Assembly (NCBI GenBank): GCA_028281005.1 | Contig: JANQKS010000102.1 | Coordinates: forward strand, 62,001-126,000 | Origin: Pseudomonadales bacterium | Lineage (GTDB): Bacteria > Pseudomonadota > Gammaproteobacteria > Pseudomonadales > Azotimanducaceae | Length of the DNA: 64,000 nucleotides | Direction of reading: 5' to 3' | In this document: positions 1 to 64,000 of the stretch, in pieces | Numbering within the stretch: position 1 is the stretch's first letter | Layout: the number at the start of each line of letters is the position of its first letter | The notes under the pieces: model-generated | What the model was told of the DNA's origin: nothing | Databases searched by the model: none | Seen by the model: only the letters and a program-made list of their open reading frames with translations | Made by a program: the position numbers and the translations under genes

Positions 1-41
1 CCCACATTTCTCACCACCCTAATCACACGCTTAGTCTGAGC

Positions 42-50
42 TTTTCCACA
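42..50 (+). promoter_or_regulatory. DnaA box TTTTCCACA
   Basis: The nonamer fits the relaxed DnaA-box consensus TTWTNCACA without a mismatch. It forms the left part of the perfect inverted repeat CCACAAA-G-TTTGTGG at 46-60. Confidence 0.5.
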
Positions 51-165
51 AAGTTTGTGGGTCAAAAAAGTACAGTGAATGAATCACTTATCGTATGTAC
101 CCACAGCTTGCGGTGGCCTTAACAAACAACAACCACAAATCTTTAATATATATATCTACTATTAT

Positions 166-194
166 TTGACACCCGTTAGTCGGGTTCTTAGAAT
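166..194 (+). promoter_or_regulatory. sigma-70 promoter of rpmH-rnpA operon
   Basis: TTGACA at 166-171, a spacer of exactly 17 bases and TAGAAT at 189-194. This is a near-consensus housekeeping promoter. Transcription would start near 201, giving a leader of about 30 bases before the rpmH ATG at 233. It suits a gene needed at ribosome levels. Confidence 0.8.
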
Positions 195-232
195 CGCGCC
201 CCCATTTAATCCGAAGCGGAAAGCCAGCGGCC

Positions 233-367
233 ATGAAACGAACTTTTCAGCCCAGTAACTTGAAGAGAAAACGTACCCACGGTTTCCGCGCTCGCATGGC
301 CACTAAGGCTGGACGTAAAGTGCTGAGCGCACGCCGAGCTAAGGGGCGCAAGCGCCTCACTGCCTAA
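233..367 (+). CDS. rpmH: 50S ribosomal protein L34
   Basis: Small basic protein of 44 residues starting [14 protein letters not shown] and ending [10 protein letters not shown], the full length and sequence pattern of bacterial L34, a component of the large ribosomal subunit. The pattern of Arg/Lys with a central THGFRARM block is diagnostic. It follows the strong promoter at 166-194 and precedes rnpA, the usual pair near oriC. ATG start at 233; no other start is possible in the short upstream leader. Confidence 0.97.
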
Positions 368-378
368 ATCCTGGCGCA

Positions 379-405
379 CCGGCAACTAGCCGGAATCCCT
401 TTTTT
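379..405 (+). terminator. rpmH-rnpA intercistronic hairpin (possible attenuator)
   Basis: CCGGC-AACTA-GCCGG (379-393) followed after six bases by T6 (400-405). The short stem and the gap before the T-run make it a weak terminator. Partial termination here would explain a high rpmH:rnpA ratio, as known from other bacteria, but that is inference. Confidence 0.35.
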
Positions 406-420
406 CGGCGTTCTCCAAAA

Positions 421-822
421 TTGGTGTACACGTTCCCGAAACACCACCGTTTGCTGCAAGCCTCTGAGTACACAGCCGTTCTTCGCAAACCAGATGTGAA
501 TCTTTCCGCCGGACCATTACGTATCCGCGCAAGAAGGAATAGAATGCGCAGCGCTCGTCTTGGCTTGGTGGTCACTAAAAGAGGCAACCCAAAGGCGGTG
601 CGGCGTAATCGGTTAAAGCGCCTTATTCGAGAACAATTTCGTCTCCAGGCGAACAACCTGCCTGAGGTTGACGTGGTTGTGCAGGTATTTGGCCAGGTTG
701 ATGACGCCCAGTTTACGCAGCAATTACACCGGCTACTTTTGCAGATCGCGCGGCGTTTACCGCCCGAGCTTTTACCACCGGAGCTTTTGCCGCCGGAGGA
801 AGGGACCCATTCGGGTCCATAG
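421..822 (+). CDS. rnpA: ribonuclease P protein component
   Basis: Protein subunit of RNase P, which binds the catalytic RNA and helps process tRNA 5' leaders. About 133 residues, within the family range with a small tail. The basic RNR signature RRNRLKRLIR sits at residues 61-70, and the N-terminal FPKHHRLLQASEY block is typical. No ATG is available in frame between rpmH and the conserved region: the start must be TTG at 421 or GTG at 424. Odd feature: the C-terminus (residues 114-127) is a proline/glutamate repeat, PPELL twice and then PPEE, which the enzyme core does not need. Follows rpmH by 53 bases in the same operon. Confidence 0.95.
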   Translation: MVYTFPKHHRLLQASEYTAVLRKPDVNLSAGPLRIRARRNRMRSARLGLVVTKRGNPKAVRRNRLKRLIREQFRLQANNLPEVDVVVQVFGQVDDAQFTQQLHRLLLQIARRLPPELLPPELLPPEEGTHSGP

Positions 823-925
823 ATTGCAGCGCTGGACAGCAGATCGACATTGGTGATTGGAACTAAGAACGAAAGTACGGCAGTTCGAAAGAACAAAAGA
901 ATGAAAGGACGATAGGCGCAACATC

Positions 926-1276
926 GTGAACAAAACCAGCCATAACGAGTGTTCGGTCGGTCAGCGCGCAAGTGTTGGCCAACGTGTACTGACCTGGCTC
1001 ATACGTGGTTATCAATTGACCCTCAGCCCACTGATAGGTGGGCAATGTCGTTTTTATCCCACGTGTTCCCACTATGCGACTGAGGCGATCGCCCGGCATG
1101 GCGCTGGCCGTGGAGCTTGGTTGGCAGCGAGGCGTTTAGCCAAGTGCCATCCCTTTCACCCGGGCGGTGTTGATTTAGTGCCCGACTCTGCACCCCAGAC
1201 GGGTGCCAAAACCGAACCCCATGCCGGCACTTGTACCTGTACCTCCATCACCACCTCCACCAGCATTCACTCCTAG
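926..1276 (+). CDS. yidD: membrane protein insertion efficiency factor YidD
   Basis: Small membrane-associated factor that assists YidC/Sec-dependent insertion. The conserved core [19 protein letters not shown] (about residues 34-52) and [17 protein letters not shown] (70-86) with Cys41, Cys47 and Cys74 identifies the family. The GTG start at 926 has only a weak, distant purine stretch (AAAGGAC near 905). After residue 87 the protein has a Thr/Ser-rich tail of about 30 residues not typical of the family. The stop codon at 1274-1276 overlaps the Shine-Dalgarno sequence of yidC, so translational coupling is likely. The rnpA-yidD-yidC order is standard. Confidence 0.9.
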
Positions 1277-1286
1277 GACGTATTGC

Positions 1287-3035
1287 ATGCTACCTCCGGA
1301 AATACAAAGAATTGTCTTGCTCATAGCCTTGGCGGCCACGGGTTATTTACTCATCCTTGCTTGGAATGAGGACATGCAGGAGGCCAAATCCCCAGTGGCG
1401 GTCAGCGAAGCGCCACTGTCCGCAGGTGGGCAGGCGACCAGTGCACCGCCGCCGCAAGCGGACATGAGCGTGGATTTACCCACCGCCGACAGCGTACCCC
1501 AGAGTCAGAACAGTGATGTGCCCGATGCCAGTATGGTGGTGGGCAGCACAACGCCAACTCAGACGGTGACAGCGCCTGCTGTACCGAGTCCTTCTAACCT
1601 GGTGACGGTGGTGACACCCACGTTGAAGGTATGGATTGATTTGGTGGGCGGCGACATTGTGCGGGTGCAATTGCCGGATTATCCGGTTGAGTTAGAGCAA
1701 CCTGATGAGGCCTTTCTGCTGCTCGACAACACCGCTGTACATACCTACATCGCGCAAAGCGGGCTGATTGGCCCTGATGGTCCGGATTCTCAACCCCAGC
1801 GACCCACTTATACCGCGAACGTCGCCGAGCTCACCTTAAACCCGGGCGAACAACAGGAAGTTGTTCTGAGCACACAGCACGAGGGTGCCACCTTGCGCAA
1901 AATCTTCCGCTTCCGTGCGGACGACTATCTGGTGGATGTGGAATATGAGCTGATTAACGATGCCGCTGAGGCAAAACAAGCGGCCATGTTTGCGCAGATT
2001 AAGCGTGATACCCGGCCGCCTGCCAATCAGGACACGTTTGCTTTGGCCCCGCGTCCCTTTTTAGGGGCTGCGTTCACAACGCCTGAAGAACGTTATCTGA
2101 AGTTAGATTTTGAAGACATCGACGACGATGGACCACTGGATGTGACCTTAACCGGAGGTTGGGTTGCCTTCTTGCAGCACTATTTTTTGTCAGCCTGGGT
2201 GGCGCCCGCGGAGCAGACGAACCGCTTTAGCGCGCGGCGCAGCAACGATGGCACCTATCTGTTTGGTTTTACCGGTCCCCTACAGGAAGTTGCACCGGGT
2301 CAAACAGGCCGTTGGCAAGCGCAATTCTACGCCGGTCCAAAAGACCAAAAACGTCTTGAGGAGATCGCTGAAAACCTGAACCTGACGGTGGATTACGGGT
2401 TCTTATGGTGGATTGCGGTGCCTTTGTTCTATTTGTTGGACTGGCTCTACGGCCTCGTCGGTAATTGGGGTGTGGCCATCATTCTGCTGACCGTGGTGGT
2501 TAAAGCAGTCCTCTATCCGCTATCCGCGGCGGGCTACAAATCCATGGCCAACATGCGGCGCGTAGCTCCCGCAATGAAAAAGTTGCAGGAGCGTTACGGC
2601 AATGACCGCGAGAAGTTGTCCAGGGAAATGATGGACCTGTACAAAAAAGAAGGTGCCAATCCGCTGGGCGGGTGTCTGCCTATGTTGCTGCCGATGCCAA
2701 TCTTCATTGCCCTGTATTGGGTGTTGTTTGAGTCGGTCGAATTGCGCCAAGCACCATTCTTCTTTTGGATCAAAGACTTGGCGGTGATGGACCCCTATTT
2801 CATTTTGCCGTTATTGATGGGCGCCAGCATGTACTGGATGCAGACCCTGAATCCTCAGGTGGGTGACCCGCTGCAGATCAAAATGATGAAGATGATGCCG
2901 ATCATGTTCACCGTGCTGTTCTTGTTTTTTCCGGCCGGCCTTGTGCTTTACTGGCTGGTCAATAACGTGCTGTCCATTGCTCAACAACAGTACGTTTATC
3001 GTCAAGCGGAGAAGGCTCAGGCAGCAAAAGCCTAG
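1287..3035 (+). CDS. yidC: membrane protein insertase YidC
   Basis: Inner-membrane insertase of 582 residues, within the gammaproteobacterial length range. N-terminal transmembrane helix (about residues 5-24), then a Pro/Thr/Val-rich linker, the large periplasmic P1 domain, and five C-terminal helices from about residue 370. The second of these carries the conserved Arg region (YPLSAAGYKSMANMRR), and NPLGGCLPMLLPMPIFIALYW marks the core; a Pro stands where QMP is usual (seen, effect unknown). Start chosen at ATG 1287 because AGGA at 1275-1278 is well spaced and the next residues MLPPEIQRIVLL match family N-termini; an upstream in-frame GTG at 1203 would add a low-complexity Pro stretch overlapping yidD. 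Confidence 0.96.
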   Translation: MLPPEIQRIVLLIALAATGYLLILAWNEDMQEAKSPVAVSEAPLSAGGQATSAPPPQADMSVDLPTADSVPQSQNSDVPDASMVVGSTTPTQTVTAPAVPSPSNLVTVVTPTLKVWIDLVGGDIVRVQLPDYPVELEQPDEAFLLLDNTAVHTYIAQSGLIGPDGPDSQPQRPTYTANVAELTLNPGEQQEVVLSTQHEGATLRKIFRFRADDYLVDVEYELINDAAEAKQAAMFAQIKRDTRPPANQDTFALAPRPFLGAAFTTPEERYLKLDFEDIDDDGPLDVTLTGGWVAFLQHYFLSAWVAPAEQTNRFSARRSNDGTYLFGFTGPLQEVAPGQTGRWQAQFYAGPKDQKRLEEIAENLNLTVDYGFLWWIAVPLFYLLDWLYGLVGNWGVAIILLTVVVKAVLYPLSAAGYKSMANMRRVAPAMKKLQERYGNDREKLSREMMDLYKKEGANPLGGCLPMLLPMPIFIALYWVLFESVELRQAPFFFWIKDLAVMDPYFILPLLMGASMYWMQTLNPQVGDPLQIKMMKMMPIMFTVLFLFFPAGLVLYWLVNNVLSIAQQQYVYRQAEKAQAAKA

Positions 3036-3068
3036 TGGTTTGTGCTGCGTGGGCTGTGCGGTGTAGCG

Positions 3069-4484
3069 ATGACGGACGGTCTGCAATCAGATCTCATAGC
3101 CGCGGTAGCCACCGCACCGGGCCAGGGCGGAATTGGTGTAGTGCGCTTATCGGGTGTGGGTGCGCGGCAAGTTGCTGAGCAAGTCTGCGGTAAGTCCTTA
3201 ACACCGCGTCGGGCGAGTTTTAGCGACTTCAGCGACGGTGCAGAGGTCATTGACCAAGGTTTGGTGCTGCTGTTTAGCGAAGGTGCATCGTTCACCGGTG
3301 AAGAGGTGGTGGAATTACAAGGCCACGGCGGTCCCGTGGTGCTGCAGCGTTTGTTGGATCTTGTCTGCAGTTTGGGCGCACGGGTAGCGCGACCGGGTGA
3401 GTTCAGTGAGCGTGCCTTCCTCAACGGCAACATCGACCTGGCCCAAGCAGAAGCCATAGCTGACTTGATCGCATCCAGTTCGGTGTCCGCGGCACGCGCT
3501 GCCCTGCGTTCTTTACAAGGGGACTTTTCTGCGCGGGTACATGCGTTGGAGGAGGATTTAGCGGGGCTTCGAGTACTGGTGGAAGCGTGCATAGATTTCC
3601 CCGACGAAGACGTGGACTTTCTGGAGCAAGTCCAAGTGCAACAGCGGGTGGATGCCTTGGTGGAGTTGCTTGCTGCCCTGAAGCAGCAGAGTCAGCAGGG
3701 TAAGATCCTCAACGAAGGCGCTTCCGTTGCGCTGCTGGGTGCACCCAATGCGGGTAAGTCGAGTTTGTTGAACGTGTTGGCCGGAGAAGAAGCCGCCATC
3801 GTGACCGATATACCCGGCACAACTCGGGATCTTCTCAAAGTCGACCTCGTCTTGGATGGCTTGCCGTTACGGTTGGTGGATACAGCGGGCTTACGACACA
3901 CCACTGATCATGTAGAACAGATTGGCGTTGCGCGTGCTCGCGCCCAAGCTGAGCACGCCGACTTGTTGCTGCTGCTGCTGGACCTCACCACGCTGCCACA
4001 ACCCCTCAGGCGGGCAGATGTAGAACACCAGTTGGCGCTATTGCTGCAGGATGTAGCCAGCGATGCGCAAAAAATATTGGTATTGAACAAGCTGGATCTA
4101 GTGGACACTGCACCCACAGCAACCAATGTGCAGGATGCAGACCATGCCGCCGTGGCAGCCGCGGATCGCAACCTGTGGCCTGGCTTTAAGATTTCAGCAA
4201 AGACGGGTGATGGAATACCACAGCTGCGTCGCGGTATTACCCAAGCGCTTGGTTTCGAGCAGCAAGAGGCCACCTTTACCGCCCGGGCGCGGCATATTGA
4301 CGCCTTGGACCAAGCGGCAACGGCGCTGCAGGCAGCACTGTCTGAATTGAAGCTAGGCCAGAGCACGGAGATTGTTGCGGAAGAATTGCGCTCCGCACAT
4401 CTGGCGTTGGGCGAAATTGTAGGTACAGTCACGCCTGATGATTTGCTGGGTCGAATCTTTAGTGAGTTCTGCATCGGCAAGTAA
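3069..4484 (+). CDS. mnmE: tRNA uridine-5-carboxymethylaminomethyl modification GTPase MnmE
   Basis: With MnmG it forms the complex that modifies the wobble uridine of several tRNAs. 471 residues: N-terminal tetrahydrofolate-binding domain starting [20 protein letters not shown], helical domain, an inserted G domain with G1 [10 protein letters not shown]2/G3 region GTTRD and DTAG, G4 NKLD, G5-like SAKTG, and the C-terminal FCIGK with the conserved Cys. ATG 3069 fits family N-termini; an in-frame GTG at 3042 would add nine residues without support. It lies 33 bases after yidC and 23 before mnmG in the same direction. Confidence 0.97.
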
Positions 4485-4507
4485 CACGCGAAACGAGACA
4501 AAACATC

Positions 4508-6421
4508 ATGCAATACCCAGATCACTTTGATGTCATCGTAGTAGGCGGCGGGCATGCCGGTACCGAAGCCGCAGCCGCGGCTGCGCGTATGGGTGTGAAG
4601 ACGCTGTTGCTGACTCAGAGTATCGAAACCATCGGCCAGATGTCCTGTAATCCGGCGATCGGTGGCATCGGCAAAAGCCACTTGGTGGCTGAAATCGATG
4701 CCATGGACGGCATCATGGCGCGGGCCACCGATCGCGCGGGTATACATTTTAAGGTGCTTAATGCCAGTAAAGGCCCCGCGGTGCGCGCCACGCGGGCGCA
4801 GGCGGATCGAGCGCTTTACAAAAACGCGGTCCGTGATCTGTTAGAACATCAGGATCACTTACATATCTTTCAGCAGTCGGTGGTGGATTTCCTGATCGAT
4901 GGGGATCAAGTCACGGGTGTGCAAACGCAGATGGGTTTGACGTTTCGTTGCCATGCGATTGTGCTAACCACAGGCACTTTCCTTGGTGGTAAAGTGCATA
5001 TCGGGACACAGAACCATCCCGGCGGTCGCGCCGGTGATGCACCTTCCATCGCACTGGCGGAACGCTTGCGTGCGCTGCCTTTTCGGGTCGGTCGGTTAAA
5101 AACCGGTACGCCGCCACGCATTGACGGGCGTACGGTGGATTTTAGTGTGATGCAGGTTCAAGCGGGGGATGATCCGCGGCCGGTGATGTCAGCGCTGGGT
5201 AATGCCAGTGATCACCCGCGCCAGGTTGACTGCCATATTACCCGCACCAACCCAGACACCCACGCGGTGATACAAGCGAACTTAGATCGCTCCGCCATGT
5301 ACAGCGGCGCCATTGAAGGTGTCGGGCCACGCTACTGTCCGAGCATAGAAGACAAGGTGGTGCGCTTTGCCGACAAAACCGCGCACCAGATTTTTGTCGA
5401 GCCGGAAGGTCTCAATACCACTGAGCTTTATCCCAACGGCATCTCCACCAGCCTGCCTTTCGATGCGCAATTACAATTTGTGCGTAGCATAGAAGGCTTC
5501 GAGCACGCGCACATCTCACGGCCGGGTTACGCCATCGAGTACGATTTTTTTGACCCGTGCGACCTGCAATACTCGCTACAGACCAAGGCACTCGCCGGTT
5601 TGTTTTTTGCCGGGCAAATCAACGGCACGACCGGGTATGAAGAAGCAGGTGCGCAAGGTCTACTGGCCGGTATTAACGCAGCCCGATTGGTGCAGGGGAA
5701 AGCCGCTTGGGAGCCACGTCGTGATGAGGCGTACATCGGTGTAATGGTCGACGATCTCATCAATCTGGGCACCAGTGAACCCTATCGCATGTTTACCTCG
5801 CGCGCAGAATTTCGGCTGCGCCTGCGTGAGGACAACGCGGATCAACGCCTTACCGAACGGGGCGCAGAGCTCGGTGTGGTGGGTGCCGCGCGGGCCGCAC
5901 ACTATCAAGAGAAGATGGTGAACTTAGCGCAACTACACCAAACTGTTGCTCAGACTTGGGTGGCGCCGGGCTCGGATCTAGCCGGTGCCTTAGGTGTCAC
6001 GCTACAAAAGAACACCGAACTGGCCGCTATTCTGCGTCGTCCGGAAGTGTCCACAGCCGCATTGCAGCGCGCCTGGCCTGAACAATCGCTGGGGTTACTT
6101 GAACAGGTGATTATCGAAACTAAGTACGCCGGCTACATAGCACGCCAGGACGAAGAGATCGCCAAAATACGTCGCCATGAAGGGATGACACTCCCGCAGC
6201 TCATGGACTACGCCGACATTGACGGCTTGTCCAATGAATTGCGGCAGAAACTGGCCGCTGCGCAACCCAGCACCCTGGCGCGGGCGGCGCGCATCCCCGG
6301 TATGACACCCGCGGCGTTATCAATCTTGTTGGTCCATGCCAAAAAACAACACGGTCAAACCGCCTCCAGCGGGGCAACGGAGCTGGCGCCATCCACACAA
6401 CCCAATAAGGTGATGCACTGA
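4508..6421 (+). CDS. mnmG: tRNA uridine-5-carboxymethylaminomethyl modification enzyme MnmG (GidA)
   Basis: FAD-dependent partner of MnmE. 637 residues. The dinucleotide-binding motif [12 protein letters not shown] starts near residue 11; [14 protein letters not shown] and the [22 protein letters not shown] and [20 protein letters not shown] blocks are all conserved. C-terminal helical domain ([19 protein letters not shown]) binds MnmE. The last 15-20 residues form a Ser/Thr/Pro-rich tail. Its stop codon overlaps the region where rsmG must start, suggesting coupling. Confidence 0.97.
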
Positions 6422-7086
6422 GGGTTGATAAAGCGGCGCTGCAACAAGGCGCCGCTGGCCTGGGACTGACACTGGGCGACTCACAGCTTACACAGTTGCT
6501 GCAGTTCGCAGCTTTGCTGGAGAAATGGAACAAGTCTTTTAACCTTGTGTCGAGACAGGACATTCAGCGTCTGGGCGAGCGTCACCTGCTCGACAGTTTA
6601 AGTGGCGCACAGTGGGTGTGGGGCAACCACGTTATGGACCTCGGTTCTGGCGCCGGTCTGCCGGGTGTACCGCTGGCCGTGGCCTTGCCGCAGACGCAGT
6701 TTTTATTGTGTGATCGCAGTCAGCGACGCGTTCGTTTCTTGCGTCAAGTCATACAGGCTCTCGGACTCGACAATGCCGCGGTGTGGTTAGGTGACTACGG
6801 CCAACAATATCCGCCAAACGCACACTTCGACACGGTAGTGGCGCGTGGTGTGGCGACAGTTGAAGAACTTTGGGCTATGGTGCAGCCCCAGTTGGCAGCC
6901 GACGGTAGGCTTTTGGTGTACGAACGCACACGGGTGGAGCCGGTGGAAGGGGCGCATGAAGAATCTCATGAAAACAAACGAGCAAAACCATTTAAGCTCG
7001 AACAAGTTGCCGTCTCTCGACATGTGGCTGCCATTCCGGGTATCGAGCGCACCCACACTCTGGTCTGCGTTGAGCATGCAAGGTAA
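6418..7086 (+). CDS. rsmG: 16S rRNA (guanine527-N7)-methyltransferase RsmG
   Basis: AdoMet-dependent methyltransferase modifying G527 of 16S rRNA (formerly GidB). The motif I region [20 protein letters not shown] and the [14 protein letters not shown] block identify it. Start is uncertain: homology requires residues upstream of the TTG at 6496 (the stretch before [13 protein letters not shown]), and the frame stays open back to a TAA at 6406. The only near-start codon in the right place is CTG at 6418, with AAGG at 6407-6410 seven bases before it and overlapping the mnmG TGA. I use 6418 (222 residues); a conservative start is TTG 6496. Family usual length is about 205-215. Confidence 0.9.
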
Positions 7087-7092
7087 CTCGCT

Positions 7093-7872
7093 GTGACCCG
7101 CATTGTGGCGGTGGCCAACCAAAAAGGCGGTGTGGGCAAGACCACAACCAGCGTCAACCTCAGCGCATCGTTGGCGATGTCGGGCAGCAAAGTTTTGCTC
7201 ATCGACCTCGATCCCCAGGGTAACGCCACCATGGGTTGCGGCGTGGATAAAAACGCGGTGCCTACGACAATTTATGATTGGTTGGTGGAAGACCGTCCGC
7301 TTATGGACATTGTTACCCACTGCCAGGGTGGCTTTGATGTCTTACCCGCTAACCTCGACTTAACCGCGGCAGAAGTTGAATTGATGGGCAGTGACGGCCG
7401 TGAATATTTCATCAAGTCGCGCTTGGCCAGCCAAGCCCAGGGGTATGACTATGTTGTCATCGATTGCCCACCAAGCCTGAGCATTCTCACGGTAAATGCG
7501 TTGATTGCTGCCGATGGTGTATTGATCCCCATGCAGTGTGAATACTATGCGTTGGAAGGTCTGTCGGCCCTGTTGGAAACCATTGAAGGCGTGAAAGCGC
7601 ACGCCAACCCGGATTTGGTGGTCGAGGGGATTTTGCGCACCATGTACGACCCGCGCAATAGCCTCACCCGGGATGTATCCCGGCAATTGATTCAGTACTT
7701 CGGCGACGAAGTGTTTCGCACAGTCATCCCCCGTAATGTGCGCCTGGCGGAAGCGCCCAGCCACGGTCTCCCGGCAATACTGTATGATCGCACCTCGCGC
7801 GGCGCAGTAGCCTACATGGCGCTGGCCGGGGAATTTCGGCAGAAGCACCAACGCCGTGAACTGCCCCACTAG
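7093..7872 (+). CDS. parA: chromosome partitioning ATPase ParA
   Basis: Deviant Walker-type ATPase acting with ParB on origin-proximal parS sites. 259 residues. Walker A KGGVGKTTTSVNL at residues 11-23, DLDPQGN (39-45), and the Walker B region VIDCPPSL are all intact. GTG start at 7093, six bases after rsmG. The parA-parB pair next to mnmG-rsmG is the chromosomal par locus of many proteobacteria, so it is a chromosomal and not a plasmid ParA. Confidence 0.96.
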   Translation: MTRIVAVANQKGGVGKTTTSVNLSASLAMSGSKVLLIDLDPQGNATMGCGVDKNAVPTTIYDWLVEDRPLMDIVTHCQGGFDVLPANLDLTAAEVELMGSDGREYFIKSRLASQAQGYDYVVIDCPPSLSILTVNALIAADGVLIPMQCEYYALEGLSALLETIEGVKAHANPDLVVEGILRTMYDPRNSLTRDVSRQLIQYFGDEVFRTVIPRNVRLAEAPSHGLPAILYDRTSRGAVAYMALAGEFRQKHQRRELPH

Positions 7873-7897
7873 GTGGCGGGTAAAGATTGAGTAAAAA

Positions 7898-8806
7898 TTG
7901 AGTAAAAAGAGACTAGGCCGAGGATTAGACGCGCTGCTGTCAGAGCGGCCGGTAAACGCAAAAGCGGACGACACCCCAGCGGTAGCAGCAGCGGTGGACG
8001 GCGCTGCTGCGACCAACTTAGATACCGGTATTGCGGTCGCCTTGATACAACCCAGCCCTTACCAGCCACGTCGCCATTTTGATGCGGACGCTCTGCAGGA
8101 GTTAGCGGATTCGATCAAAAGCCGTGGTCTGTTGCAACCCGTGGTGGTGCGGGAAAGGCCACAAGGTGGCTATGAGCTGATCGCGGGCGAGCGCCGTTGG
8201 CGTGCAGCCCAGCTGGCGGGTATCGACACCATACCGGCGCTGGTGCGCACCGTCAGCGACGCGGATGCGTCGGCGCTTGCCCTCATTGAAAACATGCAGC
8301 GTGAAGATCTCAACGCCATGGAAGAAGCGATGGGGTTAGCGCGCTTGCGCGATGAGTTTGAGTTGACCCAGCAACAGATCGCGGATGCGGTGGGTAAATC
8401 TAGAGTGGCCATTGCCAATCTGCTGCGTCTGATGAACCTAGGCACCGTGACCAAGGGATTGTTGGAAAGCGGCGGCCTGGAAATGGGCCACGCGCGGGCG
8501 TTGTTGGGCCTTGAGGGCCTGCAACAGGACCAGACGGCGCAGCAAGTTGTGGATCAAGCACTGTCCGTGCGTCAGACAGAAAGTCTGGTGCGAAAGCTGA
8601 ACGATGGTGCGGGTCAGGTTGCGCGTAAAACTTCGCCTGGTAACAAAGACCCTGACACGCTGCGTCTAGAACAGAAACTGACCGACACCATCGGCGCGCC
8701 GGTCAGCATAAAACACTCGTCTGAGGGTCATGGCGCGCTAACTATCCGTTACTCGAGTTTGGACGAGTTAGACGGTGTACTCAAACACCTCGGTTTAGAC
8801 GAATAA
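7898..8806 (+). CDS. parB: chromosome partitioning protein ParB
   Basis: parS-binding CTPase clamp of 302 residues. The N-terminal KKRLGRGLDALLS peptide is the ParA-contact motif; then the ParB/Srx domain with IQPSPYQPRR and the box GERRWRAAQLAG, a helix-turn-helix (TQQQIADAVGKSRVAIANLLRL), and a C-terminal dimerisation domain. TTG start at 7898. The start region is a perfect 11-base tandem duplication (7886-7896 and 7897-7907), which puts two TTG codons in different frames. The operon ends at the terminator 8877-8899. Confidence 0.96.
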   Translation: MSKKRLGRGLDALLSERPVNAKADDTPAVAAAVDGAAATNLDTGIAVALIQPSPYQPRRHFDADALQELADSIKSRGLLQPVVVRERPQGGYELIAGERRWRAAQLAGIDTIPALVRTVSDADASALALIENMQREDLNAMEEAMGLARLRDEFELTQQQIADAVGKSRVAIANLLRLMNLGTVTKGLLESGGLEMGHARALLGLEGLQQDQTAQQVVDQALSVRQTESLVRKLNDGAGQVARKTSPGNKDPDTLRLEQKLTDTIGAPVSIKHSSEGHGALTIRYSSLDELDGVLKHLGLDE

Positions 8807-8876
8807 ACCACCCTCCCGAGTAGATCAAATCTGCTGACCCGCCTGGACGCGTCAAGCCGCTTGCGCTGAACCTGCA

Positions 8877-8899
8877 CCACGAAAAAATCGTGGTTTTTA
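8877..8899 (+). terminator. rho-independent terminator after parB
   Basis: CCACGA - AAAAA - TCGTGG followed directly by TTTTT. It separates the mnmG/par transcription unit from the ATP synthase operon; the flanking A-run and T-run also allow function on the other strand. Confidence 0.75.
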
Positions 8900-8912
8900 T
8901 GCCCCGTTTTCA

Positions 8913-8941
8913 TTGAATGGTAAACAACGCCTCCCTATAAT
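8913..8941 (+). promoter_or_regulatory. promoter of the ATP synthase operon
   Basis: TTGAAT at 8913-8918, spacer of 17 bases, perfect TATAAT at 8936-8941. It lies between the parB terminator and atpI; transcription would start near 8948, about 22 bases before the atpI TTG. Confidence 0.75.
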
Positions 8942-8969
8942 ACGCGCCGCCTTAATTGGGCCTTCGTAA

Positions 8970-9320
8970 TTGGCAGACGCTTATATGAGCCATGCCGGCC
9001 GAATTGTTGTAGTTCAAGCCCTTTTGGGTGCGGTGTGTAGCGCGGGGTTTTTTGTACTCTCTGCGGCGTTAGGCACGTCCGCTTTGCTCGCAGTTCTGTC
9101 GTCATGTTTACCGAGCGCTTACTACGCTTGGGTGCAGGCGCGGACATTTAACGCCACGCGATTGCTGTTGCACGGCGTGCTGAAGATGCTGGTGACGTTT
9201 GTCTTGATGGCGGTGTGTATTGTGCAGGTTGGTATAGAGCCGCTGGCGTTTTTTGTGACCTTTTTGGTCATGCAATTCGCCTACCTCACGCGCCCGGCAG
9301 GCGCAGCAGGTAATAGCTGA
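8970..9320 (+). CDS. atpI: ATP synthase protein I (F0 assembly factor AtpI)
   Basis: Small hydrophobic protein of 116 residues with four predicted transmembrane helices, first gene of the atp operon. AtpI helps assemble the c-ring; it is poorly conserved and is recognised here by size, helices (VVVQALLGAVCSAGFFVLSA, ALLAVLSSCLPSAYYAW, LKMLVTFVLMAVC, ALAFFVTFLVMQFAYL-like) and position. TTG 8970 or ATG 8985 could be the start; neither has a clear ribosome-binding site. A 203-base U-poor gap separates it from atpB. Confidence 0.8.
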   Translation: MADAYMSHAGRIVVVQALLGAVCSAGFFVLSAALGTSALLAVLSSCLPSAYYAWVQARTFNATRLLLHGVLKMLVTFVLMAVCIVQVGIEPLAFFVTFLVMQFAYLTRPAGAAGNS

Positions 9321-9505
9321 CGTAATAGCAAATTTGCGTAAAACAGATAAGTTGTGGCGAGCGGTTAAAGAGAGCAAAAGCAGAGCAAATAGCTCAACAA
9401 GATAAAAAAAGCAATTTGCAGACCGAGCGATCGGGCACGAAAGATCGACAAGCAAGCAAACAGCAGAAAGCAAACACCAGAAACCAGCAAAAAAAGAAGC
9501 GATAA

Positions 9506-10360
<855 letters not shown>

Positions 10361-10371
10361 TAGAAGATCAC

Positions 10372-10405
10372 GCGCCAAAGTGGCGCTTTGCGGCGGTAGG
10401 CCGCC
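10372..10405 (+). repeat. two adjacent hairpins between atpB and atpE
   Basis: GCGCCA-AAG-TGGCGC (10372-10386) and GGCGG-TAGG-CCGCC (10392-10405), both perfect stems and neither followed by a T-run. They sit in the leader of atpE, whose product is needed in about ten copies per enzyme, so a role in mRNA processing or stability is plausible (inference). Confidence 0.55.
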
Positions 10406-10418
10406 AACAACAAACTAA

Positions 10419-10673
<255 letters not shown>

Positions 10674-10738
10674 TCAAGCCGTACGGGTCACGCCGAGGGA
10701 GCACAGGTTTTGGCTCGACTCGGGAATATACGAACAAA

Positions 10739-10787
10739 CCCGTTGGTAAACGGGCGGATCGTAGACAAATAGGGTCGTAGGCAAATA
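10739..10787 (+). repeat. hairpin plus 16-base tandem repeat between atpE and atpF
   Basis: Hairpin CCCGTT-GGTA-AACGGG at 10739-10754, directly followed by two copies of a 16-base unit, GGATCGTAGACAAATA (10756-10771) and GGGTCGTAGGCAAATA (10772-10787), 14/16 identical. It fills most of the unusually long 125-base gap before atpF. Confidence 0.6.
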
Positions 10788-10798
10788 AGAGAATTACG

Positions 10799-11269
10799 AT
10801 GAATATAACCGCAACTTTGATAGGCCAATCACTCACCTTTGTGGTGTTTGTATGGTTCTGCATGAAGTACATCTGGCCGCCGTTGGTGACCATGATGCGC
10901 GAGCGTCAGGAAGCCATCGCCGCTGGCCTGCGTGCATCGGAAGAAGCCGACAAGAAACTCGCAGACGCGGCCAGTGGTGCCGAGGCGGAGTTGGCTAAGG
11001 CCAAAGACGAGGCGGCGGCCATCATTGAGCAGGCGCGCAACCGCGCCAACCAAATGGTTGAAGAAGCCAAAGATGATGCCCGCCAGGAAGGCGAGCGACT
11101 GATCGAGGCCGCCAGAGCGGAAATTGATCAAGAGATGAATCGCGCCAAAGAAGCCTTGCGTGCGCAGGTCTCAAGCCTGGTCATCAGTGGTGCTGAGCAA
11201 GTGCTAGAAGGCAGTGTGGATGCCAGCAAACACGAAGACATGCTCAACCGTTTGGCGGCAGAGCTCTAA
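10799..11269 (+). CDS. atpF: ATP synthase F0 subunit b
   Basis: Peripheral stalk subunit, 156 residues: one N-terminal membrane helix (residues 5-24, [20 protein letters not shown]) followed by a long charged Ala/Glu/Lys-rich coiled coil. Length and layout match E. coli b (156). ATG at 10799; followed by atpH after three bases. Confidence 0.96.
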
Positions 11270-11272
11270 ACC

Positions 11273-11812
11273 ATGGCTGAACTTGCAACCATTGCCCGGC
11301 CTTATGCCAATGCCGTGTTTGAACTCGCCAAACGAGACAATCACTTAGAACAGTGGGCGCGCATGCTGGCGGTGCTCAATGCAACCACACAGAACGAAAC
11401 GGTCGCTTTGTTACTCGACAGCCCGGACATGCCGGCCAGCGCCAAGGCGTATCGATTAGCGGAAGTATGCGGCGATGAGCTGGACGACCGCGGCAAAAAG
11501 TTTTTGCAATCGTTGGCCGAACACGACCGTCTGGCGCTGATCGGCGAGATACGTGAACAGTTCGAAGCGCTGCGCGCCGAAGAGCAGAAAAGCCTTGAGG
11601 TGGAAGTGATCTCCGCCTACCCGCTGAGCGACAGCCAGGGTGATGCGTTAAAGCAGGCCCTGAACCGAAAGTTTGATAAAGAAATTGCCATCGAATCCCG
11701 TGTTGACCAGAGCCTAATCGGCGGTGCAGTCATCCGTGCCGGGGACATGGTGATCGATGGCTCTATTCGCGGCAAGCTGCAGAAGCTGGCTGAGAATTTA
11801 GAGCAACTGTAG
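11273..11812 (+). CDS. atpH: ATP synthase F1 subunit delta
   Basis: Connects the peripheral stalk to the alpha3beta3 head. 179 residues, typical length. N-terminal helical domain starts ELATIARPYANAVFELAKR, and the C-terminal motif LIGGAVIRAGDMVIDGSIRGKL is the family signature. It starts three bases after atpF and ends 30 bases before atpA. Confidence 0.96.
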   Translation: MAELATIARPYANAVFELAKRDNHLEQWARMLAVLNATTQNETVALLLDSPDMPASAKAYRLAEVCGDELDDRGKKFLQSLAEHDRLALIGEIREQFEALRAEEQKSLEVEVISAYPLSDSQGDALKQALNRKFDKEIAIESRVDQSLIGGAVIRAGDMVIDGSIRGKLQKLAENLEQL

Positions 11813-11842
11813 AACATTACGAGTTTTTAAAAGGAAGCTCCC

Positions 11843-13387
11843 ATGCAGCAACTGAATCCTTCCGAAATCAGTGACATCATCAAGAACCGCATACAGGGCC
11901 TTGATGTAAAAGCGGAAGCCAAAAACGAAGGCACCATCGTCGGCGTTTCAGACGGTATTGTGCGTATTCACGGTCTGGCCGATGCGCAGTACGGGGAAAT
12001 GATCGAGTTTGACGGCGGCCTCTACGGCATGGCCTTGAACCTCGAACGTGACTCGGTTGGGGTAGTTATCTTGGGTGACTACGAAAACCTCACCGAAGGC
12101 ATGACCGCACGCTGCACCGGGCGTATCCTCGAAGTACCGGTCGGGCGTGAATTGCTTGGCCGCGTGGTAGACGCGTTAGGTAACCCCATCGACGGCAAAG
12201 GCCCCATTAATGCGGCCACCACCGCGCCGATTGAAAAGGTAGCGCCCGGGGTGATTGCCCGTCAATCGGTCGACCAGCCGGTGCAAATTGGCCTGAAGTG
12301 TGTTGACGCCATGGTGCCGATTGGTCGCGGTCAACGTGAGCTGATTATCTCCGACCGCCAAATTGGTAAAACCGCCATCGCCATCGATGCCATCATTAAC
12401 CAGAAGCGCAGTGGCATTAAGTGCGTGTATGTGGCCATCGGTCAAAAGATGTCCACCATCGCCAACATTGTGCGCACGTTGGAAGAATACGGCGCCATGG
12501 AATACACCACGGTAGTTGCGGCATCCGCATCAGACCCGGCGCCGATGCAGTTTATCGCCCCCTACTCGGGCTGCTCCATGGGCGAGTTTTTCCGCGACCA
12601 CGGTGAAGACGCATTGGTGATTTATGATGACCTCACCAAACAAGCGTGGGCGTATCGCCAGATTTCGCTGCTGTTGAAGCGTCCCCCAGGTCGTGAAGCG
12701 TACCCTGGTGACGTCTTCTACCTGCACTCCCGCCTGCTCGAACGCGCCGCACGCGTAAATGCAGAATACGTCGAACAATACACCAACGGTGAAGTTAAGG
12801 GTCAAACCGGCTCGCTCACTGCGCTACCGATTATTGAAACCCAAGCCGGTGATATCTCCGCGTTTGTACCCACCAACGTAATTTCCATTACCGATGGACA
12901 GATCTTCTTAGAAACCCAGGCGTTCAACTCCGGCCTGCGGCCCGCCATGAACCCGGGTACGTCGGTATCCAGGGTGGGTGGCTCTGCCCAGGTGCCGTTT
13001 ATGAAGAAGATCTCAGGTGGTATCAAATTGGCGCTTGCCCAGTATCGCGAACTGGCGGCGTTCTCTCAGTTTGCGTCTGATTTGGACGATGCCACTCGGC
13101 GTCAGCTGGAGCACGGTGAACGGGTGACCGAGTTGATGAAACAAAAGCAGTACGCGCCGATGTCCGTGGCTGAGATGGGAACGTCTCTGTTTGCCGCCAA
13201 CGAAGGGTATTTGCGTGATGTAGAAGTCGACAAGGTGCTCGATTTTGAGTCGGCTCTTCTCAGCTACATGCGTTCCGAGCATGCCGATTTCATGAACGAT
13301 ATCGATGAAAACGGCACCTACAACGATGATGTTGTGGCGACCTTGCATGAAGCCATCAAGAAGTTCAAAGACACACAGTCGTTTTAG
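11843..13387 (+). CDS. atpA: ATP synthase F1 subunit alpha
   Basis: Non-catalytic nucleotide-binding subunit of F1, 514 residues as in E. coli (513). N-terminal beta barrel, nucleotide-binding domain, and C-terminal helical domain with the signature [14 protein letters not shown]. The P-loop region reads SDRQIGKT (residues 170-177) where the family has GDRQTGKT or GDRQIGKT: the first Gly of the Walker A motif is Ser (codon TCC at 12350-12352). Lys176 and Thr177 are kept. The alpha site is not catalytic, so loss of activity need not follow. AAAAGGAAG precedes ATG 11843 at good spacing. Confidence 0.97.
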
Positions 13388-13425
13388 TGGCTGAGCGCTT
13401 CGAGATAAATTACCGGAAGGCTTAA

Positions 13426-14286
13426 ATGGCAGTCGGCAAAGAAATCAAAAACAAGATCAAAACTGTCGGTAACACGCAGAAGATCACCAGCGCCATGCAG
13501 ATGGTGGCGGCCAGCAAGATGCGCCGCACCCAAGACAAGATGGCGCAGGGCAAACCTTATAGCGAACGTGTCCGCGGGGTGATTGGCCACCTGGCAAATT
13601 CCAATCCCGAGTACAAGCACATTTATATGGAAGAGCGCGAGATCAAGCGCATCGGCTATATCATCGTCTCCACCGACCGGGGTTTGTGCGGCGGCCTGAA
13701 TGTCAACTTGTTCCGCGCCGTTGTGAAAGACATGGCCGAATGGCACGCCAAGGGTATCGAATCGGACTTGGGGTTAATAGGCAATAAAGCCGGCCCGTTT
13801 TTCAGGTCCGTGGGCGGCAACATCAAAGCCGTTATGAACAACGTAGGCGAAACACCCAGCCTTGAGGACCTTATCGGCGGTATTAAGGTCATGTTGGATG
13901 CTTACGAAGCGGGTGAAATTGATCGCCTGTTCCTGGCCAGCAATGACTTTGTTAATACCATGACGCAGCAGCCAACCATTCGTCAGCTGCTGCCGCTGAA
14001 TCCCGAGGATGATGAGTCTTATCAGCATCGTTGGGACTACATTTATGAGCCGGACGCCCGGCAATTGATTGAAGGCCTGGTGATGCGTTTTGTCGAATCT
14101 CAGGTGTATCAGGCGGTGATTGAAAACGGCGCGTGTGAACAGGCGGCAAAAATGATCGCCATGAAAAATGCCACCGAAAATGCGGAAAAGCTGATTGAAG
14201 AGTTACAGCTGATCTACAACAACGCGCGGCAGGCGGCAATTACACAGGAAATTGCGGAAATTGTTGGGGGCGCGGCCGCGGTATAA
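13426..14286 (+). CDS. atpG: ATP synthase F1 subunit gamma
   Basis: Central rotor shaft, 286 residues (E. coli 287). The N-terminal helix [29 protein letters not shown] and the C-terminal helix [31 protein letters not shown], which form the coiled-coil shaft, are both well conserved. [11 protein letters not shown] marks the Rossmann-like middle. GGAAGG before ATG 13426. Confidence 0.96.
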
Positions 14287-14331
14287 AGCCGGCGTCTACA
14301 AAGAAACGACAACCAGATTTTTAACGACTAA

Positions 14332-15756
<1,425 letters not shown>

Positions 15757-15797
15757 CCTCGCGGTTAGAGGTCAGGCAGCTAGGTTAGGGAATACAC

Positions 15798-16217
15798 ATG
15801 GCAACCATGCATTGTGAAATTGTTAGTGCCGAAACCGAGATGTTTTCCGGCACCATCACCAAGCTGACCGCGGTTGGCACCATTGGCGGCTTGGGTATCC
15901 ATCCAGGTCACGCACCCTTGTTGACCGGCTTGCGTCCCGGGCCGGTTACGTTGGCCATGGAAGACGGAGAAGAAGAGGTGTTTTTTGCCTCGGGCGGTTA
16001 TATCGAAATCCAACCGGGCATGATTACCGTGCTGGCTGACACCGCGGTTCGAGCCGAAGACATCAGCGAAGCTCAGGCGGAAGAAGCCCGGGTGGCGGCA
16101 GAAAAGGCCTTGGATGAGCAGCACGCCGGATTCGATTATGGGGTTGCGCAGGCGATGTTGGCGGAAGCCATGGCCCAGCAGAGAACGTTAGAAGAGTTGC
16201 GTAAAATTCGGCGTTAA
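15798..16217 (+). CDS. atpC: ATP synthase F1 subunit epsilon
   Basis: Rotor subunit and inhibitor of ATP hydrolysis, 139 residues. N-terminal beta-sandwich (MHCEIVSAETEMFSG; GGLGIHPGHAPLLTGLRPG is the family signature) and C-terminal helical hairpin rich in Ala/Glu. Last gene of the atp operon, followed by the terminator 16243-16268. Confidence 0.96.
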   Translation: MATMHCEIVSAETEMFSGTITKLTAVGTIGGLGIHPGHAPLLTGLRPGPVTLAMEDGEEEVFFASGGYIEIQPGMITVLADTAVRAEDISEAQAEEARVAAEKALDEQHAGFDYGVAQAMLAEAMAQQRTLEELRKIRR

Positions 16218-16242
16218 CGATTCGAAACATTTCTTTACAAAG

Positions 16243-16268
16243 GGGGTGACTGTTGTCACCCCTTTTTT
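16243..16268 (+). terminator. rho-independent terminator of the atp operon
   Basis: GGGGTGAC-TGTT-GTCACCCC, a perfect 8-base stem with a 4-base loop, followed by T6. Located 25 bases after the atpC stop. Confidence 0.9.
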
Positions 16269-16282
16269 GTGGCTGATCCGAA

Positions 16283-16312
16283 TATAATCGTACGCTTATA
16301 CTGCTAAGCGTA
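16283..16312 (+). promoter_or_regulatory. glmU -10 box and palindromic operator-like hairpin
   Basis: TATAAT at 16283-16288, but no good -35 at 17 bases (that position falls in the atp terminator T-run). Three bases downstream is a perfect palindrome TACGCTTA-TACTGC-TAAGCGTA (16291-16312), which would cover the predicted transcription start. Placement suggests an operator or a 5'-end hairpin in the glmU mRNA. Confidence 0.5.
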
Positions 16313-16338
16313 TTCACGCGCAGGACGTCCGCTGACCC

Positions 16339-17748
16339 ATGAGTCTCGATGTTGTTATTCTTGCTGCCGGCAAAGGTACACGCATGCGATCCAATCACGC
16401 CAAAGTGTTACACACGCTGGCGGGTCGTAGCCTCCTTCAACACGTAGTCACCACTGCCCTCACCTTACAACCCCAGCGTTTAGCGGTGGTGGTAGGTCAC
16501 CAAGCTCAAGAAGTCATGCAGCACCTGGGTGATGGGCCTGTTTGGGTTGAACAAGCCGAACAGTTAGGCACCGGGCACGCTGTGCAGCTGGCGTTGCAGG
16601 CTCTGCCCGCCACGGATGGCGCGGATGTGGCGGATGGGGCGGAAAAAAGTGGCGCTGTGCTGATCCTCTACGGGGATGTGCCGATGGTCAGCCAACACAC
16701 ACTTAGCCAGGCAATAGATGCCGCTGCTGCAGGCCAAGTCGGTTTAGTGACAGCAGAATTTGATGATCCTGCGGAGTTGGGCCGGATCGTGCGAGATGCC
16801 GAGGGTCAGATCCAGCGCATTGTAGAGTTCAAGGACGCGTCCGAAAACGAGCGTCAGCTCCAGGAAATCAACTCCGGCATCATGGCGGTACCGGCCTCCC
16901 GCTTACGCGAATGGTTAACTCGCGTCGAGCCGCACAACGCTCAAGGTGAATATTACCTCACCGATATCATCGAATTTGCCGTGGCGGATGGTGTGCCGGT
17001 GGTGGGTGTGGTGGCCGCGACGCCAGAAGAAGTCACAGGCGTTAATGACCGCGCTCAATTGGCCGAATTAGAACGTATCTATCAGCGTCGCCAAGCGCAA
17101 CGGCTGATGGCGGCTGGGGTCACCATTGCCGATCCTGAGCGCGTGGATATTCGCGGTGATATCACCGCAGGCCAGGATTGTTTTATCGACATCAACGTGG
17201 TGCTTGAAGGTACGGTGGAGTTGGGCGAAGGGGTGCATATCGGTCCGGGTGCTGTGATCTGCGATTCGGCCATCGGCTCGGGGACGGAGGTCCATCCGCA
17301 CACCGTGGTGGAAGGTTCTACCGTGGCGGCTAATTGTTCGCTGGGTCCGTTTGCACGGATCCGTCCAGGCACTCGTTTGGACGATGAGGTCAAGATTGGC
17401 AACTTTGTGGAAACCAAAAAATCCCACCTTGGCCCAGGCACCAAGGCGAGCCACTTAGCTTATCTGGGTGACGCCACCTTAGGTGCGGGTGTCAACGTCG
17501 GCGCTGGCACGGTCACGTGTAACTATGATGGCATCAACAAACATCCCACCATCATCGGGGACGGCGTTTTTGTCGGCACCAACACCACCTTAGTGGCCCC
17601 GTTGGAGATTGCCGAAGGCGCCTTTGTCGCAGCAGGGTCTTCAGTAACGGTGAAGGTCGAGTCGGGGGATCTTGCCATAGGCCGCGCCAAACAACGCAAC
17701 ATCAAAGGCTGGACACGGCCGGATCAACGCCAGGATAAAGATCAGTAG
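16339..17748 (+). CDS. glmU: bifunctional UDP-N-acetylglucosamine pyrophosphorylase / glucosamine-1-phosphate N-acetyltransferase
   Basis: Makes UDP-GlcNAc, precursor of peptidoglycan and lipopolysaccharide. 469 residues in two domains. The N-terminal nucleotidyltransferase has LAAGKGTRMRS (residues 8-18) and YGDVPMV. The C-terminal left-handed beta helix shows hexapeptide repeats (IGPGAVI, LGAGVNVGAGTVTCNYDG) and the acetyltransferase active-site region. ATG 16339. It pairs with glmS 46 bases downstream, which supplies glucosamine-6-phosphate. Confidence 0.97.
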   Translation: MSLDVVILAAGKGTRMRSNHAKVLHTLAGRSLLQHVVTTALTLQPQRLAVVVGHQAQEVMQHLGDGPVWVEQAEQLGTGHAVQLALQALPATDGADVADGAEKSGAVLILYGDVPMVSQHTLSQAIDAAAAGQVGLVTAEFDDPAELGRIVRDAEGQIQRIVEFKDASENERQLQEINSGIMAVPASRLREWLTRVEPHNAQGEYYLTDIIEFAVADGVPVVGVVAATPEEVTGVNDRAQLAELERIYQRRQAQRLMAAGVTIADPERVDIRGDITAGQDCFIDINVVLEGTVELGEGVHIGPGAVICDSAIGSGTEVHPHTVVEGSTVAANCSLGPFARIRPGTRLDDEVKIGNFVETKKSHLGPGTKASHLAYLGDATLGAGVNVGAGTVTCNYDGINKHPTIIGDGVFVGTNTTLVAPLEIAEGAFVAAGSSVTVKVESGDLAIGRAKQRNIKGWTRPDQRQDKDQ

Positions 17749-17794
17749 CTGTTAAGCAGTAGTATAGGGAATTAAGGAAACAGGGAAACAGTTT

Positions 17795-19624
17795 ATGTGC
17801 GGCATCGTCGGAGCAGTAGCAGATCGAAACGTACCTCCCATTCTTTTGGAAGGGCTCAAGCGCCTTGAATACCGCGGCTATGATTCTGCGGGTGTTGCGG
17901 TGGTGGGCAGTGACGGTGAACTCAATCGTCGCCGCAAGGTGGGCAAAGTCCAAGAGTTGGTCGACAGCATGGAGCAAACCCCGCTCACCGGACGTACCGG
18001 CATTGCGCACACGCGCTGGGCGACCCATGGTGTACCGGCGGAGAACAACGCGCACCCGCATGCGTCCAATCGGGTGTGTGTGGTCCACAACGGTATTATT
18101 GAAAACTTTGAAGAACTGCGCGAAGAGCTCAGGGCCCAGGGGTATGAGTTTGCTTCCGAAACCGACTCGGAGACCATCGCACACCTGATCGACGCCAATC
18201 TGGCTGCAGGGTTAGATTTACTGGAGGCTGTGCGCACTAGCGTTAAACGCCTGGAAGGCGCCTATGCGCTAGGGGTGGTGTGTAAAGACGACCCGGATCG
18301 CATCATCGCCGCCCGCGCGGGCAGCCCGCTGGTGATCGGCAAAGGGATCGGCGAAAACTTCATCGCGTCGGATGTATTGGCCTTAAAGCCGGTCACCGAC
18401 CGTTTCATTTTTCTTGAAGAAGGTGACCTGGTGGAAATCACCCGCGGCTCTATTTCCATCTGGAACATGGATGACGAGTCTGTCATACGCTCGGATGTGC
18501 GGGTCGAGCTGGGCCACGACGATGTGGACAAAGGCAACTATCGCCACCACATGCAAAAAGAGATCTTCGAGCAGCCCAAGGTGCTACACGATACCCTTGA
18601 GGGGCGTATCGGGCGGACCCAGGTGCTTGAGCAGGCGTTTGGTGTCAAAGCCAAAAATATTTTCGACCAAGTTAAAGCAGTGACCATCGTAGCCTGCGGT
18701 ACCAGCTATTACGCGGCGTCGGTGGCGCGCTATTGGATCGAAGAACTGGTGGGTATTCCGTGCCAGGTAGAGATCGCTTCGGAGTTTCGCTATCGGCCCC
18801 TCGCGGTGATCCCTAACAGCCTGTTTGTGACCATCTCCCAATCCGGCGAAACCGCGGATACCTTAGCCGCGCTGCGCATTGCCAAGGACGCGGGATTTTT
18901 TGCCACCCTGACCATTTGTAACGTGCCTACCAGCTCCCTGGTGCGGGAAAGTGATTTGGCTTTGATGATCCAAGCGGGTACCGAGGTAGGGGTTGCTTCC
19001 ACCAAGGCTTTCACCGCGCAGCTGACCGATCTCATGTTAATGACGCTGTTGCTGGGGCGCCGCCATGGTATGGCACCGGCGTGTGAGCAAGAGTTGGTCA
19101 AAGGATTACATGTGTTGGATAGTCTGGTGGATGAGGCCTTGGGGCTGGACGAGGTTATCCAGCGGATGTCTGAGCGGTTTATCGAAAAGCACCACGCGCT
19201 GTTCCTAGGCCGCGGCACCATGTTCCCGGTGGCCATGGAAGGGGCGCTGAAGCTCAAAGAAATATCCTACATACACGCGGAAGGGTACCCCGCGGGTGAA
19301 CTCAAGCATGGGCCGCTTGCCTTGGTAGACGATGACATGCCGGTCATTGCGGTCGCACCCAATAACGAACTGTTGGAGAAACTGCAGTCCAATTTGCAGG
19401 AAGTGCGGGCCCGCGGCGGTGAACTGTTTGTGTTTGCCGGGGAAGACAGTGGCTTCCGCGAAGAGCCGGGTGTCACCGTGATACCTCTGCCCAAGGTGAA
19501 CCCAATCTTGGCGCCGATTGTGTACGTTGTGCCCCTACAGTTGTTAGCCTACCACGTGGCGGTGTTGAAAGGCACCGACGTGGATCAGCCGCGAAATCTG
19601 GCTAAATCCGTAACGGTGGAATAG
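17795..19624 (+). CDS. glmS: glutamine--fructose-6-phosphate aminotransferase (isomerizing)
   Basis: Forms glucosamine-6-phosphate from fructose-6-phosphate and glutamine. 609 residues, same as E. coli. MCGIVGAV at the start provides the catalytic Cys after Met removal; the glutaminase domain has GRTGIAHTRWATHG. Two SIS domains follow (ACGTSYYAA; SQSGETADTLAALR), and the C-terminal DQPRNLAKSVTVE is the universal ending that doubles as the Tn7 target-recognition sequence. AAGGAA lies about 15 bases before ATG 17795. No glmS ribozyme is expected in this group, and the 46-base leader is too short for one. Confidence 0.98.
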   Translation: MCGIVGAVADRNVPPILLEGLKRLEYRGYDSAGVAVVGSDGELNRRRKVGKVQELVDSMEQTPLTGRTGIAHTRWATHGVPAENNAHPHASNRVCVVHNGIIENFEELREELRAQGYEFASETDSETIAHLIDANLAAGLDLLEAVRTSVKRLEGAYALGVVCKDDPDRIIAARAGSPLVIGKGIGENFIASDVLALKPVTDRFIFLEEGDLVEITRGSISIWNMDDESVIRSDVRVELGHDDVDKGNYRHHMQKEIFEQPKVLHDTLEGRIGRTQVLEQAFGVKAKNIFDQVKAVTIVACGTSYYAASVARYWIEELVGIPCQVEIASEFRYRPLAVIPNSLFVTISQSGETADTLAALRIAKDAGFFATLTICNVPTSSLVRESDLALMIQAGTEVGVASTKAFTAQLTDLMLMTLLLGRRHGMAPACEQELVKGLHVLDSLVDEALGLDEVIQRMSERFIEKHHALFLGRGTMFPVAMEGALKLKEISYIHAEGYPAGELKHGPLALVDDDMPVIAVAPNNELLEKLQSNLQEVRARGGELFVFAGEDSGFREEPGVTVIPLPKVNPILAPIVYVVPLQLLAYHVAVLKGTDVDQPRNLAKSVTVE

Positions 19625-19647
19625 TTTCGAACGGATGGTTTTCTAAG
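19589..19647 (+). other. attTn7: attTn7-type attachment region (3' end of glmS)
   Basis: The last 36 bases of glmS encode NLAKSVTVE, the segment recognised by TnsD in the Tn7 family. The inverted-repeat end of the island begins exactly 23 bases after the TAG, the classical Tn7 insertion distance. The conservation and the distance are seen; use as a target is inferred. Confidence 0.6.
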
Positions 19648-19816
19648 TGGTTTCTGGTAATTAAAAGCGTCGGATAGCATTTAAAAGCGTCGGACGATTC
19701 CGATAACCTCATGTTTCTATGAGGAATGCAGTCTAAAGTTTGCAATTAAAAGCGTCGGAAACTGCCCCCTGGATTCTGGCAATCAAAACTGTCGGGTCGC
19801 ATTGAAACGCGTCGGA
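19648..19816 (+). repeat. glmS-proximal end: five 16-base repeats
   Basis: Copies at 19659 (AATTAAAAGCGTCGGA), 19679 (ATTTAAAAGCGTCGGA), 19744 (AATTAAAAGCGTCGGA), 19781 (AATCAAAACTGTCGGG) and 19801 (ATTGAAACGCGTCGGA), all in the same orientation. Pairs 1-2 and 4-5 have starts exactly 20 bases apart, about two helical turns, as expected of sites bound by a multimer. The outermost copy is inside the terminal 27-base inverted repeat. Confidence 0.8.
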
Positions 19817-19963
19817 GATCGGTATCAGTGACCGCTTTGGCCACGAGCTGCCTCTCATCCTGAACGGTTGGGCGGCTGCTCACGACCCACATCAGACAGT
19901 TGCCCACACGGTAGGAAGTGTCACAATCGAGTAGGACAAGCATGTTTCAGAGGATGTTACCTG

Positions 19964-20716
19964 GTGTTCTGGCTCATTGTTCGCTTCATTGTGTTCTTCG
20001 CTGCGCTTCTTGCGTTCCTCCCCGGTGCGTATCTGATTGATGCTGGCTACGTAAAGCTCGGCGCAGCTATGGTGATCATCACTCTTCTCACATGGGTGGT
20101 TTTTGGGGCTGCCCTTTTCATTCAGCGGCGGCGCGATCGACAGAATCAAGACGAAATCGTAGAAGCTCGAACCGTTAGTGCTTCAGTTGATCCGATTCAA
20201 GTATTCAACCAGGGTGTGTCGTCATTCTCGGAAGGTGAATTCAAAAAAGCGGGGATGACGTTCTCTCGTCTTTTAGAAAACGATATCGACGACCAGTTGA
20301 GGATGGTGAGTGCGTATGCCTGTCATCTGTGTGAAGAAAAGACTGGAACGGACTTCAGTATCCCAAACGACCTGGCTGAGCGTTCCGATCAGGTTGGAGC
20401 TAGCTATGCGACTCACACAGCAGCAGGTTTATTCCTTGATGAGGGTCGAATCGTCGCGATTCATGATGGACAGCTTGATGTCCTAATGGGCAGTGATAGC
20501 TTTGAACTCGTCTTCGCATCAATGTTGGCTGTGCTTAGCGTAGAAATTTTTTACGTTTCGAACCGAGGCAAACGGATGTATGTTGACGGTGAAGCGATGG
20601 AAGAAGTACCAACAGGTAAATATGCTTTCGTTTTGCGGATAGCGACGGAAGCTGGGAGCGGAAGCCATCCCCCTGTCGAAATGCCAGATGGTGGATTCCC
20701 CTTAAGCCTCCCTTGA
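19964..20716 (+). CDS. unrecognised membrane protein (island cargo)
   Basis: I do not recognise this protein. About 250 residues if it starts at GTG 19964, which has AGAGGA nine bases before it; the frame is open further upstream, but there it runs through the repeat-end region. Two hydrophobic segments at the N-terminus (FWLIVRFIVFFAALLAFLPG and AAMVIITLLTWVVFGAALF) are followed by basic RRRDRQNQ, so the rest is probably cytoplasmic. The soluble part has a TPR-like segment (FNQGVSSFSEGEFKKAGMTF) and a beta-rich C-terminal half. Codon use and base composition are less GC-rich than in the flanking core genes, consistent with acquired DNA. Confidence 0.65.
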   Translation: MFWLIVRFIVFFAALLAFLPGAYLIDAGYVKLGAAMVIITLLTWVVFGAALFIQRRRDRQNQDEIVEARTVSASVDPIQVFNQGVSSFSEGEFKKAGMTFSRLLENDIDDQLRMVSAYACHLCEEKTGTDFSIPNDLAERSDQVGASYATHTAAGLFLDEGRIVAIHDGQLDVLMGSDSFELVFASMLAVLSVEIFYVSNRGKRMYVDGEAMEEVPTGKYAFVLRIATEAGSGSHPPVEMPDGGFPLSLP

Positions 20717-20956
20717 TACGATCCCAACGCTCTTTACGCAGGATTCGGATGTTTGCCGTTGGCCGAAATCGAACGACCCGCAGCGGACGCTGTAGTTGTA
20801 GGAGCCTGCCACGCGGGCGACCATATCTGATAGTGTGCAACTGGCCCAATGGGGTCTTTCGTCTGATCGCCGAGAAAGCCGGCCTGAAATTGGAGTTTCA
20901 TGGTGGTAACCGAGCCTAACCGTTTTGCGGATAGAGTCGCTGAGGCTTTCTTAGTC

Positions 20957-21448
20957 ATGGTCTGTTCGGTAGCTACCGTGCGCTGGATCTCCGCCGCAGT
21001 TGCTGCCACTGCCATTTCCACTGCTCTTTTGGGATGCGACCGATCATCCGAGACTCTTCTTGAGCCGGACACCACGTTCTACGGATATGTCACCGTCTGG
21101 GAGATCTACCACAACCCGGCACACATAGGCCTAACTGGCCGCCAACCAGTAATCACTCTCAAGAACGCAAATACGGAGGTAATGCTGCTCATCGGCCCCG
21201 ATGTCGAACTCTTGAACCTCACCGACGACAGCGGTCGTCCGGTGTGGTCCTTCAATGACATTCATCGTGCCGACGGCCTTCTCAATTACTTTCCCCCCGA
21301 GCTCGCCGACGAGAACGGCAGGGTCAAGATCACATCCGTTCAGGGAGTCGAAGACTGGCTCTGGGTGACACGTATTGAGCGGCTCGAGGAACTCGATGAG
21401 GCTGATGCTCGGGCCGTTATTGATTCCGGAGCGCTGTTTCCTGATTAG
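20957..21448 (+). CDS. unrecognised putative lipoprotein (island cargo)
   Basis: Not recognised. With ATG 20957 the protein has 163 residues and begins with a signal sequence (VRWISAAVAATAISTALLGC) whose lipobox ALLGC predicts lipidation at the Cys near residue 27. An upstream ATG at 20900 would add 19 residues in front of the signal, which is less likely. The mature part is acidic, with YVTVWEIYHNP and VEDWLWVTRIERLEELDEADA. Same strand as the preceding membrane-protein gene, with a 240-base gap. No transposition or defence motif seen. Confidence 0.6.
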   Translation: MVCSVATVRWISAAVAATAISTALLGCDRSSETLLEPDTTFYGYVTVWEIYHNPAHIGLTGRQPVITLKNANTEVMLLIGPDVELLNLTDDSGRPVWSFNDIHRADGLLNYFPPELADENGRVKITSVQGVEDWLWVTRIERLEELDEADARAVIDSGALFPD

Positions 21449-21784
21449 GACATACAGCTGAAAACGGCTATCGCGTGGCTCAATCGATCTGCTCGTTATT
21501 GTCTATCCTCGACCAGTTGAAATCGAGCGTCCGCGTCTGGCCGTCTAGATTTATTCGGGCGGGAATATAGCTGCAGTCCGAAAGGCGTCGCCGGGACCTA
21601 TTCTGGATGTAGCGACTTTGGCTTGCGTGATTTGGGGCGGATCTGACCGAATTTGATCGTGCATCTGTATATTGGGATCGGTGCCGGGCGTACCTGGTTA
21701 GTACGGTCTGTGCATTGATCGCCTGCGCCGGTCGGTCGCGCACGTCGCCAAAGTATCGGTGAGGCACACCTTCAGTCGGCCTGG
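21449..21784. other. non-coding gap between convergent island genes
   Basis: The space between the putative lipoprotein gene and the minus-strand zinc-ribbon gene. A 95-codon minus-strand frame (21480-21767) exists but has a basic, low-hydrophobicity sequence with no family resemblance or ribosome-binding site. I see no RNA gene or terminator of note. Confidence 0.4.
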
Positions 21785-23095
21785 CTAGATCCCATAGTAA
21801 TTTGCGTCCGGGATGATCTCGCCATCGCGGAACGTAGTCGCGGGCACAAGGCTCAAGGGCCTGATCTCATCGAAGAAGGCGGTAGCAGAGCCCGCAGAGC
21901 GCGCGAAAATAAGCACACCGAGGTACGGGCCCGAAAAAGATGTGCTCAGGTTCCGGTGGATCGTATGCACACACTTGGGCGTATCGGTCCACATCGCTGA
22001 CGCAAAAGCGGGTATCCGATCCGTATAGGCCAAAAGACCGTCGTCGCATATTTCAGACAGGCGGTTAAGCGGGCTGTTCTCGTTCGCAGGTACGACATGC
22101 CACCCGGCGTGCCCCATACTCTCAAGAAGACCGGCAACCTTCGTAACACCGCCAGCGGCAACTTCCAGATCGCCATCAGAAAACGTACAGGTTCCCCGGC
22201 TCGATTCGAGTGCCTTTCGTACAGCCTGCGCAATATCGCGCCCGTAGAACATGCTGTCGTCGAGTTGGTCGTAGTCGAAGACGAAGATTGCCGTGTCGGA
22301 ACTCGGTAGGCTCATATCGCCGGTGTACACGTCATTGAAGTCCGAATTGCCGCAAGCGTAGTAAGTACTGCCAAGCGCCCAGAGTCCAATGGGTTCAAAG
22401 ATGCTCGGGCCGGACCTTTGATCGACCATGCCATAGAGCATCGCGCCCGGGTTGGGGTCTTCTACGGTGAAGACCTTGAAGTTCCTAAAACCGCGCAGAC
22501 GGCTGATGCGTCTTGCGTTGTGCTTGAGCAGAAGCGCGATCTCCGCTTCTCCGCCAGTGTATAGCTTGTCCGCGGCCCACACCCACTTGCAGTCTTGATA
22601 GGCCTTTTCTATCTGTTCTGTCGTCATTGCTGGCAGGTTGGGCACAGCTCGATCGAAGAGAAGTTTCACGGCTTCGGCCGGGTCCTTCGTGTACAGCGGC
22701 AGGGGCGCGTCGGAGTCGTGCGATGCTCGCGGTGTAGATTTCGCATGAGACCGTTCCTCTATCGCTATCGCGGCCGCGTGCCTTGGCGGATTGGACTCAT
22801 CCGGCAACATTGCAGCCCAAGCAAAAAACGAAACGACTAATGCGATGACGAGCGCGACAAATAGTGAAACAGGCTCGAGTAGCCAGCTCGACGGTCCATC
22901 CAGCACTAGCCAGATGCCTGTGTATAGGCCAAAGAGAATCACGGTACCCATAATCACACAGCCTTTTGGAGGCGCTTCGGCCTGCTGTACAGCTTTGCCG
23001 CACTGAGCGCAACGGCCGCGGTACTTCGCGGCCGTCTGTGGCAGGATCAGACACCCGCATTCGACGCATGGAATCTTTTTACCTGAGTTTGGCAT
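21785..23095 (-). CDS. unrecognised zinc-ribbon membrane protein (island cargo)
   Basis: Not recognised. 436 residues. The N-terminus is a zinc ribbon with two CxxC pairs (CVECGC at residues 10-15; CAQCGK near 29-34), followed by two membrane helices (VIMGTVILFGLYTGIWLVL; LFVALVIALVVSFFAWAAML), a charged linker, then a soluble domain of about 300 residues rich in aromatic and acidic residues. The start codon ATG at 23095 has CAGGAG six bases upstream on the minus strand, a strong ribosome-binding site, which supports real expression. The opposite orientation to the other two cargo genes suggests a separate transcript. Confidence 0.75.
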   Translation of the reverse strand: MPNSGKKIPCVECGCLILPQTAAKYRGRCAQCGKAVQQAEAPPKGCVIMGTVILFGLYTGIWLVLDGPSSWLLEPVSLFVALVIALVVSFFAWAAMLPDESNPPRHAAAIAIEERSHAKSTPRASHDSDAPLPLYTKDPAEAVKLLFDRAVPNLPAMTTEQIEKAYQDCKWVWAADKLYTGGEAEIALLLKHNARRISRLRGFRNFKVFTVEDPNPGAMLYGMVDQRSGPSIFEPIGLWALGSTYYACGNSDFNDVYTGDMSLPSSDTAIFVFDYDQLDDSMFYGRDIAQAVRKALESSRGTCTFSDGDLEVAAGGVTKVAGLLESMGHAGWHVVPANENSPLNRLSEICDDGLLAYTDRIPAFASAMWTDTPKCVHTIHRNLSTSFSGPYLGVLIFARSAGSATAFFDEIRPLSLVPATTFRDGEIIPDANYYGI

Positions 23096-23462
23096 CGCAA
23101 CTCCTGGTTCTTATGTTCACACATTCATAGAGATCGTTACGATCTACAAATGAAAGGCTATTCTGAGTGTAGAGACTTTTTGCGCGCCTGGGGAAGAGAT
23201 CCTCCGGTTGTCGCTTACTCAGTGTCGGGAACAATAGTCGCGTCCCGCCTAACGGTGAGGTATCTCCCACAGCCAGATGGTGCGCCAGCCAAACCGACGA
23301 GCAAAGAGACTGCATTCTTCGACACGGCGCACTGTCTGGTCGCCCTTCCGCTATGTTAGCGGAAGGGCTGTGTTTCCCCGAGCCTGGCGTTCGAGCGACG
23401 GCTTTTCGAGTAACCGGCCATTTTCCCTCCGACACTTTTAATTACAGTAATCGCACGCGAGC
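23096..23462. other. non-coding stretch with 12-base hairpin
   Basis: Between the start of the zinc-ribbon gene and the DUF3291 gene. It holds a perfect 12-base stem with a 3-base loop (23342-23353 / 23357-23368; GCCCTTCCGCTA and its complement) and the inner distal-end repeat at 23428-23443. It should also contain the promoter of the leftward gene, which I cannot place. No convincing coding frame. Confidence 0.5.
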
Positions 23463-23521
23463 ATGACGTCACTTCAATGGGTTAGGCGCGATTTTCCGAC
23501 AACATTAATTACCCGAAACCA
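23428..23521 (-). repeat. distal end of the island: two inverted copies of the 16-base repeat
   Basis: Read on the minus strand, the outer copy is AATTAATGTTGTCGGA (23495-23510) and the inner copy AATTAAAAGTGTCGGA (23428-23443), inverted relative to the five copies near glmS. The outer copy is part of the 27-base terminal inverted repeat ending at 23521. Confidence 0.7.
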
Positions 23522-24020
23522 GTTTTGGCACATAGCGCAGATCAACGTGGGAACGATTAGTTATCCCACCGATGATCCACGCATGCATGGGTTTATGAGT
23601 CGCCTCGACGAAATGCATGCATTGGCCGAACAAAGCCCGGGATTCGTCTGGCGGTTGCAGCGAGAAAGCGGAAATGCCACTGACATTGACGTGGGTGGCG
23701 AGCCGTTATTCTTAGCCAATATGTCTGTGTGGGAATCCATTGAGTCGCTATTTGCCTACGTTTACAAAACGACTCACCGTGATGTCATGGTCCAGCGCCG
23801 GCATTGGTTCGAAAAACCGCGCGGCCTGTATCAGGCGTTGTGGTGGATTCCAGCGGGACATAGACCGCCAGTAGAAGAGGGTTTAGGACGTATCAAAATG
23901 CTTGAGGAGCAAGGCCCTTCTCGCTTGGCTTTCAACTTCAAGACGCCTTATCCCATGCCTGGGAGCGATGCGGCAACAGACCACCTAAAACCAGAGGGTC
24001 ATTGTTCCGGCTGGGATTAA
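23463..24020 (+). CDS. DUF3291 domain-containing protein
   Basis: 185 residues. From about residue 22 onward (WHIAQINVG, DDPRMHGFMSRLDEMHALAEQ, SPGFVWRLQ, ANMSVWESIESLFAYVYKTTH, RRHWFE, LWWIPAGHRP) it is a clear DUF3291 protein, a small dimeric alpha/beta-barrel-like family related to antibiotic-biosynthesis monooxygenases; function unknown. The first 20 residues (to MTSLQWVRRDFPTTLITRNQ) have no counterpart in the family and are encoded by the distal end of the island. The native start seems to have been replaced by the insertion. It may be expressed from sequences in the element or be silent. Confidence 0.8.
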   Translation: MTSLQWVRRDFPTTLITRNQFWHIAQINVGTISYPTDDPRMHGFMSRLDEMHALAEQSPGFVWRLQRESGNATDIDVGGEPLFLANMSVWESIESLFAYVYKTTHRDVMVQRRHWFEKPRGLYQALWWIPAGHRPPVEEGLGRIKMLEEQGPSRLAFNFKTPYPMPGSDAATDHLKPEGHCSGWD

Positions 24021-24025
24021 GCCGG

Positions 24026-24703
24026 CTAAAGCTGCAATTGCTCGAGGTACGCGGCCACTTCATCAAACGACCCACACACGCGATCGGCGCCGCTGGCGGC
24101 CAATAACGCATCATGCCCGGCTAAACAATGACCACCCGCGTGTAATCCAATGACGTGCATTCCAGCGCGGCACGCCGCCAGCACGCCGTTTACGCTGTCT
24201 TCAATGACCACACAACGGCTTGAGTCGATTTCTAGAGACGCCGCTGCCAGCTGAAACAGATCCGGGTGCGGTTTGGCGCGCCCATGTTCGGCGGTGAAGA
24301 TGTGCGGATGAAAACAATCCGTTAGCCCAACCTTGTTGAGCTTCAGCGCCACCATGTCTGCAGAGCTGGAAGAAGCCACAGCTTTTGCGCTGGACCAAGT
24401 TTGCGCCAGCTCTATCGCGCCCGGAATCGGCTGTAGGTGCTGCCGGTAAGCTTGCTCGATGGCGGCACCGAGTTCATCAAAAAAGCTGGGTGGAATCGGC
24501 TGACCAAAATTCGCCTCGTAATCGGCGGCAACGGCGGCATTCATGTCTTCAGCAGAAGTGCCTGTGAAGCGCTGGGTGAAATCATCGCGGGGGTAATTCA
24601 GACCAATGCTGGCCAACGCCTTGAGCTCCACTTCTTGAGCCAGCACTTCGCTGTCCACCAGCACGCCGTCGCAATCAAAAATCAGCGCGTCAAATGTGGC
24701 CAT
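24026..24703 (-). CDS. HAD-superfamily hydrolase (beta-phosphoglucomutase/phosphatase-like)
   Basis: 225 residues, subfamily IA. Motif I DCDGVLVDSE with nucleophile Asp10 and acid/base Asp12; cap domain of helices after it; motif II Ser in VASSSSADM; motif III Lys in RAKPHPDLF; motif IV VVIEDSVNGVLAA. It probably removes phosphate from a small sugar phosphate (6-phosphogluconate phosphatase-type proteins look similar), but the substrate cannot be read from the sequence. It lies 14 bases upstream, on the left, of the transglycosylase gene on the same strand. Confidence 0.88.
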   Translation of the reverse strand: MATFDALIFDCDGVLVDSEVLAQEVELKALASIGLNYPRDDFTQRFTGTSAEDMNAAVAADYEANFGQPIPPSFFDELGAAIEQAYRQHLQPIPGAIELAQTWSSAKAVASSSSADMVALKLNKVGLTDCFHPHIFTAEHGRAKPHPDLFQLAAASLEIDSSRCVVIEDSVNGVLAACRAGMHVIGLHAGGHCLAGHDALLAASGADRVCGSFDEVAAYLEQLQL

Positions 24704-24717
24704 GATAAAAGGTTAGC

Positions 24718-25956
24718 TCACTCAGCCCCGGACGCGGAGTTGCTTTGCGCCGCCACCAGTTGCATCAGCTGCTCGTTGGGAAAGCCATCGGCCACGAGGT
24801 TATTGGCGCGTTGAAACGCGCGTATGGCCTTGCGCGTGGTTGGTCCCAGCACGCCGTCGGGTTTACCGGCGGAATACCCTAAATCGTTTAAGCCCTGTTG
24901 CAGCCTGGTGAGTGCCTGGGTGGAGAGTGAGATGTCCGGTAATGGGTGGTGTAAGCGGCCGGCGCCGGCGATGCGGTCCGCCAGCCGACCCACAGCCAGC
25001 GCATAAGACTGCGAGCGGTTCCATTCCATGATCACGTGAAAATTCGGATACACCATAAACGCCGGACCCATGTGGCCCAGGGGCACCAGCAGCGAAGCGT
25101 TTAAGTTGACCGAGGGTAATGCTTGCCCGAAGGCGTCTTTGATGCCGAGTGAACGCCAATCCGACAGTGCGCGCGCTTGGTCTAGGCCGGCTAAGGCGTA
25201 GTCGAACCCGTCCGGGAGCACAACCTCACGACCCCAGCGAAAACCGGGTTGCCAACCGGCGTTAAGCAGGTAGGTTGCACCGGACAGCAGAGCGTCTTCA
25301 ATACTGCCGATGAGGTTTTTGTGGCCGTCTCCATCGCCGTCGACGGCGTAGCTTAAAAACGTAGTGGGCATAAATTGCATATGTCCGATGGCGCCTGCCC
25401 AGGAACCAATGAGCTCGTCGTACGCCATGTCACCGGCTTCAATGATGCGCATGACCGCAATCAACTCCCGCGTAAACATGGCGGAACGACGAGTGTCGCA
25501 GGCCAAGGTCGCGAGTGCGCTGGGGATGGATAACTTGCCAAAGTAGGTACCGAAGTTGGTTTCCAGCCCCCAAAATGCCACCAGGTAGTGGGGCGGGATA
25601 CCGGTGGTGCTTTGGATGCGCTGCAGCAGACCGGCATGAGTCGCCAACAGCTCTCGCCCTTTGTTGACGCGAAAGTCGGTGACACGCTTGCGGTAGTAGT
25701 CGGCGAACGTTTCGGTGAATTCCGGCTGGCTGCGGTCGGCGCTGATAACACGAGGGAGTTGCTCGACACGGCCCAGCACGGCATCAACGGTGCCGGCCGT
25801 GAGGTTTTGCGCCAAGGCTTTGCCGCGAAGGTCCTCTAAACAGCTTTGCCAGCTGGGTGACGGTGGCTCCGTCGCCTGGGTTGCTGCATGCACCTGCCCT
25901 GGTAAACCGCTGCCAACAAGGAGCAGCAGAAAAATCAGCGTATCCGTACGTCGCAT
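24718..25956 (-). CDS. lytic murein transglycosylase, MltB family with C-terminal peptidoglycan-binding domain
   Basis: 412 residues. Signal peptide MRRTDTLIFLLLLVGSGLPGQVHA, then an SLT_2 domain with the catalytic Glu in FWGLETNFGTYFG, plus AGAIGHMQFMPTTF and GDGHKNL. A peptidoglycan-binding domain at the C-terminus (QQGLNDLGYSAGKPDGVLG, TRKAIRAFQRANN) anchors it to murein. It cleaves the glycan strand with formation of 1,6-anhydro-MurNAc in the periplasm. The start at 25956 is chosen because it gives the signal peptide; the frame remains open farther upstream but there overlaps uvrD antisense. Divergent from uvrD with about 60 bases between. Confidence 0.9.
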   Translation of the reverse strand: MRRTDTLIFLLLLVGSGLPGQVHAATQATEPPSPSWQSCLEDLRGKALAQNLTAGTVDAVLGRVEQLPRVISADRSQPEFTETFADYYRKRVTDFRVNKGRELLATHAGLLQRIQSTTGIPPHYLVAFWGLETNFGTYFGKLSIPSALATLACDTRRSAMFTRELIAVMRIIEAGDMAYDELIGSWAGAIGHMQFMPTTFLSYAVDGDGDGHKNLIGSIEDALLSGATYLLNAGWQPGFRWGREVVLPDGFDYALAGLDQARALSDWRSLGIKDAFGQALPSVNLNASLLVPLGHMGPAFMVYPNFHVIMEWNRSQSYALAVGRLADRIAGAGRLHHPLPDISLSTQALTRLQQGLNDLGYSAGKPDGVLGPTTRKAIRAFQRANNLVADGFPNEQLMQLVAAQSNSASGAE

Positions 25957-26017
25957 ATGTGGATCATACACGACCAAGGGCGGTAGACTGAGACTTTCGC
26001 TCGAACAGCACACTTCA

Positions 26018-28204
26018 TTGGACATCACACACATTCTCGAGGGTTTAAATGAAGCCCAGCGCGACGCTGTCTCCGCGCCCATGGGGAATACCCTAGTGGT
26101 GGCCGGTGCCGGTAGTGGTAAAACGCGTGTTCTGGTGCACCGTATTGCCTGGCTGATCGACGTTGAAGGCATCTCTCCTAATTCTATTCTTGCAGTGACC
26201 TTTACCAACAAAGCTGCAGCGGAGATGCGCGCACGCATTGAAGAAATGCTCAATATGTCCGCGCGCACCATGTGGGTGGGTACCTTCCACGGCCTCGCGC
26301 ATCGTTTGCTGCGCATGCATTGGCAGGAAGCAAAACTGCCACAGAACTTTCAGATCCTTGATGCGGATGATCAACTGCGTTTGATTAAACGCGTTATGCG
26401 GGCGCAGGATATTGATGAAAAGAAATGGCCGGCCCGTCAGGCGGCATGGTTCATCAATGGGGCGAAAGACGAAGGCAAACGTGCGCGGGATATCCCCAGC
26501 GCGGATGATCTGTTTCAAATTACCCACAAGAGAATCTACGAAGGTTACGAAGAAATCTGCGAACAGGGTGGATTGCTCGACTTTGCCGAGTTGCTGCTGC
26601 GCAGTCACGAGCTGTGGCTCAATAACCCCGCTCTTCTCGGCCATTATCAGTCGCGCTTTAACAATATCTTGGTGGATGAGTTTCAGGACACCAACACCAT
26701 CCAATACGCCTGGCTACGAGTGCTGGCGGGCAAGCAGTGCCACGTCATGGCGGTGGGGGACGACGACCAATCCATCTACGGTTGGCGGGGTGCCAAAATT
26801 GAGAACATCCATCAGTTTTCCACGGATTTTGCCGACGTCAAAACCATTCGCCTGGAGCAAAACTACCGTTCCACCCAGACAATTCTGGATGCGGCCAACG
26901 GCCTGATCAAACGTAACACCGACCGGCTGGGTAAAAATCTGTGGTGTGACGGTCCGGCGGGGGAACCGATACGCGTCTACTCCGGCTACAACGATCTGGA
27001 TGAGGCGCGCTTCATTGTCGAACGCACCCAACAGTGGTTGGACGGCGGCGGCAACGCTGATGAAGTGGCGGTGTTGTATCGGTCCAACGCCCAGTCCCGG
27101 GTATTGGAAGAAGCTTTGCTGCGCGCCAATATTCCCTATCAGATCTACGGCGGCCAGCGCTTCTTCGAGCGCGCCGAAATCAAGAACGCGTTGGCGTATA
27201 TGCGTCTGATGGAAGACCGCCATGCGGACACGGCGTTTGAGCGCGTGGTGAATACACCACCTCGAGGTATTGGCGATAAATCCGTTGAAGCCGTCCGGCA
27301 ACAAGCGCGTACACGCGGCGTTTCGTTATGGCAAGCGTGTAAAGAGGGGATCGCCGAGGGTGCATTTAAAGGCCGCGCACAAACCACTTTGTCCGGTTTC
27401 GTGGCGCTCATTGACGATATGGCGGAGGCCGTGGCCAGTATGGCGCTGCATGATTTGGCCGATCATTGTATCGAAGCCAGCGGTTTGATGGCTTATCACC
27501 AGCAAGAGCGCGGTGAACGTGGTTTGGCGCGCAAAGAAAACTTAGAAGAATTGGTGAGTGCCTGCGGCCAGTTCAGTGGCGAACTGATGTTTCCGTTGAC
27601 CGACAGTGACGTTGCTGAAGTGTCTGTGCTGCAGGAGTTTCTCGACCAGGTGGCGTTGGATGCGGGGGACCGTCAAGCCAACCAAGGCCCCAGCGTACAG
27701 ATGATGACGCTGCATTCCGCCAAAGGTCTGGAGTTTCCTCTGGTGTTTCTGGCTGGGATGGAAGAGGGTTTGTTTCCCCACCGCATGTCTGCAGAAGAAC
27801 CTGGTCGCATGGAGGAAGAGCGGCGTTTGGCCTATGTCGGTATTACCCGCGCCATGCAAGAGTTGTACTTAACCTATGCCGAAACGCGGCGTCTACATGG
27901 CCAAGACAGCTATAACCGGCCGAGCCGCTTTTTACTGGAGGTCCCCCAGGATTTGATCCAGGAGGTGCGAATGAATGGTGCTGTACAGCGCCCGTATACC
28001 GACCCGTCCAGCTCCAACCTGTTTGAGGAAAGTGAAAGCTTAGGCTTACGTATGGGCCAACGTGTAGCCCACGGCAAATACGGCGAAGGTGTGATTTTGC
28101 AGATTGAAGGGGGCGGCGAACGGGCCAAGGTTGAAGTTAATTTCCCCGGCGTCGGGTCGAAATGGTTAATGGTCGGATATGCAAATCTACAGCCACTGGA
28201 CTGA
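26018..28204 (+). CDS. uvrD: DNA helicase II UvrD
   Basis: SF1 3'-5' helicase for nucleotide-excision and mismatch repair. 728 residues. Walker A AGAGSGKT near residues 29-36, VTFTNKAAAEM, GTFHGLAHRLLR, DEFQDTN (Walker B), GDDDQSIYGWRGA, QNYRS, MTLHSAKGLEFP and VGITRAM are all helicase motifs. The C-terminal LGQRVAHGKYGEGVI-type Tudor domain supports UvrD rather than Rep. Start chosen at TTG 26018, giving (M)DITHILEGLNEAQRDAV, which matches the E. coli beginning; the frame is open far upstream but that part lies in the antisense of the transglycosylase. I see no LexA-box in the short upstream region. Confidence 0.95.
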   Translation: MDITHILEGLNEAQRDAVSAPMGNTLVVAGAGSGKTRVLVHRIAWLIDVEGISPNSILAVTFTNKAAAEMRARIEEMLNMSARTMWVGTFHGLAHRLLRMHWQEAKLPQNFQILDADDQLRLIKRVMRAQDIDEKKWPARQAAWFINGAKDEGKRARDIPSADDLFQITHKRIYEGYEEICEQGGLLDFAELLLRSHELWLNNPALLGHYQSRFNNILVDEFQDTNTIQYAWLRVLAGKQCHVMAVGDDDQSIYGWRGAKIENIHQFSTDFADVKTIRLEQNYRSTQTILDAANGLIKRNTDRLGKNLWCDGPAGEPIRVYSGYNDLDEARFIVERTQQWLDGGGNADEVAVLYRSNAQSRVLEEALLRANIPYQIYGGQRFFERAEIKNALAYMRLMEDRHADTAFERVVNTPPRGIGDKSVEAVRQQARTRGVSLWQACKEGIAEGAFKGRAQTTLSGFVALIDDMAEAVASMALHDLADHCIEASGLMAYHQQERGERGLARKENLEELVSACGQFSGELMFPLTDSDVAEVSVLQEFLDQVALDAGDRQANQGPSVQMMTLHSAKGLEFPLVFLAGMEEGLFPHRMSAEEPGRMEEERRLAYVGITRAMQELYLTYAETRRLHGQDSYNRPSRFLLEVPQDLIQEVRMNGAVQRPYTDPSSSNLFEESESLGLRMGQRVAHGKYGEGVILQIEGGGERAKVEVNFPGVGSKWLMVGYANLQPLD

Positions 28205-28271
28205 TTCGTCACAACCGAATTAGTGATAAGAATGAGATGAATGGCAAGAAAGACAATTTTGGAGTGCAACA

Positions 28272-29381
28272 TTGTTAAATGCAGTATTTAGACGCATAGG
28301 CAGCAGCCTATTATTGGTGGGCGCTGTTTCTCTGCTGGCCGGATGTGGTCCGTCAGCCCCTACAGAAGGCGGCGCGGTGTCCGCGCAGCCCGCGCAAGTC
28401 TATCGTTGGAAACTGATCACTACCTGGCCGAAAAATTTGCCGGGTTTGGGCACCGCACCGGAGCGTCTGGCGGATAAGCTGCGGGTCATGAGCAATGGGC
28501 GGTTGGACATCAAGGTCTTTGGCGCGGATGAACTGGTCGGTGCGTTTGAGGTATTTGACGCCGTTGCCCAAGGCACCGCGGAAATGGGCCACGGCGCCGC
28601 CTACTACTGGCGCGGCAAGATTCCTGTCGCGGCGATGTTTTCCACCGTGCCTTTTGGCATGAACGCACAAGAGATGAACGGCTGGCTGCACTACGGCGGC
28701 GGTCTCGAACTGTGGCAAGAGCTGTATGAGCCTTTTGGTCTGGTACCGCTGGCCTGCGGGAATTCCGGCGTGCAGATGGCCGGTTGGTTCAACAAAGAGA
28801 TCAACAGTTTGGCCGATCTGCAGGGTTTGAAGATGCGTATTCCTGGCCTTGGGGGTGAAGTATTGAAACGCGCCGGGGGTGTACCGGTGTCCATGCCTGG
28901 CAGTGATGTGTTTACCGCGCTGCAAACCGGTGTCATTGACGCCACTGAATGGGTAGGCCCTTACAACGACCTGGCGTTGGCGTTACATACCGCGGCGAAG
29001 TACTACTACTACCCGGGGTGGCATGAGCCCGGCCCGACGCTGGAAGCCATCGTCAACAAAGAGGCGTGGGAAAGCCTGCCGCAAGATCTACAAACCATGA
29101 TCGAAGTGGCTACCCGCGCCATCAACGATGACATGCTCAGTGAATTCACCGCGCGCAACAACGCCGCGCTGCGCACCCTCATTGACGAGCACGGTGTTGA
29201 GTTACGCAAATTGCCGGAGGATGTTATCGCGGAACTCAAAAAAGCCGCGGACGCGGTGGTTGCTGAAACCGCTCAGGAGGACGAACTCTCCCAGCGTATC
29301 TACGATTCCTACATGGGGTTTTTGAAGGATGTGCGCGCGTATCATGAAATCAGCGAAACCGCCTACGTCAATGTGCGTTAG
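28272..29381 (+). CDS. TRAP transporter solute-binding lipoprotein, DctP family
   Basis: 369 residues. Lipoprotein signal with lipobox LLAGC (Cys near residue 25), so a tethered rather than free binding protein. The mature part has the DctP fold marks: ADKLRVMSNGRLDIKVFGADELVG, GLKMRIPGLGGEVLKRAGGVPVSMPGSDVFTALQTGVIDATEW. The WxGP/aromatic pattern resembles binders of 2-oxo acids or other monocarboxylates (TakP-like), but the ligand is inference. TTG start at 28272 with GGAG seven bases before it. The membrane subunits dctQ/dctM are on the opposite strand about 1.1 kb away. Confidence 0.9.
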   Translation: MLNAVFRRIGSSLLLVGAVSLLAGCGPSAPTEGGAVSAQPAQVYRWKLITTWPKNLPGLGTAPERLADKLRVMSNGRLDIKVFGADELVGAFEVFDAVAQGTAEMGHGAAYYWRGKIPVAAMFSTVPFGMNAQEMNGWLHYGGGLELWQELYEPFGLVPLACGNSGVQMAGWFNKEINSLADLQGLKMRIPGLGGEVLKRAGGVPVSMPGSDVFTALQTGVIDATEWVGPYNDLALALHTAAKYYYYPGWHEPGPTLEAIVNKEAWESLPQDLQTMIEVATRAINDDMLSEFTARNNAALRTLIDEHGVELRKLPEDVIAELKKAADAVVAETAQEDELSQRIYDSYMGFLKDVRAYHEISETAYVNVR

Positions 29382-29411
29382 ACAACTTCGCTGCAGCGGC
29401 TGGCCATCTTG

Positions 29412-30242
29412 ATGGAGTTGAAAAACACCGAATATGAAGTGGATCAGGGTGTTGCCACGATATGGCTGAATCGCCCCCACCGCATGAACGCGTGGACCGG
29501 CCGCCTACACACCGAATACCGGCATTTGCTAGCACAAGCCGACACAGACCCGGCCGTCCAAGCCATCGTGGTCAGCGGGCGCGGCAAAGGTTTTTGTATC
29601 GGTGGTGATGCTGAGGCGTTGGAGGGTCACTCCGAACGTGGGGGTTATGACCCCGGCACCACTGCGGACATTGCCAACCCCGGTTACGGCGTCGCGGACG
29701 AATTTGATGCTGCCTTTGCCTACCATTTTGGCCTCTCTAAGCCGATTGTCGCCGCTATAAATGGGCCCGCCGCCGGTGTTGGTCTGGCCCTGCCATGCTT
29801 TTGCGACCTGCGCTTTGCGGTGCCGGGTGTGAAATTCACCACCGCCCACGGCAAGCTAAACTTACCCGCGGAATATGGCCTCAGCTGGATGTTGCCGCGC
29901 ATCATGGGCTTAGGCCGCGCCAACGACATCCTGCTGACCAGTCGGGTGTTTCTGTCTGATGAGGCGTTTCAGCTCGGGTTTGTAAATGCGCTGTTTGAAC
30001 CCGACGAGCTGCTGCCAAAAACCTACGAGTACGTTCAAAATATGATTCGCACGGTCTCACCCAACTCTCTGCGTCAAACCCGTTGGCAGATCTATCGCGA
30101 TCTACATCGCGACGTGGCAGCCTCGGTGAAAGACTCGGAAACGCTGCTGAACTCGATGATGGGAGAAGCGGATTATGCAGAGGGTGTGCGGGCGTTTGTT
30201 GAGAAGCGCTCGCCGGATTGGCCGTCGTTGAAAAGCGACTAG
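29412..30242 (+). CDS. enoyl-CoA hydratase/isomerase family protein
   Basis: 276 residues, crotonase fold. VATIWLNRPHRMNAW, the oxyanion-hole segments GRGKGFCIGGD and NGPAAGVGLALP, and AEYGLSWMLPRIMGLGRANDILLTSR are diagnostic. The first catalytic Glu of classical hydratases is not evident (AHGKLNLP occupies that place), while a Glu stands at the second position (PAEYG). It may therefore be an isomerase or hydratase of special type. ATG 29412 chosen over the TTG immediately before it. Located 30 bases after the TRAP binding protein on the same strand, possibly co-transcribed, suggesting catabolism of an imported acid. Confidence 0.88.
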   Translation: MELKNTEYEVDQGVATIWLNRPHRMNAWTGRLHTEYRHLLAQADTDPAVQAIVVSGRGKGFCIGGDAEALEGHSERGGYDPGTTADIANPGYGVADEFDAAFAYHFGLSKPIVAAINGPAAGVGLALPCFCDLRFAVPGVKFTTAHGKLNLPAEYGLSWMLPRIMGLGRANDILLTSRVFLSDEAFQLGFVNALFEPDELLPKTYEYVQNMIRTVSPNSLRQTRWQIYRDLHRDVAASVKDSETLLNSMMGEADYAEGVRAFVEKRSPDWPSLKSD

Positions 30243-30285
30243 CGTGATCTCGGTGGACAGATCAGCACGGACACTTGGTAAACAA

Positions 30286-30416
30286 AAGGTTTGGTGTCAG
30301 AGTATCGTGATCAGGAGGCTCTGCGCCAGGGACGGCGCAGCGCCAGCCCCCATGGATGGGTTTCGGCGGTCCTGAGCACGATACTCTGATATCAAGCCTG
30401 TGCTAACTCAAACCTT
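30286..30416. repeat. multi-stem palindromic intergenic element
   Basis: Between convergent genes. Outer 8-base stem (30286-30293 / 30409-30416), a 20-base arm pair with one mismatch (30297-30316 / 30370-30389), and inside it two further stems: CTGCGCC-6-GGCGCAG (30321-30340) and CCCAT-GG-ATGGG (30349-30360). On either strand it folds into a branched RNA, so it could act as a bidirectional transcript end or protect 3' ends. It resembles interspersed palindromic units of gammaproteobacteria. Confidence 0.75.
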
Positions 30417-30439
30417 GGGGATGGGATGAGTTCGACCGA

Positions 30440-31816
30440 TCAACGCCCGTAGAGCAGATTCGGCAGCCAAGTCGCCAGCTGCGGCCACGCCAACAAAGCC
30501 CCCAACAAGATCAACTGCAGCACAATAAACGGCACCACCCCGCGGTAGATGGCCGTCGTTGGCACTTCCGCGGGTGTCACTCCGCGCAGATAAAACAAGG
30601 CAAAGCCGAACGGCGGTGTCAGAAACGAGGTCTGCAGGTTCACCGCGATCAATACGCCGAGCCAGATTGGGTCTATACCCATGGCCAGCAGCACCGGACC
30701 AACAATGGGCACCACAACAAATGTAATTTCGATGAAGTCCAGAATAAAGCCGAGCAAAAAGATCACCAGCATGACAATCGCCAGTGCGCCCCACATGCCA
30801 CCCGGCATGTTGTCGAACCAGGCTTGCACCAGTTCATCACCGCCGTACCCGCGAAACACCAGCGAAAAGATCGAAGCGCCGATCAGAATAAAAAACACCA
30901 TGGCCGTGGTGGATAAGGTCGACTCGCACACTTCACGCAACACGTTGCGGTCACAACGCCGGTAAAACAGAGCCAGCAGTAGAGCTCCGGTGGCGCCGAC
31001 CCCGGCCGCTTCTGTGGGTGTGGCCCACCCTGCCAGGATGGACCCCAACACCGCCATGATCAAAAACAATGGCGGGAACAAACCCATCAACGTCTGTGAC
31101 AGCGCGGGTAGATTGTCCTCGTCGGCGGTGGCTGCCGGTGGCATGGTGTGTGGGTGGATTAGGCTTTTGCTAACGACGTAGAGCAAGTACAAACCCACCA
31201 GGCACAGCCCCGGCACGATGGCGCCGGCAAACAGATCGCCTACGGATACCGATTTAGGCGCAAAAATACCCATGTTAAGTTGTGCCTGCTGATAGGCGTT
31301 AGACAATACGTCCCCCAGCAATACCAGCGAGATCGATGGCGGGATGATCTGTCCCAACGTACCCGTGGCGCTGATGGTGCCGGTGGATAACGCCGGGTCG
31401 TAACCCTGTTTCAACATGGTTGGTAGGCTCATTAGCCCCATGGTGACTACGGTGGCACCGACAATCCCTGTGCTGGCGGCCATCAACATACCCACCAACA
31501 CCACGGTGATGGCCAGCCCACCGCGGTAGCGGCGCAGCAGTGTGGATAAACTCTCCAACAAACCTTCCGCCAACCGGGTTTTTTCTAACATGACCCCCAT
31601 GAACACAAACAACGGTACCGCGATGAGGGTTTGGTTGGTCACGGTGCCGAACAACCGTCCGGGGGTGAAGCCAAAATCGCTAGGAGAAAACGCGCCGGTG
31701 ACTACCCCGGCCAAGGCGAACAGTAATGCCACGCCGGCGAGGGTAAGCGCCACGGGGTATCCCGCCAACAAGGCGGCAAAGGTGACGGCAAACATGGCCA
31801 GCGGGGTCAGGTCCAT
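30440..31816 (-). CDS. dctM: TRAP transporter large permease, DctM
   Basis: 458 residues, about 12 hydrophobic helices, the sodium-coupled transporter subunit. N-terminus MDLTPLAMFAVTFAALLAGYPVALTLAGV and motifs GATVVTMGLMSLPTMLKQGYDPALSTGTISATGTLGQIIPPSI and FLLGFILDFIEITFVVVPIVGPVL are typical. The gene lies six bases after dctQ in the same operon. Its probable binding protein is the lipoprotein gene on the opposite strand. Confidence 0.93.
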   Translation of the reverse strand: MDLTPLAMFAVTFAALLAGYPVALTLAGVALLFALAGVVTGAFSPSDFGFTPGRLFGTVTNQTLIAVPLFVFMGVMLEKTRLAEGLLESLSTLLRRYRGGLAITVVLVGMLMAASTGIVGATVVTMGLMSLPTMLKQGYDPALSTGTISATGTLGQIIPPSISLVLLGDVLSNAYQQAQLNMGIFAPKSVSVGDLFAGAIVPGLCLVGLYLLYVVSKSLIHPHTMPPAATADEDNLPALSQTLMGLFPPLFLIMAVLGSILAGWATPTEAAGVGATGALLLALFYRRCDRNVLREVCESTLSTTAMVFFILIGASIFSLVFRGYGGDELVQAWFDNMPGGMWGALAIVMLVIFLLGFILDFIEITFVVVPIVGPVLLAMGIDPIWLGVLIAVNLQTSFLTPPFGFALFYLRGVTPAEVPTTAIYRGVVPFIVLQLILLGALLAWPQLATWLPNLLYGR

Positions 31817-31822
31817 CGAGTC

Positions 31823-32326
31823 CTACTGATCGGGTACAAGTTTGCGGACAATTTCACTTAAACCTTGCAACAGCAGCAGCACGGCCATCACCGGGATCAG
31901 CGTTTTTAGCAAGAACACCCCGGGTATCCCACCCACCTCGGCGCTGCCTTCCAGTACCCGCCAGCTGGCCGCAACATAGGGTAGGCTGGTGATGAGGATA
32001 AACACTGCTACTGGGATCAAGAACAACACGTGGCCGCCGATGTCAATGTAGCGCTTTTGCCGCTCGTTCAAACGGGAATAAATCAAATCAACCCGCACAT
32101 GGGTGTTTTGGCTAATGCCGTAGGGGATGCCTAACAGAAACAATATGCCGTGTAGGTAGACGACCGATTCTTGCAGCGGGATGGCGCCGGTGTTGAACAA
32201 GTATCGTAACAACACCACAGCTAAAGTGATGAGCACCATCAGCAGCGCCAACCAGCGCACCGCTCCGGCGATGGCAGTATTGGCGCGGTTTGCCAAAGCG
32301 GCAGTTTGGATAAGGAGATGACGCAC
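31823..32326 (-). CDS. dctQ: TRAP transporter small permease, DctQ
   Basis: 167 residues with four membrane helices. ALLMVLITLAVVLLRYLFNTGAIPLQESVVYLHGILFLLGIPYGI, and the NTHVRVDLIYSRLNERQKRYID loop carrying the conserved HVRVD, identify DctQ. It forms the membrane complex with DctM. It starts 10 bases after ubiA on the same strand, so transcription from the ubiA promoter is likely. Confidence 0.9.
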   Translation of the reverse strand: MRHLLIQTAALANRANTAIAGAVRWLALLMVLITLAVVLLRYLFNTGAIPLQESVVYLHGILFLLGIPYGISQNTHVRVDLIYSRLNERQKRYIDIGGHVLFLIPVAVFILITSLPYVAASWRVLEGSAEVGGIPGVFLLKTLIPVMAVLLLLQGLSEIVRKLVPDQ

Positions 32327-32336
32327 TTAACCAGGC

Positions 32337-33227
32337 TCAGGTCAAAAGACTGCGCAGCGCAAGCTCAGCCAGCGTGCCGCAAAACAGCGCAAAACCAACT
32401 TGAATGTTGTTGGTAAAAGCTTGGAAACACTGTTGCGGTTGTCTTTGCCGGATCAGATATTGTTGGTAAATGAACAGCCCGCCGGCGGCCGCCACGCCGA
32501 CAAAGTAAGCGTGCTGATAACCGAGGCGTGCGCCGAGCAGGGCAAACGCGGTGAAAGCACCAAGTTGTAGTACACCCACCATGAGGCGGTCCATTTCACC
32601 AAACAGGATCGCGGTGCTTTTAATCCCAATTTTCAGATCGTCTTCGCGGTCTACCATGGCGTACATCGTGTCGTAAGCCACAATCCACAGCAGACTGCCG
32701 GTGAACATGAGGAAGGCGGTACTGTTCAGACCAGTTCCGGTAGCCGTCCACGCCATCAAGATGCCCCAACTGAAAGCGACGCCCAATACCGTCTGCGGCA
32801 AGTGCGTCCAGCGTTTCATAAAAGGGTACAGCGCGGCCACCACCAGTCCCGTGGCGGCCAACAGTTGTGTTTCTTGATTGAGAAACAGCAAAAGTAGGGC
32901 GGCGGCGGCGACCAAACCGGTGAACAATAACAGCGCCTCTTTCGTTTTGACCGCTCCGGTGGCCAACGGCCGCTCTTTGGTGCGTGCCACGCTGCCATCT
33001 ACTTTGCGGTCAGCAAAATCGTTGATGACACAACCGGCGGAACGCATCAAAAACGTACCCAGGGTGAAGATAAATATCAGGTGTAGGGGCGGTACGCCGT
33101 CCGCCGCCATCCACAAAGCAGCCAACGTTGGCCATAGCAGCAGGAGACTGCCGACAGGTCGGTCCAGGCGCATCAATTTGAGGTAGTTTTGCACGCGCCT
33201 GTTGGCTAGCAGGTTGCCGGTGTTCAT
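32337..33227 (-). CDS. ubiA: 4-hydroxybenzoate octaprenyltransferase
   Basis: Membrane prenyltransferase of ubiquinone synthesis, joining the polyprenyl chain to 4-hydroxybenzoate. 296 residues. The two Asp-rich motifs NDFADRKVD (about residues 69-77) and YDTMYAMVDREDD (about 186-198) are intact, among roughly eight membrane helices. Opening RVQNYLKLMRLDRPVGSLLLLWPT is typical. Divergent from the rubredoxin gene, as in Pseudomonas; unusual is the dctQM pair attached downstream. Confidence 0.95.
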   Translation of the reverse strand: MNTGNLLANRRVQNYLKLMRLDRPVGSLLLLWPTLAALWMAADGVPPLHLIFIFTLGTFLMRSAGCVINDFADRKVDGSVARTKERPLATGAVKTKEALLLFTGLVAAAALLLLFLNQETQLLAATGLVVAALYPFMKRWTHLPQTVLGVAFSWGILMAWTATGTGLNSTAFLMFTGSLLWIVAYDTMYAMVDREDDLKIGIKSTAILFGEMDRLMVGVLQLGAFTAFALLGARLGYQHAYFVGVAAAGGLFIYQQYLIRQRQPQQCFQAFTNNIQVGFALFCGTLAELALRSLLT

Positions 33228-33358
33228 ACATGCGCAGTGTAGTGGCTAAAGTCATTCGCGGCCACGGCTGCAATGGCCATAAAACGTTGATTTTTAAGGG
33301 GCCAGCAAGTAGGTTACCCCCCCTTGTGAACCCCCTAGTTGGAGATAACGGGTAGCCG

Positions 33359-33526
33359 ATGAAGAAGTGGCAATGTATCGTCTGTGGCTGGATATATGAC
33401 GAAGCCGAAGGCTGTGAAGAAGAAGGTATTGAACCAGGTACGGCTTGGGAAAATGTGCCTGAAGATTTTGTTTGCCCGGAGTGTGGTGTCAGCAAAGAAG
33501 ACTTTGAAATGATCGAGGTCGGCTAA
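33359..33526 (+). CDS. rubredoxin
   Basis: 55-residue iron-sulfur-type electron carrier. One Fe is held by Cys6, Cys9, Cys39 and Cys42, in MKKWQCIVCGWIYDE and FVCPECGVSKEDFEM, with the usual acidic middle and aromatic residues. Such proteins pass electrons to alkane hydroxylase or peroxide/superoxide-reducing systems. ATG 33359; the nearest purine stretch (TTGGAGATAACGGG) is about 15 bases upstream. Divergent from ubiA. Confidence 0.93.
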   Translation: MKKWQCIVCGWIYDEAEGCEEEGIEPGTAWENVPEDFVCPECGVSKEDFEMIEVG

Positions 33527-33560
33527 CCCCCTAAGTCCATTCCCCTATGGATCTCATTGC

Positions 33561-34835
33561 ATGAATCTCACCGCGCGCATCCTCCTTGGGATGGGTTTGG
33601 GATTGCTGTTGGGTGTTTTGTTGCAATGGATCGCGCTGCCCGAAGGGCACTTTTTTAGCCGCTACTTCACCTACGGTGTCATCGAAGCCGGCGGCGACCT
33701 GTTCATCAAGCTGTTGAAAATGATGGTGGTGCCGTTGGTGCTGGTGTCGCTGGTCTGCGGCTCCGCGAGTCTAGGTGCGACCGGCAAAGTGGGTCGCTTA
33801 GGCGGTAAGACCATTGGCTTGTATCTGATGACTACCGCCATTGCGGTGACGCTGGCGTTGAGTTTGGCGCTCATTGTAGACCCCGGCTTGAGTGCCTCCG
33901 ACCAAGCCATTGAGGCGCCGGCGTATACCGCGAAACAGGCGCCTTCGATCATCGACACCTTGGTCAACATAGTGCCCGATAACCCGATTGCCGCCATGAC
34001 TGAAGGCAAGATGCTGCAGGTCATTCTGTTTGCCGTATTGCTGGGTTTGGCCATGAGCAGAACCGGCGAGGCGGGTGCGCGGGTGCTGAAAGTGTTTGAT
34101 GATCTTAATGTGATTGTCATGAAACTTGTAACCATGCTGATCCAGTTAGCGCCCTACGGTGTGTTCTGTCTCATGGTGAAGCTTGGGGTAACCGTGGGTT
34201 GGGCGGAGATTGGCAAACTGCTCGCCTATTTCCTGACGGTTGCGGGTGCGCTGGCGGTGCACATGTTGCTGGTGTATCCGCTGTTGTTGAAGTTTCTGAG
34301 TGGTCTCAATCCTATCGTTTATCTACGCAAGATGCGTGAGCCCATGTTGGTGGCGTTTTCCAGTTCCTCCAGTGGCGCCACCCTGCCGGTGACTTTGCGC
34401 ACGGTGGAACACCGGGTTGGGGTGAAAAACAATGTGGCGTCTTTTGCGGTGCCGTTGGGCGCCACCATCAACATGGACGGTACCGCCATCATGCAGGGTG
34501 TGGCCACGGTTTTCATCGCACAGTTTTACGGCTTTGCGCTCGGTCCTGACGACTTTCTCATGGTGGTTTTGACCGCTACTTTGGCCTCAATCGGCACCGC
34601 TGCTGTGCCGGGTGTTGGCCTCATTATGTTGGCCATGGTGTTGGGGCAGGTTGGCCTGCCGCTAGAGGGTATTGGCCTGATTATTGGGGTCGACCGCTTG
34701 CTCGACATGATGCGCACCGCAGTGAACGTTACCGGCGACGGTATGGTGGCCACGGTGGTGGCAAAAAGTGAAGACGAACTCGATATGGAGATTTTCCACG
34801 ACCCCGAGGCAGGGCGTGTGGTCGGTAACGCATAG
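33561..34835 (+). CDS. dicarboxylate/amino acid:cation symporter (DAACS family)
   Basis: 424 residues, eight membrane helices and two re-entrant hairpins in GltPh-like proteins. The Ser-rich hairpin SSSSGATLPVT, the NMDGTA motif of helix 7 (ATINMDGTAIMQGV) and the GVDRLLDMMRTAVNVTGD segment of helix 8 are all present. It imports glutamate, aspartate or C4-dicarboxylates with Na+ or H+; specificity is not readable. Convergent with recG at 10 bases. Confidence 0.92.
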   Translation: MNLTARILLGMGLGLLLGVLLQWIALPEGHFFSRYFTYGVIEAGGDLFIKLLKMMVVPLVLVSLVCGSASLGATGKVGRLGGKTIGLYLMTTAIAVTLALSLALIVDPGLSASDQAIEAPAYTAKQAPSIIDTLVNIVPDNPIAAMTEGKMLQVILFAVLLGLAMSRTGEAGARVLKVFDDLNVIVMKLVTMLIQLAPYGVFCLMVKLGVTVGWAEIGKLLAYFLTVAGALAVHMLLVYPLLLKFLSGLNPIVYLRKMREPMLVAFSSSSSGATLPVTLRTVEHRVGVKNNVASFAVPLGATINMDGTAIMQGVATVFIAQFYGFALGPDDFLMVVLTATLASIGTAAVPGVGLIMLAMVLGQVGLPLEGIGLIIGVDRLLDMMRTAVNVTGDGMVATVVAKSEDELDMEIFHDPEAGRVVGNA

Positions 34836-34845
34836 GCGCTGCGCG

Positions 34846-36879
34846 CTAAACACTAAGGTGCCCTGAATCTGCAGGCGCCCAGGCGTTGAGCAGGTTTTGT
34901 GCCAATCCCGGGGCATCCTCGTGGCCTTGTTGATTGATGAGCGCTTCACCCCGCTGTATCACTTTCGGCATCAGATGGGCGTGTACGCTGAGGTCGGCGA
35001 TACGGAAACTTTGCTCACCGGCCTGACGCGTGCCGAGAATGTCACCCGGGCCACGTAACTTGAGGTCTTGTTCTGCTAAATAAAACCCGTCTTGGCTGTC
35101 ACGCATGGCATTAAGGCGTATTTTGGCGGCTTCACTTAATCCCCGGTTGAACATTAAGAAGCAATGGCTCGCTTGGCTGCCGCGGCCCACCCGACCGCGC
35201 AATTGGTGCAGTTGCGCCAACCCCAGGCGTTCAGCGTTTTCGATCACCATATGGGTGGCGTTGGGCACGTCAACGCCTACCTCTACCACCGTGGTAGCCA
35301 CCAGCAGGTCAATCTGCTGGGCTTTGAAGGCTTGCATGATGCTGAGTTTTTCCTCACTTTTCATGCGCCCGTGCAACAGTGCAACGCGCCGCTGCGGCAT
35401 TGTTTTAGTCAGTTGCGTAAACATCTCGGTGGCAGCCACCGCGTCAATTTCATCAGATTCGTCGATCAACGTGCACACCCAATAAGCCTGTTGTCCTGCT
35501 GCCAGGACCTGTTCCACCCGATCAATCACTTGCTCGCGCTTACCGGCTTCCACGGTGTGCGTAGTGATGGGTTGCCGTCCCTTGGGGAGTTCGTCAATCA
35601 CCGATACATCCATGTCTGCGTACAACGCCATGGTTAAGGTGCGAGGTATGGGTGTAGCCGTCATGACCAATTGGTGTGGCTGCTGATCGGGTTCTGATTT
35701 GTTCTGCAACGCCATGCGTTGATGCACACCAAAACGGTGCTGTTCATCAATGATGGACAAGGCGAGGCGGTGAAACGTCACTTTTTCTTGAAACAGTGCG
35801 TGCGTGCCGATCACCACCGCGCTTTCTCCGCTCGCCACCTGCGCTAAGCGCATTTTCTGTTGTTTGGCGTTCATTTGCCCGGTCAAGAGCACCGTGTCTA
35901 TTCCCAGCGGGGCCAACCAATTGGAGAAATTTAAGTAGTGTTGTTCGGCCAGCAATTCGGTGGGTGCCATCAGTGCCGTCTGACCGTTTTGTTCAGCGGC
36001 CCGTATCGCTGCAAACGCCGCGACAATGGTTTTGCCGGAGCCAACGTCACCCTGCACCAAACGCAGCATGGGGACTGGTTTCTCCAGATCCTGCAGCACC
36101 TCACTCACCACCCGGGCTTGCGCCTTGGTGAGGTGAAACCCTAGGTTACCCAGCAGCGTGCGGCCTAAACCCGCTGATTGCGGCAGCGGGATGGCCTGTT
36201 CCTGCTGGCGTTTGAGGGCGCGCCCTTTCATCACCAGGTAATAGGCGGTCAGCTCATCCAGGGCCACTTCTTCCTGCACCTCGGCAACGTCGTCGTAGGT
36301 TGACCCCGCCGGTGGCTGGTGGAGAAACTTCAGTTTGCCAAATGGCGTGCCAGGGAGTTCCGGCCAGGGCTGTTCACACAAGTTTTGTACGAGTGAGCGT
36401 AAGCGCGCTTGTCCCAAACCTTGTGTGGTTGGGTAGATGGGTGTTAGCGCCGGGGTTGGCTCGGGTGGGGGGGTGCTAAAGGTGTCGTATTCCGGATGCG
36501 CTACCGAAAGCTCGCGGCCAAAATAACGGAATTCACCATAGGCACGGACATAAACAGCTTTTTCCAAGCTGGCTTGCTGGTATTTGGAAAAGTGAAAAAA
36601 GCGCAGATGTACAATGCCGCTGCCGTCGTCAATGCTGACTTTTAGGCTGCGTCGCTTGCCGAATTGCACCCCGCAGTGCAGTACTTTGCCTTGGACCAGG
36701 CACTCGCTACCCACCTGTACTTGCCCCAACGGCGTCAGTTTGGTGCGATCTTGGTAGCGTAGGGGTAGATGCAGCAGGAGGTCGAGGTAGCGGTAAATAC
36801 CAAGTTTACCTAACGTCGCCTGTAAGCGTGGCCCCACCCCTTTGAGGTGGATGATGCTTTGGCCGGGGTCGAGGCTCAC
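34846..36879 (-). CDS. recG: ATP-dependent DNA helicase RecG
   Basis: Branch-migrating helicase that remodels stalled forks. 677 residues. N-terminal wedge domain ([26 protein letters not shown]-fold), Walker [16 protein letters not shown] box ([15 protein letters not shown]), [10 protein letters not shown], and the C-terminal [23 protein letters not shown] and QLRGRVGRG. The start ATG at 36879 overlaps the ridA stop by four bases (ATGA), so translation is coupled. Confidence 0.96.
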
Positions 36880-37265
36880 TCGAGCGTCATGACCCCATCT
36901 ATTTCTATGGCAACCCCTTTGGGCAGCGCGCTCACTTGGACCGCGGCGCGTGCGGGGTAAGGTGTGTCGAAATACTCCGCCATGATCTCGTTCAGCGTGG
37001 CGAAATTGTCCAAATTGGTGAGGTAGATGTTGAGTTTAACGCAATCCGCCAGCGTCCCACCGGCTGCCGCCGCCACGGCGCTCAAGTTCTTAAACACCTG
37101 GTGGGATTGGCTTGGGAAATCTTCTCCCACAACCTGCATGGTATTCGGGTCCAGCGGAATCTGACCGGAGAGGTAAATGGTTTGGCTGGCGTGGCTGCGT
37201 ATGGCTTGGGAATAAGTGCCGATGGCGGCTGGCGCGTCTGAAGTGGTGACGGGTTGTTTGCTCAT
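36876..37265 (-). CDS. ridA: RidA family 2-iminobutanoate/2-iminopropanoate deaminase
   Basis: 129 residues, full length for the YjgF/RidA family. It hydrolyses reactive enamine/imine products of PLP enzymes. Typical blocks are [23 protein letters not shown] and the signature [28 protein letters not shown] with the active-site Arg. The ATGA overlap with recG and the 26-base gap to spoT place it within a leftward operon. Confidence 0.95.
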
Positions 37266-37291
37266 GCGTAAACCTTGTCCGTTGCTTTTGC

Positions 37292-39496
37292 TTAATGGTT
37301 GACGCGGGAAAGCCCAATCACCGCAGAGACATTGCGCAATCGGCGCATGACTCTAGCCAGGTGGCTGCGGTCTTTGACCAGCAGCCCAATCATAATGGTG
37401 CTGATCTCGGCGTTGCGCTCCTCAACGTTGATGTTGTCGACACCGGCATCTGCGGCGGTTACTTCCGCGGCGATCTCCGCCAATATTCCTTTGCGGCGGC
37501 TGACGTTGACCTTAAGCTTGGTGAGGAACTCTCCCTCGGTGGTAGAGGTCCAGCGCGCGGGGATGATGTCTCGCGCGGCACGGCGCCTGATCTCATTGAT
37601 ATTGGGGCAGGTTTCGATGTGCACTACAAAACCTTTGCCGGGTGTGACGTGGCCAACAATCTGGTCACCCGGGACCGGCCCGCAACAACGCCCATAGTTG
37701 ATGACCAGACCTTCACCGCCGCGGATGGCGACGGGTCCTCCGCCTTCCACGGTAACAGCTTCATAGTCGGGATTGTCAGCCGCGAGCAGCTTCTGCGCCG
37801 CCACGTAGGCCATGAGCTCGCCGTTGCCAATGGCCGCCAACAGGTCGTTTAATTTGCGCACGCCGAGTTCCGTGAACACCCGCCGCAAGCGCCGGAAATC
37901 TAAATCGTTGATGCTGGTGTTGGCGTTGCCCAGGGCGCGGTTCAACAGTTTGCGCCCCAACGCGATGGCGTCGCTGCTCTGCTGGTGTTTGAGGGCCAGG
38001 CGGATGGCTGAGCGCGCGCGTGAGGTGACCGCAAACGATAACCAGTCGGGATTTACCCGGGCGTCTTCGGAAGTGATGATCTCCACGCTCTGCCCACTCT
38101 GCAGTTGCTGGGATAACGGTGCCAGGTTGCGATCGACGCGGCAGGCGACACAGTGGTTACCTATGTCGGTGTGTACCGCGTAGGCAAAGTCGATCGGGCA
38201 AGCGCCGCGGGGTAGTTCCATGATCTCGCCGCGTGGCGTAAATACATAAACCTCGTCCGGAAACAGGTCGAGTTTTAAACTCTCGATAAATTCTAGCGGG
38301 TTGCCCGCCTGGCGCTGCAGTTCCAGCAAATCTTGTACCCAGCGCCGCGCACGCTGTTGGTTGGGTTCAAAATCGCCGTCGCCGGTTTTGTACAACCAGT
38401 GCCCGGCAATGCCGTTTTCTGCTACGGCATCCATCTGCTTGGTGCGGATCTGCACTTCGATAGGTACCCCGTGCATGCCGAACAGGGACGTGTGCAGGGA
38501 TTGGTAACCATTCGCCTTGGGGATGGCGATGTAGTCTTTGAAGCGCCCTGCCACAGGTTTAAACAGCGTGTGGACCACGCCGAGCGTGCGATAACAGGCG
38601 TCCACCTGGTCTACCACAATGCGAAAGCCAAACACGTCCATGATCTCGTTAAACGACTTGTGCTGGGTTTTCATTTTGCGGTAGATGGAATACAAGTGCT
38701 TTTCGCGGCTGTACACCTTTGCACTGATGCCGTCGCGGTTGAGTGCCGCGGTCATGGTGCTGGCGATTTCCTCCATGAGCTCCACACGGTGTCCGCGGGC
38801 GGATTTCACCGCACGGTCGATGCGGTCGGCCCGCAGCGGATACAAGGCCTTGAACCCAAGCTCTTCAAGCTCGGTTTTCATGGTGTGGATACCCAAGCGA
38901 TTGGCAATGGGTGCGTAGAAGTCCAGGGTTTCCCGCGCGATACGTTTACGTTGCTCGGGGGACATCACGCCAATGGTGCGCATGTTGTGTAAACGGTCTG
39001 CCATTTTCACCATGATGACGCGGATGTCCTTGGCCATGGCCAACGCCATTTTCTGAAAGTTTTCGGCTTGAGCCTCTGCGCGACTGGAGAAGATATTGCT
39101 CAGCTTGGAGACGCCGTCGACTATTTCAGCCACGGGCTCGCCAAATTGTTCGCCGAGGGTGGCCTTGGAGGTGTCGGAATCTTCAATGACATCGTGCAAC
39201 AATGCGGCCATCACCGTCTGATGATCCATGCGCATTTCAGCCAAGATCAGCGCCACCGCGGTGGGGTGGGTGATGTACTTATGACCGGTACGACGCCATT
39301 GATCTTTATGCGCCTCAGCCGCGTAGGCATGCGCGCGGCGCACTTGTTCGATCTGGTCTTCGCTTAGGTAGGCAAGCTTAGCGGTCAGGGTGCGGATGGT
39401 CGCAGGTGCGGCGATATCCTTACGTTTGGCATTTTCTGCCAGTAGGCCTACAAAGTAGGACTCTGTGGTGGGTTCGGGCCTAGCTGGGCTCGTCAT
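37292..39496 (-). CDS. spoT: bifunctional (p)ppGpp synthetase/hydrolase
   Basis: Controls the alarmone level of the stringent response. 734 residues. HD hydrolase domain with HDVIEDS (intact) at about residues 92-98; synthetase domain with [37 protein letters not shown] and EVQIRT; TGS domain ([21 protein letters not shown]); C-terminal ACT domain. The intact HD and the context rpoZ-spoT indicate SpoT, not RelA. Start at ATG 39496 has GGAG directly before it and overlaps rpoZ by 17 bases; a GTG at 39523 is a longer alternative. Confidence 0.95.
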
Positions 39497-39770
39497 CTCC
39501 AAATCGCTCTTCACGCATGCCACTCAAGCTGAAGCTTACTTCTACTTCCTCATCCTCTTGAGAGGCTTCCTGGCTGTCAAGCATTTCGTGTGACACCAGA
39601 CCTTCAGCGATTTCGCGCAGCGCGATCACCGTCGCCTTATCGTTTTCTTCGGGCACCATCGGGTCGTTGCCGAACTTACGTAGGCTGCGCGCACGCCGGC
39701 TGGCGAGCATGACCAGCTCAAAGCGGTTATCTACGTGTTCCAAACAATCTTCTACGGTGACGCGTGCCAT
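39480..39770 (-). CDS. rpoZ: DNA-directed RNA polymerase subunit omega
   Basis: Small RNA polymerase subunit, 96 residues, that helps fold beta' and contributes to ppGpp response. [27 protein letters not shown] is diagnostic. ATG 39770 chosen because it gives the standard N-terminus; the frame is open upstream into gmk's 3' region. An acidic C-terminal tail follows the core. It overlaps spoT by 17 bases in another frame. Confidence 0.95.
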
Positions 39771-39823
39771 AAAGTAGACCTCTGAGTACCTGAATTCGGC
39801 GAGCCGCGCAGTGTACAGGCGGA

Positions 39824-40441
39824 TTAAGCCTCTGACAAGATCGCTTGTATGGTTGGATTGTTGGCCAACTGCCCTGTTGTGCGCAGGCGCACAGCGCGGC
39901 AAACCGCCAACAGATCGGCCACGGCGGTATCAAAATGGTCGTTGACCACCAGATATTCGTAACGCGTGGCTTGCGCCATTTCCACCCGGGCTTCCGCCAG
40001 GCGTCTGGCCATGGAAGTAGCGCTGTTCTGCCCGCGACGTTCCAGACGCTGTTGCAGCGTGGCGAGGCTCGGCGGCAGGATAAAGATGCTGACCGCCTCG
40101 GGAATTGCGGCGCGCACCTGGTCGGCGCCCTGCCAGTCTATTTCCAAGATCACGTCTTTACCCTGCTCGGTGAGACGCTCCACTTCCGCTTTTGCAGTCC
40201 CGTATTGTTGATCGAACACTTTGGCGTGTTCCAAAAATGCTTGCTGCGCCACCATGGCGTCGAATTGCGCGTGGCTGACGAAGTAGTAATTCACTCCATC
40301 CTGCTCTGTATCACGCCGCTCACGGGTGGTGTGTGAGACAGATACGGCCAACTGGGGATCTTGCTCCAGTGCGGCCTTAACCAGGCTGGTTTTACCGGCG
40401 CCAGACGGCGCCGAAACGAGTATCAGGCGACCGGCGTTCAT
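39824..40441 (-). CDS. gmk: guanylate kinase
   Basis: Phosphorylates GMP to GDP. 205 residues. P-loop [11 protein letters not shown] at residues 9-19, GMP-binding region [21 protein letters not shown], and [17 protein letters not shown] overlap with yicC (40438-40441) shows coupled translation; rpoZ follows after 53 bases. Confidence 0.97.
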
Positions 40442-41298
40442 TCGATGTTTTGTACCTGTTCGCGTATCTGTTCGATGATGACTTTAAGGTCAACGGCACG
40501 TTGGGATTGCTCCGGAATCACAGACTTTGCACCCAGAGTGTTGGCTTCGCGGTTGAGTTCTTGGGTGAGAAAGTCTAAGCGACGGCCGTGTGGTCCGGCC
40601 CCCTGTAGATTGCTGCGCGCTTCTTCGATGTGGATGGCGAGCCGGTCTAGTTCTTCCGCGACGTCGGCCCTTTGTGCCAACAACGCCACTTCCTGCTCCA
40701 AACGCACCGGGTCTAAGTTGACTTGTAGATCGCTTATGCGCTGTTGCAGTTTGGCTTTTTGTTCGTTGGCCAGATGACTGGTGATGGGTTTTAGCTGTTT
40801 GATCAGTTCGTCTAGTTGATCCAGGCGGGTCTGAATGGTGTTTTTCAGCATTTCGCCTTCCCTTTGGCGTGCGCCGATCAAATCGGTCAGTGCACGCTCA
40901 AACAACTCAATGGCGGTTTCCGCCAACGCCTCTTCGTCGGTGGGCGTATCATCCAGCACGCCGGGCCACCGCATCAGATCGAGCGGGCTGACCCCGCCTA
41001 TCTCGGGTGCGTCGCGGCGCACCTGCTCAACGGCGGCCAACACTTGCAACAGCACGGCACGATTGATGGTAATACCGGCGCGGCTATCCATTGCTTCCAA
41101 GCGCAAGGTGCAATCCACCTTGCCGCGCTTTAGGTGTTTACGCAGAGTTTCGCGCAAAGGATGTTCTATAAACCGCAATGCATCAGGCATGCGGAAATTT
41201 GTTTCCAAGAAACGATGGTTTACCGACTTCAGCTCCCACACGAGATGACGGCCATGCGCATCCATGGAACTGCGGGCAAAGGCGGTCATGCTGTACAT
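40438..41298 (-). CDS. yicC: YicC family endoribonuclease-like protein
   Basis: 286 residues. MYSMTAFARSS at the start, SVNHRFLETNFRMPD, RGKVDCTLRLE, and the C-terminal LDFLTQELNREANTLGAKS region, which is the DUF1732 part, are diagnostic. In E. coli, YicC has been linked to RNA decay (family knowledge). ATG 41298 is chosen because M-x-x-S-M-T-A matches homologues; a second ATG at 41301 and an upstream extension are less likely. Divergent from rph, as is common. Confidence 0.9.
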   Translation of the reverse strand: MYSMTAFARSSMDAHGRHLVWELKSVNHRFLETNFRMPDALRFIEHPLRETLRKHLKRGKVDCTLRLEAMDSRAGITINRAVLLQVLAAVEQVRRDAPEIGGVSPLDLMRWPGVLDDTPTDEEALAETAIELFERALTDLIGARQREGEMLKNTIQTRLDQLDELIKQLKPITSHLANEQKAKLQQRISDLQVNLDPVRLEQEVALLAQRADVAEELDRLAIHIEEARSNLQGAGPHGRRLDFLTQELNREANTLGAKSVIPEQSQRAVDLKVIIEQIREQVQNIE

Positions 41299-41412
41299 CA
41301 TAAAGGTGTGTCCAAATAGAGTTTCGCCGCACGGCCGTACAATATAGGGCCGCACGCGGTGTGTTTTTATTGTGATTCGCACATCCGTTTAGGCGATTCT
41401 ACCCTGTCCACT

Positions 41413-41418
41413 TATAAT
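41413..41418 (+). promoter_or_regulatory. -10 box of rph
   Basis: Perfect TATAAT, 26 bases before the rph start codon. The -35 position (TAGGCG near 41390) is poor, so either an activator or a weaker promoter is likely. Confidence 0.4.
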
Positions 41419-41443
41419 GTGGCGAAAACAAGGAACTTCGATC

Positions 41444-42169
41444 ATGACCATGCGCCCGAGTGGACGTGCCCCAGATGAAATGCGTCCCGTACGATTTACC
41501 CGCGGCTTTACCAAACATGCGCACGGTTCCGTGCTGGTCGAGTTTGGTGATACCAAGGTGGTGTGTACCGCTGCGGTGGAGGAGTCCGTGCCGGGTTTTT
41601 TGCGGGGTAAAGGCGTGGGTTGGATCACCGCAGAATACGGCATGCTGCCGGGTGCTACCCATACCCGCAACGATCGCGAAGCCGCGCGCGGCAAACAGAC
41701 TGGGCGCACGGTAGAAATTCAACGCCTGATCGGGCGCAGCTTACGCGCCATGGTAGACATGCAAGCCCTGGGCGAGCGCACCATCCGCATTGATTGCGAC
41801 GTGTTACAGGCGGATGGCGGCACCCGCACCGCATCGATCACCGGCGGTGCTGTAGCACTGGCGGACGCCATCAGCCGCCTACCCGTTCAGGGAGCGTTCA
41901 AGGAGTTTGTGGCATCTATATCCGTGGGTATTTATCAAGGTACACCGGTATTGGATTTGGACTATGACGAAGACTCCAATGCCGAAACAGACATGAATGT
42001 GGTGAGATTAGGCAAGGGTGTTGACGAAGGTGGGTTTATTGAAATTCAGGGCACCGCCGAGGGTGCACCCTTTTCAGCCACCGAATTAACCAGCCTGATT
42101 GGTTTGGCCGAAAAAGGCACCCAGGACCTGCTCATATTGCAGGCTGAAGCCATGGGTGGAGCGCTGTAG
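41444..42169 (+). CDS. rph: ribonuclease PH
   Basis: Phosphate-dependent 3'-5' exoribonuclease trimming tRNA 3' ends. 241 residues. [77 protein letters not shown] and AETDMNVV are conserved, including the phosphate-binding Arg residues. Either ATG 41444 (AAGGA upstream) or ATG 41450 may be used. Its TAG overlaps the GTG of pyrE by one base. Confidence 0.96.
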
Positions 42170-42843
42170 TGGCCACTTTGGATAAAACCGCCTTTATTGA
42201 CTTCATGCTGGCGCAAAACGTGCTGCAGTTTGGCGAGTTCACCTTAAACTCAGGCCGCGTCAGCCCTTACTTCTTCAACATGGGTGAGGTCAGCGACGGT
42301 GCAGCGTTTGCGCAGTTGGGTAAAGCTTATGCGGAAGCGATCATTGCCTCAGGTTTAGAGTTTGATGTGTTGTTTGGCCCTGCCTATAAAGGTATTCCTA
42401 TTGCCGTGGCGACAGCGGTGGCGTTAGCGGAACATGGCCGCTCGGTGGGGGTGGCTTACAACCGTAAAGAGGCAAAAGACCACGGCGAAGGTGGTATGTT
42501 GGTGGGTGCTGAAGTGCAAGGCCGCGTACTATTGATTGACGACGTCCTGACCTCCGGTAAAGCCATACGTTCTGCGGTGGAGCTGATACGCGACACCGCG
42601 GCGGAGATTGCCGGTGCAATTATTGCCATGGATCGTGAAGAATACCTGTCGAATCAACCGGATGCGCAAGATGCATCGGCCGCCACCGCGGTGGCGGCGT
42701 TGGCGGAAGAATTGGGTGCGCCTGTGATCAGCATCGCAAATTTGCACGATTTGATTCACTATCTTGAGCATTCTGGATCTGATGCCGCACAACAGACCCT
42801 TGCAAGTATGCGAGACTACCAGATGCGTTTTTGCCACGTGTAG
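42169..42843 (+). CDS. pyrE: orotate phosphoribosyltransferase
   Basis: Converts orotate and PRPP to OMP in pyrimidine synthesis. 224 residues. The PRPP motif VLLIDDVLTSGKAIRSAVEL and the loop RKEAKDHGEGG are intact, as is FTLNSGRVSPYFFN. GTG start at 42169 overlaps the rph stop, so the two are coupled, as in E. coli; no attenuator can fit between them. Confidence 0.96.
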   Translation: MATLDKTAFIDFMLAQNVLQFGEFTLNSGRVSPYFFNMGEVSDGAAFAQLGKAYAEAIIASGLEFDVLFGPAYKGIPIAVATAVALAEHGRSVGVAYNRKEAKDHGEGGMLVGAEVQGRVLLIDDVLTSGKAIRSAVELIRDTAAEIAGAIIAMDREEYLSNQPDAQDASAATAVAALAEELGAPVISIANLHDLIHYLEHSGSDAAQQTLASMRDYQMRFCHV

Positions 42844-42867
42844 GGCGCAGCGCATCAAGGACTAAAT

Positions 42868-43500
42868 ATGAACAACTGGCAACGTCTGACAATCACTGTG
42901 ATGCTCATCCTGTTTGGGGTGAGTGCGCATGCTTCCAAGATGTTCCGCTATAAGAACGAAGATGGCATCGAAGTCATCTCCTATACCATTCCCACCGACC
43001 GAGTGCGCTACGGTTACGACATTGTTGACGCGCAAAACAATTTGATTGAGCGGGTGGAACCGCAGCTGTCCGAAGAAGCCTACCAGGCTAAATTGGCGCA
43101 CGAAAAACGGGTCAATGAATGCAACAAAATGCGCAATCGAGTGCGCAAGCTTTATCAGTTTGAAACTGACATTGATTACGCCGAGCAGCAGGGATTGGAG
43201 TCTATTGATCAGGCCATCGGCAACTTGCAGGCGAACTTGGCGGTTGCGGAAAGCCAGTTGCAGGAGTTTGAAGGCCAAGCTGCTCAAATGGACATCGCCG
43301 GTAAGCGCATTCCAAACATGTTGTTAGACAACATAGAGCGGGCCAAAATCCAAGTCAGCACGTTTAATGAAGAAATCGACAAACGCTTCGGCGACAAACT
43401 GCGCTTGCGTGAAACCCACTTGTACGAACGTGAAGTGTTTAAGCTAGATAACTGTGATGAAGGTCTGCCGCGGCGGGAAATGCTGATCGCGAACGATTAG
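42868..43500 (+). CDS. exported DUF4124-like protein
   Basis: 210 residues. Signal peptide ending SAHA (about residue 22), then a short beta-rich DUF4124-like domain (SKMFRYKNEDGIEVISYTIP) followed by a long helical part with coiled-coil character (EKRVNECNKMRNRVRKLYQ to QLQEFEGQAAQM). Function unknown; probably periplasmic. 24 bases downstream of pyrE on the same strand. Confidence 0.75.
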   Translation: MNNWQRLTITVMLILFGVSAHASKMFRYKNEDGIEVISYTIPTDRVRYGYDIVDAQNNLIERVEPQLSEEAYQAKLAHEKRVNECNKMRNRVRKLYQFETDIDYAEQQGLESIDQAIGNLQANLAVAESQLQEFEGQAAQMDIAGKRIPNMLLDNIERAKIQVSTFNEEIDKRFGDKLRLRETHLYEREVFKLDNCDEGLPRREMLIAND

Positions 43501-43543
43501 GGTGCCTCTGAGCTTTTGAGACTTATTCTTAAGGCACACCCTA
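43498..43543. repeat. inverted repeat between convergent genes
   Basis: TAGGGTGCCT (43498-43507) pairs with AGGCACACCCTA (43532-43543) apart from a 2-base bulge. No T-run follows on either side, so a terminator function is uncertain. It sits between the convergent DUF4124-like gene and slmA. Confidence 0.4.
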
Positions 43544-43609
43544 GCCCATAGGGCTGCAGGTTAAACGCCTGTATCGCCCTTATCCACCCTGCCGCTGCGC
43601 AGGGTACAA

Positions 43610-45092
<1,483 letters not shown>

Positions 45093-45094
45093 TT

Positions 45095-45136
45095 ATACGG
45101 GAGCTTTAATAAGGGAGCTCTAATATGGGAGCTCTA
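45095..45136 (-). repeat. three tandem 14-base repeats in the argB leader
   Basis: Units on the plus strand are ATACGGGAGCTTTA, ATAAGGGAGCTCTA and ATATGGGAGCTCTA, followed by a partial TATGG. They lie 24-65 bases upstream of the argB start, on the transcript between algC and argB. Confidence 0.8.
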
Positions 45137-45177
45137 TATGGATGCCAGTTGCCTGCGAGACGTATCCTTACACAGTG

Positions 45178-47754
45178 CTAGCGAAAGCTCAGATTGCTGT
45201 CTATCTCCGATAGCTGTTTTTGAAATTCGTCCTGAATACGTTCCAGCGCCGCAGGCCCATCTGCTTCGAAGCGCAGTGACAGCACCGGGCTGGTATTGGA
45301 GGGCCGTACCAGTCCCCACCCGTCGGAATAGTCCACACGAATGCCGTCTATGGACGTAATGGTGCCTTCACCCCAGTCCGCACCCGCTTTCAGCTTTTCC
45401 ATGACCTCAAACTTTTCAGCTTCGGTGGTGGTGATTTTGATTTCCGGGGTAGTAAAGGTCACCGGGAATTGCGCAAACACGTCGTCGGCGGTGTCGTCTT
45501 CGGCACCGAGGATCTCCAGCAAGCGGACCGCGGTATACAAGGCATCGTCAAAGCCATACCACCGTTCGCCGAAACAGATATGGCCGCTGAATTCACCCGC
45601 TAACAAGGCGCCGGTTTCTTTGATTTTGGCTTTCATATGGGAGTGGCCGGTTTTCCACATGATGGGGCGCCCACCCAGCTCACTGATGATGTTGTTCAGG
45701 TGGCGGCTACATTTCACGTCGTAGATGATGTCCGCGCCTGGGTTACGGCTCACGATGTCTTGCGCAAACAGCATAATCAGTTTGTCCGGCCAGATGATCT
45801 GCCCGCTGTTGGTAACGACACCGAGGCGATCCCCGTCACCGTCAAACGCAAGGCCCACGTCCGCTTGCTCTGCTTGCACCACCGTCTGGAGGTCTTCTAA
45901 GTTTTGTGGTTCGGCTGGGTCGGGATGATGATTGGGGAAATCGCCGTCGACCTCACAATACAACTCCACCACCTCGCAGCCGAGTTCCCGCAACAGGCGT
46001 GGCGCGATGGCTCCGGCAACCCCATTGCCGCAATCCACTACCACCTTCGGCGGCTGCGCCACCGCTACATCCTCCAACACTCGATCGATATAGCTGTCAT
46101 TTAAGTCGATGTCTTCGACGCTGCCTTCGCCTTCGTTGAGGTTGTTGTTCAAAAGGCACTGGTAGAGCGCTTGAATCATGTCTTCGGCCAAGGTGACGCC
46201 GCCAATCATCATTTTCAAGCCGTTGTATTCGGGCGGATTGTGGCTGCCGGTGATCATAATGCCGGTGCCGGTATCCATGGCGTATGTGGCGTAGTACAGC
46301 ACAGGTGTTGGCACTTGACCGATGTTGATGACATCCATGCCACCTTCGGTGAGACCGCGGGTCAGAGCGTTCTGTAGACCTTCCCCGGAATGACGACCGT
46401 CGCGGCCGACCACCACACGGGTTTGGCTTTGTTCATTACATTGCGCGGCGAACGCCCGGCCCACCCAATACACCACCTCTTCGGTGAGATTGGTGGTGGT
46501 GATGCCGCGTATGTCGTAGGCGCGGAAAATTTCCGGGTCAAAGTTGACTCCCAAATCTGCGGGGCCTACTTGGTCGTCTTCGCTGACTTCGATACCAAAA
46601 TTATCGTCTGGCGCGGCGGAAGAGCGCACATCTAAGAAGTCGTCTTTGTCTTCTTTTGCCGCGGCCGGCTCCGGGGAGTCGTCGTCGAGGTCCAAATCAT
46701 CCAAGAGATTGCCGTCGTCCGCAGTTTCCTCTTCTTTCTCAGGGTCTGCCTCCGCCGGACCTTTGCCGTAGGGTGACAACGAGTTGGCGGCTTTTTGGAG
46801 CGCGAGCAGGTTATATTTACCGGGGTGTGAACTGCGGCCACGCAGCAGGCGTATGGCGTAGGTGCTTAAGGTTTCAGCATCGGCGCTGACTTTGCGGACA
46901 AAACTGGAAACCCCGAGAAAAGCGCCGGCCAGTAAAAACAGCGCCGCCAAGGCAAAAGGAATGAGCAAACCACTGGTGTAGTCTGGCTGGGCCACCTCAC
47001 CTTCGCGTGCCGCGAACGTTACTTTCCATTGCGGGATCACCAGCTCGTGTTCAATGGTGGGGCGCTCACCGCTATTGCCGCCTAAACTCAAAATTGGCGT
47101 GGTGGGTGCACCGGCGACCGTTTGTAATACTTGAAATGAGCCGGTTAACGGCGTGAAAAACCTAAGCGGATCCATCAGAAATGATTTGTCGAATACGGCC
47201 AGCAGCACGCCGCGCACACTGCCGTCGACTGTGATCGGTTGTGCGGCATAGATTCGGCCACCTTGATTGACACCCACTTCAGGGCCGACAAACTCCCGCG
47301 TCTCCGCGCGGCGGATAAGATCTAGCGCGGCAAACGAAATGGGCACTGCCGCGTTTAAGTCCACCTCAGCCTTACCCTTTTCGATGATGTCCACCCGCAC
47401 CACGTGAGCGGTTTGTTGAGTAAGATTCTGCTGCATGAGCGCACGATCGCTTGGCTGCAGTGATACCAGCGCTGCGGCAGTTGCCGGGGCGGTGGCCATG
47501 GCGTTGACGGTAGCGCGTAGCTCAGACACGCGGCTGTTGAGTACATTGACGTATTCTTTGAGCAAGCGCTGCTCTTGCGCCTGCTCCTTGGCACTGATGG
47601 GTTGCGCCACCACCTGCCACCACAACACAGCAAAGGCGGCTATGAGGCCAACAACACCTACCGCTGCGGCAATGGCGGTGTGCACAATTAAGCCATTGCT
47701 GATACCGGTCGATGATCGAGATTTTTTCTTGGCGGGGGCCTTCTTGGTAGCCAC
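45178..47754 (-). CDS. algC: phosphomannomutase/phosphoglucomutase with membrane-anchored sensor-like N-terminus
   Basis: 858 residues in two parts. Residues from about 410 form a complete AlgC-type mutase: phosphoserine loop GIMITGSHNPPEYNG, metal loop FDGDGDRLG, sugar loop GEFSGHICF, and phosphate-binding RPSNTSPVLSLRFE. It interconverts mannose-1-P/-6-P and glucose-1-P/-6-P for exopolysaccharide and LPS. The first about 310 residues have a Lys-rich start, two membrane helices (about 24-48 and 265-285), and between them a periplasmic domain. An acidic linker with Asp/Glu runs (residues 330-400) joins the parts. Long AlgC forms of this type are also annotated in pseudomonads. Confidence 0.93.
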   Translation of the reverse strand: MATKKAPAKKKSRSSTGISNGLIVHTAIAAAVGVVGLIAAFAVLWWQVVAQPISAKEQAQEQRLLKEYVNVLNSRVSELRATVNAMATAPATAAALVSLQPSDRALMQQNLTQQTAHVVRVDIIEKGKAEVDLNAAVPISFAALDLIRRAETREFVGPEVGVNQGGRIYAAQPITVDGSVRGVLLAVFDKSFLMDPLRFFTPLTGSFQVLQTVAGAPTTPILSLGGNSGERPTIEHELVIPQWKVTFAAREGEVAQPDYTSGLLIPFALAALFLLAGAFLGVSSFVRKVSADAETLSTYAIRLLRGRSSHPGKYNLLALQKAANSLSPYGKGPAEADPEKEEETADDGNLLDDLDLDDDSPEPAAAKEDKDDFLDVRSSAAPDDNFGIEVSEDDQVGPADLGVNFDPEIFRAYDIRGITTTNLTEEVVYWVGRAFAAQCNEQSQTRVVVGRDGRHSGEGLQNALTRGLTEGGMDVINIGQVPTPVLYYATYAMDTGTGIMITGSHNPPEYNGLKMMIGGVTLAEDMIQALYQCLLNNNLNEGEGSVEDIDLNDSYIDRVLEDVAVAQPPKVVVDCGNGVAGAIAPRLLRELGCEVVELYCEVDGDFPNHHPDPAEPQNLEDLQTVVQAEQADVGLAFDGDGDRLGVVTNSGQIIWPDKLIMLFAQDIVSRNPGADIIYDVKCSRHLNNIISELGGRPIMWKTGHSHMKAKIKETGALLAGEFSGHICFGERWYGFDDALYTAVRLLEILGAEDDTADDVFAQFPVTFTTPEIKITTTEAEKFEVMEKLKAGADWGEGTITSIDGIRVDYSDGWGLVRPSNTSPVLSLRFEADGPAALERIQDEFQKQLSEIDSNLSFR

Positions 47755-47815
47755 GATAGAGCGTCCTGCTTAAGCGGTTTGTATAAGGCCGTGGGCACAT
47801 GCACCCACGAAAGCA

Positions 47816-49147
47816 CTATTTTGTCATAGTCTCGGGGTTTGTATCTGCTAACTGTGAAGCAAAAATCTGCGGAATTTGTCGCACCAGTGTGGCCGACAAC
47901 TGCGCCTTGGACTGCAGCGGCAGTACCACTTCGCCTTCCGCGTAAATGAGCGTGGCGGCATTGTGCTCGCTGTTGAAGCCGATTTTAGGGTCAGAAACGT
48001 CATTGAGTACCACAGCATCCAACCCTTTTTTCTGCAACTTATCCTTTGCATGTTTGTGTGTGTCGTTGGTTTCAGCAGCAAAACCAATCACCAGCGCGGG
48101 CCGCTGGTTGTGTTGCGCGACACTTTTGATGATGTCGGGATTTTCGACCAGTTCTAAAACCAGGGTCGAATGTTCGGCGCCGCTGCGTTTCATCTTCTGC
48201 GCTTTCGCCTCTGCGGGACGGTAGTCAGCCACGGCTGCCACGCCGATAAAAATGTCCACCCCGCCCAGGTGTTCAAATACCGCTGCCTGCATGTCGAGCG
48301 CACTGGTGACGTCCAGGCGTTGAATTTGCGGATCACACGCGGGCACACGAGGCCCTGCGATTAACACCACGTCCGCGCCGGCCTGCAGTGCCGCTTCTGC
48401 AAGGCTCACGCCTTGCCGTCCGGAGCTGTGATTGCTGATGTAGCGAACCGGATCGATGGCTTCCAGGGTTGGCCCTGCGGTGATCATCACGCGGTGTCCA
48501 AGTAGGGGCCGAGGGTTGGCGATATCCATCATATCCACAGGCGCAGCGGGGGCTGTGGGGGCTTTGGGAGATGCGCCGACGAGGCCAGAAGCACACAAAT
48601 ACTCAACAATATCGTCCGGTTCAACCATGCGGCCCGGACCTTCCTCGCCGCAAGCCTGCTCACCGGAAGCCGGTCCAAGCAATTGGTAACCAAACGTTTC
48701 CAGGGTTGCCAAATTACGCTGGGTGGCGGGGTGTTGGTACATTTGTTGATTCATCGCGGGAACCACCACTACCGGCGCGGTGGTGGCTAAACACAGGGTG
48801 GTGAGCAACTCGTCTGCCGTCCCCGCCGCCAGACGCGCAATGGTGTTGGCGGTGGCCGGTGCAATAACCACTAAATCCGCCCAACGGGCCAGCTCGATGT
48901 GACCCATCGCGGCTTCTGCCGCTTCGTCCCACAGATCCTGGCGTACCGGCCGGCCCGAGACGGCCTGCAGGCTGGTAGGCGTGACAAAGTGATGCGCCGA
49001 GGGGGTCATGACAACCTGCACGTCTGCCCCCACCGCGCGCAATGCTCGCACAAGCAGCGGCGTTTTATAGGCTGCAATGCCTGAACTGATGCCAAGCAAT
49101 ATGTGCTTGTTGGAAAGGCCGGAAAGGTTGGAGGAAAGGTCAGTCAT
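47816..49147 (-). CDS. coaBC: bifunctional phosphopantothenoylcysteine decarboxylase / phosphopantothenate--cysteine ligase
   Basis: Two consecutive steps of coenzyme A synthesis. 443 residues. N-terminal flavin decarboxylase (CoaC) with GISSGIAAYK, the His in SAHHFVT and the PAMNQQMYQHPATQRNL motif; C-terminal synthetase (CoaB) with VMITAGPTLEAIDPVRYISNHSSG and the KMKRSG loop. Usually dut follows coaBC; here only 61 bases separate it from algC. Divergent from radC. Confidence 0.95.
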   Translation of the reverse strand: MTDLSSNLSGLSNKHILLGISSGIAAYKTPLLVRALRAVGADVQVVMTPSAHHFVTPTSLQAVSGRPVRQDLWDEAAEAAMGHIELARWADLVVIAPATANTIARLAAGTADELLTTLCLATTAPVVVVPAMNQQMYQHPATQRNLATLETFGYQLLGPASGEQACGEEGPGRMVEPDDIVEYLCASGLVGASPKAPTAPAAPVDMMDIANPRPLLGHRVMITAGPTLEAIDPVRYISNHSSGRQGVSLAEAALQAGADVVLIAGPRVPACDPQIQRLDVTSALDMQAAVFEHLGGVDIFIGVAAVADYRPAEAKAQKMKRSGAEHSTLVLELVENPDIIKSVAQHNQRPALVIGFAAETNDTHKHAKDKLQKKGLDAVVLNDVSDPKIGFNSEHNAATLIYAEGEVVLPLQSKAQLSATLVRQIPQIFASQLADTNPETMTK

Positions 49148-49212
49148 GTTGAATGCCCCTCGATACTCATGTGAGTTGGGTGTGTCTGGCTCAAACCTGG
49201 TTCAATCTAAAC

Positions 49213-49252
49213 CGTTTACGTTTACTAAACCGCTTACGTTAGCGCTTACGTT
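49213..49252. repeat. three CGYTTACGTT repeats in the coaBC/radC divergent region
   Basis: CGTTTACGTT (49213-49222), CGCTTACGTT (49231-49240) and CGCTTACGTT (49243-49252) in direct orientation, with starts 18 and 12 bases apart. They lie 65-105 bases upstream of coaBC and 43-83 bases upstream of radC, where a regulator of either gene could bind. Confidence 0.55.
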
Positions 49253-49295
49253 AAAAAGAAGCGCCTGCGCGCTTGCGCGCTAAGGGTACCTGGAA

Positions 49296-50033
49296 ATGTC
49301 GCGAAGCTCATCTGCAGAAAAGCCAGCAAATAGAACCACGTCGCAACTCACGACCGCTGCTACAGATCCAGCGCCTGAACGGCCGCGTGAACGCCTGTTG
49401 AATCACAGCGCTCAGCCGCTCAGTACCGCTGAGTTGTTGGCGCTGTGCTTGGGCAGCGGCCCACCTGGGGAAAACGCGGTGGTTTTTGCGCGGCGGCTGT
49501 TGCATGAATTTGACGGTCTGCATGGCTTGCTGGCGGCACAGCCCAGTGCTCTGCAGGCCTGCCGCGGGTTGGGCAATGCTAAAGTTGCACTTATAAAGGC
49601 ACTGCATGAACTCATGTGCCGTCATGACGAATCTACGCTACAACTGCCCGAAGCGCTCAGTGATGCCAGTACCGTTGCGCGTTATGTGTGCCGCAGAATT
49701 GGTCATTACCAGCGCGAAGTATTTGGTTGCCTGTTCCTAGACAGCCGTCATCGGCCGCTGAGTTGGGAAATCTTGTTTCAAGGCACCGTCAATCGTGCCC
49801 ATGTACACAGCAGAGAGGTGCTTAGACGCGCAATTGAGTTAAACGCGGCTGCATTGGTGCTCGGGCACAACCATCCTTCCGGCGTGGCTGAGCCGAGTGC
49901 CGCAGACTTGGCCTTAACCCGAGAGTTGCGGGATCTATTGGCGCGCATTGAGGTCAACGTGTTAGATCATATCGTGGTGGCCCGTGGTACGGCGGTGTCC
50001 CTGGCCAGCCGTGGGCTCATGGGTCAAAACTAG
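49296..50033 (+). CDS. radC: RadC family protein (JAB/MPN domain)
   Basis: 245 residues. N-terminal helix-hairpin-helix region (PLSTAELLALCLGSG; ACRGLGNAKVALIKA) and C-terminal JAMM metal site HNHPSGVAEPSAAD. Despite the name, a direct role in recombinational repair is doubtful (family knowledge). The first 25 residues are Ser/Thr/Pro-rich and not conserved. ATG 49296; radC-rpmB-rpmG order is usual. Confidence 0.93.
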   Translation: MSRSSSAEKPANRTTSQLTTAATDPAPERPRERLLNHSAQPLSTAELLALCLGSGPPGENAVVFARRLLHEFDGLHGLLAAQPSALQACRGLGNAKVALIKALHELMCRHDESTLQLPEALSDASTVARYVCRRIGHYQREVFGCLFLDSRHRPLSWEILFQGTVNRAHVHSREVLRRAIELNAAALVLGHNHPSGVAEPSAADLALTRELRDLLARIEVNVLDHIVVARGTAVSLASRGLMGQN

Positions 50034-50100
50034 GTGCGTCGACCTGGGTATAACCACCGCTTTGGATAACCCTGTCTTGGCGCCTTGAAGCAAATTCGAG

Positions 50101-50129
50101 TTGCCGGCAAACGGCCTGTGTAGTATAAA
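50101..50129 (+). promoter_or_regulatory. promoter of rpmB-rpmG
   Basis: TTGCCG at 50101-50106, a 17-base spacer, and TATAAA at 50124-50129. Transcription would start near 50136, leaving a leader of about 70 bases before rpmB. Confidence 0.55.
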
Positions 50130-50204
50130 CGCGCCTCTTTTTTTCAGGGTTCCTTGCCATGGCCCTCAACACGGCCAGGCTAGGACAAATTAAGGGTTAA
50201 GAAC

Positions 50205-50441
50205 ATGTCCCAGGTATGCCAGGTCACCGGCAAGCGACCCATGTCCGGCAACAACGTCAGCCACGCACAAAACAAAACCAGGCGCCGCTTTTTGCCGAAC
50301 CTTCACAAGCACCGTTTTTGGGTTGAGTCTGAAAAACGGTATGTGAAGCTGCGCGTCTCATCCAAAGGCATGCGCATCATCGACAAGAAAGGTATCGACG
50401 CAGTGTTGCAAGACCTGCGCGCACAAGGGCAAAAAGTTTAA
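50205..50441 (+). CDS. rpmB: 50S ribosomal protein L28
   Basis: 78 residues, normal length. [20 protein letters not shown] and the basic middle [19 protein letters not shown] identify L28. It precedes rpmG, the conserved pair. Confidence 0.97.
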
Positions 50442-50484
50442 GTACCAAGCCAAAGTCTAAGTCTAAGCAGAAAGGCGGAAACTA

Positions 50485-50640
50485 ATGCGAGAGAAAATTA
50501 AGTTGGTGAGCAGTGCCGGCACCGGTCATTACTACACCACCGACAAAAACAAGCGCACCATGCCGGACAAACTGGAAATGAAAAAGTTCGACCCCGTGGT
50601 GCGCAAGTACGTCCTCTACACGGAAGCCAAAATCAAGTAA
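50485..50640 (+). CDS. rpmG: 50S ribosomal protein L33 (zinc-free form)
   Basis: 51 residues: [40 protein letters not shown]. The protein has no Cys residues at all, so it is the C-minus form, which does not need zinc, unlike the C-plus paralogues. GGCGGAA lies about 8 bases before ATG 50485. Ends nine bases before mutM. Confidence 0.96.
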
Positions 50641-50649
50641 TCGAATTCG

Positions 50650-51483
50650 ATGCCTGAGCTCCCGGAAGTCGAGACGACAAGACGGGGCATCGAGCCGTGG
50701 TTGGCTGAGCAAACCATTACCGGCTGGACGGTGCGCAATCCCCAGTTGCGTTGGCCAGTTGAGATCCCCCAAGCTTTACGCGATCAGACCATTCATGCCG
50801 TGCGGCGGCGCGGCAAGTACCTATTGCTGTGCTGCACACCCGGCACCCTGATTGTTCACTTGGGTATGTCGGGTAGTCTGCGCATCTTGGATCCAGACAC
50901 CGCGGTGTTGACGCACGATCATGTAGACCTCGCGCTTGGCAACCAAAAGATCCTCCGCTTTAACGACCCCCGCCGCTTTGGCTGTGTACTGTATCAGGCG
51001 GGTGATGACCCTTATCAACATCCCCTGCTTGCGTCGCTGGGTCCAGAACCGTTAGGTAATGAGTTTTCCGGCGCTTATCTACACAAGTTGTCACGCAAGC
51101 GAAAAGTTGCAGTTAAGAACTTTATTATGGACGCCAAGGTGGTGGTTGGTGTGGGCAATATCTACGCGGCCGAAGCGTTGTTTCTGGCCGGTATTCGCCC
51201 CGCAACCGGAGCCGGACGGATACCTTTGGCGGCTTATGAGCGCTTGGTAGATTGTATTCGACAGGTGTTGAACCAAGCGGTCACCCAAGGCGGCACCACG
51301 CTGCGTGACTTTGTTGGGTCCGACGGTCAGCCCGGCTACTTCAGACAGCAACTGAATGTCTACGGCCGGCAAGGCGAGCCTTGCCGCGTGTGCGGTACCG
51401 TGCTTAAACAACAAATTCTGGGCCAACGCAGTTCGGTGTATTGCCCAAAGTGCCAAACCTCACAAGGATTTCGCAGCCGATAG
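50650..51483 (+). CDS. mutM: formamidopyrimidine-DNA glycosylase
   Basis: Removes 8-oxoguanine and formamidopyrimidines. 277 residues. PELPEVETTRRGIEP gives the catalytic N-terminal Pro (after Met removal) and Glu3; the beta-hairpin Lys region and the C-terminal zinc finger C-x2-C-16-C-x2-C (CRVCGTVLKQQ; YCPKCQ) are intact. Confidence 0.97.
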   Translation: MPELPEVETTRRGIEPWLAEQTITGWTVRNPQLRWPVEIPQALRDQTIHAVRRRGKYLLLCCTPGTLIVHLGMSGSLRILDPDTAVLTHDHVDLALGNQKILRFNDPRRFGCVLYQAGDDPYQHPLLASLGPEPLGNEFSGAYLHKLSRKRKVAVKNFIMDAKVVVGVGNIYAAEALFLAGIRPATGAGRIPLAAYERLVDCIRQVLNQAVTQGGTTLRDFVGSDGQPGYFRQQLNVYGRQGEPCRVCGTVLKQQILGQRSSVYCPKCQTSQGFRSR

Positions 51484-51544
51484 TGCTAAAGTTCGGTTCT
51501 GATGCCTGGCTTTAGGGCAACTTACTTGCATGGAGAAGCTACAC

Positions 51545-51880
51545 ATGGCTGCAAATCAGATGATCAAACCCTTTCGAAACAGGATGTTGGCCGCGGTTGC
51601 GGCGGGCTCTTTGCTGCTTGGCGCGGCGCCGGCCTACGCGGCGCCTGAAGATGAACCGGGTGCCGGAGCGATGGCCGCGGACATCATTGTGGCGCGCCCG
51701 CTGGGCTTGTTAGCCACGGTTGCAGGTGGCGCGGCGTTTGTTGTGAGCCTGCCGTTCAGTGCACTAGGCGGTAACGTTCCGGAGGCAGCGGATGCCTTGT
51801 TCCTCGCGCCGGCGAAGGCAACCTTCGTGCGTTGTTTGGGGTGTAAAAGCAGCGGTCGCTACCAGTCGCTGGACGACTAA
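51545..51880 (+). CDS. small exported hydrophobic protein of unknown function
   Basis: 111 residues from ATG 51545 (GGAG nine bases upstream; an ATG at 51530 lies within that purine region). Signal peptide MLAAVAAGSLLLGAAPAYA, then a Gly/Ala-rich hydrophobic segment (ADIIVARPLGLLATVAGGAAFVVSLPF) and a C-terminal FVRCLGCK Cys pair. Similar short proteins sit near mutM/coaD in other gammaproteobacteria, sometimes under the unsupported name multidrug transporter. Function not known. Confidence 0.75.
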   Translation: MAANQMIKPFRNRMLAAVAAGSLLLGAAPAYAAPEDEPGAGAMAADIIVARPLGLLATVAGGAAFVVSLPFSALGGNVPEAADALFLAPAKATFVRCLGCKSSGRYQSLDD

Positions 51881-51896
51881 CCTCCGCCAAGCCACT

Positions 51897-52367
51897 TCAA
51901 CCCTGCAGGGCGCGAGCCACTGCAGGGTGCACAAACTGTGTGATGTCGCCACCCAGGGAGGCAATTTCCCTGACCAGGGTGGAAGAGATGAACGAACACT
52001 CCTTTGATGGCAGCAGGAACACGTACTCAATAGCGGGATCCAAAGACTGGTTCATTTCCGCCATCTGGAATTCATAGTCAAAGTCGGTGACTGTGCGCAG
52101 CCCGCGCAGGATAAAACGCGCGTCCTTAGTGCGCGCGTAGTCCACCAACAGGTTGTTGAACCCATCGACTGAAACTTTGTCGCCGAACTCAGCCAACACT
52201 TCTTCACACAAGGCAATGCGGTCGGCCAAGTCGACCTTGGGGTTCTTCTGCGCAGAGGTCCCGATGGCCACCACGACATGATCAAACACGTTGAGGGCGC
52301 GCTCGACCAGGTCTGTGTGACCATTGGTGATTGGATTAAACGAGCCCGGGTAAATGACGGTGTTCAT
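51897..52367 (-). CDS. coaD: phosphopantetheine adenylyltransferase
   Basis: Penultimate step of CoA synthesis. 156 residues. The T/HxGH nucleotidyltransferase motif appears in YPGSFNPITNGHTD (Asn in place of the more usual Asp); RFILRGLRTVTDFDYEFQMA and SFISSTLVREIASLGGDI are typical. Convergent with the small exported protein and downstream of rsmD on the same strand. Confidence 0.96.
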   Translation of the reverse strand: MNTVIYPGSFNPITNGHTDLVERALNVFDHVVVAIGTSAQKNPKVDLADRIALCEEVLAEFGDKVSVDGFNNLLVDYARTKDARFILRGLRTVTDFDYEFQMAEMNQSLDPAIEYVFLLPSKECSFISSTLVREIASLGGDITQFVHPAVARALQG

Positions 52368-52524
52368 GTCTAAGACCTCCCCCTACACCTGTTGCAAACC
52401 GCACCTGTGGCGACGCGGCAGCCTCTGCCTATAGCAAGCGGCTAGTATGCGGCGCGCCAATAGCTGTTTTTGTGTGTGCGCAGGGCGCGGATGGTAGCGT
52501 TCGAGTCGTGCGGCTGCAACAGCG

Positions 52525-53109
52525 TCAATCTGCCTCATCCGCGCGGGCCAACAGCGCCGTGGCAGCTCCGCTGCGTGCTTGTTTATGTACGCTCAAACCC
52601 AGGTTGGTCATGATTTGCGCCAAGTGTTCCGCGGAAGGACCTTCGGCATAGACGTAGCGGCGCAATAATTGCCGTTCGATCAATAGGGACATCACCTGGT
52701 CGAGCAATTTTGGTTGCGTAAACGGTGGATCGATAAACACCAGGTCAAAAGGTTCGGCTGCGCGCTGCAGGTAGCTTCGTGCATCCGCTTGCACGATGGT
52801 GACTTGGGCCTGCGCGTTCAAAACTGCCGCGGTTTTTTGCAGGCTACGCGCGGCCGTCAACTGCTGTTCCACCATCACCACGTGCTCGGCACCTTGCGAT
52901 AAGGCTTCAAAGCCCAGCACGCCGGAGCCCGCAAATGCGTCCAAGCAGCGCATGTTGGCGATTTCCGGCCGCAGCCAGTTGAACAAGGTTTCACGCATAC
53001 GTCCGAGGGTTGGCCGCAAATCCGCGTCCGCTTGAAAGCGAAGCTTCCGTCCTTTCCACTTACCACCGATAATGCGCACCTGCTGGGCACGGCGAGATTG
53101 TTGTGCCAT
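52525..53109 (-). CDS. rsmD: 16S rRNA (guanine966-N2)-methyltransferase RsmD
   Basis: 194 residues. RIIGGKWKGRKLRF at the start, the AdoMet motif CLDAFAGSGVLGFEALSQGA, and the catalytic DPPF in LVFIDPPFTQPKL. ATG 53109 gives the family start; the frame is open upstream into the ftsY antisense. Divergent from ftsY by 64 bases, and likely co-transcribed with coaD. Confidence 0.94.
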   Translation of the reverse strand: MAQQSRRAQQVRIIGGKWKGRKLRFQADADLRPTLGRMRETLFNWLRPEIANMRCLDAFAGSGVLGFEALSQGAEHVVMVEQQLTAARSLQKTAAVLNAQAQVTIVQADARSYLQRAAEPFDLVFIDPPFTQPKLLDQVMSLLIERQLLRRYVYAEGPSAEHLAQIMTNLGLSVHKQARSGAATALLARADEAD

Positions 53110-53173
53110 ACCGCATTTTGAATTGCATTGGGGTAGTTCGCTACCAAACGTTGAATCATCAGCTGAGATTTTA

Positions 53174-54166
53174 GTGAGTAACAAGCAAACCTCCGAGTCG
53201 CCTGCAGAGCAGGAAGGCGAATCCAATAAGCAACGTGGTGGATTATTCAGCCGCCTGAAGAATGGACTCGCCAAAACCCGTACCCAGCTGGCCGAAGGGG
53301 TCGGCAATTTGTTGCTGGGTGAACGCGAAATAGACGACAGCGTTCTGGACGAATTGGAGACAGCGCTGCTGGTCACTGACGTTGGTGTGGATACCACCAG
53401 CGATGTGATGGCGGAATTAGCGCAACGGGTAAGGCGCAAAGAGTTGAACAACACCAGAGCGCTACACGGCGCCTTGGCTGGATTGTTGGAGCAGCGTTTA
53501 CAGCCCTTACAACAAAAGCTGCAAACCGAGGCTCATACGCCCTACGTGATCTTCTTTGTGGGGGTAAATGGGGTCGGCAAAACCACCACAATTGGCAAGC
53601 TGGCCAAACAGCTGCAAGCTGCGGGTAAAAGCGTCATGCTGGCTGCGGGTGATACCTTCCGCGCTGCAGCGGTTGAACAACTGCAGGTTTGGGGCGAACG
53701 CAATGACGTACCGGTGGTGGCGCAGCCGCAAGGATCCGACAGCGCTTCCGTGGCGTTTGACGCGCTACAGTCTGCCCAAGCCAAAGGTGTGGATGTACTG
53801 CTGGTTGATACCGCCGGGCGCCTGCAGGATAAGGCGCAGCTCATGGATGAACTAAAAAAAGTGCACCGTGTGGTGCAACGCATCGATGCATCGGCGCCGC
53901 ATGAGGTTGTGTTGGTCATCGATGGCGGCGTGGGTCAGAACGCGCTGAGTCAAGTTAAGCTATTTAACGAAGCGGTACCGCTAAGCGGGCTTGTGATCAC
54001 CAAGTTAGACGGCAGCGCCAAAGCCGGTGTGTTGTTTGCCATAGCGGCGTTGCCGGATATCCACCTGCCCGTGTACTTCGTTGGTGTCGGTGAGAAGATT
54101 GATGATCTGCGTGAATTTGAAGCCAGTGATTTTGTCAGCGCCCTGTTGAGTGCAGAAGAAGCTTAA
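53174..54166 (+). CDS. ftsY: signal recognition particle receptor FtsY
   Basis: Membrane-associated SRP GTPase receptor, 330 residues; the acidic A domain is short here. NG domain with G1 GVNGVGKTTTIGKLA, DTFRAAAVEQL, DTAGRLQD and TKLDGSAKAG. The segment usually reading DASTGQNA is DGGVGQNA here. GTG 53174 chosen as the first start giving a protein without rsmD-antisense residues. Followed by ftsE after 13 bases. Confidence 0.95.
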   Translation: MSNKQTSESPAEQEGESNKQRGGLFSRLKNGLAKTRTQLAEGVGNLLLGEREIDDSVLDELETALLVTDVGVDTTSDVMAELAQRVRRKELNNTRALHGALAGLLEQRLQPLQQKLQTEAHTPYVIFFVGVNGVGKTTTIGKLAKQLQAAGKSVMLAAGDTFRAAAVEQLQVWGERNDVPVVAQPQGSDSASVAFDALQSAQAKGVDVLLVDTAGRLQDKAQLMDELKKVHRVVQRIDASAPHEVVLVIDGGVGQNALSQVKLFNEAVPLSGLVITKLDGSAKAGVLFAIAALPDIHLPVYFVGVGEKIDDLREFEASDFVSALLSAEEA

Positions 54167-54179
54167 GTCACCGTCTGCC

Positions 54180-54920
54180 ATGGGCCACATCGTGCTGCAA
54201 CATGTCACCCGACGGTTCGACAACGGTCACGAAGCCTTGTCTGATGTTTCAGTGGGATTTGAAGAAGGCTCCATGACCTTCCTCACCGGGCATTCCGGCG
54301 CTGGAAAAAGCACGTTCTTGAAACTCCTGCTGCGCGCGGACGTACCCACCCGGGGTAAGGTGTTGGTCAACGACGTCGACATTGCGCGTTTGGCGGAGAA
54401 ACGTCTGCCGCGCTATCGCCAGCACCTGGGCGTAGTCTTCCAAGACCACCACCTTCTTACCCAACGCACGGTATTTGAGAACGTGGCTCTGCCCTTGCGT
54501 GTTGGGGGTATGCGCGAACGGGAGATTGGTCGCCGCGTGCGTGCCTCTTTGGGCCAGGTAGATCTGCTCGGCAAAGAAGGTTTGTTTCCTCGCCACCTCT
54601 CCACCGGTGAACAGCAGCGTGTGGGTATTGCCAGAGCCGTGGTCACGCGGCCGAAGATATTGCTGGCCGATGAGCCCACCGGCAATTTGGATCCGCAGTT
54701 GTCCGCTCACATCATGGATTTGTTTGCGCGCTTTAACCAAGTGGGCACCACGGTCATTATCGCCAGCCATGATATCCAGCTCATCGAGGCGATGGGTTTT
54801 CGCATGCTACAGCTGGAACACGGCCGAGTGGTGGGTGACCACGCCGCAACCCGTTCCACTGCGGAGTGGGTGGGTGAGACAGAAGCGCCTGCCACCGCGG
54901 ACTTGGGCGGACAGGAGTAG
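54180..54920 (+). CDS. ftsE: cell division ATP-binding protein FtsE
   Basis: ABC ATPase that with FtsX activates septal murein hydrolases. 246 residues, with a C-terminal extension of about 25. Walker A GHSGAGKST, signature LSTGEQQRVGIARA, Walker B ILLADEPTGNLD, H-loop ASHD. ATG 54180 gives the FtsE-like beginning; the frame is open about ten codons upstream over the ftsY end. Two bases separate its stop from the probable ftsX start. Confidence 0.95.
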   Translation: MGHIVLQHVTRRFDNGHEALSDVSVGFEEGSMTFLTGHSGAGKSTFLKLLLRADVPTRGKVLVNDVDIARLAEKRLPRYRQHLGVVFQDHHLLTQRTVFENVALPLRVGGMREREIGRRVRASLGQVDLLGKEGLFPRHLSTGEQQRVGIARAVVTRPKILLADEPTGNLDPQLSAHIMDLFARFNQVGTTVIIASHDIQLIEAMGFRMLQLEHGRVVGDHAATRSTAEWVGETEAPATADLGGQE

Positions 54921-54922
54921 CC

Positions 54923-55882
54923 ATTACCACTGGCGGTGCAAAAGACCCGTGGCGCGGTGCCCGCTGGCAGCCGCTGGCGTGGCTGCGCGATCACCTGCGC
55001 GTGGGTGGCGAATCGTTTCACTTTGTGAGCGCCCGTTTGGGTACCAGCTTCTTGGTGTGGCTGGTGGTGGGTATTGCCCTGGCGCTGCCTGCGGGGCTGT
55101 GGATTTTGCAGGTCAACATGAACGAGATGTCGGCCGGTTGGGAAGGTCGACCGGGGCTGAGTGTCTACTTCGAGTTGCAAGCAAGTACCGAAGACATCGA
55201 AGTGGCGGCCCAACAACTGCGCAAACACGAGCAAGTGGAGAGTGTGAGCGTGACCAGCGCCGACCAGGCGCTCGACGAGTTCAAAACCTACAGTGGTTTG
55301 GGGGATGCTCTGACACTGCTGGCGGAAAACCCGCTACCGGCATCACTGACGGCGCGTTTTGCGCAGAACATTGACACCGACGTGGTGGACCGTTTGATAG
55401 CCGCTGTGCAAGACTTGCCTGGCGTGGCCGAAGTGGTGGTGGAGAAAACTTGGCTGGAGCGTCTTAATGATTTGTCCACCGCGGTCAGTCGGCTGGGTGT
55501 GGTGCTGGCGGTGTTGTTTGGCATCGGCGCGGTGCTGGTCACCGCTTCGTCGGTTCGTTTGGCGATAGAGTCCAGGCTGGATGAATTGCGGGTATTGAAG
55601 ATGGTCGGCGCGACCCAAGGTCAAGTGCGGCGTCCGTTTCTGTATTTTGGGGCCATTTACGGCTTCGGCGGCGGGGTGATTGCGGCCATGTTGATCGCGG
55701 TTACCTTGGTGGTGATTGAGCCACCGCTACAATCGTTACTTGGCAGCTATCAGCAGGAACTGGATCTGGCCGGGTTCAATCTGGGTTTTTTGGCGTTTTT
55801 GCTGGTTTTGGCCAGCTTATTGGGGGTGGCGGGTGCGCTGATTGCGGTTCGGCAACGTCTAAATAACCTGGAACTCTTTTAA
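54923..55882 (+). CDS. ftsX: cell division protein FtsX
   Basis: Membrane partner of FtsE: one helix (LVWLVVGIALALPAGLWIL), a periplasmic domain, and three C-terminal helices with the FtsX/MacB motif (LRVLKMVGATQGQVRRPFLYFGAIYG). No ATG, GTG or TTG exists in frame between ftsE and GTG 55001, and that GTG (293 residues) has no ribosome-binding site. ATT at 54923, with GGAG five bases before it (54914-54917), would give 319 residues, nearer the family length. I use ATT as the more likely but non-canonical start; the fallback is 55001. Confidence 0.9.
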   Translation: MTTGGAKDPWRGARWQPLAWLRDHLRVGGESFHFVSARLGTSFLVWLVVGIALALPAGLWILQVNMNEMSAGWEGRPGLSVYFELQASTEDIEVAAQQLRKHEQVESVSVTSADQALDEFKTYSGLGDALTLLAENPLPASLTARFAQNIDTDVVDRLIAAVQDLPGVAEVVVEKTWLERLNDLSTAVSRLGVVLAVLFGIGAVLVTASSVRLAIESRLDELRVLKMVGATQGQVRRPFLYFGAIYGFGGGVIAAMLIAVTLVVIEPPLQSLLGSYQQELDLAGFNLGFLAFLLVLASLLGVAGALIAVRQRLNNLELF

Positions 55883-55921
55883 TTTCATACATTTAGAGTG
55901 ACAATCCGGAACTTTCTACGA

Positions 55922-55948
55922 TTAGCAGACTCATATAGAGAGTGCTAA
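55922..55948 (+). promoter_or_regulatory. CIRCE-like HrcA operator upstream of rpoH
   Basis: TTAGCAGAC-N9-GAGTGCTAA: compared with the CIRCE element TTAGCACTC-N9-GAGTGCTAA, the right half is perfect and the left has two mismatches, with the exact 9-9-9 spacing. A second right half-site GAGTGCTAAA follows at 55960-55969. It lies 53 bases before the rpoH start. hrcA is not in the window. Confidence 0.5.
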
Positions 55949-56000
55949 AAACCGAAAATGAGTGCTAAACTATAGGTATTGGTGTTACCGGAGGTATCAC

Positions 56001-56849
56001 ATGTCTACTCAAGTTATGGCTATGCCCAGCCTTGCGCCGGGCCGTGATATAGATGCGTATCTGCATACGATCAGCGCGTTTCCCGTGCTCACGGCAGAGC
56101 AAGAGAAGGCCCTGGCGGAGCGATTTTATTACGAACAAGACCTCGACGCGGCGCGCGAGTTAGTGCTGTGTCACCTGCGTTTTGTCGCCCATCTCGCGCG
56201 TTCCTACCAAGGTTATGGGCTGTCTCAGGCCGATTTAATCCAGGAAGGTAATGTCGGGTTGATGAAGGCGGTAAAACGCTTCGACCCGAATGTTGGCGTA
56301 CGGCTGGTGTCCTTTGCGGTGCATTGGATCAAAGCTGAAATGCACGAATTCATTCTGCGCAACTGGCGTATCGTCAAAGTGGCCACCACCAAGGCCCAGC
56401 GCAAGTTGTTTTTTAACCTGCGTTCTAACAAGAAGCGCCTGTCCTGGCTCAACCAGGAAGAAACCAAGGCCATTGCCGACGACCTAGGTGTTCCGGAAGC
56501 AGAAGTAACGCGCATGGAAGGCCGTATGGCAGCCATCGATATGGCCTTTGATGCGGACGACAGTGACGACGAGTCGCCGAGCGCCCCGGTCCACTTTCTT
56601 GCCGCGCCGGCGAGTGACCCAGCTGATCTGGTGGCCCAAGACCAGTATGAAGCCGACAGTTCCGAGCGCTTGAGCGCTGCTTTTACAGTGCTGGACGAAC
56701 GCAGCCGAGACATCGTGGAACGCCGCTGGTTGACGGACGACAAAGCCACGCTGCATGAGCTTGCTGAAGAGTACGGCGTGTCCGCAGAGCGTATCCGTCA
56801 GTTGGAAAAGAACGCGATGAAAAAGCTAAAGAAGGCGATCGCCGCGTAA
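56001..56849 (+). CDS. rpoH: RNA polymerase heat-shock sigma factor sigma-32
   Basis: 282 residues. Region 2 ([41 protein letters not shown]), the RpoH box QRKLFFNLR (about residues 133-141) that separates RpoH from other sigma factors, and the region 4 helix-turn-helix ([27 protein letters not shown]). ATG 56001 has a perfect GGAGGT six bases upstream; an ATG at 55962 lies within the repeat region and would add 13 unlikely residues. Follows ftsX, as in most gammaproteobacteria. Confidence 0.97.
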
Positions 56850-56875
56850 CCGTCTTTCCTTCTTTCTTCCCATCC

Positions 56876-57271
56876 TTGTCCGCACAAACTTTATGCTTGT
56901 TCGCCGGGGCGCTATTTGGCGTCACCGGCGTCGGCCTGGGCGCCTGGGGAGCCCATGGCCTAGCAGCTTTCATCGGCCGTGCTGATACCGACGCCTGGGA
57001 TACCGCCGTGTTGTATCAGCTTATCCATGCGTTAGGGCTGTTGATCATAGGCGGATTGTTGCAACCACAACATCAAACCAATTCGCTGCGTTGGTCCGGC
57101 TACCTGATGATGGTGGGCATTGTGTTGTTCAGCGGCAGCATCTACGCCCTGGTGCTGGGCGGACCGCGCTGGTTGGGGCCAGTTACACCTCTGGGAGGGG
57201 TGAGTTTTATACTGGCGTGGAGCCTGTTGATGCTTGCTGCCTGGCGTTGGCCTGGCCCTGGCGCGCGTTAG
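56876..57271 (+). CDS. DUF423 membrane protein
   Basis: 131 residues with four membrane helices. FAGALFGVTGVGLGAWGAHGL, the HALGLL segment and SGSIYALVLGG-PRWLGPVTPLGG are the family marks. Function unknown (YwdK/YgdD-type). TTG start at 56876, 26 bases after rpoH. Confidence 0.85.
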   Translation: MSAQTLCLFAGALFGVTGVGLGAWGAHGLAAFIGRADTDAWDTAVLYQLIHALGLLIIGGLLQPQHQTNSLRWSGYLMMVGIVLFSGSIYALVLGGPRWLGPVTPLGGVSFILAWSLLMLAAWRWPGPGAR

Positions 57272-57312
57272 CACGCTCGCAACCTCGTCTGTGGTAGGCA
57301 ATCTAGACACGC

Positions 57313-57990
57313 ATGAGTGACCCCAGCGATTATCGCAGCCACAGCTATATCCGTCGACGTGGCCGCTTAACCAAGGCGCAAGCCCGTGCCTTGCATGAAT
57401 ATACCGCCACATATGCCATTTCGCCTGACCAAGTCATGGACATGGCGGGTGATCACCCGGTGGGTTTTGAAATTGGCTTTGGGATGGGGCATGCGCTGCT
57501 GCAGTGGGCGGCTGATGCACCGGCATGGCACTTATTTGGCGTTGAGTTGTACCAGCCGGGTATCGGCGCGTTGACGGATGGTTTACGGCGTGAAGAGCTC
57601 AGTAACGTTTTTGTTCTGGAATATCCCGCCCAGGAGGTTTGCGCCGCCTTACCGCCTTCCTGTGTTGACGAAGTGCGCATCTTCTTCCCGGATCCGTGGC
57701 CAAAAAAGCGCCATTTAAAGCGCCGGCTGATCCAGCCGCCGTTTGTGCACGAACTTAGCCGGGTGGTAAAACCTCATGGTGTGGTGCGAATTGCCACCGA
57801 TTGGGCGCCATACGCAGCTTGGATTCGCGAGTGTTTTGCCGCTCGCACCGACTTTGAGGTGCAGCTGGATCAGGTCCGTGCCGCGGATGCGACGCCGACG
57901 GACGCTGCATTACGCGGCGTGACCAATTTTGAAAAGCGTGGCGAGCGGCTTGGCCACGACATCGCTGATTTTGAGTATCGGCGCTGTTGA
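57313..57990 (+). CDS. trmB: tRNA (guanine46-N7)-methyltransferase TrmB
   Basis: 225 residues. AdoMet motif FEIGFGMGHALLQWA, NVFVLEYPAQEV, and the tRNA-binding RIFFPDPWPKKRHLKRRLIQP identify TrmB. RSYIRRRGRLTKAQ-like start (HSYIRRRGRLTKAQARAL) is typical. Convergent with hemW at 25 bases. Confidence 0.95.
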   Translation: MSDPSDYRSHSYIRRRGRLTKAQARALHEYTATYAISPDQVMDMAGDHPVGFEIGFGMGHALLQWAADAPAWHLFGVELYQPGIGALTDGLRREELSNVFVLEYPAQEVCAALPPSCVDEVRIFFPDPWPKKRHLKRRLIQPPFVHELSRVVKPHGVVRIATDWAPYAAWIRECFAARTDFEVQLDQVRAADATPTDAALRGVTNFEKRGERLGHDIADFEYRRC

Positions 57991-58015
57991 AACGCTACGG
58001 CTTCAGTGACCGCGT

Positions 58016-59140
58016 TTAAGGCATAAACTCGGCCAGCACACTGTCTAGGTAACGAAGTCCCAAAGGGGTGGTGGCACATCGCTCGGGGTCCACCAGACCC
58101 TGCTTCTCTAACCGCTGCCAGCTTGCCTGCACCGTGTGCCACGGCAAGCCGGTGCGTTCGCTGTATAGCTGACGCGGAACACCTTGCACTAGGCGCAAAA
58201 CATTCATCATAAACTCCAGCGGCCGCTCTGCTTCCTTGACGGGGTAGTTCTGTGTGAGGGCAGAGTCCTGCTGGTACAAACGTGGCTGGCTGGCTTTCTG
58301 GGTGCGGACAATTGACAGCCCGTCACCTTGTGACGTGGTCAGTTTACCGTGGGCGCCAGCGCCGATACCCACGTAGTCGCCGAACGACCAGTAGTTGAGG
58401 TTGTGTTGGCAATAACGCTGCTGGCGAGCGAAGGCGGAGACTTCGTAACGTTCGTAGCCGTGTTCAGCCAACAGCTCAAGCCCATATTTCTCCATCGCTG
58501 CCAGAGTATCCTCCACCGGCAACAGCGGCGGACGTCGGTAGAACTCAGTTTTTGGCTCCAGCGTTAGCTGATACCAGGAGATGTGTTCGCTACCAAGCGC
58601 TATTGCGGTGTTGAGGTCGGCTAATGCTTCGTCCACAGATTGCCCGGGTAAACCCCACATGACATCCAGGTTGATGTTGTCGAAGCCGCCTTTGCGGGCC
58701 TGCTCAAACGCGCTCAGCGTATCTTGAGCCTGGTGGATGCGCCCCAATTTGCTTAAGTGTTCATCTTGAAACGATTGAGCGCCTAGCGACAGACGATTGA
58801 CACCCGCACTGCGGTAATCCGCAAACGACGCGTGTTCGGTGGTGCCAGGATTGGCCTCCATGGTCACCTCGGTTGCGCTGTGTATCCCCAGCCGGTCTAA
58901 CACGGTGTGCATGTGTTCCGCGCCAAACAGGCTGGGTGTGCCGCCGCCGAGAAACACGGTGTCCACTGTATGCTGTGTGAGATCAGCGTCGTTGTGTTGT
59001 TGCTGCCAGTCGCGCCACAAAGCCTCGCAGTAGGCTGCAAAGTTGTCGGTGTGCTTGAGCGGATGGGAATTGAAATCGCAGTAAGGGCATTTGCGCACGC
59101 ACCATGGGAAGTGGACGTAAACGGCTAAAGGCTCCATCAC
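58016..59140 (-). CDS. hemW: heme chaperone HemW (radical SAM)
   Basis: 374 residues. The radical SAM cluster motif CxxxCxxC reads CVRKCPYCDFNSH (Cys15, Cys19, Cys22 region). VFLGGGTPSLFG, EANPGTTE and GVNRLSLGAQSFQ follow. The extra Cys of coproporphyrinogen dehydrogenase HemN is absent after the motif (F occupies the next place), supporting HemW. Downstream of rdgB by 18 bases on the same strand. Confidence 0.93.
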   Translation of the reverse strand: MMEPLAVYVHFPWCVRKCPYCDFNSHPLKHTDNFAAYCEALWRDWQQQHNDADLTQHTVDTVFLGGGTPSLFGAEHMHTVLDRLGIHSATEVTMEANPGTTEHASFADYRSAGVNRLSLGAQSFQDEHLSKLGRIHQAQDTLSAFEQARKGGFDNINLDVMWGLPGQSVDEALADLNTAIALGSEHISWYQLTLEPKTEFYRRPPLLPVEDTLAAMEKYGLELLAEHGYERYEVSAFARQQRYCQHNLNYWSFGDYVGIGAGAHGKLTTSQGDGLSIVRTQKASQPRLYQQDSALTQNYPVKEAERPLEFMMNVLRLVQGVPRQLYSERTGLPWHTVQASWQRLEKQGLVDPERCATTPLGLRYLDSVLAEFMP

Positions 59141-59158
59141 AGCGGCCTATCGCGGCCC

Positions 59159-59749
59159 TTAAAACGCTTGTCGGAGCTGTGCAATCAAGGCGGCGGTGGC
59201 TTGACCGCGATGGCTTAGACGGTTTTTCTCCGGCGCGGGAAGTTGCGCCGCAGTTTTACCCAGGGCGGGGACAAAAAAGTGCGGGTCATAACCAAACCCC
59301 TGGTCACCGGCCGGTTGCGCCACAATTTCGCCGTGCCACGCGGCAGTGGCGAGCAGCGGCGTTGGATCATCGGCATGGCGCAGCAGTGCCATGGCACAGT
59401 AGAAATAAGCCTGCCGTTCTCCGACACGGTTCATTTGTTCAACCAACTTGCGGTTGTTGGCTTGGTCATCACCGTGAGTGCCGGCGTAGCGTGCGGAAAA
59501 TATGCCGGGTGCACCGTGTAACGCGGGCACCACCAGACCGCTGTCATCCGCTAACGCCGCCATTCCGGTGGCAGCAGCCACAGCGCGTGCTTTGATTAAG
59601 GCGTTTTCAATAAACGTGGCGCCGGTTTCCTCCGCGCTGGGCACGCCGTGGTCGGCTTGGCTTTCTAAGTGTACGGGCAGTGGGGCCAGCAGCGCTTGCA
59701 GCTCTGCGAGCTTACCTGCGTTTTTACTGGCGAGCACAATGCGCATCAC
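59159..59749 (-). CDS. rdgB: non-canonical purine NTP pyrophosphatase RdgB
   Basis: Hydrolyses dITP/XTP to keep them out of DNA. 196 residues. SKNAGKLAELQALL, ADDSGLVVPALHGAPGIFSARYAG and FGYDPHFFVPALGKTAAQL are conserved. The start overlaps the DUF4426 gene by four bases (ATGA). Confidence 0.95.
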   Translation of the reverse strand: MMRIVLASKNAGKLAELQALLAPLPVHLESQADHGVPSAEETGATFIENALIKARAVAAATGMAALADDSGLVVPALHGAPGIFSARYAGTHGDDQANNRKLVEQMNRVGERQAYFYCAMALLRHADDPTPLLATAAWHGEIVAQPAGDQGFGYDPHFFVPALGKTAAQLPAPEKNRLSHRGQATAALIAQLRQAF

Positions 59750-60195
59750 TCTTCCCAGAACATCTGTTGCTGAAAACGCAGTTCCGCGATGGTGCCGTTC
59801 GGCAGAGACACGTCAATGGCGACCCGGTGGAACTCTTCGTTGGCGTGGCGCAACAGCGCCAAATAGTAAATGGCGTCACCCTCTTTGACCTCGGAGAAGT
59901 TCAGCACCTGGCTTTGCCCTAACAAATTTTCTGAGCGCCCGCTGACTTGCGCACTGATGGGGTTGCCCACCAAATTGAGCACGGAGATGTTGACCAGCGA
60001 ACGATTGCGCCCCCGGGGTAGACCGTATTTTGCGGCAATGTCGGCATTTAGCGTCATGGTTGGCAGGATGATGTAGTGCACCTCGTAGTCGCCAAATACC
60101 TGTTTCTGCTCGGCTTCGGCGGTCGCTGGCAAAAACAGTTGAACCATTAGAGCCGCCAGCAAAAACAGCATCATCTTTGTGTACGTCAGGTTCAT
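59746..60195 (-). CDS. DUF4426 exported protein
   Basis: 149 residues with a signal peptide (MLFLLAALMVQLFLPATAEA) and a beta-rich mature part: FGDYEVHYIILPTMTL, DIAAKYGLPRGRNRSLVNISVLN, MFWEE at the end. Such proteins occur between metW and rdgB in Pseudomonas-type genomes; function unknown. ATGA overlaps on both sides indicate a tight operon. Confidence 0.85.
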   Translation of the reverse strand: MNLTYTKMMLFLLAALMVQLFLPATAEAEQKQVFGDYEVHYIILPTMTLNADIAAKYGLPRGRNRSLVNISVLNLVGNPISAQVSGRSENLLGQSQVLNFSEVKEGDAIYYLALLRHANEEFHRVAIDVSLPNGTIAELRFQQQMFWEE

Positions 60196-60797
60196 GCGTT
60201 GGCCCTACCCAGGCGGTAGAAGGCTACCGGCCCCAACAAATTTGGTAACAAAGACCCCAATGTGCTTTGCGCGTGCTGGTGGTCCACCACGCGCCGCTCG
60301 ATGATCGGAAAGCCGAGACTGTCGGCTAAGTTTTCGAAGTCGCGAAAGGTGCATAGATGGATATTTGGCGTGTCGAACCAGCTATGGGGAATGTGTTTAG
60401 CCACCGGCATACGCCCCAAAAACGCCAACTGTAAACGACAGCGCCAATGACCAAAATTGGGGAACGTGATGATACATTCCTCGGCGATGCGTAACATTTC
60501 ACGCAGCAAACGATCAGGTTCGCGTACAGATTGTAAAGTTTCAGTCATTACCACCATGTCAAAACTCGAATCGGGGAAATTGGCCAACCCCTCGTCCAAA
60601 TCCTGCTCAATGACGTTTACACCTTTGTCCAAGCACACCCGTATATGCTCCGGGTCTACGTCCAGCCCGTAGCCGTTGACAGATTTGTGCGCTTGAAGGT
60701 GCGCTAACAGTTCACCTTCGCCACAGCCGAGATCCAACACCCGGGCGTCGTCGTTAATTAATTCAGCAATGATGGCTAAATCGGCGCGCAAGCTCAT
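60192..60797 (-). CDS. metW: methionine biosynthesis protein MetW
   Basis: 201 residues. Methyltransferase fold with [15 protein letters not shown], but its role is thought to be support of MetX (family knowledge). [26 protein letters not shown] and [13 protein letters not shown] are typical MetW blocks. It overlaps metX by four bases (ATGA). Confidence 0.93.
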
Positions 60798-61960
60798 GTT
60801 TGCGACCCGCCGTTGACATCCGCATGGATACGGCCCAGAAAACTGCGTAGCACCTCGACGTATCGAGGCAGCGGCAGCAGGAAAGAATCGTGTCCATGTT
60901 CGGAAGTGATGACCGCGCTGGCGACGTTTTTGCGCGCGGCAATTAACGCGTCAACAATTTCTTTGGAGCGCTCCACCGAGAAACGCCAATCGGTGGTAAA
61001 TGACACCACCAGAAACTTTGCCTGGACCGGAGCTAACGCGTCCACCAAGTTGTCAGCGTATTCACTGGCCGGGTCGAAATAGTCCAAAGCCTTGGTCATC
61101 AGTATGTAGGTGTTGGCATCAAAGTGCCGTGAAAATGCCTGCCCTTGATGACGCAAGTAGCTTTCGACTTGAAACTCTATGTCTGCACTTTTTTGCAGAT
61201 CTTGCGGGTTGCCGGATTTCAACTCACGGCCAAACTTCTCCCGCATGCCATCATCGGATAGGTAGGTGACATGGCCAATCATACGCGCCAGGCCCAAACC
61301 TTTTTCCGGTATGACGCCATCGCTATAGCGGCCGTCGAGGAAGTTGGCGTCGGAGGCGATGGCCTGCCGTGCAATCTCGTTAAATGCGATGTTTTGTGCA
61401 GACAATTTGGCCGCCGCGGCAATCACCACGGCGGCGTGAACCCGGTCGGGAAAGTCTATCGCCCACTGTATGGCCTGCATGCCGCCGAGACTACCGCCGA
61501 TCACCGCAGCAAACGTCTCGACGCCAAGGTGCTCTGCAAGCAGCACCTGACTGTTAACCCAATCGCGCACCACGACCGTGGGGAAGTCCGGCCCGTAGGC
61601 GGCACCCGAAGCTGGGTTCACACTTAACGGGCCGGTACTGCCGTTGCAGCCGCCCAGGTTGTTTAGGCTAACGACAAAAAAATGGTTGGTGTCGATGGGC
61701 TTGCCTGGCCCGATACAGGTATCCCACCAACCCGGTTTGGCATCATCCATGCTGTTGAACCCCGCGGCGTGATGATGACCGGATAACGCGTGACAGATGA
61801 GCACGGCGTTAGAGCGTGCCGCGTTGAGAGTGCCGTAGGTTTCATAACACAACTTAAAGCCAGGCAAGCTGACGCCACACTGCAGCAAAAACGGCTTACG
61901 GTGAGTGAACGTTTGGGTCGCGACGAGACCAACGCTGTTGGCGGGGATTTCTGCAGGCAT
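60794..61960 (-). CDS. metX: homoserine O-acyltransferase MetX
   Basis: Activates homoserine for methionine synthesis. 388 residues, alpha/beta hydrolase. Nucleophile Ser in [37 protein letters not shown], and the His/Asp triad parts near the C-terminus ([12 protein letters not shown]). Whether acetyl- or succinyl-CoA is used cannot be decided here; metX-metW pairs in this group are often succinyltransferases. Confidence 0.94.
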
Positions 61961-61987
61961 GCGGCGTCTTCTTGCTAGAACTTTTTG

Positions 61988-62530
61988 CTAAAAATAGGCA
62001 CGCATGAGGATGTCTTCGATCAAGATGATGATCAGCAGCACAACCATGGGCGACAAGTCCAGCGGGCCCAGCGTCGGCAGCACTTTACGCAGCGGCGCCA
62101 TGATCGGCTCCAACAGTTGCTGCAACAATTGTAACGCCGGGTGATAAGAACCTTGAGCCACGAAGCTGGCGATGACCATAATGATGATGGTCCATTTATA
62201 GAACTGCATCAGCACCAGCAGAGTTTTGATCATGCCTGCCCATAGGGCTGGGAAAACCGCAGGCGTGCTGCCGTACTGTAAGTAGGTAAACGCGTACACG
62301 CTACCTACACTGATCACCCAGGCTACCAATATGGAGGCGAAGTCGAAATTGCGAAAAGGTTTCAGCGCCAATCGCAGGGGTTTGCAAATGGCGTCGGTGG
62401 CTTTGACCACCGCTTGGCTGATCGGATTATAAAAATCCGCGCCGCTGGCTTGCAGCAGAAATCGCACCAAAAACAGCAGTGCGGCCAAGCGAAATACAAA
62501 GTCGAGCACGATCAGTAGCGATTGGCTCAT
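61988..62530 (-). CDS. YggT family membrane protein
   Basis: 180 residues with two repeated YGGT modules: NPISQAVVKATDAICKPLRLALKPF near the first, and HPALQLLQQLLEPIMAPLRKVLP near the second, each next to hydrophobic helices. In other bacteria YggT proteins are linked to division or osmotic tolerance; the role is unproven. ATGA overlap with proC (62527-62530). Confidence 0.9.
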   Translation of the reverse strand: MSQSLLIVLDFVFRLAALLFLVRFLLQASGADFYNPISQAVVKATDAICKPLRLALKPFRNFDFASILVAWVISVGSVYAFTYLQYGSTPAVFPALWAGMIKTLLVLMQFYKWTIIIMVIASFVAQGSYHPALQLLQQLLEPIMAPLRKVLPTLGPLDLSPMVVLLIIILIEDILMRAYF

Positions 62531-63357
62531 GCAACTCCTCCACCAAATTCTTCAGCAAGCTCCGCAGCACGGGAGTTGGCTGCGTGTAGCGCGGCGCTAA
62601 TGGTAGCGGGTAAGTTGTTGTCCAGCATCACCTGGAGTGCCGCCGCCGTGGTGCCTCCGGGAGAAGTGACGTTTTGGCGTAGCTGTGCTGGATCGTCGCT
62701 GCTATCGCGAGCCATCAACGCCGATCCATATGCGGTTTGCAGGGTTAGGCGGGTGGCGATCGCGCGGTCGAGGCCCAAGTCCACACCAGCCTGGATCATG
62801 GCTTCCATCAACAGGAAAAAATAAGCAGGGCCGCTGCCGGACACGGCGGTGACCGCATCCAAGGCGCCTTCATCTGGTACCCATAACGTATCGCCGGCAG
62901 CGTTTAGAATCTGTTCAGCGCTTGTGCGATGGTCCGCCGTGCAATGGGTATTGGCGTATAGAGCACTCATCCCGACGCCTAGCAAGGCGGGGGTGTTTGG
63001 CATGCAGCGCACGATGGCCTGGCTGGCGCTGCTCCAAGCGCTCAAGCTGGCGAGGTTGATACCGGCGGCGATAGACAGCAGCAGTTGTTGCGGGCTGAGG
63101 TCTGTGAGGGCACTCACCACCGTCTGGGCGATCTGTGGTTTAACCGCCAGTACAATCACATCGGCACCCTCTATCGCGGCATTGTTATCGGCGAAGGTAG
63201 CCACACCCTGGGCGCCAAAAGGTTCCAGTTGTGCCGCGATTGGGTCTGCCACTCTTAGGTGGTCTGCCGGGTGGCCGTCACGCAGCAAGCCATGAATCAG
63301 GCTGCCAGCCATGTTCCCGGCACCGATGAAGGTCAGAGTTGGGACGGGTGTGGACAA
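62527..63357 (-). CDS. proC: pyrroline-5-carboxylate reductase
   Basis: Last step of proline synthesis. 276 residues. NADPH motif FIGAGNMAGSLIHGLL, VLAVKPQ, RCMPNTPALLGVGM and the C-terminal signature GSGPAYFFLLMEAMIQAGVDLGL with the PGGTTAAAL region. Between yggS and yggT, the usual place. Confidence 0.96.
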   Translation of the reverse strand: MSTPVPTLTFIGAGNMAGSLIHGLLRDGHPADHLRVADPIAAQLEPFGAQGVATFADNNAAIEGADVIVLAVKPQIAQTVVSALTDLSPQQLLLSIAAGINLASLSAWSSASQAIVRCMPNTPALLGVGMSALYANTHCTADHRTSAEQILNAAGDTLWVPDEGALDAVTAVSGSGPAYFFLLMEAMIQAGVDLGLDRAIATRLTLQTAYGSALMARDSSDDPAQLRQNVTSPGGTTAAALQVMLDNNLPATISAALHAANSRAAELAEEFGGGVA

Positions 63358-63386
63358 ATGAGGTTCCTCTTATAGTGTGCTGTATG

Positions 63387-64000
63387 TCAGCCCCGCGTCC
63401 CAAACAACGCTGTACCAATTCGGATATGCGTCGCGCCGTTGCTGATGGCTTGTTCGAGATCCCCCGTCATGCCCATGGACAGGGTATCCCAATGAGCCCG
63501 CGCGCTGGGGTCCAGCTGCGGTTCGAGATCTGCGAATAATTGTGCCATGGATTGGTAGCTTGCCCCAGGGTCGGAATCTGCGGCGAGAATGGTCATTAGC
63601 CCGCGCAGCACCAGCCGAGGCAATTGTTGTATCTCTCGGAGTAAGGTTGGCACCGCCTCACGCATGACGCCGCCTTTGGCGGGATCCGCATCGATATTGA
63701 CCTGAATGAGCACCTGCAACTGCTTGGTGGCAGGACATTGCTCGTTTAAACGACGCGCCACTTTTTCGCGGTCCACAGTGTGGACCCAATCAAAACTAGC
63801 GGCGATGTCTTTGGTTTTATTACTCTGGATGCGGCCGATGTAGTGCCAGGTTAAGTCCAGGTCGGCGCTGGTTTGAATTTTGACCAGCGCCTCATCCAGA
63901 TAATTCTCACCAAACTGTGTAAGCCCAAGGGCGGCAGCGGCGTGCACATCCGCCGCGGGTTTGGTTTTTGACACGGCAATCAGCGTGACGCTGTCACGTG
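63387..64000 (-). CDS. YggS family pyridoxal-phosphate homeostasis protein (5' end cut by the window)
   Basis: Partial: about 204 residues visible; the beginning runs past position 64000. The PLP-binding Lys is in VTLIAVSKTKP at the window edge; FGENYLDEA, WHYIGRIQSNK, VDREKVARRLN, GLMTILAADSD, LSMGMTGDLEQAISNGATHIRIGTALFG are typical. It buffers PLP and affects amino-acid metabolism. First gene of the leftward proC-yggT run. Confidence 0.94.
   Translation of the reverse strand, partial: RDSVTLIAVSKTKPAADVHAAAALGLTQFGENYLDEALVKIQTSADLDLTWHYIGRIQSNKTKDIAASFDWVHTVDREKVARRLNEQCPATKQLQVLIQVNIDADPAKGGVMREAVPTLLREIQQLPRLVLRGLMTILAADSDPGASYQSMAQLFADLEPQLDPSARAHWDTLSMGMTGDLEQAISNGATHIRIGTALFGTRG

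Follow-up and report, generated by a model that had tools for sequence, protein, structure and literature searches.

A transposase-free gene-carrying island after glmS and its relatives in gammaproteobacterial genomes

A block of 3,874 bp with both ends present (19648-23521), which starts 23 nt after the stop codon of a presumed glmS gene, shares its end architecture with 18 places in 12 other genomes, carries cargo that differs from theirs and lacks a recognised mover gene of its own, and the distance between glmS and the end recurs in seven of these genomes. The block lies in a 64-kb stretch of Pseudomonadales DNA, hereafter the window. It is probably a non-autonomous, gene-carrying transposable element that was placed in trans by an attTn7-type pathway and belongs to a family whose members come mostly from the order of a Woeseiaceae MAG.

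The island in the window

The upstream gene (17795-19624, plus strand; an ORF of 609 aa) was named glmS from its sequence, and its 3' end presumably serves as the target signal. A query made from the C-terminal part of its product gave a GlmS-like match in 33 of 40 genomes of the genus. Positions 19648-19674 and 23495-23521 form an inverted match of 27-nt ends, identical at 22 of 27 positions, and in the output of the repeat finder the pair reaches 30 nt at 80%. The first-pass annotation had reported the same identity and the same 23-base distance from glmS, and both values were reproduced on recomputation. It had also pointed to TGG ends and to the lack of an obvious target duplication, which agrees with TGG at both termini and with the absence of any direct repeat abutting the window borders. 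These borders (19648 and 23521) are consistent with the ends seen in other copies. The GC content of the island (54.1% vs 56.0% in the remaining window) is not distinctive, and an Rfam scan of 19500-23700 gave no match.

The direct 16-base repeats previously described inside both ends are real, as AATTAAAAGYGTCGGA with up to three mismatches has eight matches in the 64-kb window, seven of them at the two ends, whereas 100 shuffles averaged 0.68 matches and never exceeded 4. The motif occurs at 19659, 19679 and 19744 and, weakly, at 19781 and 19801; on the opposite strand it occurs at 23428 and, weakly, at 23495. The left end (19648-19760, plus strand) comprises the terminus TGGTTTCTGG and the first three of these sites, and it aligns with the left end of a copy in the Woeseiaceae MAG (L048) with identical spacings of 20 and 65 nt. 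The earlier description had missed a second, degenerate left end (19769-19831, plus strand; TGG at 19770), which starts 10 nt past the third site and differs from the consensus terminus at 5 of 27 positions. Perhaps this is the remnant of an older element, a newer one having inserted behind it and a deletion having followed, in which case elements would have been stacked here; alternatively, a single end may carry five natural sites. The right end (23428-23521, minus strand, with the terminus at 23521) has two sites, a second amendment to the earlier description; the inner site (23428-23443) is good, the terminal one (23495-23510) poor, and their spacing of 67 nt equals that in L048. Each end of the window element thus has at least two sites.

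Three ORFs lie between the ends, the first (19868-20716, plus strand; 282 aa) having an uncertain TTG start and, by eye, two hydrophobic stretches, the second (20900-21448, plus strand; 182 aa) a lipoprotein-like start by eye, and the third (21785-23095, minus strand; 436 aa) N-terminal CxxC pairs and hydrophobic stretches, again by eye. Their initial description as unrecognised genes still holds, since none of the three has a Pfam match at E 0.001, and NCBIfam and PADLOC returned sub-threshold matches only. No convincing relative of the third ORF was detected in 96 other genomes (one match, E 2e-4 over 42 residues), and its structure prediction, made without relatives, was unusable (mean pLDDT 39.7). 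The island is followed by a DUF3291 ORF (23463-24020) whose ATG sits within the right end. As its Pfam domain starts at residue 24, just past the island border, the insertion may have supplied a new start in place of the original one.

Copies in other genomes

In the window's own genome, no other array was found with the motif at up to two mismatches, and two extra single matches with two mismatches did not exceed what the reversed-pattern control gave. The exact two-copy pattern was likewise absent from the 96 other genomes searched as relatives. A gapped pattern scan of the contig collection returned three stretches, of which L048 shares the left end, here 19 nt past its glmS, and has a matching right end. 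The other two were rejected, L047 being an array beside two near-identical genes that look transposase-like by eye, and L049 an in-frame coding repeat. Further copies were sought with two profiles that include no glmS sequence and no more than 8 nt of flank, namely R1, a sequence-only profile of the left end, and R2, a profile of 11 ends. R1 detected a second copy in the L048 genome and, at E 0.01, matched 8 of 296 genomes in the order of the Woeseiaceae MAG; R2 at E 0.001 matched 12 of 396 genomes of that order. In the final tally G694 was kept (E 0.006 in the R1 search; its end is of the right type and has both sites, E 2e-9), and G569, which appears in both sets, was dropped as a short tandem motif without a terminus; it carries tandem GGTGTCGGATAGCATCTGA units at about 9178-9211 of L085, weakly matched by both profiles.

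Among 381 genomes of the order to which the window's genome belongs, R2 (5 of 381 at E 0.01) gave a single convincing copy, that of the window, the four other rows, at E 0.002-0.006, being discarded because they are at chance level for 381 genomes. The same was true of R1 in the class of the window's genome (369 genomes, with 4 of 369 at E 0.01), where the weak rows for G374, G380 and G453 were discarded after inspection. G453 contains an array of TTAAAGGGGTCGGATAC-like units (1243-1560 of L052), whose letters resemble the end sites and whose arrangement is different. No match to the left ends of the window and L048 was found in the plasmid collection, and each of three patterns returned 0 stretches from viral contigs.

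Altogether, ends were located at 19 places in 13 genomes, with one place in the window, four in G462, three in G508, two in G628 and one each in G495, G575, G756, G694, G686, G648, G1184, G651 and G465. All 12 other end-bearing genomes were drawn from the order of the Woeseiaceae MAG, and we infer that the window copy came from that side. Both ends are present at 4 of the 19 places, and contigs often stop near the others. The complete elements measure 3,874 bp (window), 4,346 bp (L048), 3,523 bp (L078) and about 3,194 bp (L083); L077 has a doubtful partner end at 8265, with 8 mismatches. An end site of about 18 nt, (G)GTAATTAAAAGYGTCGGA, lies behind the terminus TGGTTTCTGG, and left and right ends differ consistently and face inward. 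Termini across the copies read TGG, TGC, TGT, TGA, TAG or CGG, in most cases TG followed by a variable base. L048 (ACAG) and L078 (GAGG) are bordered on both sides by exact 4-bp direct repeats; L083 has no exact flanking repeat, with agreement at 4 of 5 positions. The putative site arrays resemble the transposase-binding arrays of the Tn7/Mu/IS21 group.

The end starts 19-23 nt after the glmS stop at eight of the 19 places, each in a different genome, the distance being 19 nt in L048, G575 and G756, 20 nt in G628 and G651, and 23 nt in the window, G1184 and G465. As seven other genomes share ends at this distance with other cargo, the spacing in the window is no coincidence. Clear left ends face glmS in four of the eight (window, L048, G575 and G1184), and the glmS-side ends of G756 and G628, which score higher with the left profile than with the right, look like left ends that lack sites. 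The type of the glmS-adjacent ends in G651 and G465 is indeterminate, and there is no clear right end among the eight. Within the genus of the window's genome, none of 23 usable glmS loci has an end within 100 nt (the best candidate has 12 mismatches in 27), and no close-relative empty site is usable because the DNA 3' of glmS differs within the genus. The remaining 11 of 19 places are away from glmS, for instance between genes taken by eye for recG and ubiA (L083), 33 nt downstream of a transporter-like ORF (L131) and 32 nt downstream of a hipA-like gene (L163). In L048, the stretch 3' of the island (5690-6449) holds AACTCCGTCACTT-type repeats, what appear by eye to be the last codons of atpD, and a second atpC-like gene; atpD-atpC is also found upstream of glmU-glmS.

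Cargo and candidate movers

The interiors of the 19 loci (59.6 kb) contain 70 ORFs of at least 80 aa, the inner border being arbitrary in single-end copies. A blastp comparison among these ORFs at E 0.001 gave one match only, spanning 25 residues. In L048 the cargo comprises an AraC-type regulator, a short-chain dehydrogenase, an aldo/keto reductase and a hydrolase. Two copies encode Rce1-like proteases, and elsewhere there are regulators, oxidoreductases, an aminotransferase, a glutathione transferase, a GFA enzyme, an acetyltransferase and numerous unknown proteins. A Pfam scan of the 70 ORFs, in three fully listed parts (31, 22 and 17), detected no tnsA, tnsB, tnsC or TniQ-type families, no IstB, no IS21-type rve, no Mu-type transposase and no Y1 family. 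The search proposed in the first-pass annotation, for the array near tnsB- or istA-like genes in the rest of the genome and in relatives, yielded 18 further places and no Tn7- or IS21-type mover gene beside the ends.

IS-type transposases or fragments occur near three copies, with an IS30-type rve gene and a DDE_Tnp_1 gene at L131, an IS110 transposase at L161, and an IS481/IS3-like fragment at L163 (6778-7314) about 1 kb inside the end, where the contig stops 17 nt later. The L163 ORF has no Pfam match and a weak NCBIfam IS481 match (E 9e-7) far below the cut-off; it could belong to a mover. All of these were set aside as candidate movers because each stands beside a single copy. In the window's own genome, rve was found at seven places, six of which were typed, with IS3 or IS481 models matching best and one of the six over the cut-off. 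The same genome contains two different IS481-type transposase genes in tandem (L040/L042, G000:C124:3414-5033). Among seven end-bearing genomes searched, four have rve genes, at five places, and G495, G575 and G628 have none; the four places typed are IS30 (two), IS3 and IS481-like. Several typed rve genes matched IS21 models weakly, all far below the cut-off.

Of 296 genomes from the order of the Woeseiaceae MAG, 16 contain TniQ, and none of the 12 end-bearing genomes does; G1184, one of the 12, was probably outside the 296-genome draw. Seventeen TniQ regions (4-20 kb) and 19 short loci contained neither the ends nor glmS, and the TniQ regions were ruled out as donors on this ground. A helper might sit on a plasmid or a phage, or might have been an element since lost. 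Since the assemblies are mostly fragmentary, its absence is weak evidence.

Relation to known elements and mode of movement

TnsD reads the 3' end of glmS for Tn7, Tn7-family termini are TGT...ACA, and the ends of mini-Tn7, which lack a transposase, can be moved in trans. To our knowledge, the site sequence of the present family is unrelated to that of Tn7. According to PMC2918618, Tn7 inserts about 20 bp past the glmS stop in a single orientation and generates a 5-bp target duplication. The 23 nt in the window fit this habit, as initially proposed, and the repeated sites in each end, if they bind a transposase, would be a further likeness to Tn7 and mini-Tn7; unlike Tn7, the family has elements without tns genes, termini of mostly TG plus a variable base, and flanking repeats of 4 bp where these are seen. 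The original label of a Tn7-like island stands for the attTn7 position and not for genes or termini. Tn7-like working at attTn7 is supported by position, and membership in Tn7, failing on genes and termini, is unproven.

MITEs, mobile insertion cassettes and the Tn3-derived TIMEs also have ends without a transposase and are moved in trans, which they share with the present elements as transposase-free forms. As far as we know, their ends are different and they are not described as aimed at glmS. Such elements are treated in PMC4133298 and PMC10969869. Titles and abstract openings on glmS or attTn7 elements and on transposons of Woeseiaceae described no transposase-free glmS family among the matches listed. 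The suggestion that the block may represent a distinct family is the best-supported part of the first-pass interpretation. Its view of a non-autonomous or decayed member that may be moved by proteins encoded elsewhere is sustained as to the lack of a recognised transposase; the searches did not find the moving proteins.

Direct sites behind TG, asymmetric ends, short flanking repeats and the fixed place after glmS are compatible with a DDE transposase of the Tn7/Mu/IS21 group and a TnsD-like selector acting in trans. In the proposed mechanism, a transposase encoded on another element would have bound the end arrays, brought the two ends together and linked them to the chromosome, while a TnsD-like partner reading the 3' end of glmS would have set many copies 19-23 nt past the stop, with the left end oriented towards glmS; the remaining copies would have been placed by a less specific route. 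The missing helper, the 11 places off glmS, the scarcity of two-ended copies, the lack of flanking repeats around the window copy and L083 and the two untyped ends beside glmS (G651 and G465) count against this explanation, as would the L163 fragment if it belongs to a mover. Present-day activity is doubtful because the copies have diverged and many are short, and the copy in the window may have lost its mobility.

More tentatively, the elements may form a new transposase-free family moved by a non-Tn7 system that acquired its own glmS (attTn7) selector, shuttling cargo of a few kilobases between gammaproteobacterial lineages. One conceivable mover is an IstA/TnsB relative, as yet undescribed, carried by transient plasmids or phages, and the elements would be akin to natural counterparts of mini-Tn7.

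It is unlikely that the copies are remnants of full Tn7-like transposons that lost their tns genes independently and never moved in trans. The place after glmS is that of Tn7, several ends are eroded and the window has a decayed second left end, all as expected of remnants; however, the four two-ended elements are compact (3.2-4.3 kb) and free of tns genes, and in the 296-genome screen TniQ and the ends were never found together. Similarly improbable is an IS21-like (IstA/IstB) helper with an acquired selector giving the glmS preference, Tn7 being uninvolved. IS21 ends carry L1/L2 and R1/R2 repeats and a terminal CA (PMC10122671), which is matched here by TG...CA termini and at least two repeated sites per window end, together with short flanking repeats. 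Against such a helper, the elements lack istAB, with no istA- or istB-type ORF among the 70, and the typed rve genes are IS3, IS481 or IS30 by best match; moreover, the family has a fixed glmS target at 8 of 19 places, and no target selector is reported for IS21 (PMC10293859). That the repeats are an intergenic family chancing to follow glmS, with cargo swapped by homologous recombination instead of transposition, is very improbable, for although many copies are one-ended on short contigs and G453 and G569 have similar-looking short arrays arranged otherwise, the left and right ends are constantly different and inward-facing, their distance from glmS is nearly constant, two copies have exact 4-bp flanking repeats, and ssDNA folding of four ends gave no significant hairpin (z -1.7 to 1.6), which, together with the 70 ORFs free of Y1, also separates them from REP elements with a Y1 transposase.

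If an attTn7-type pathway acting in trans is indeed responsible, the attTn7 safe site also serves dispersed small islands that carry only cargo and are moved by a helper, which would account for some of the variation in gene content after glmS in these bacteria. The ends provide a compact probe for the helper and the target selector.

Scanning the window for promoters gave no promoter-like site in the part inside the last end site. At several other ends (L065 7410-7530, L080 2418-2545, L077 9020-9145 and L131 377-500), a common stretch like TAGAATGACGG...CTGACCC lies about 50-100 nt inside the last site, L082, L076 and L161 being different there, and this stretch is possibly an inward promoter.
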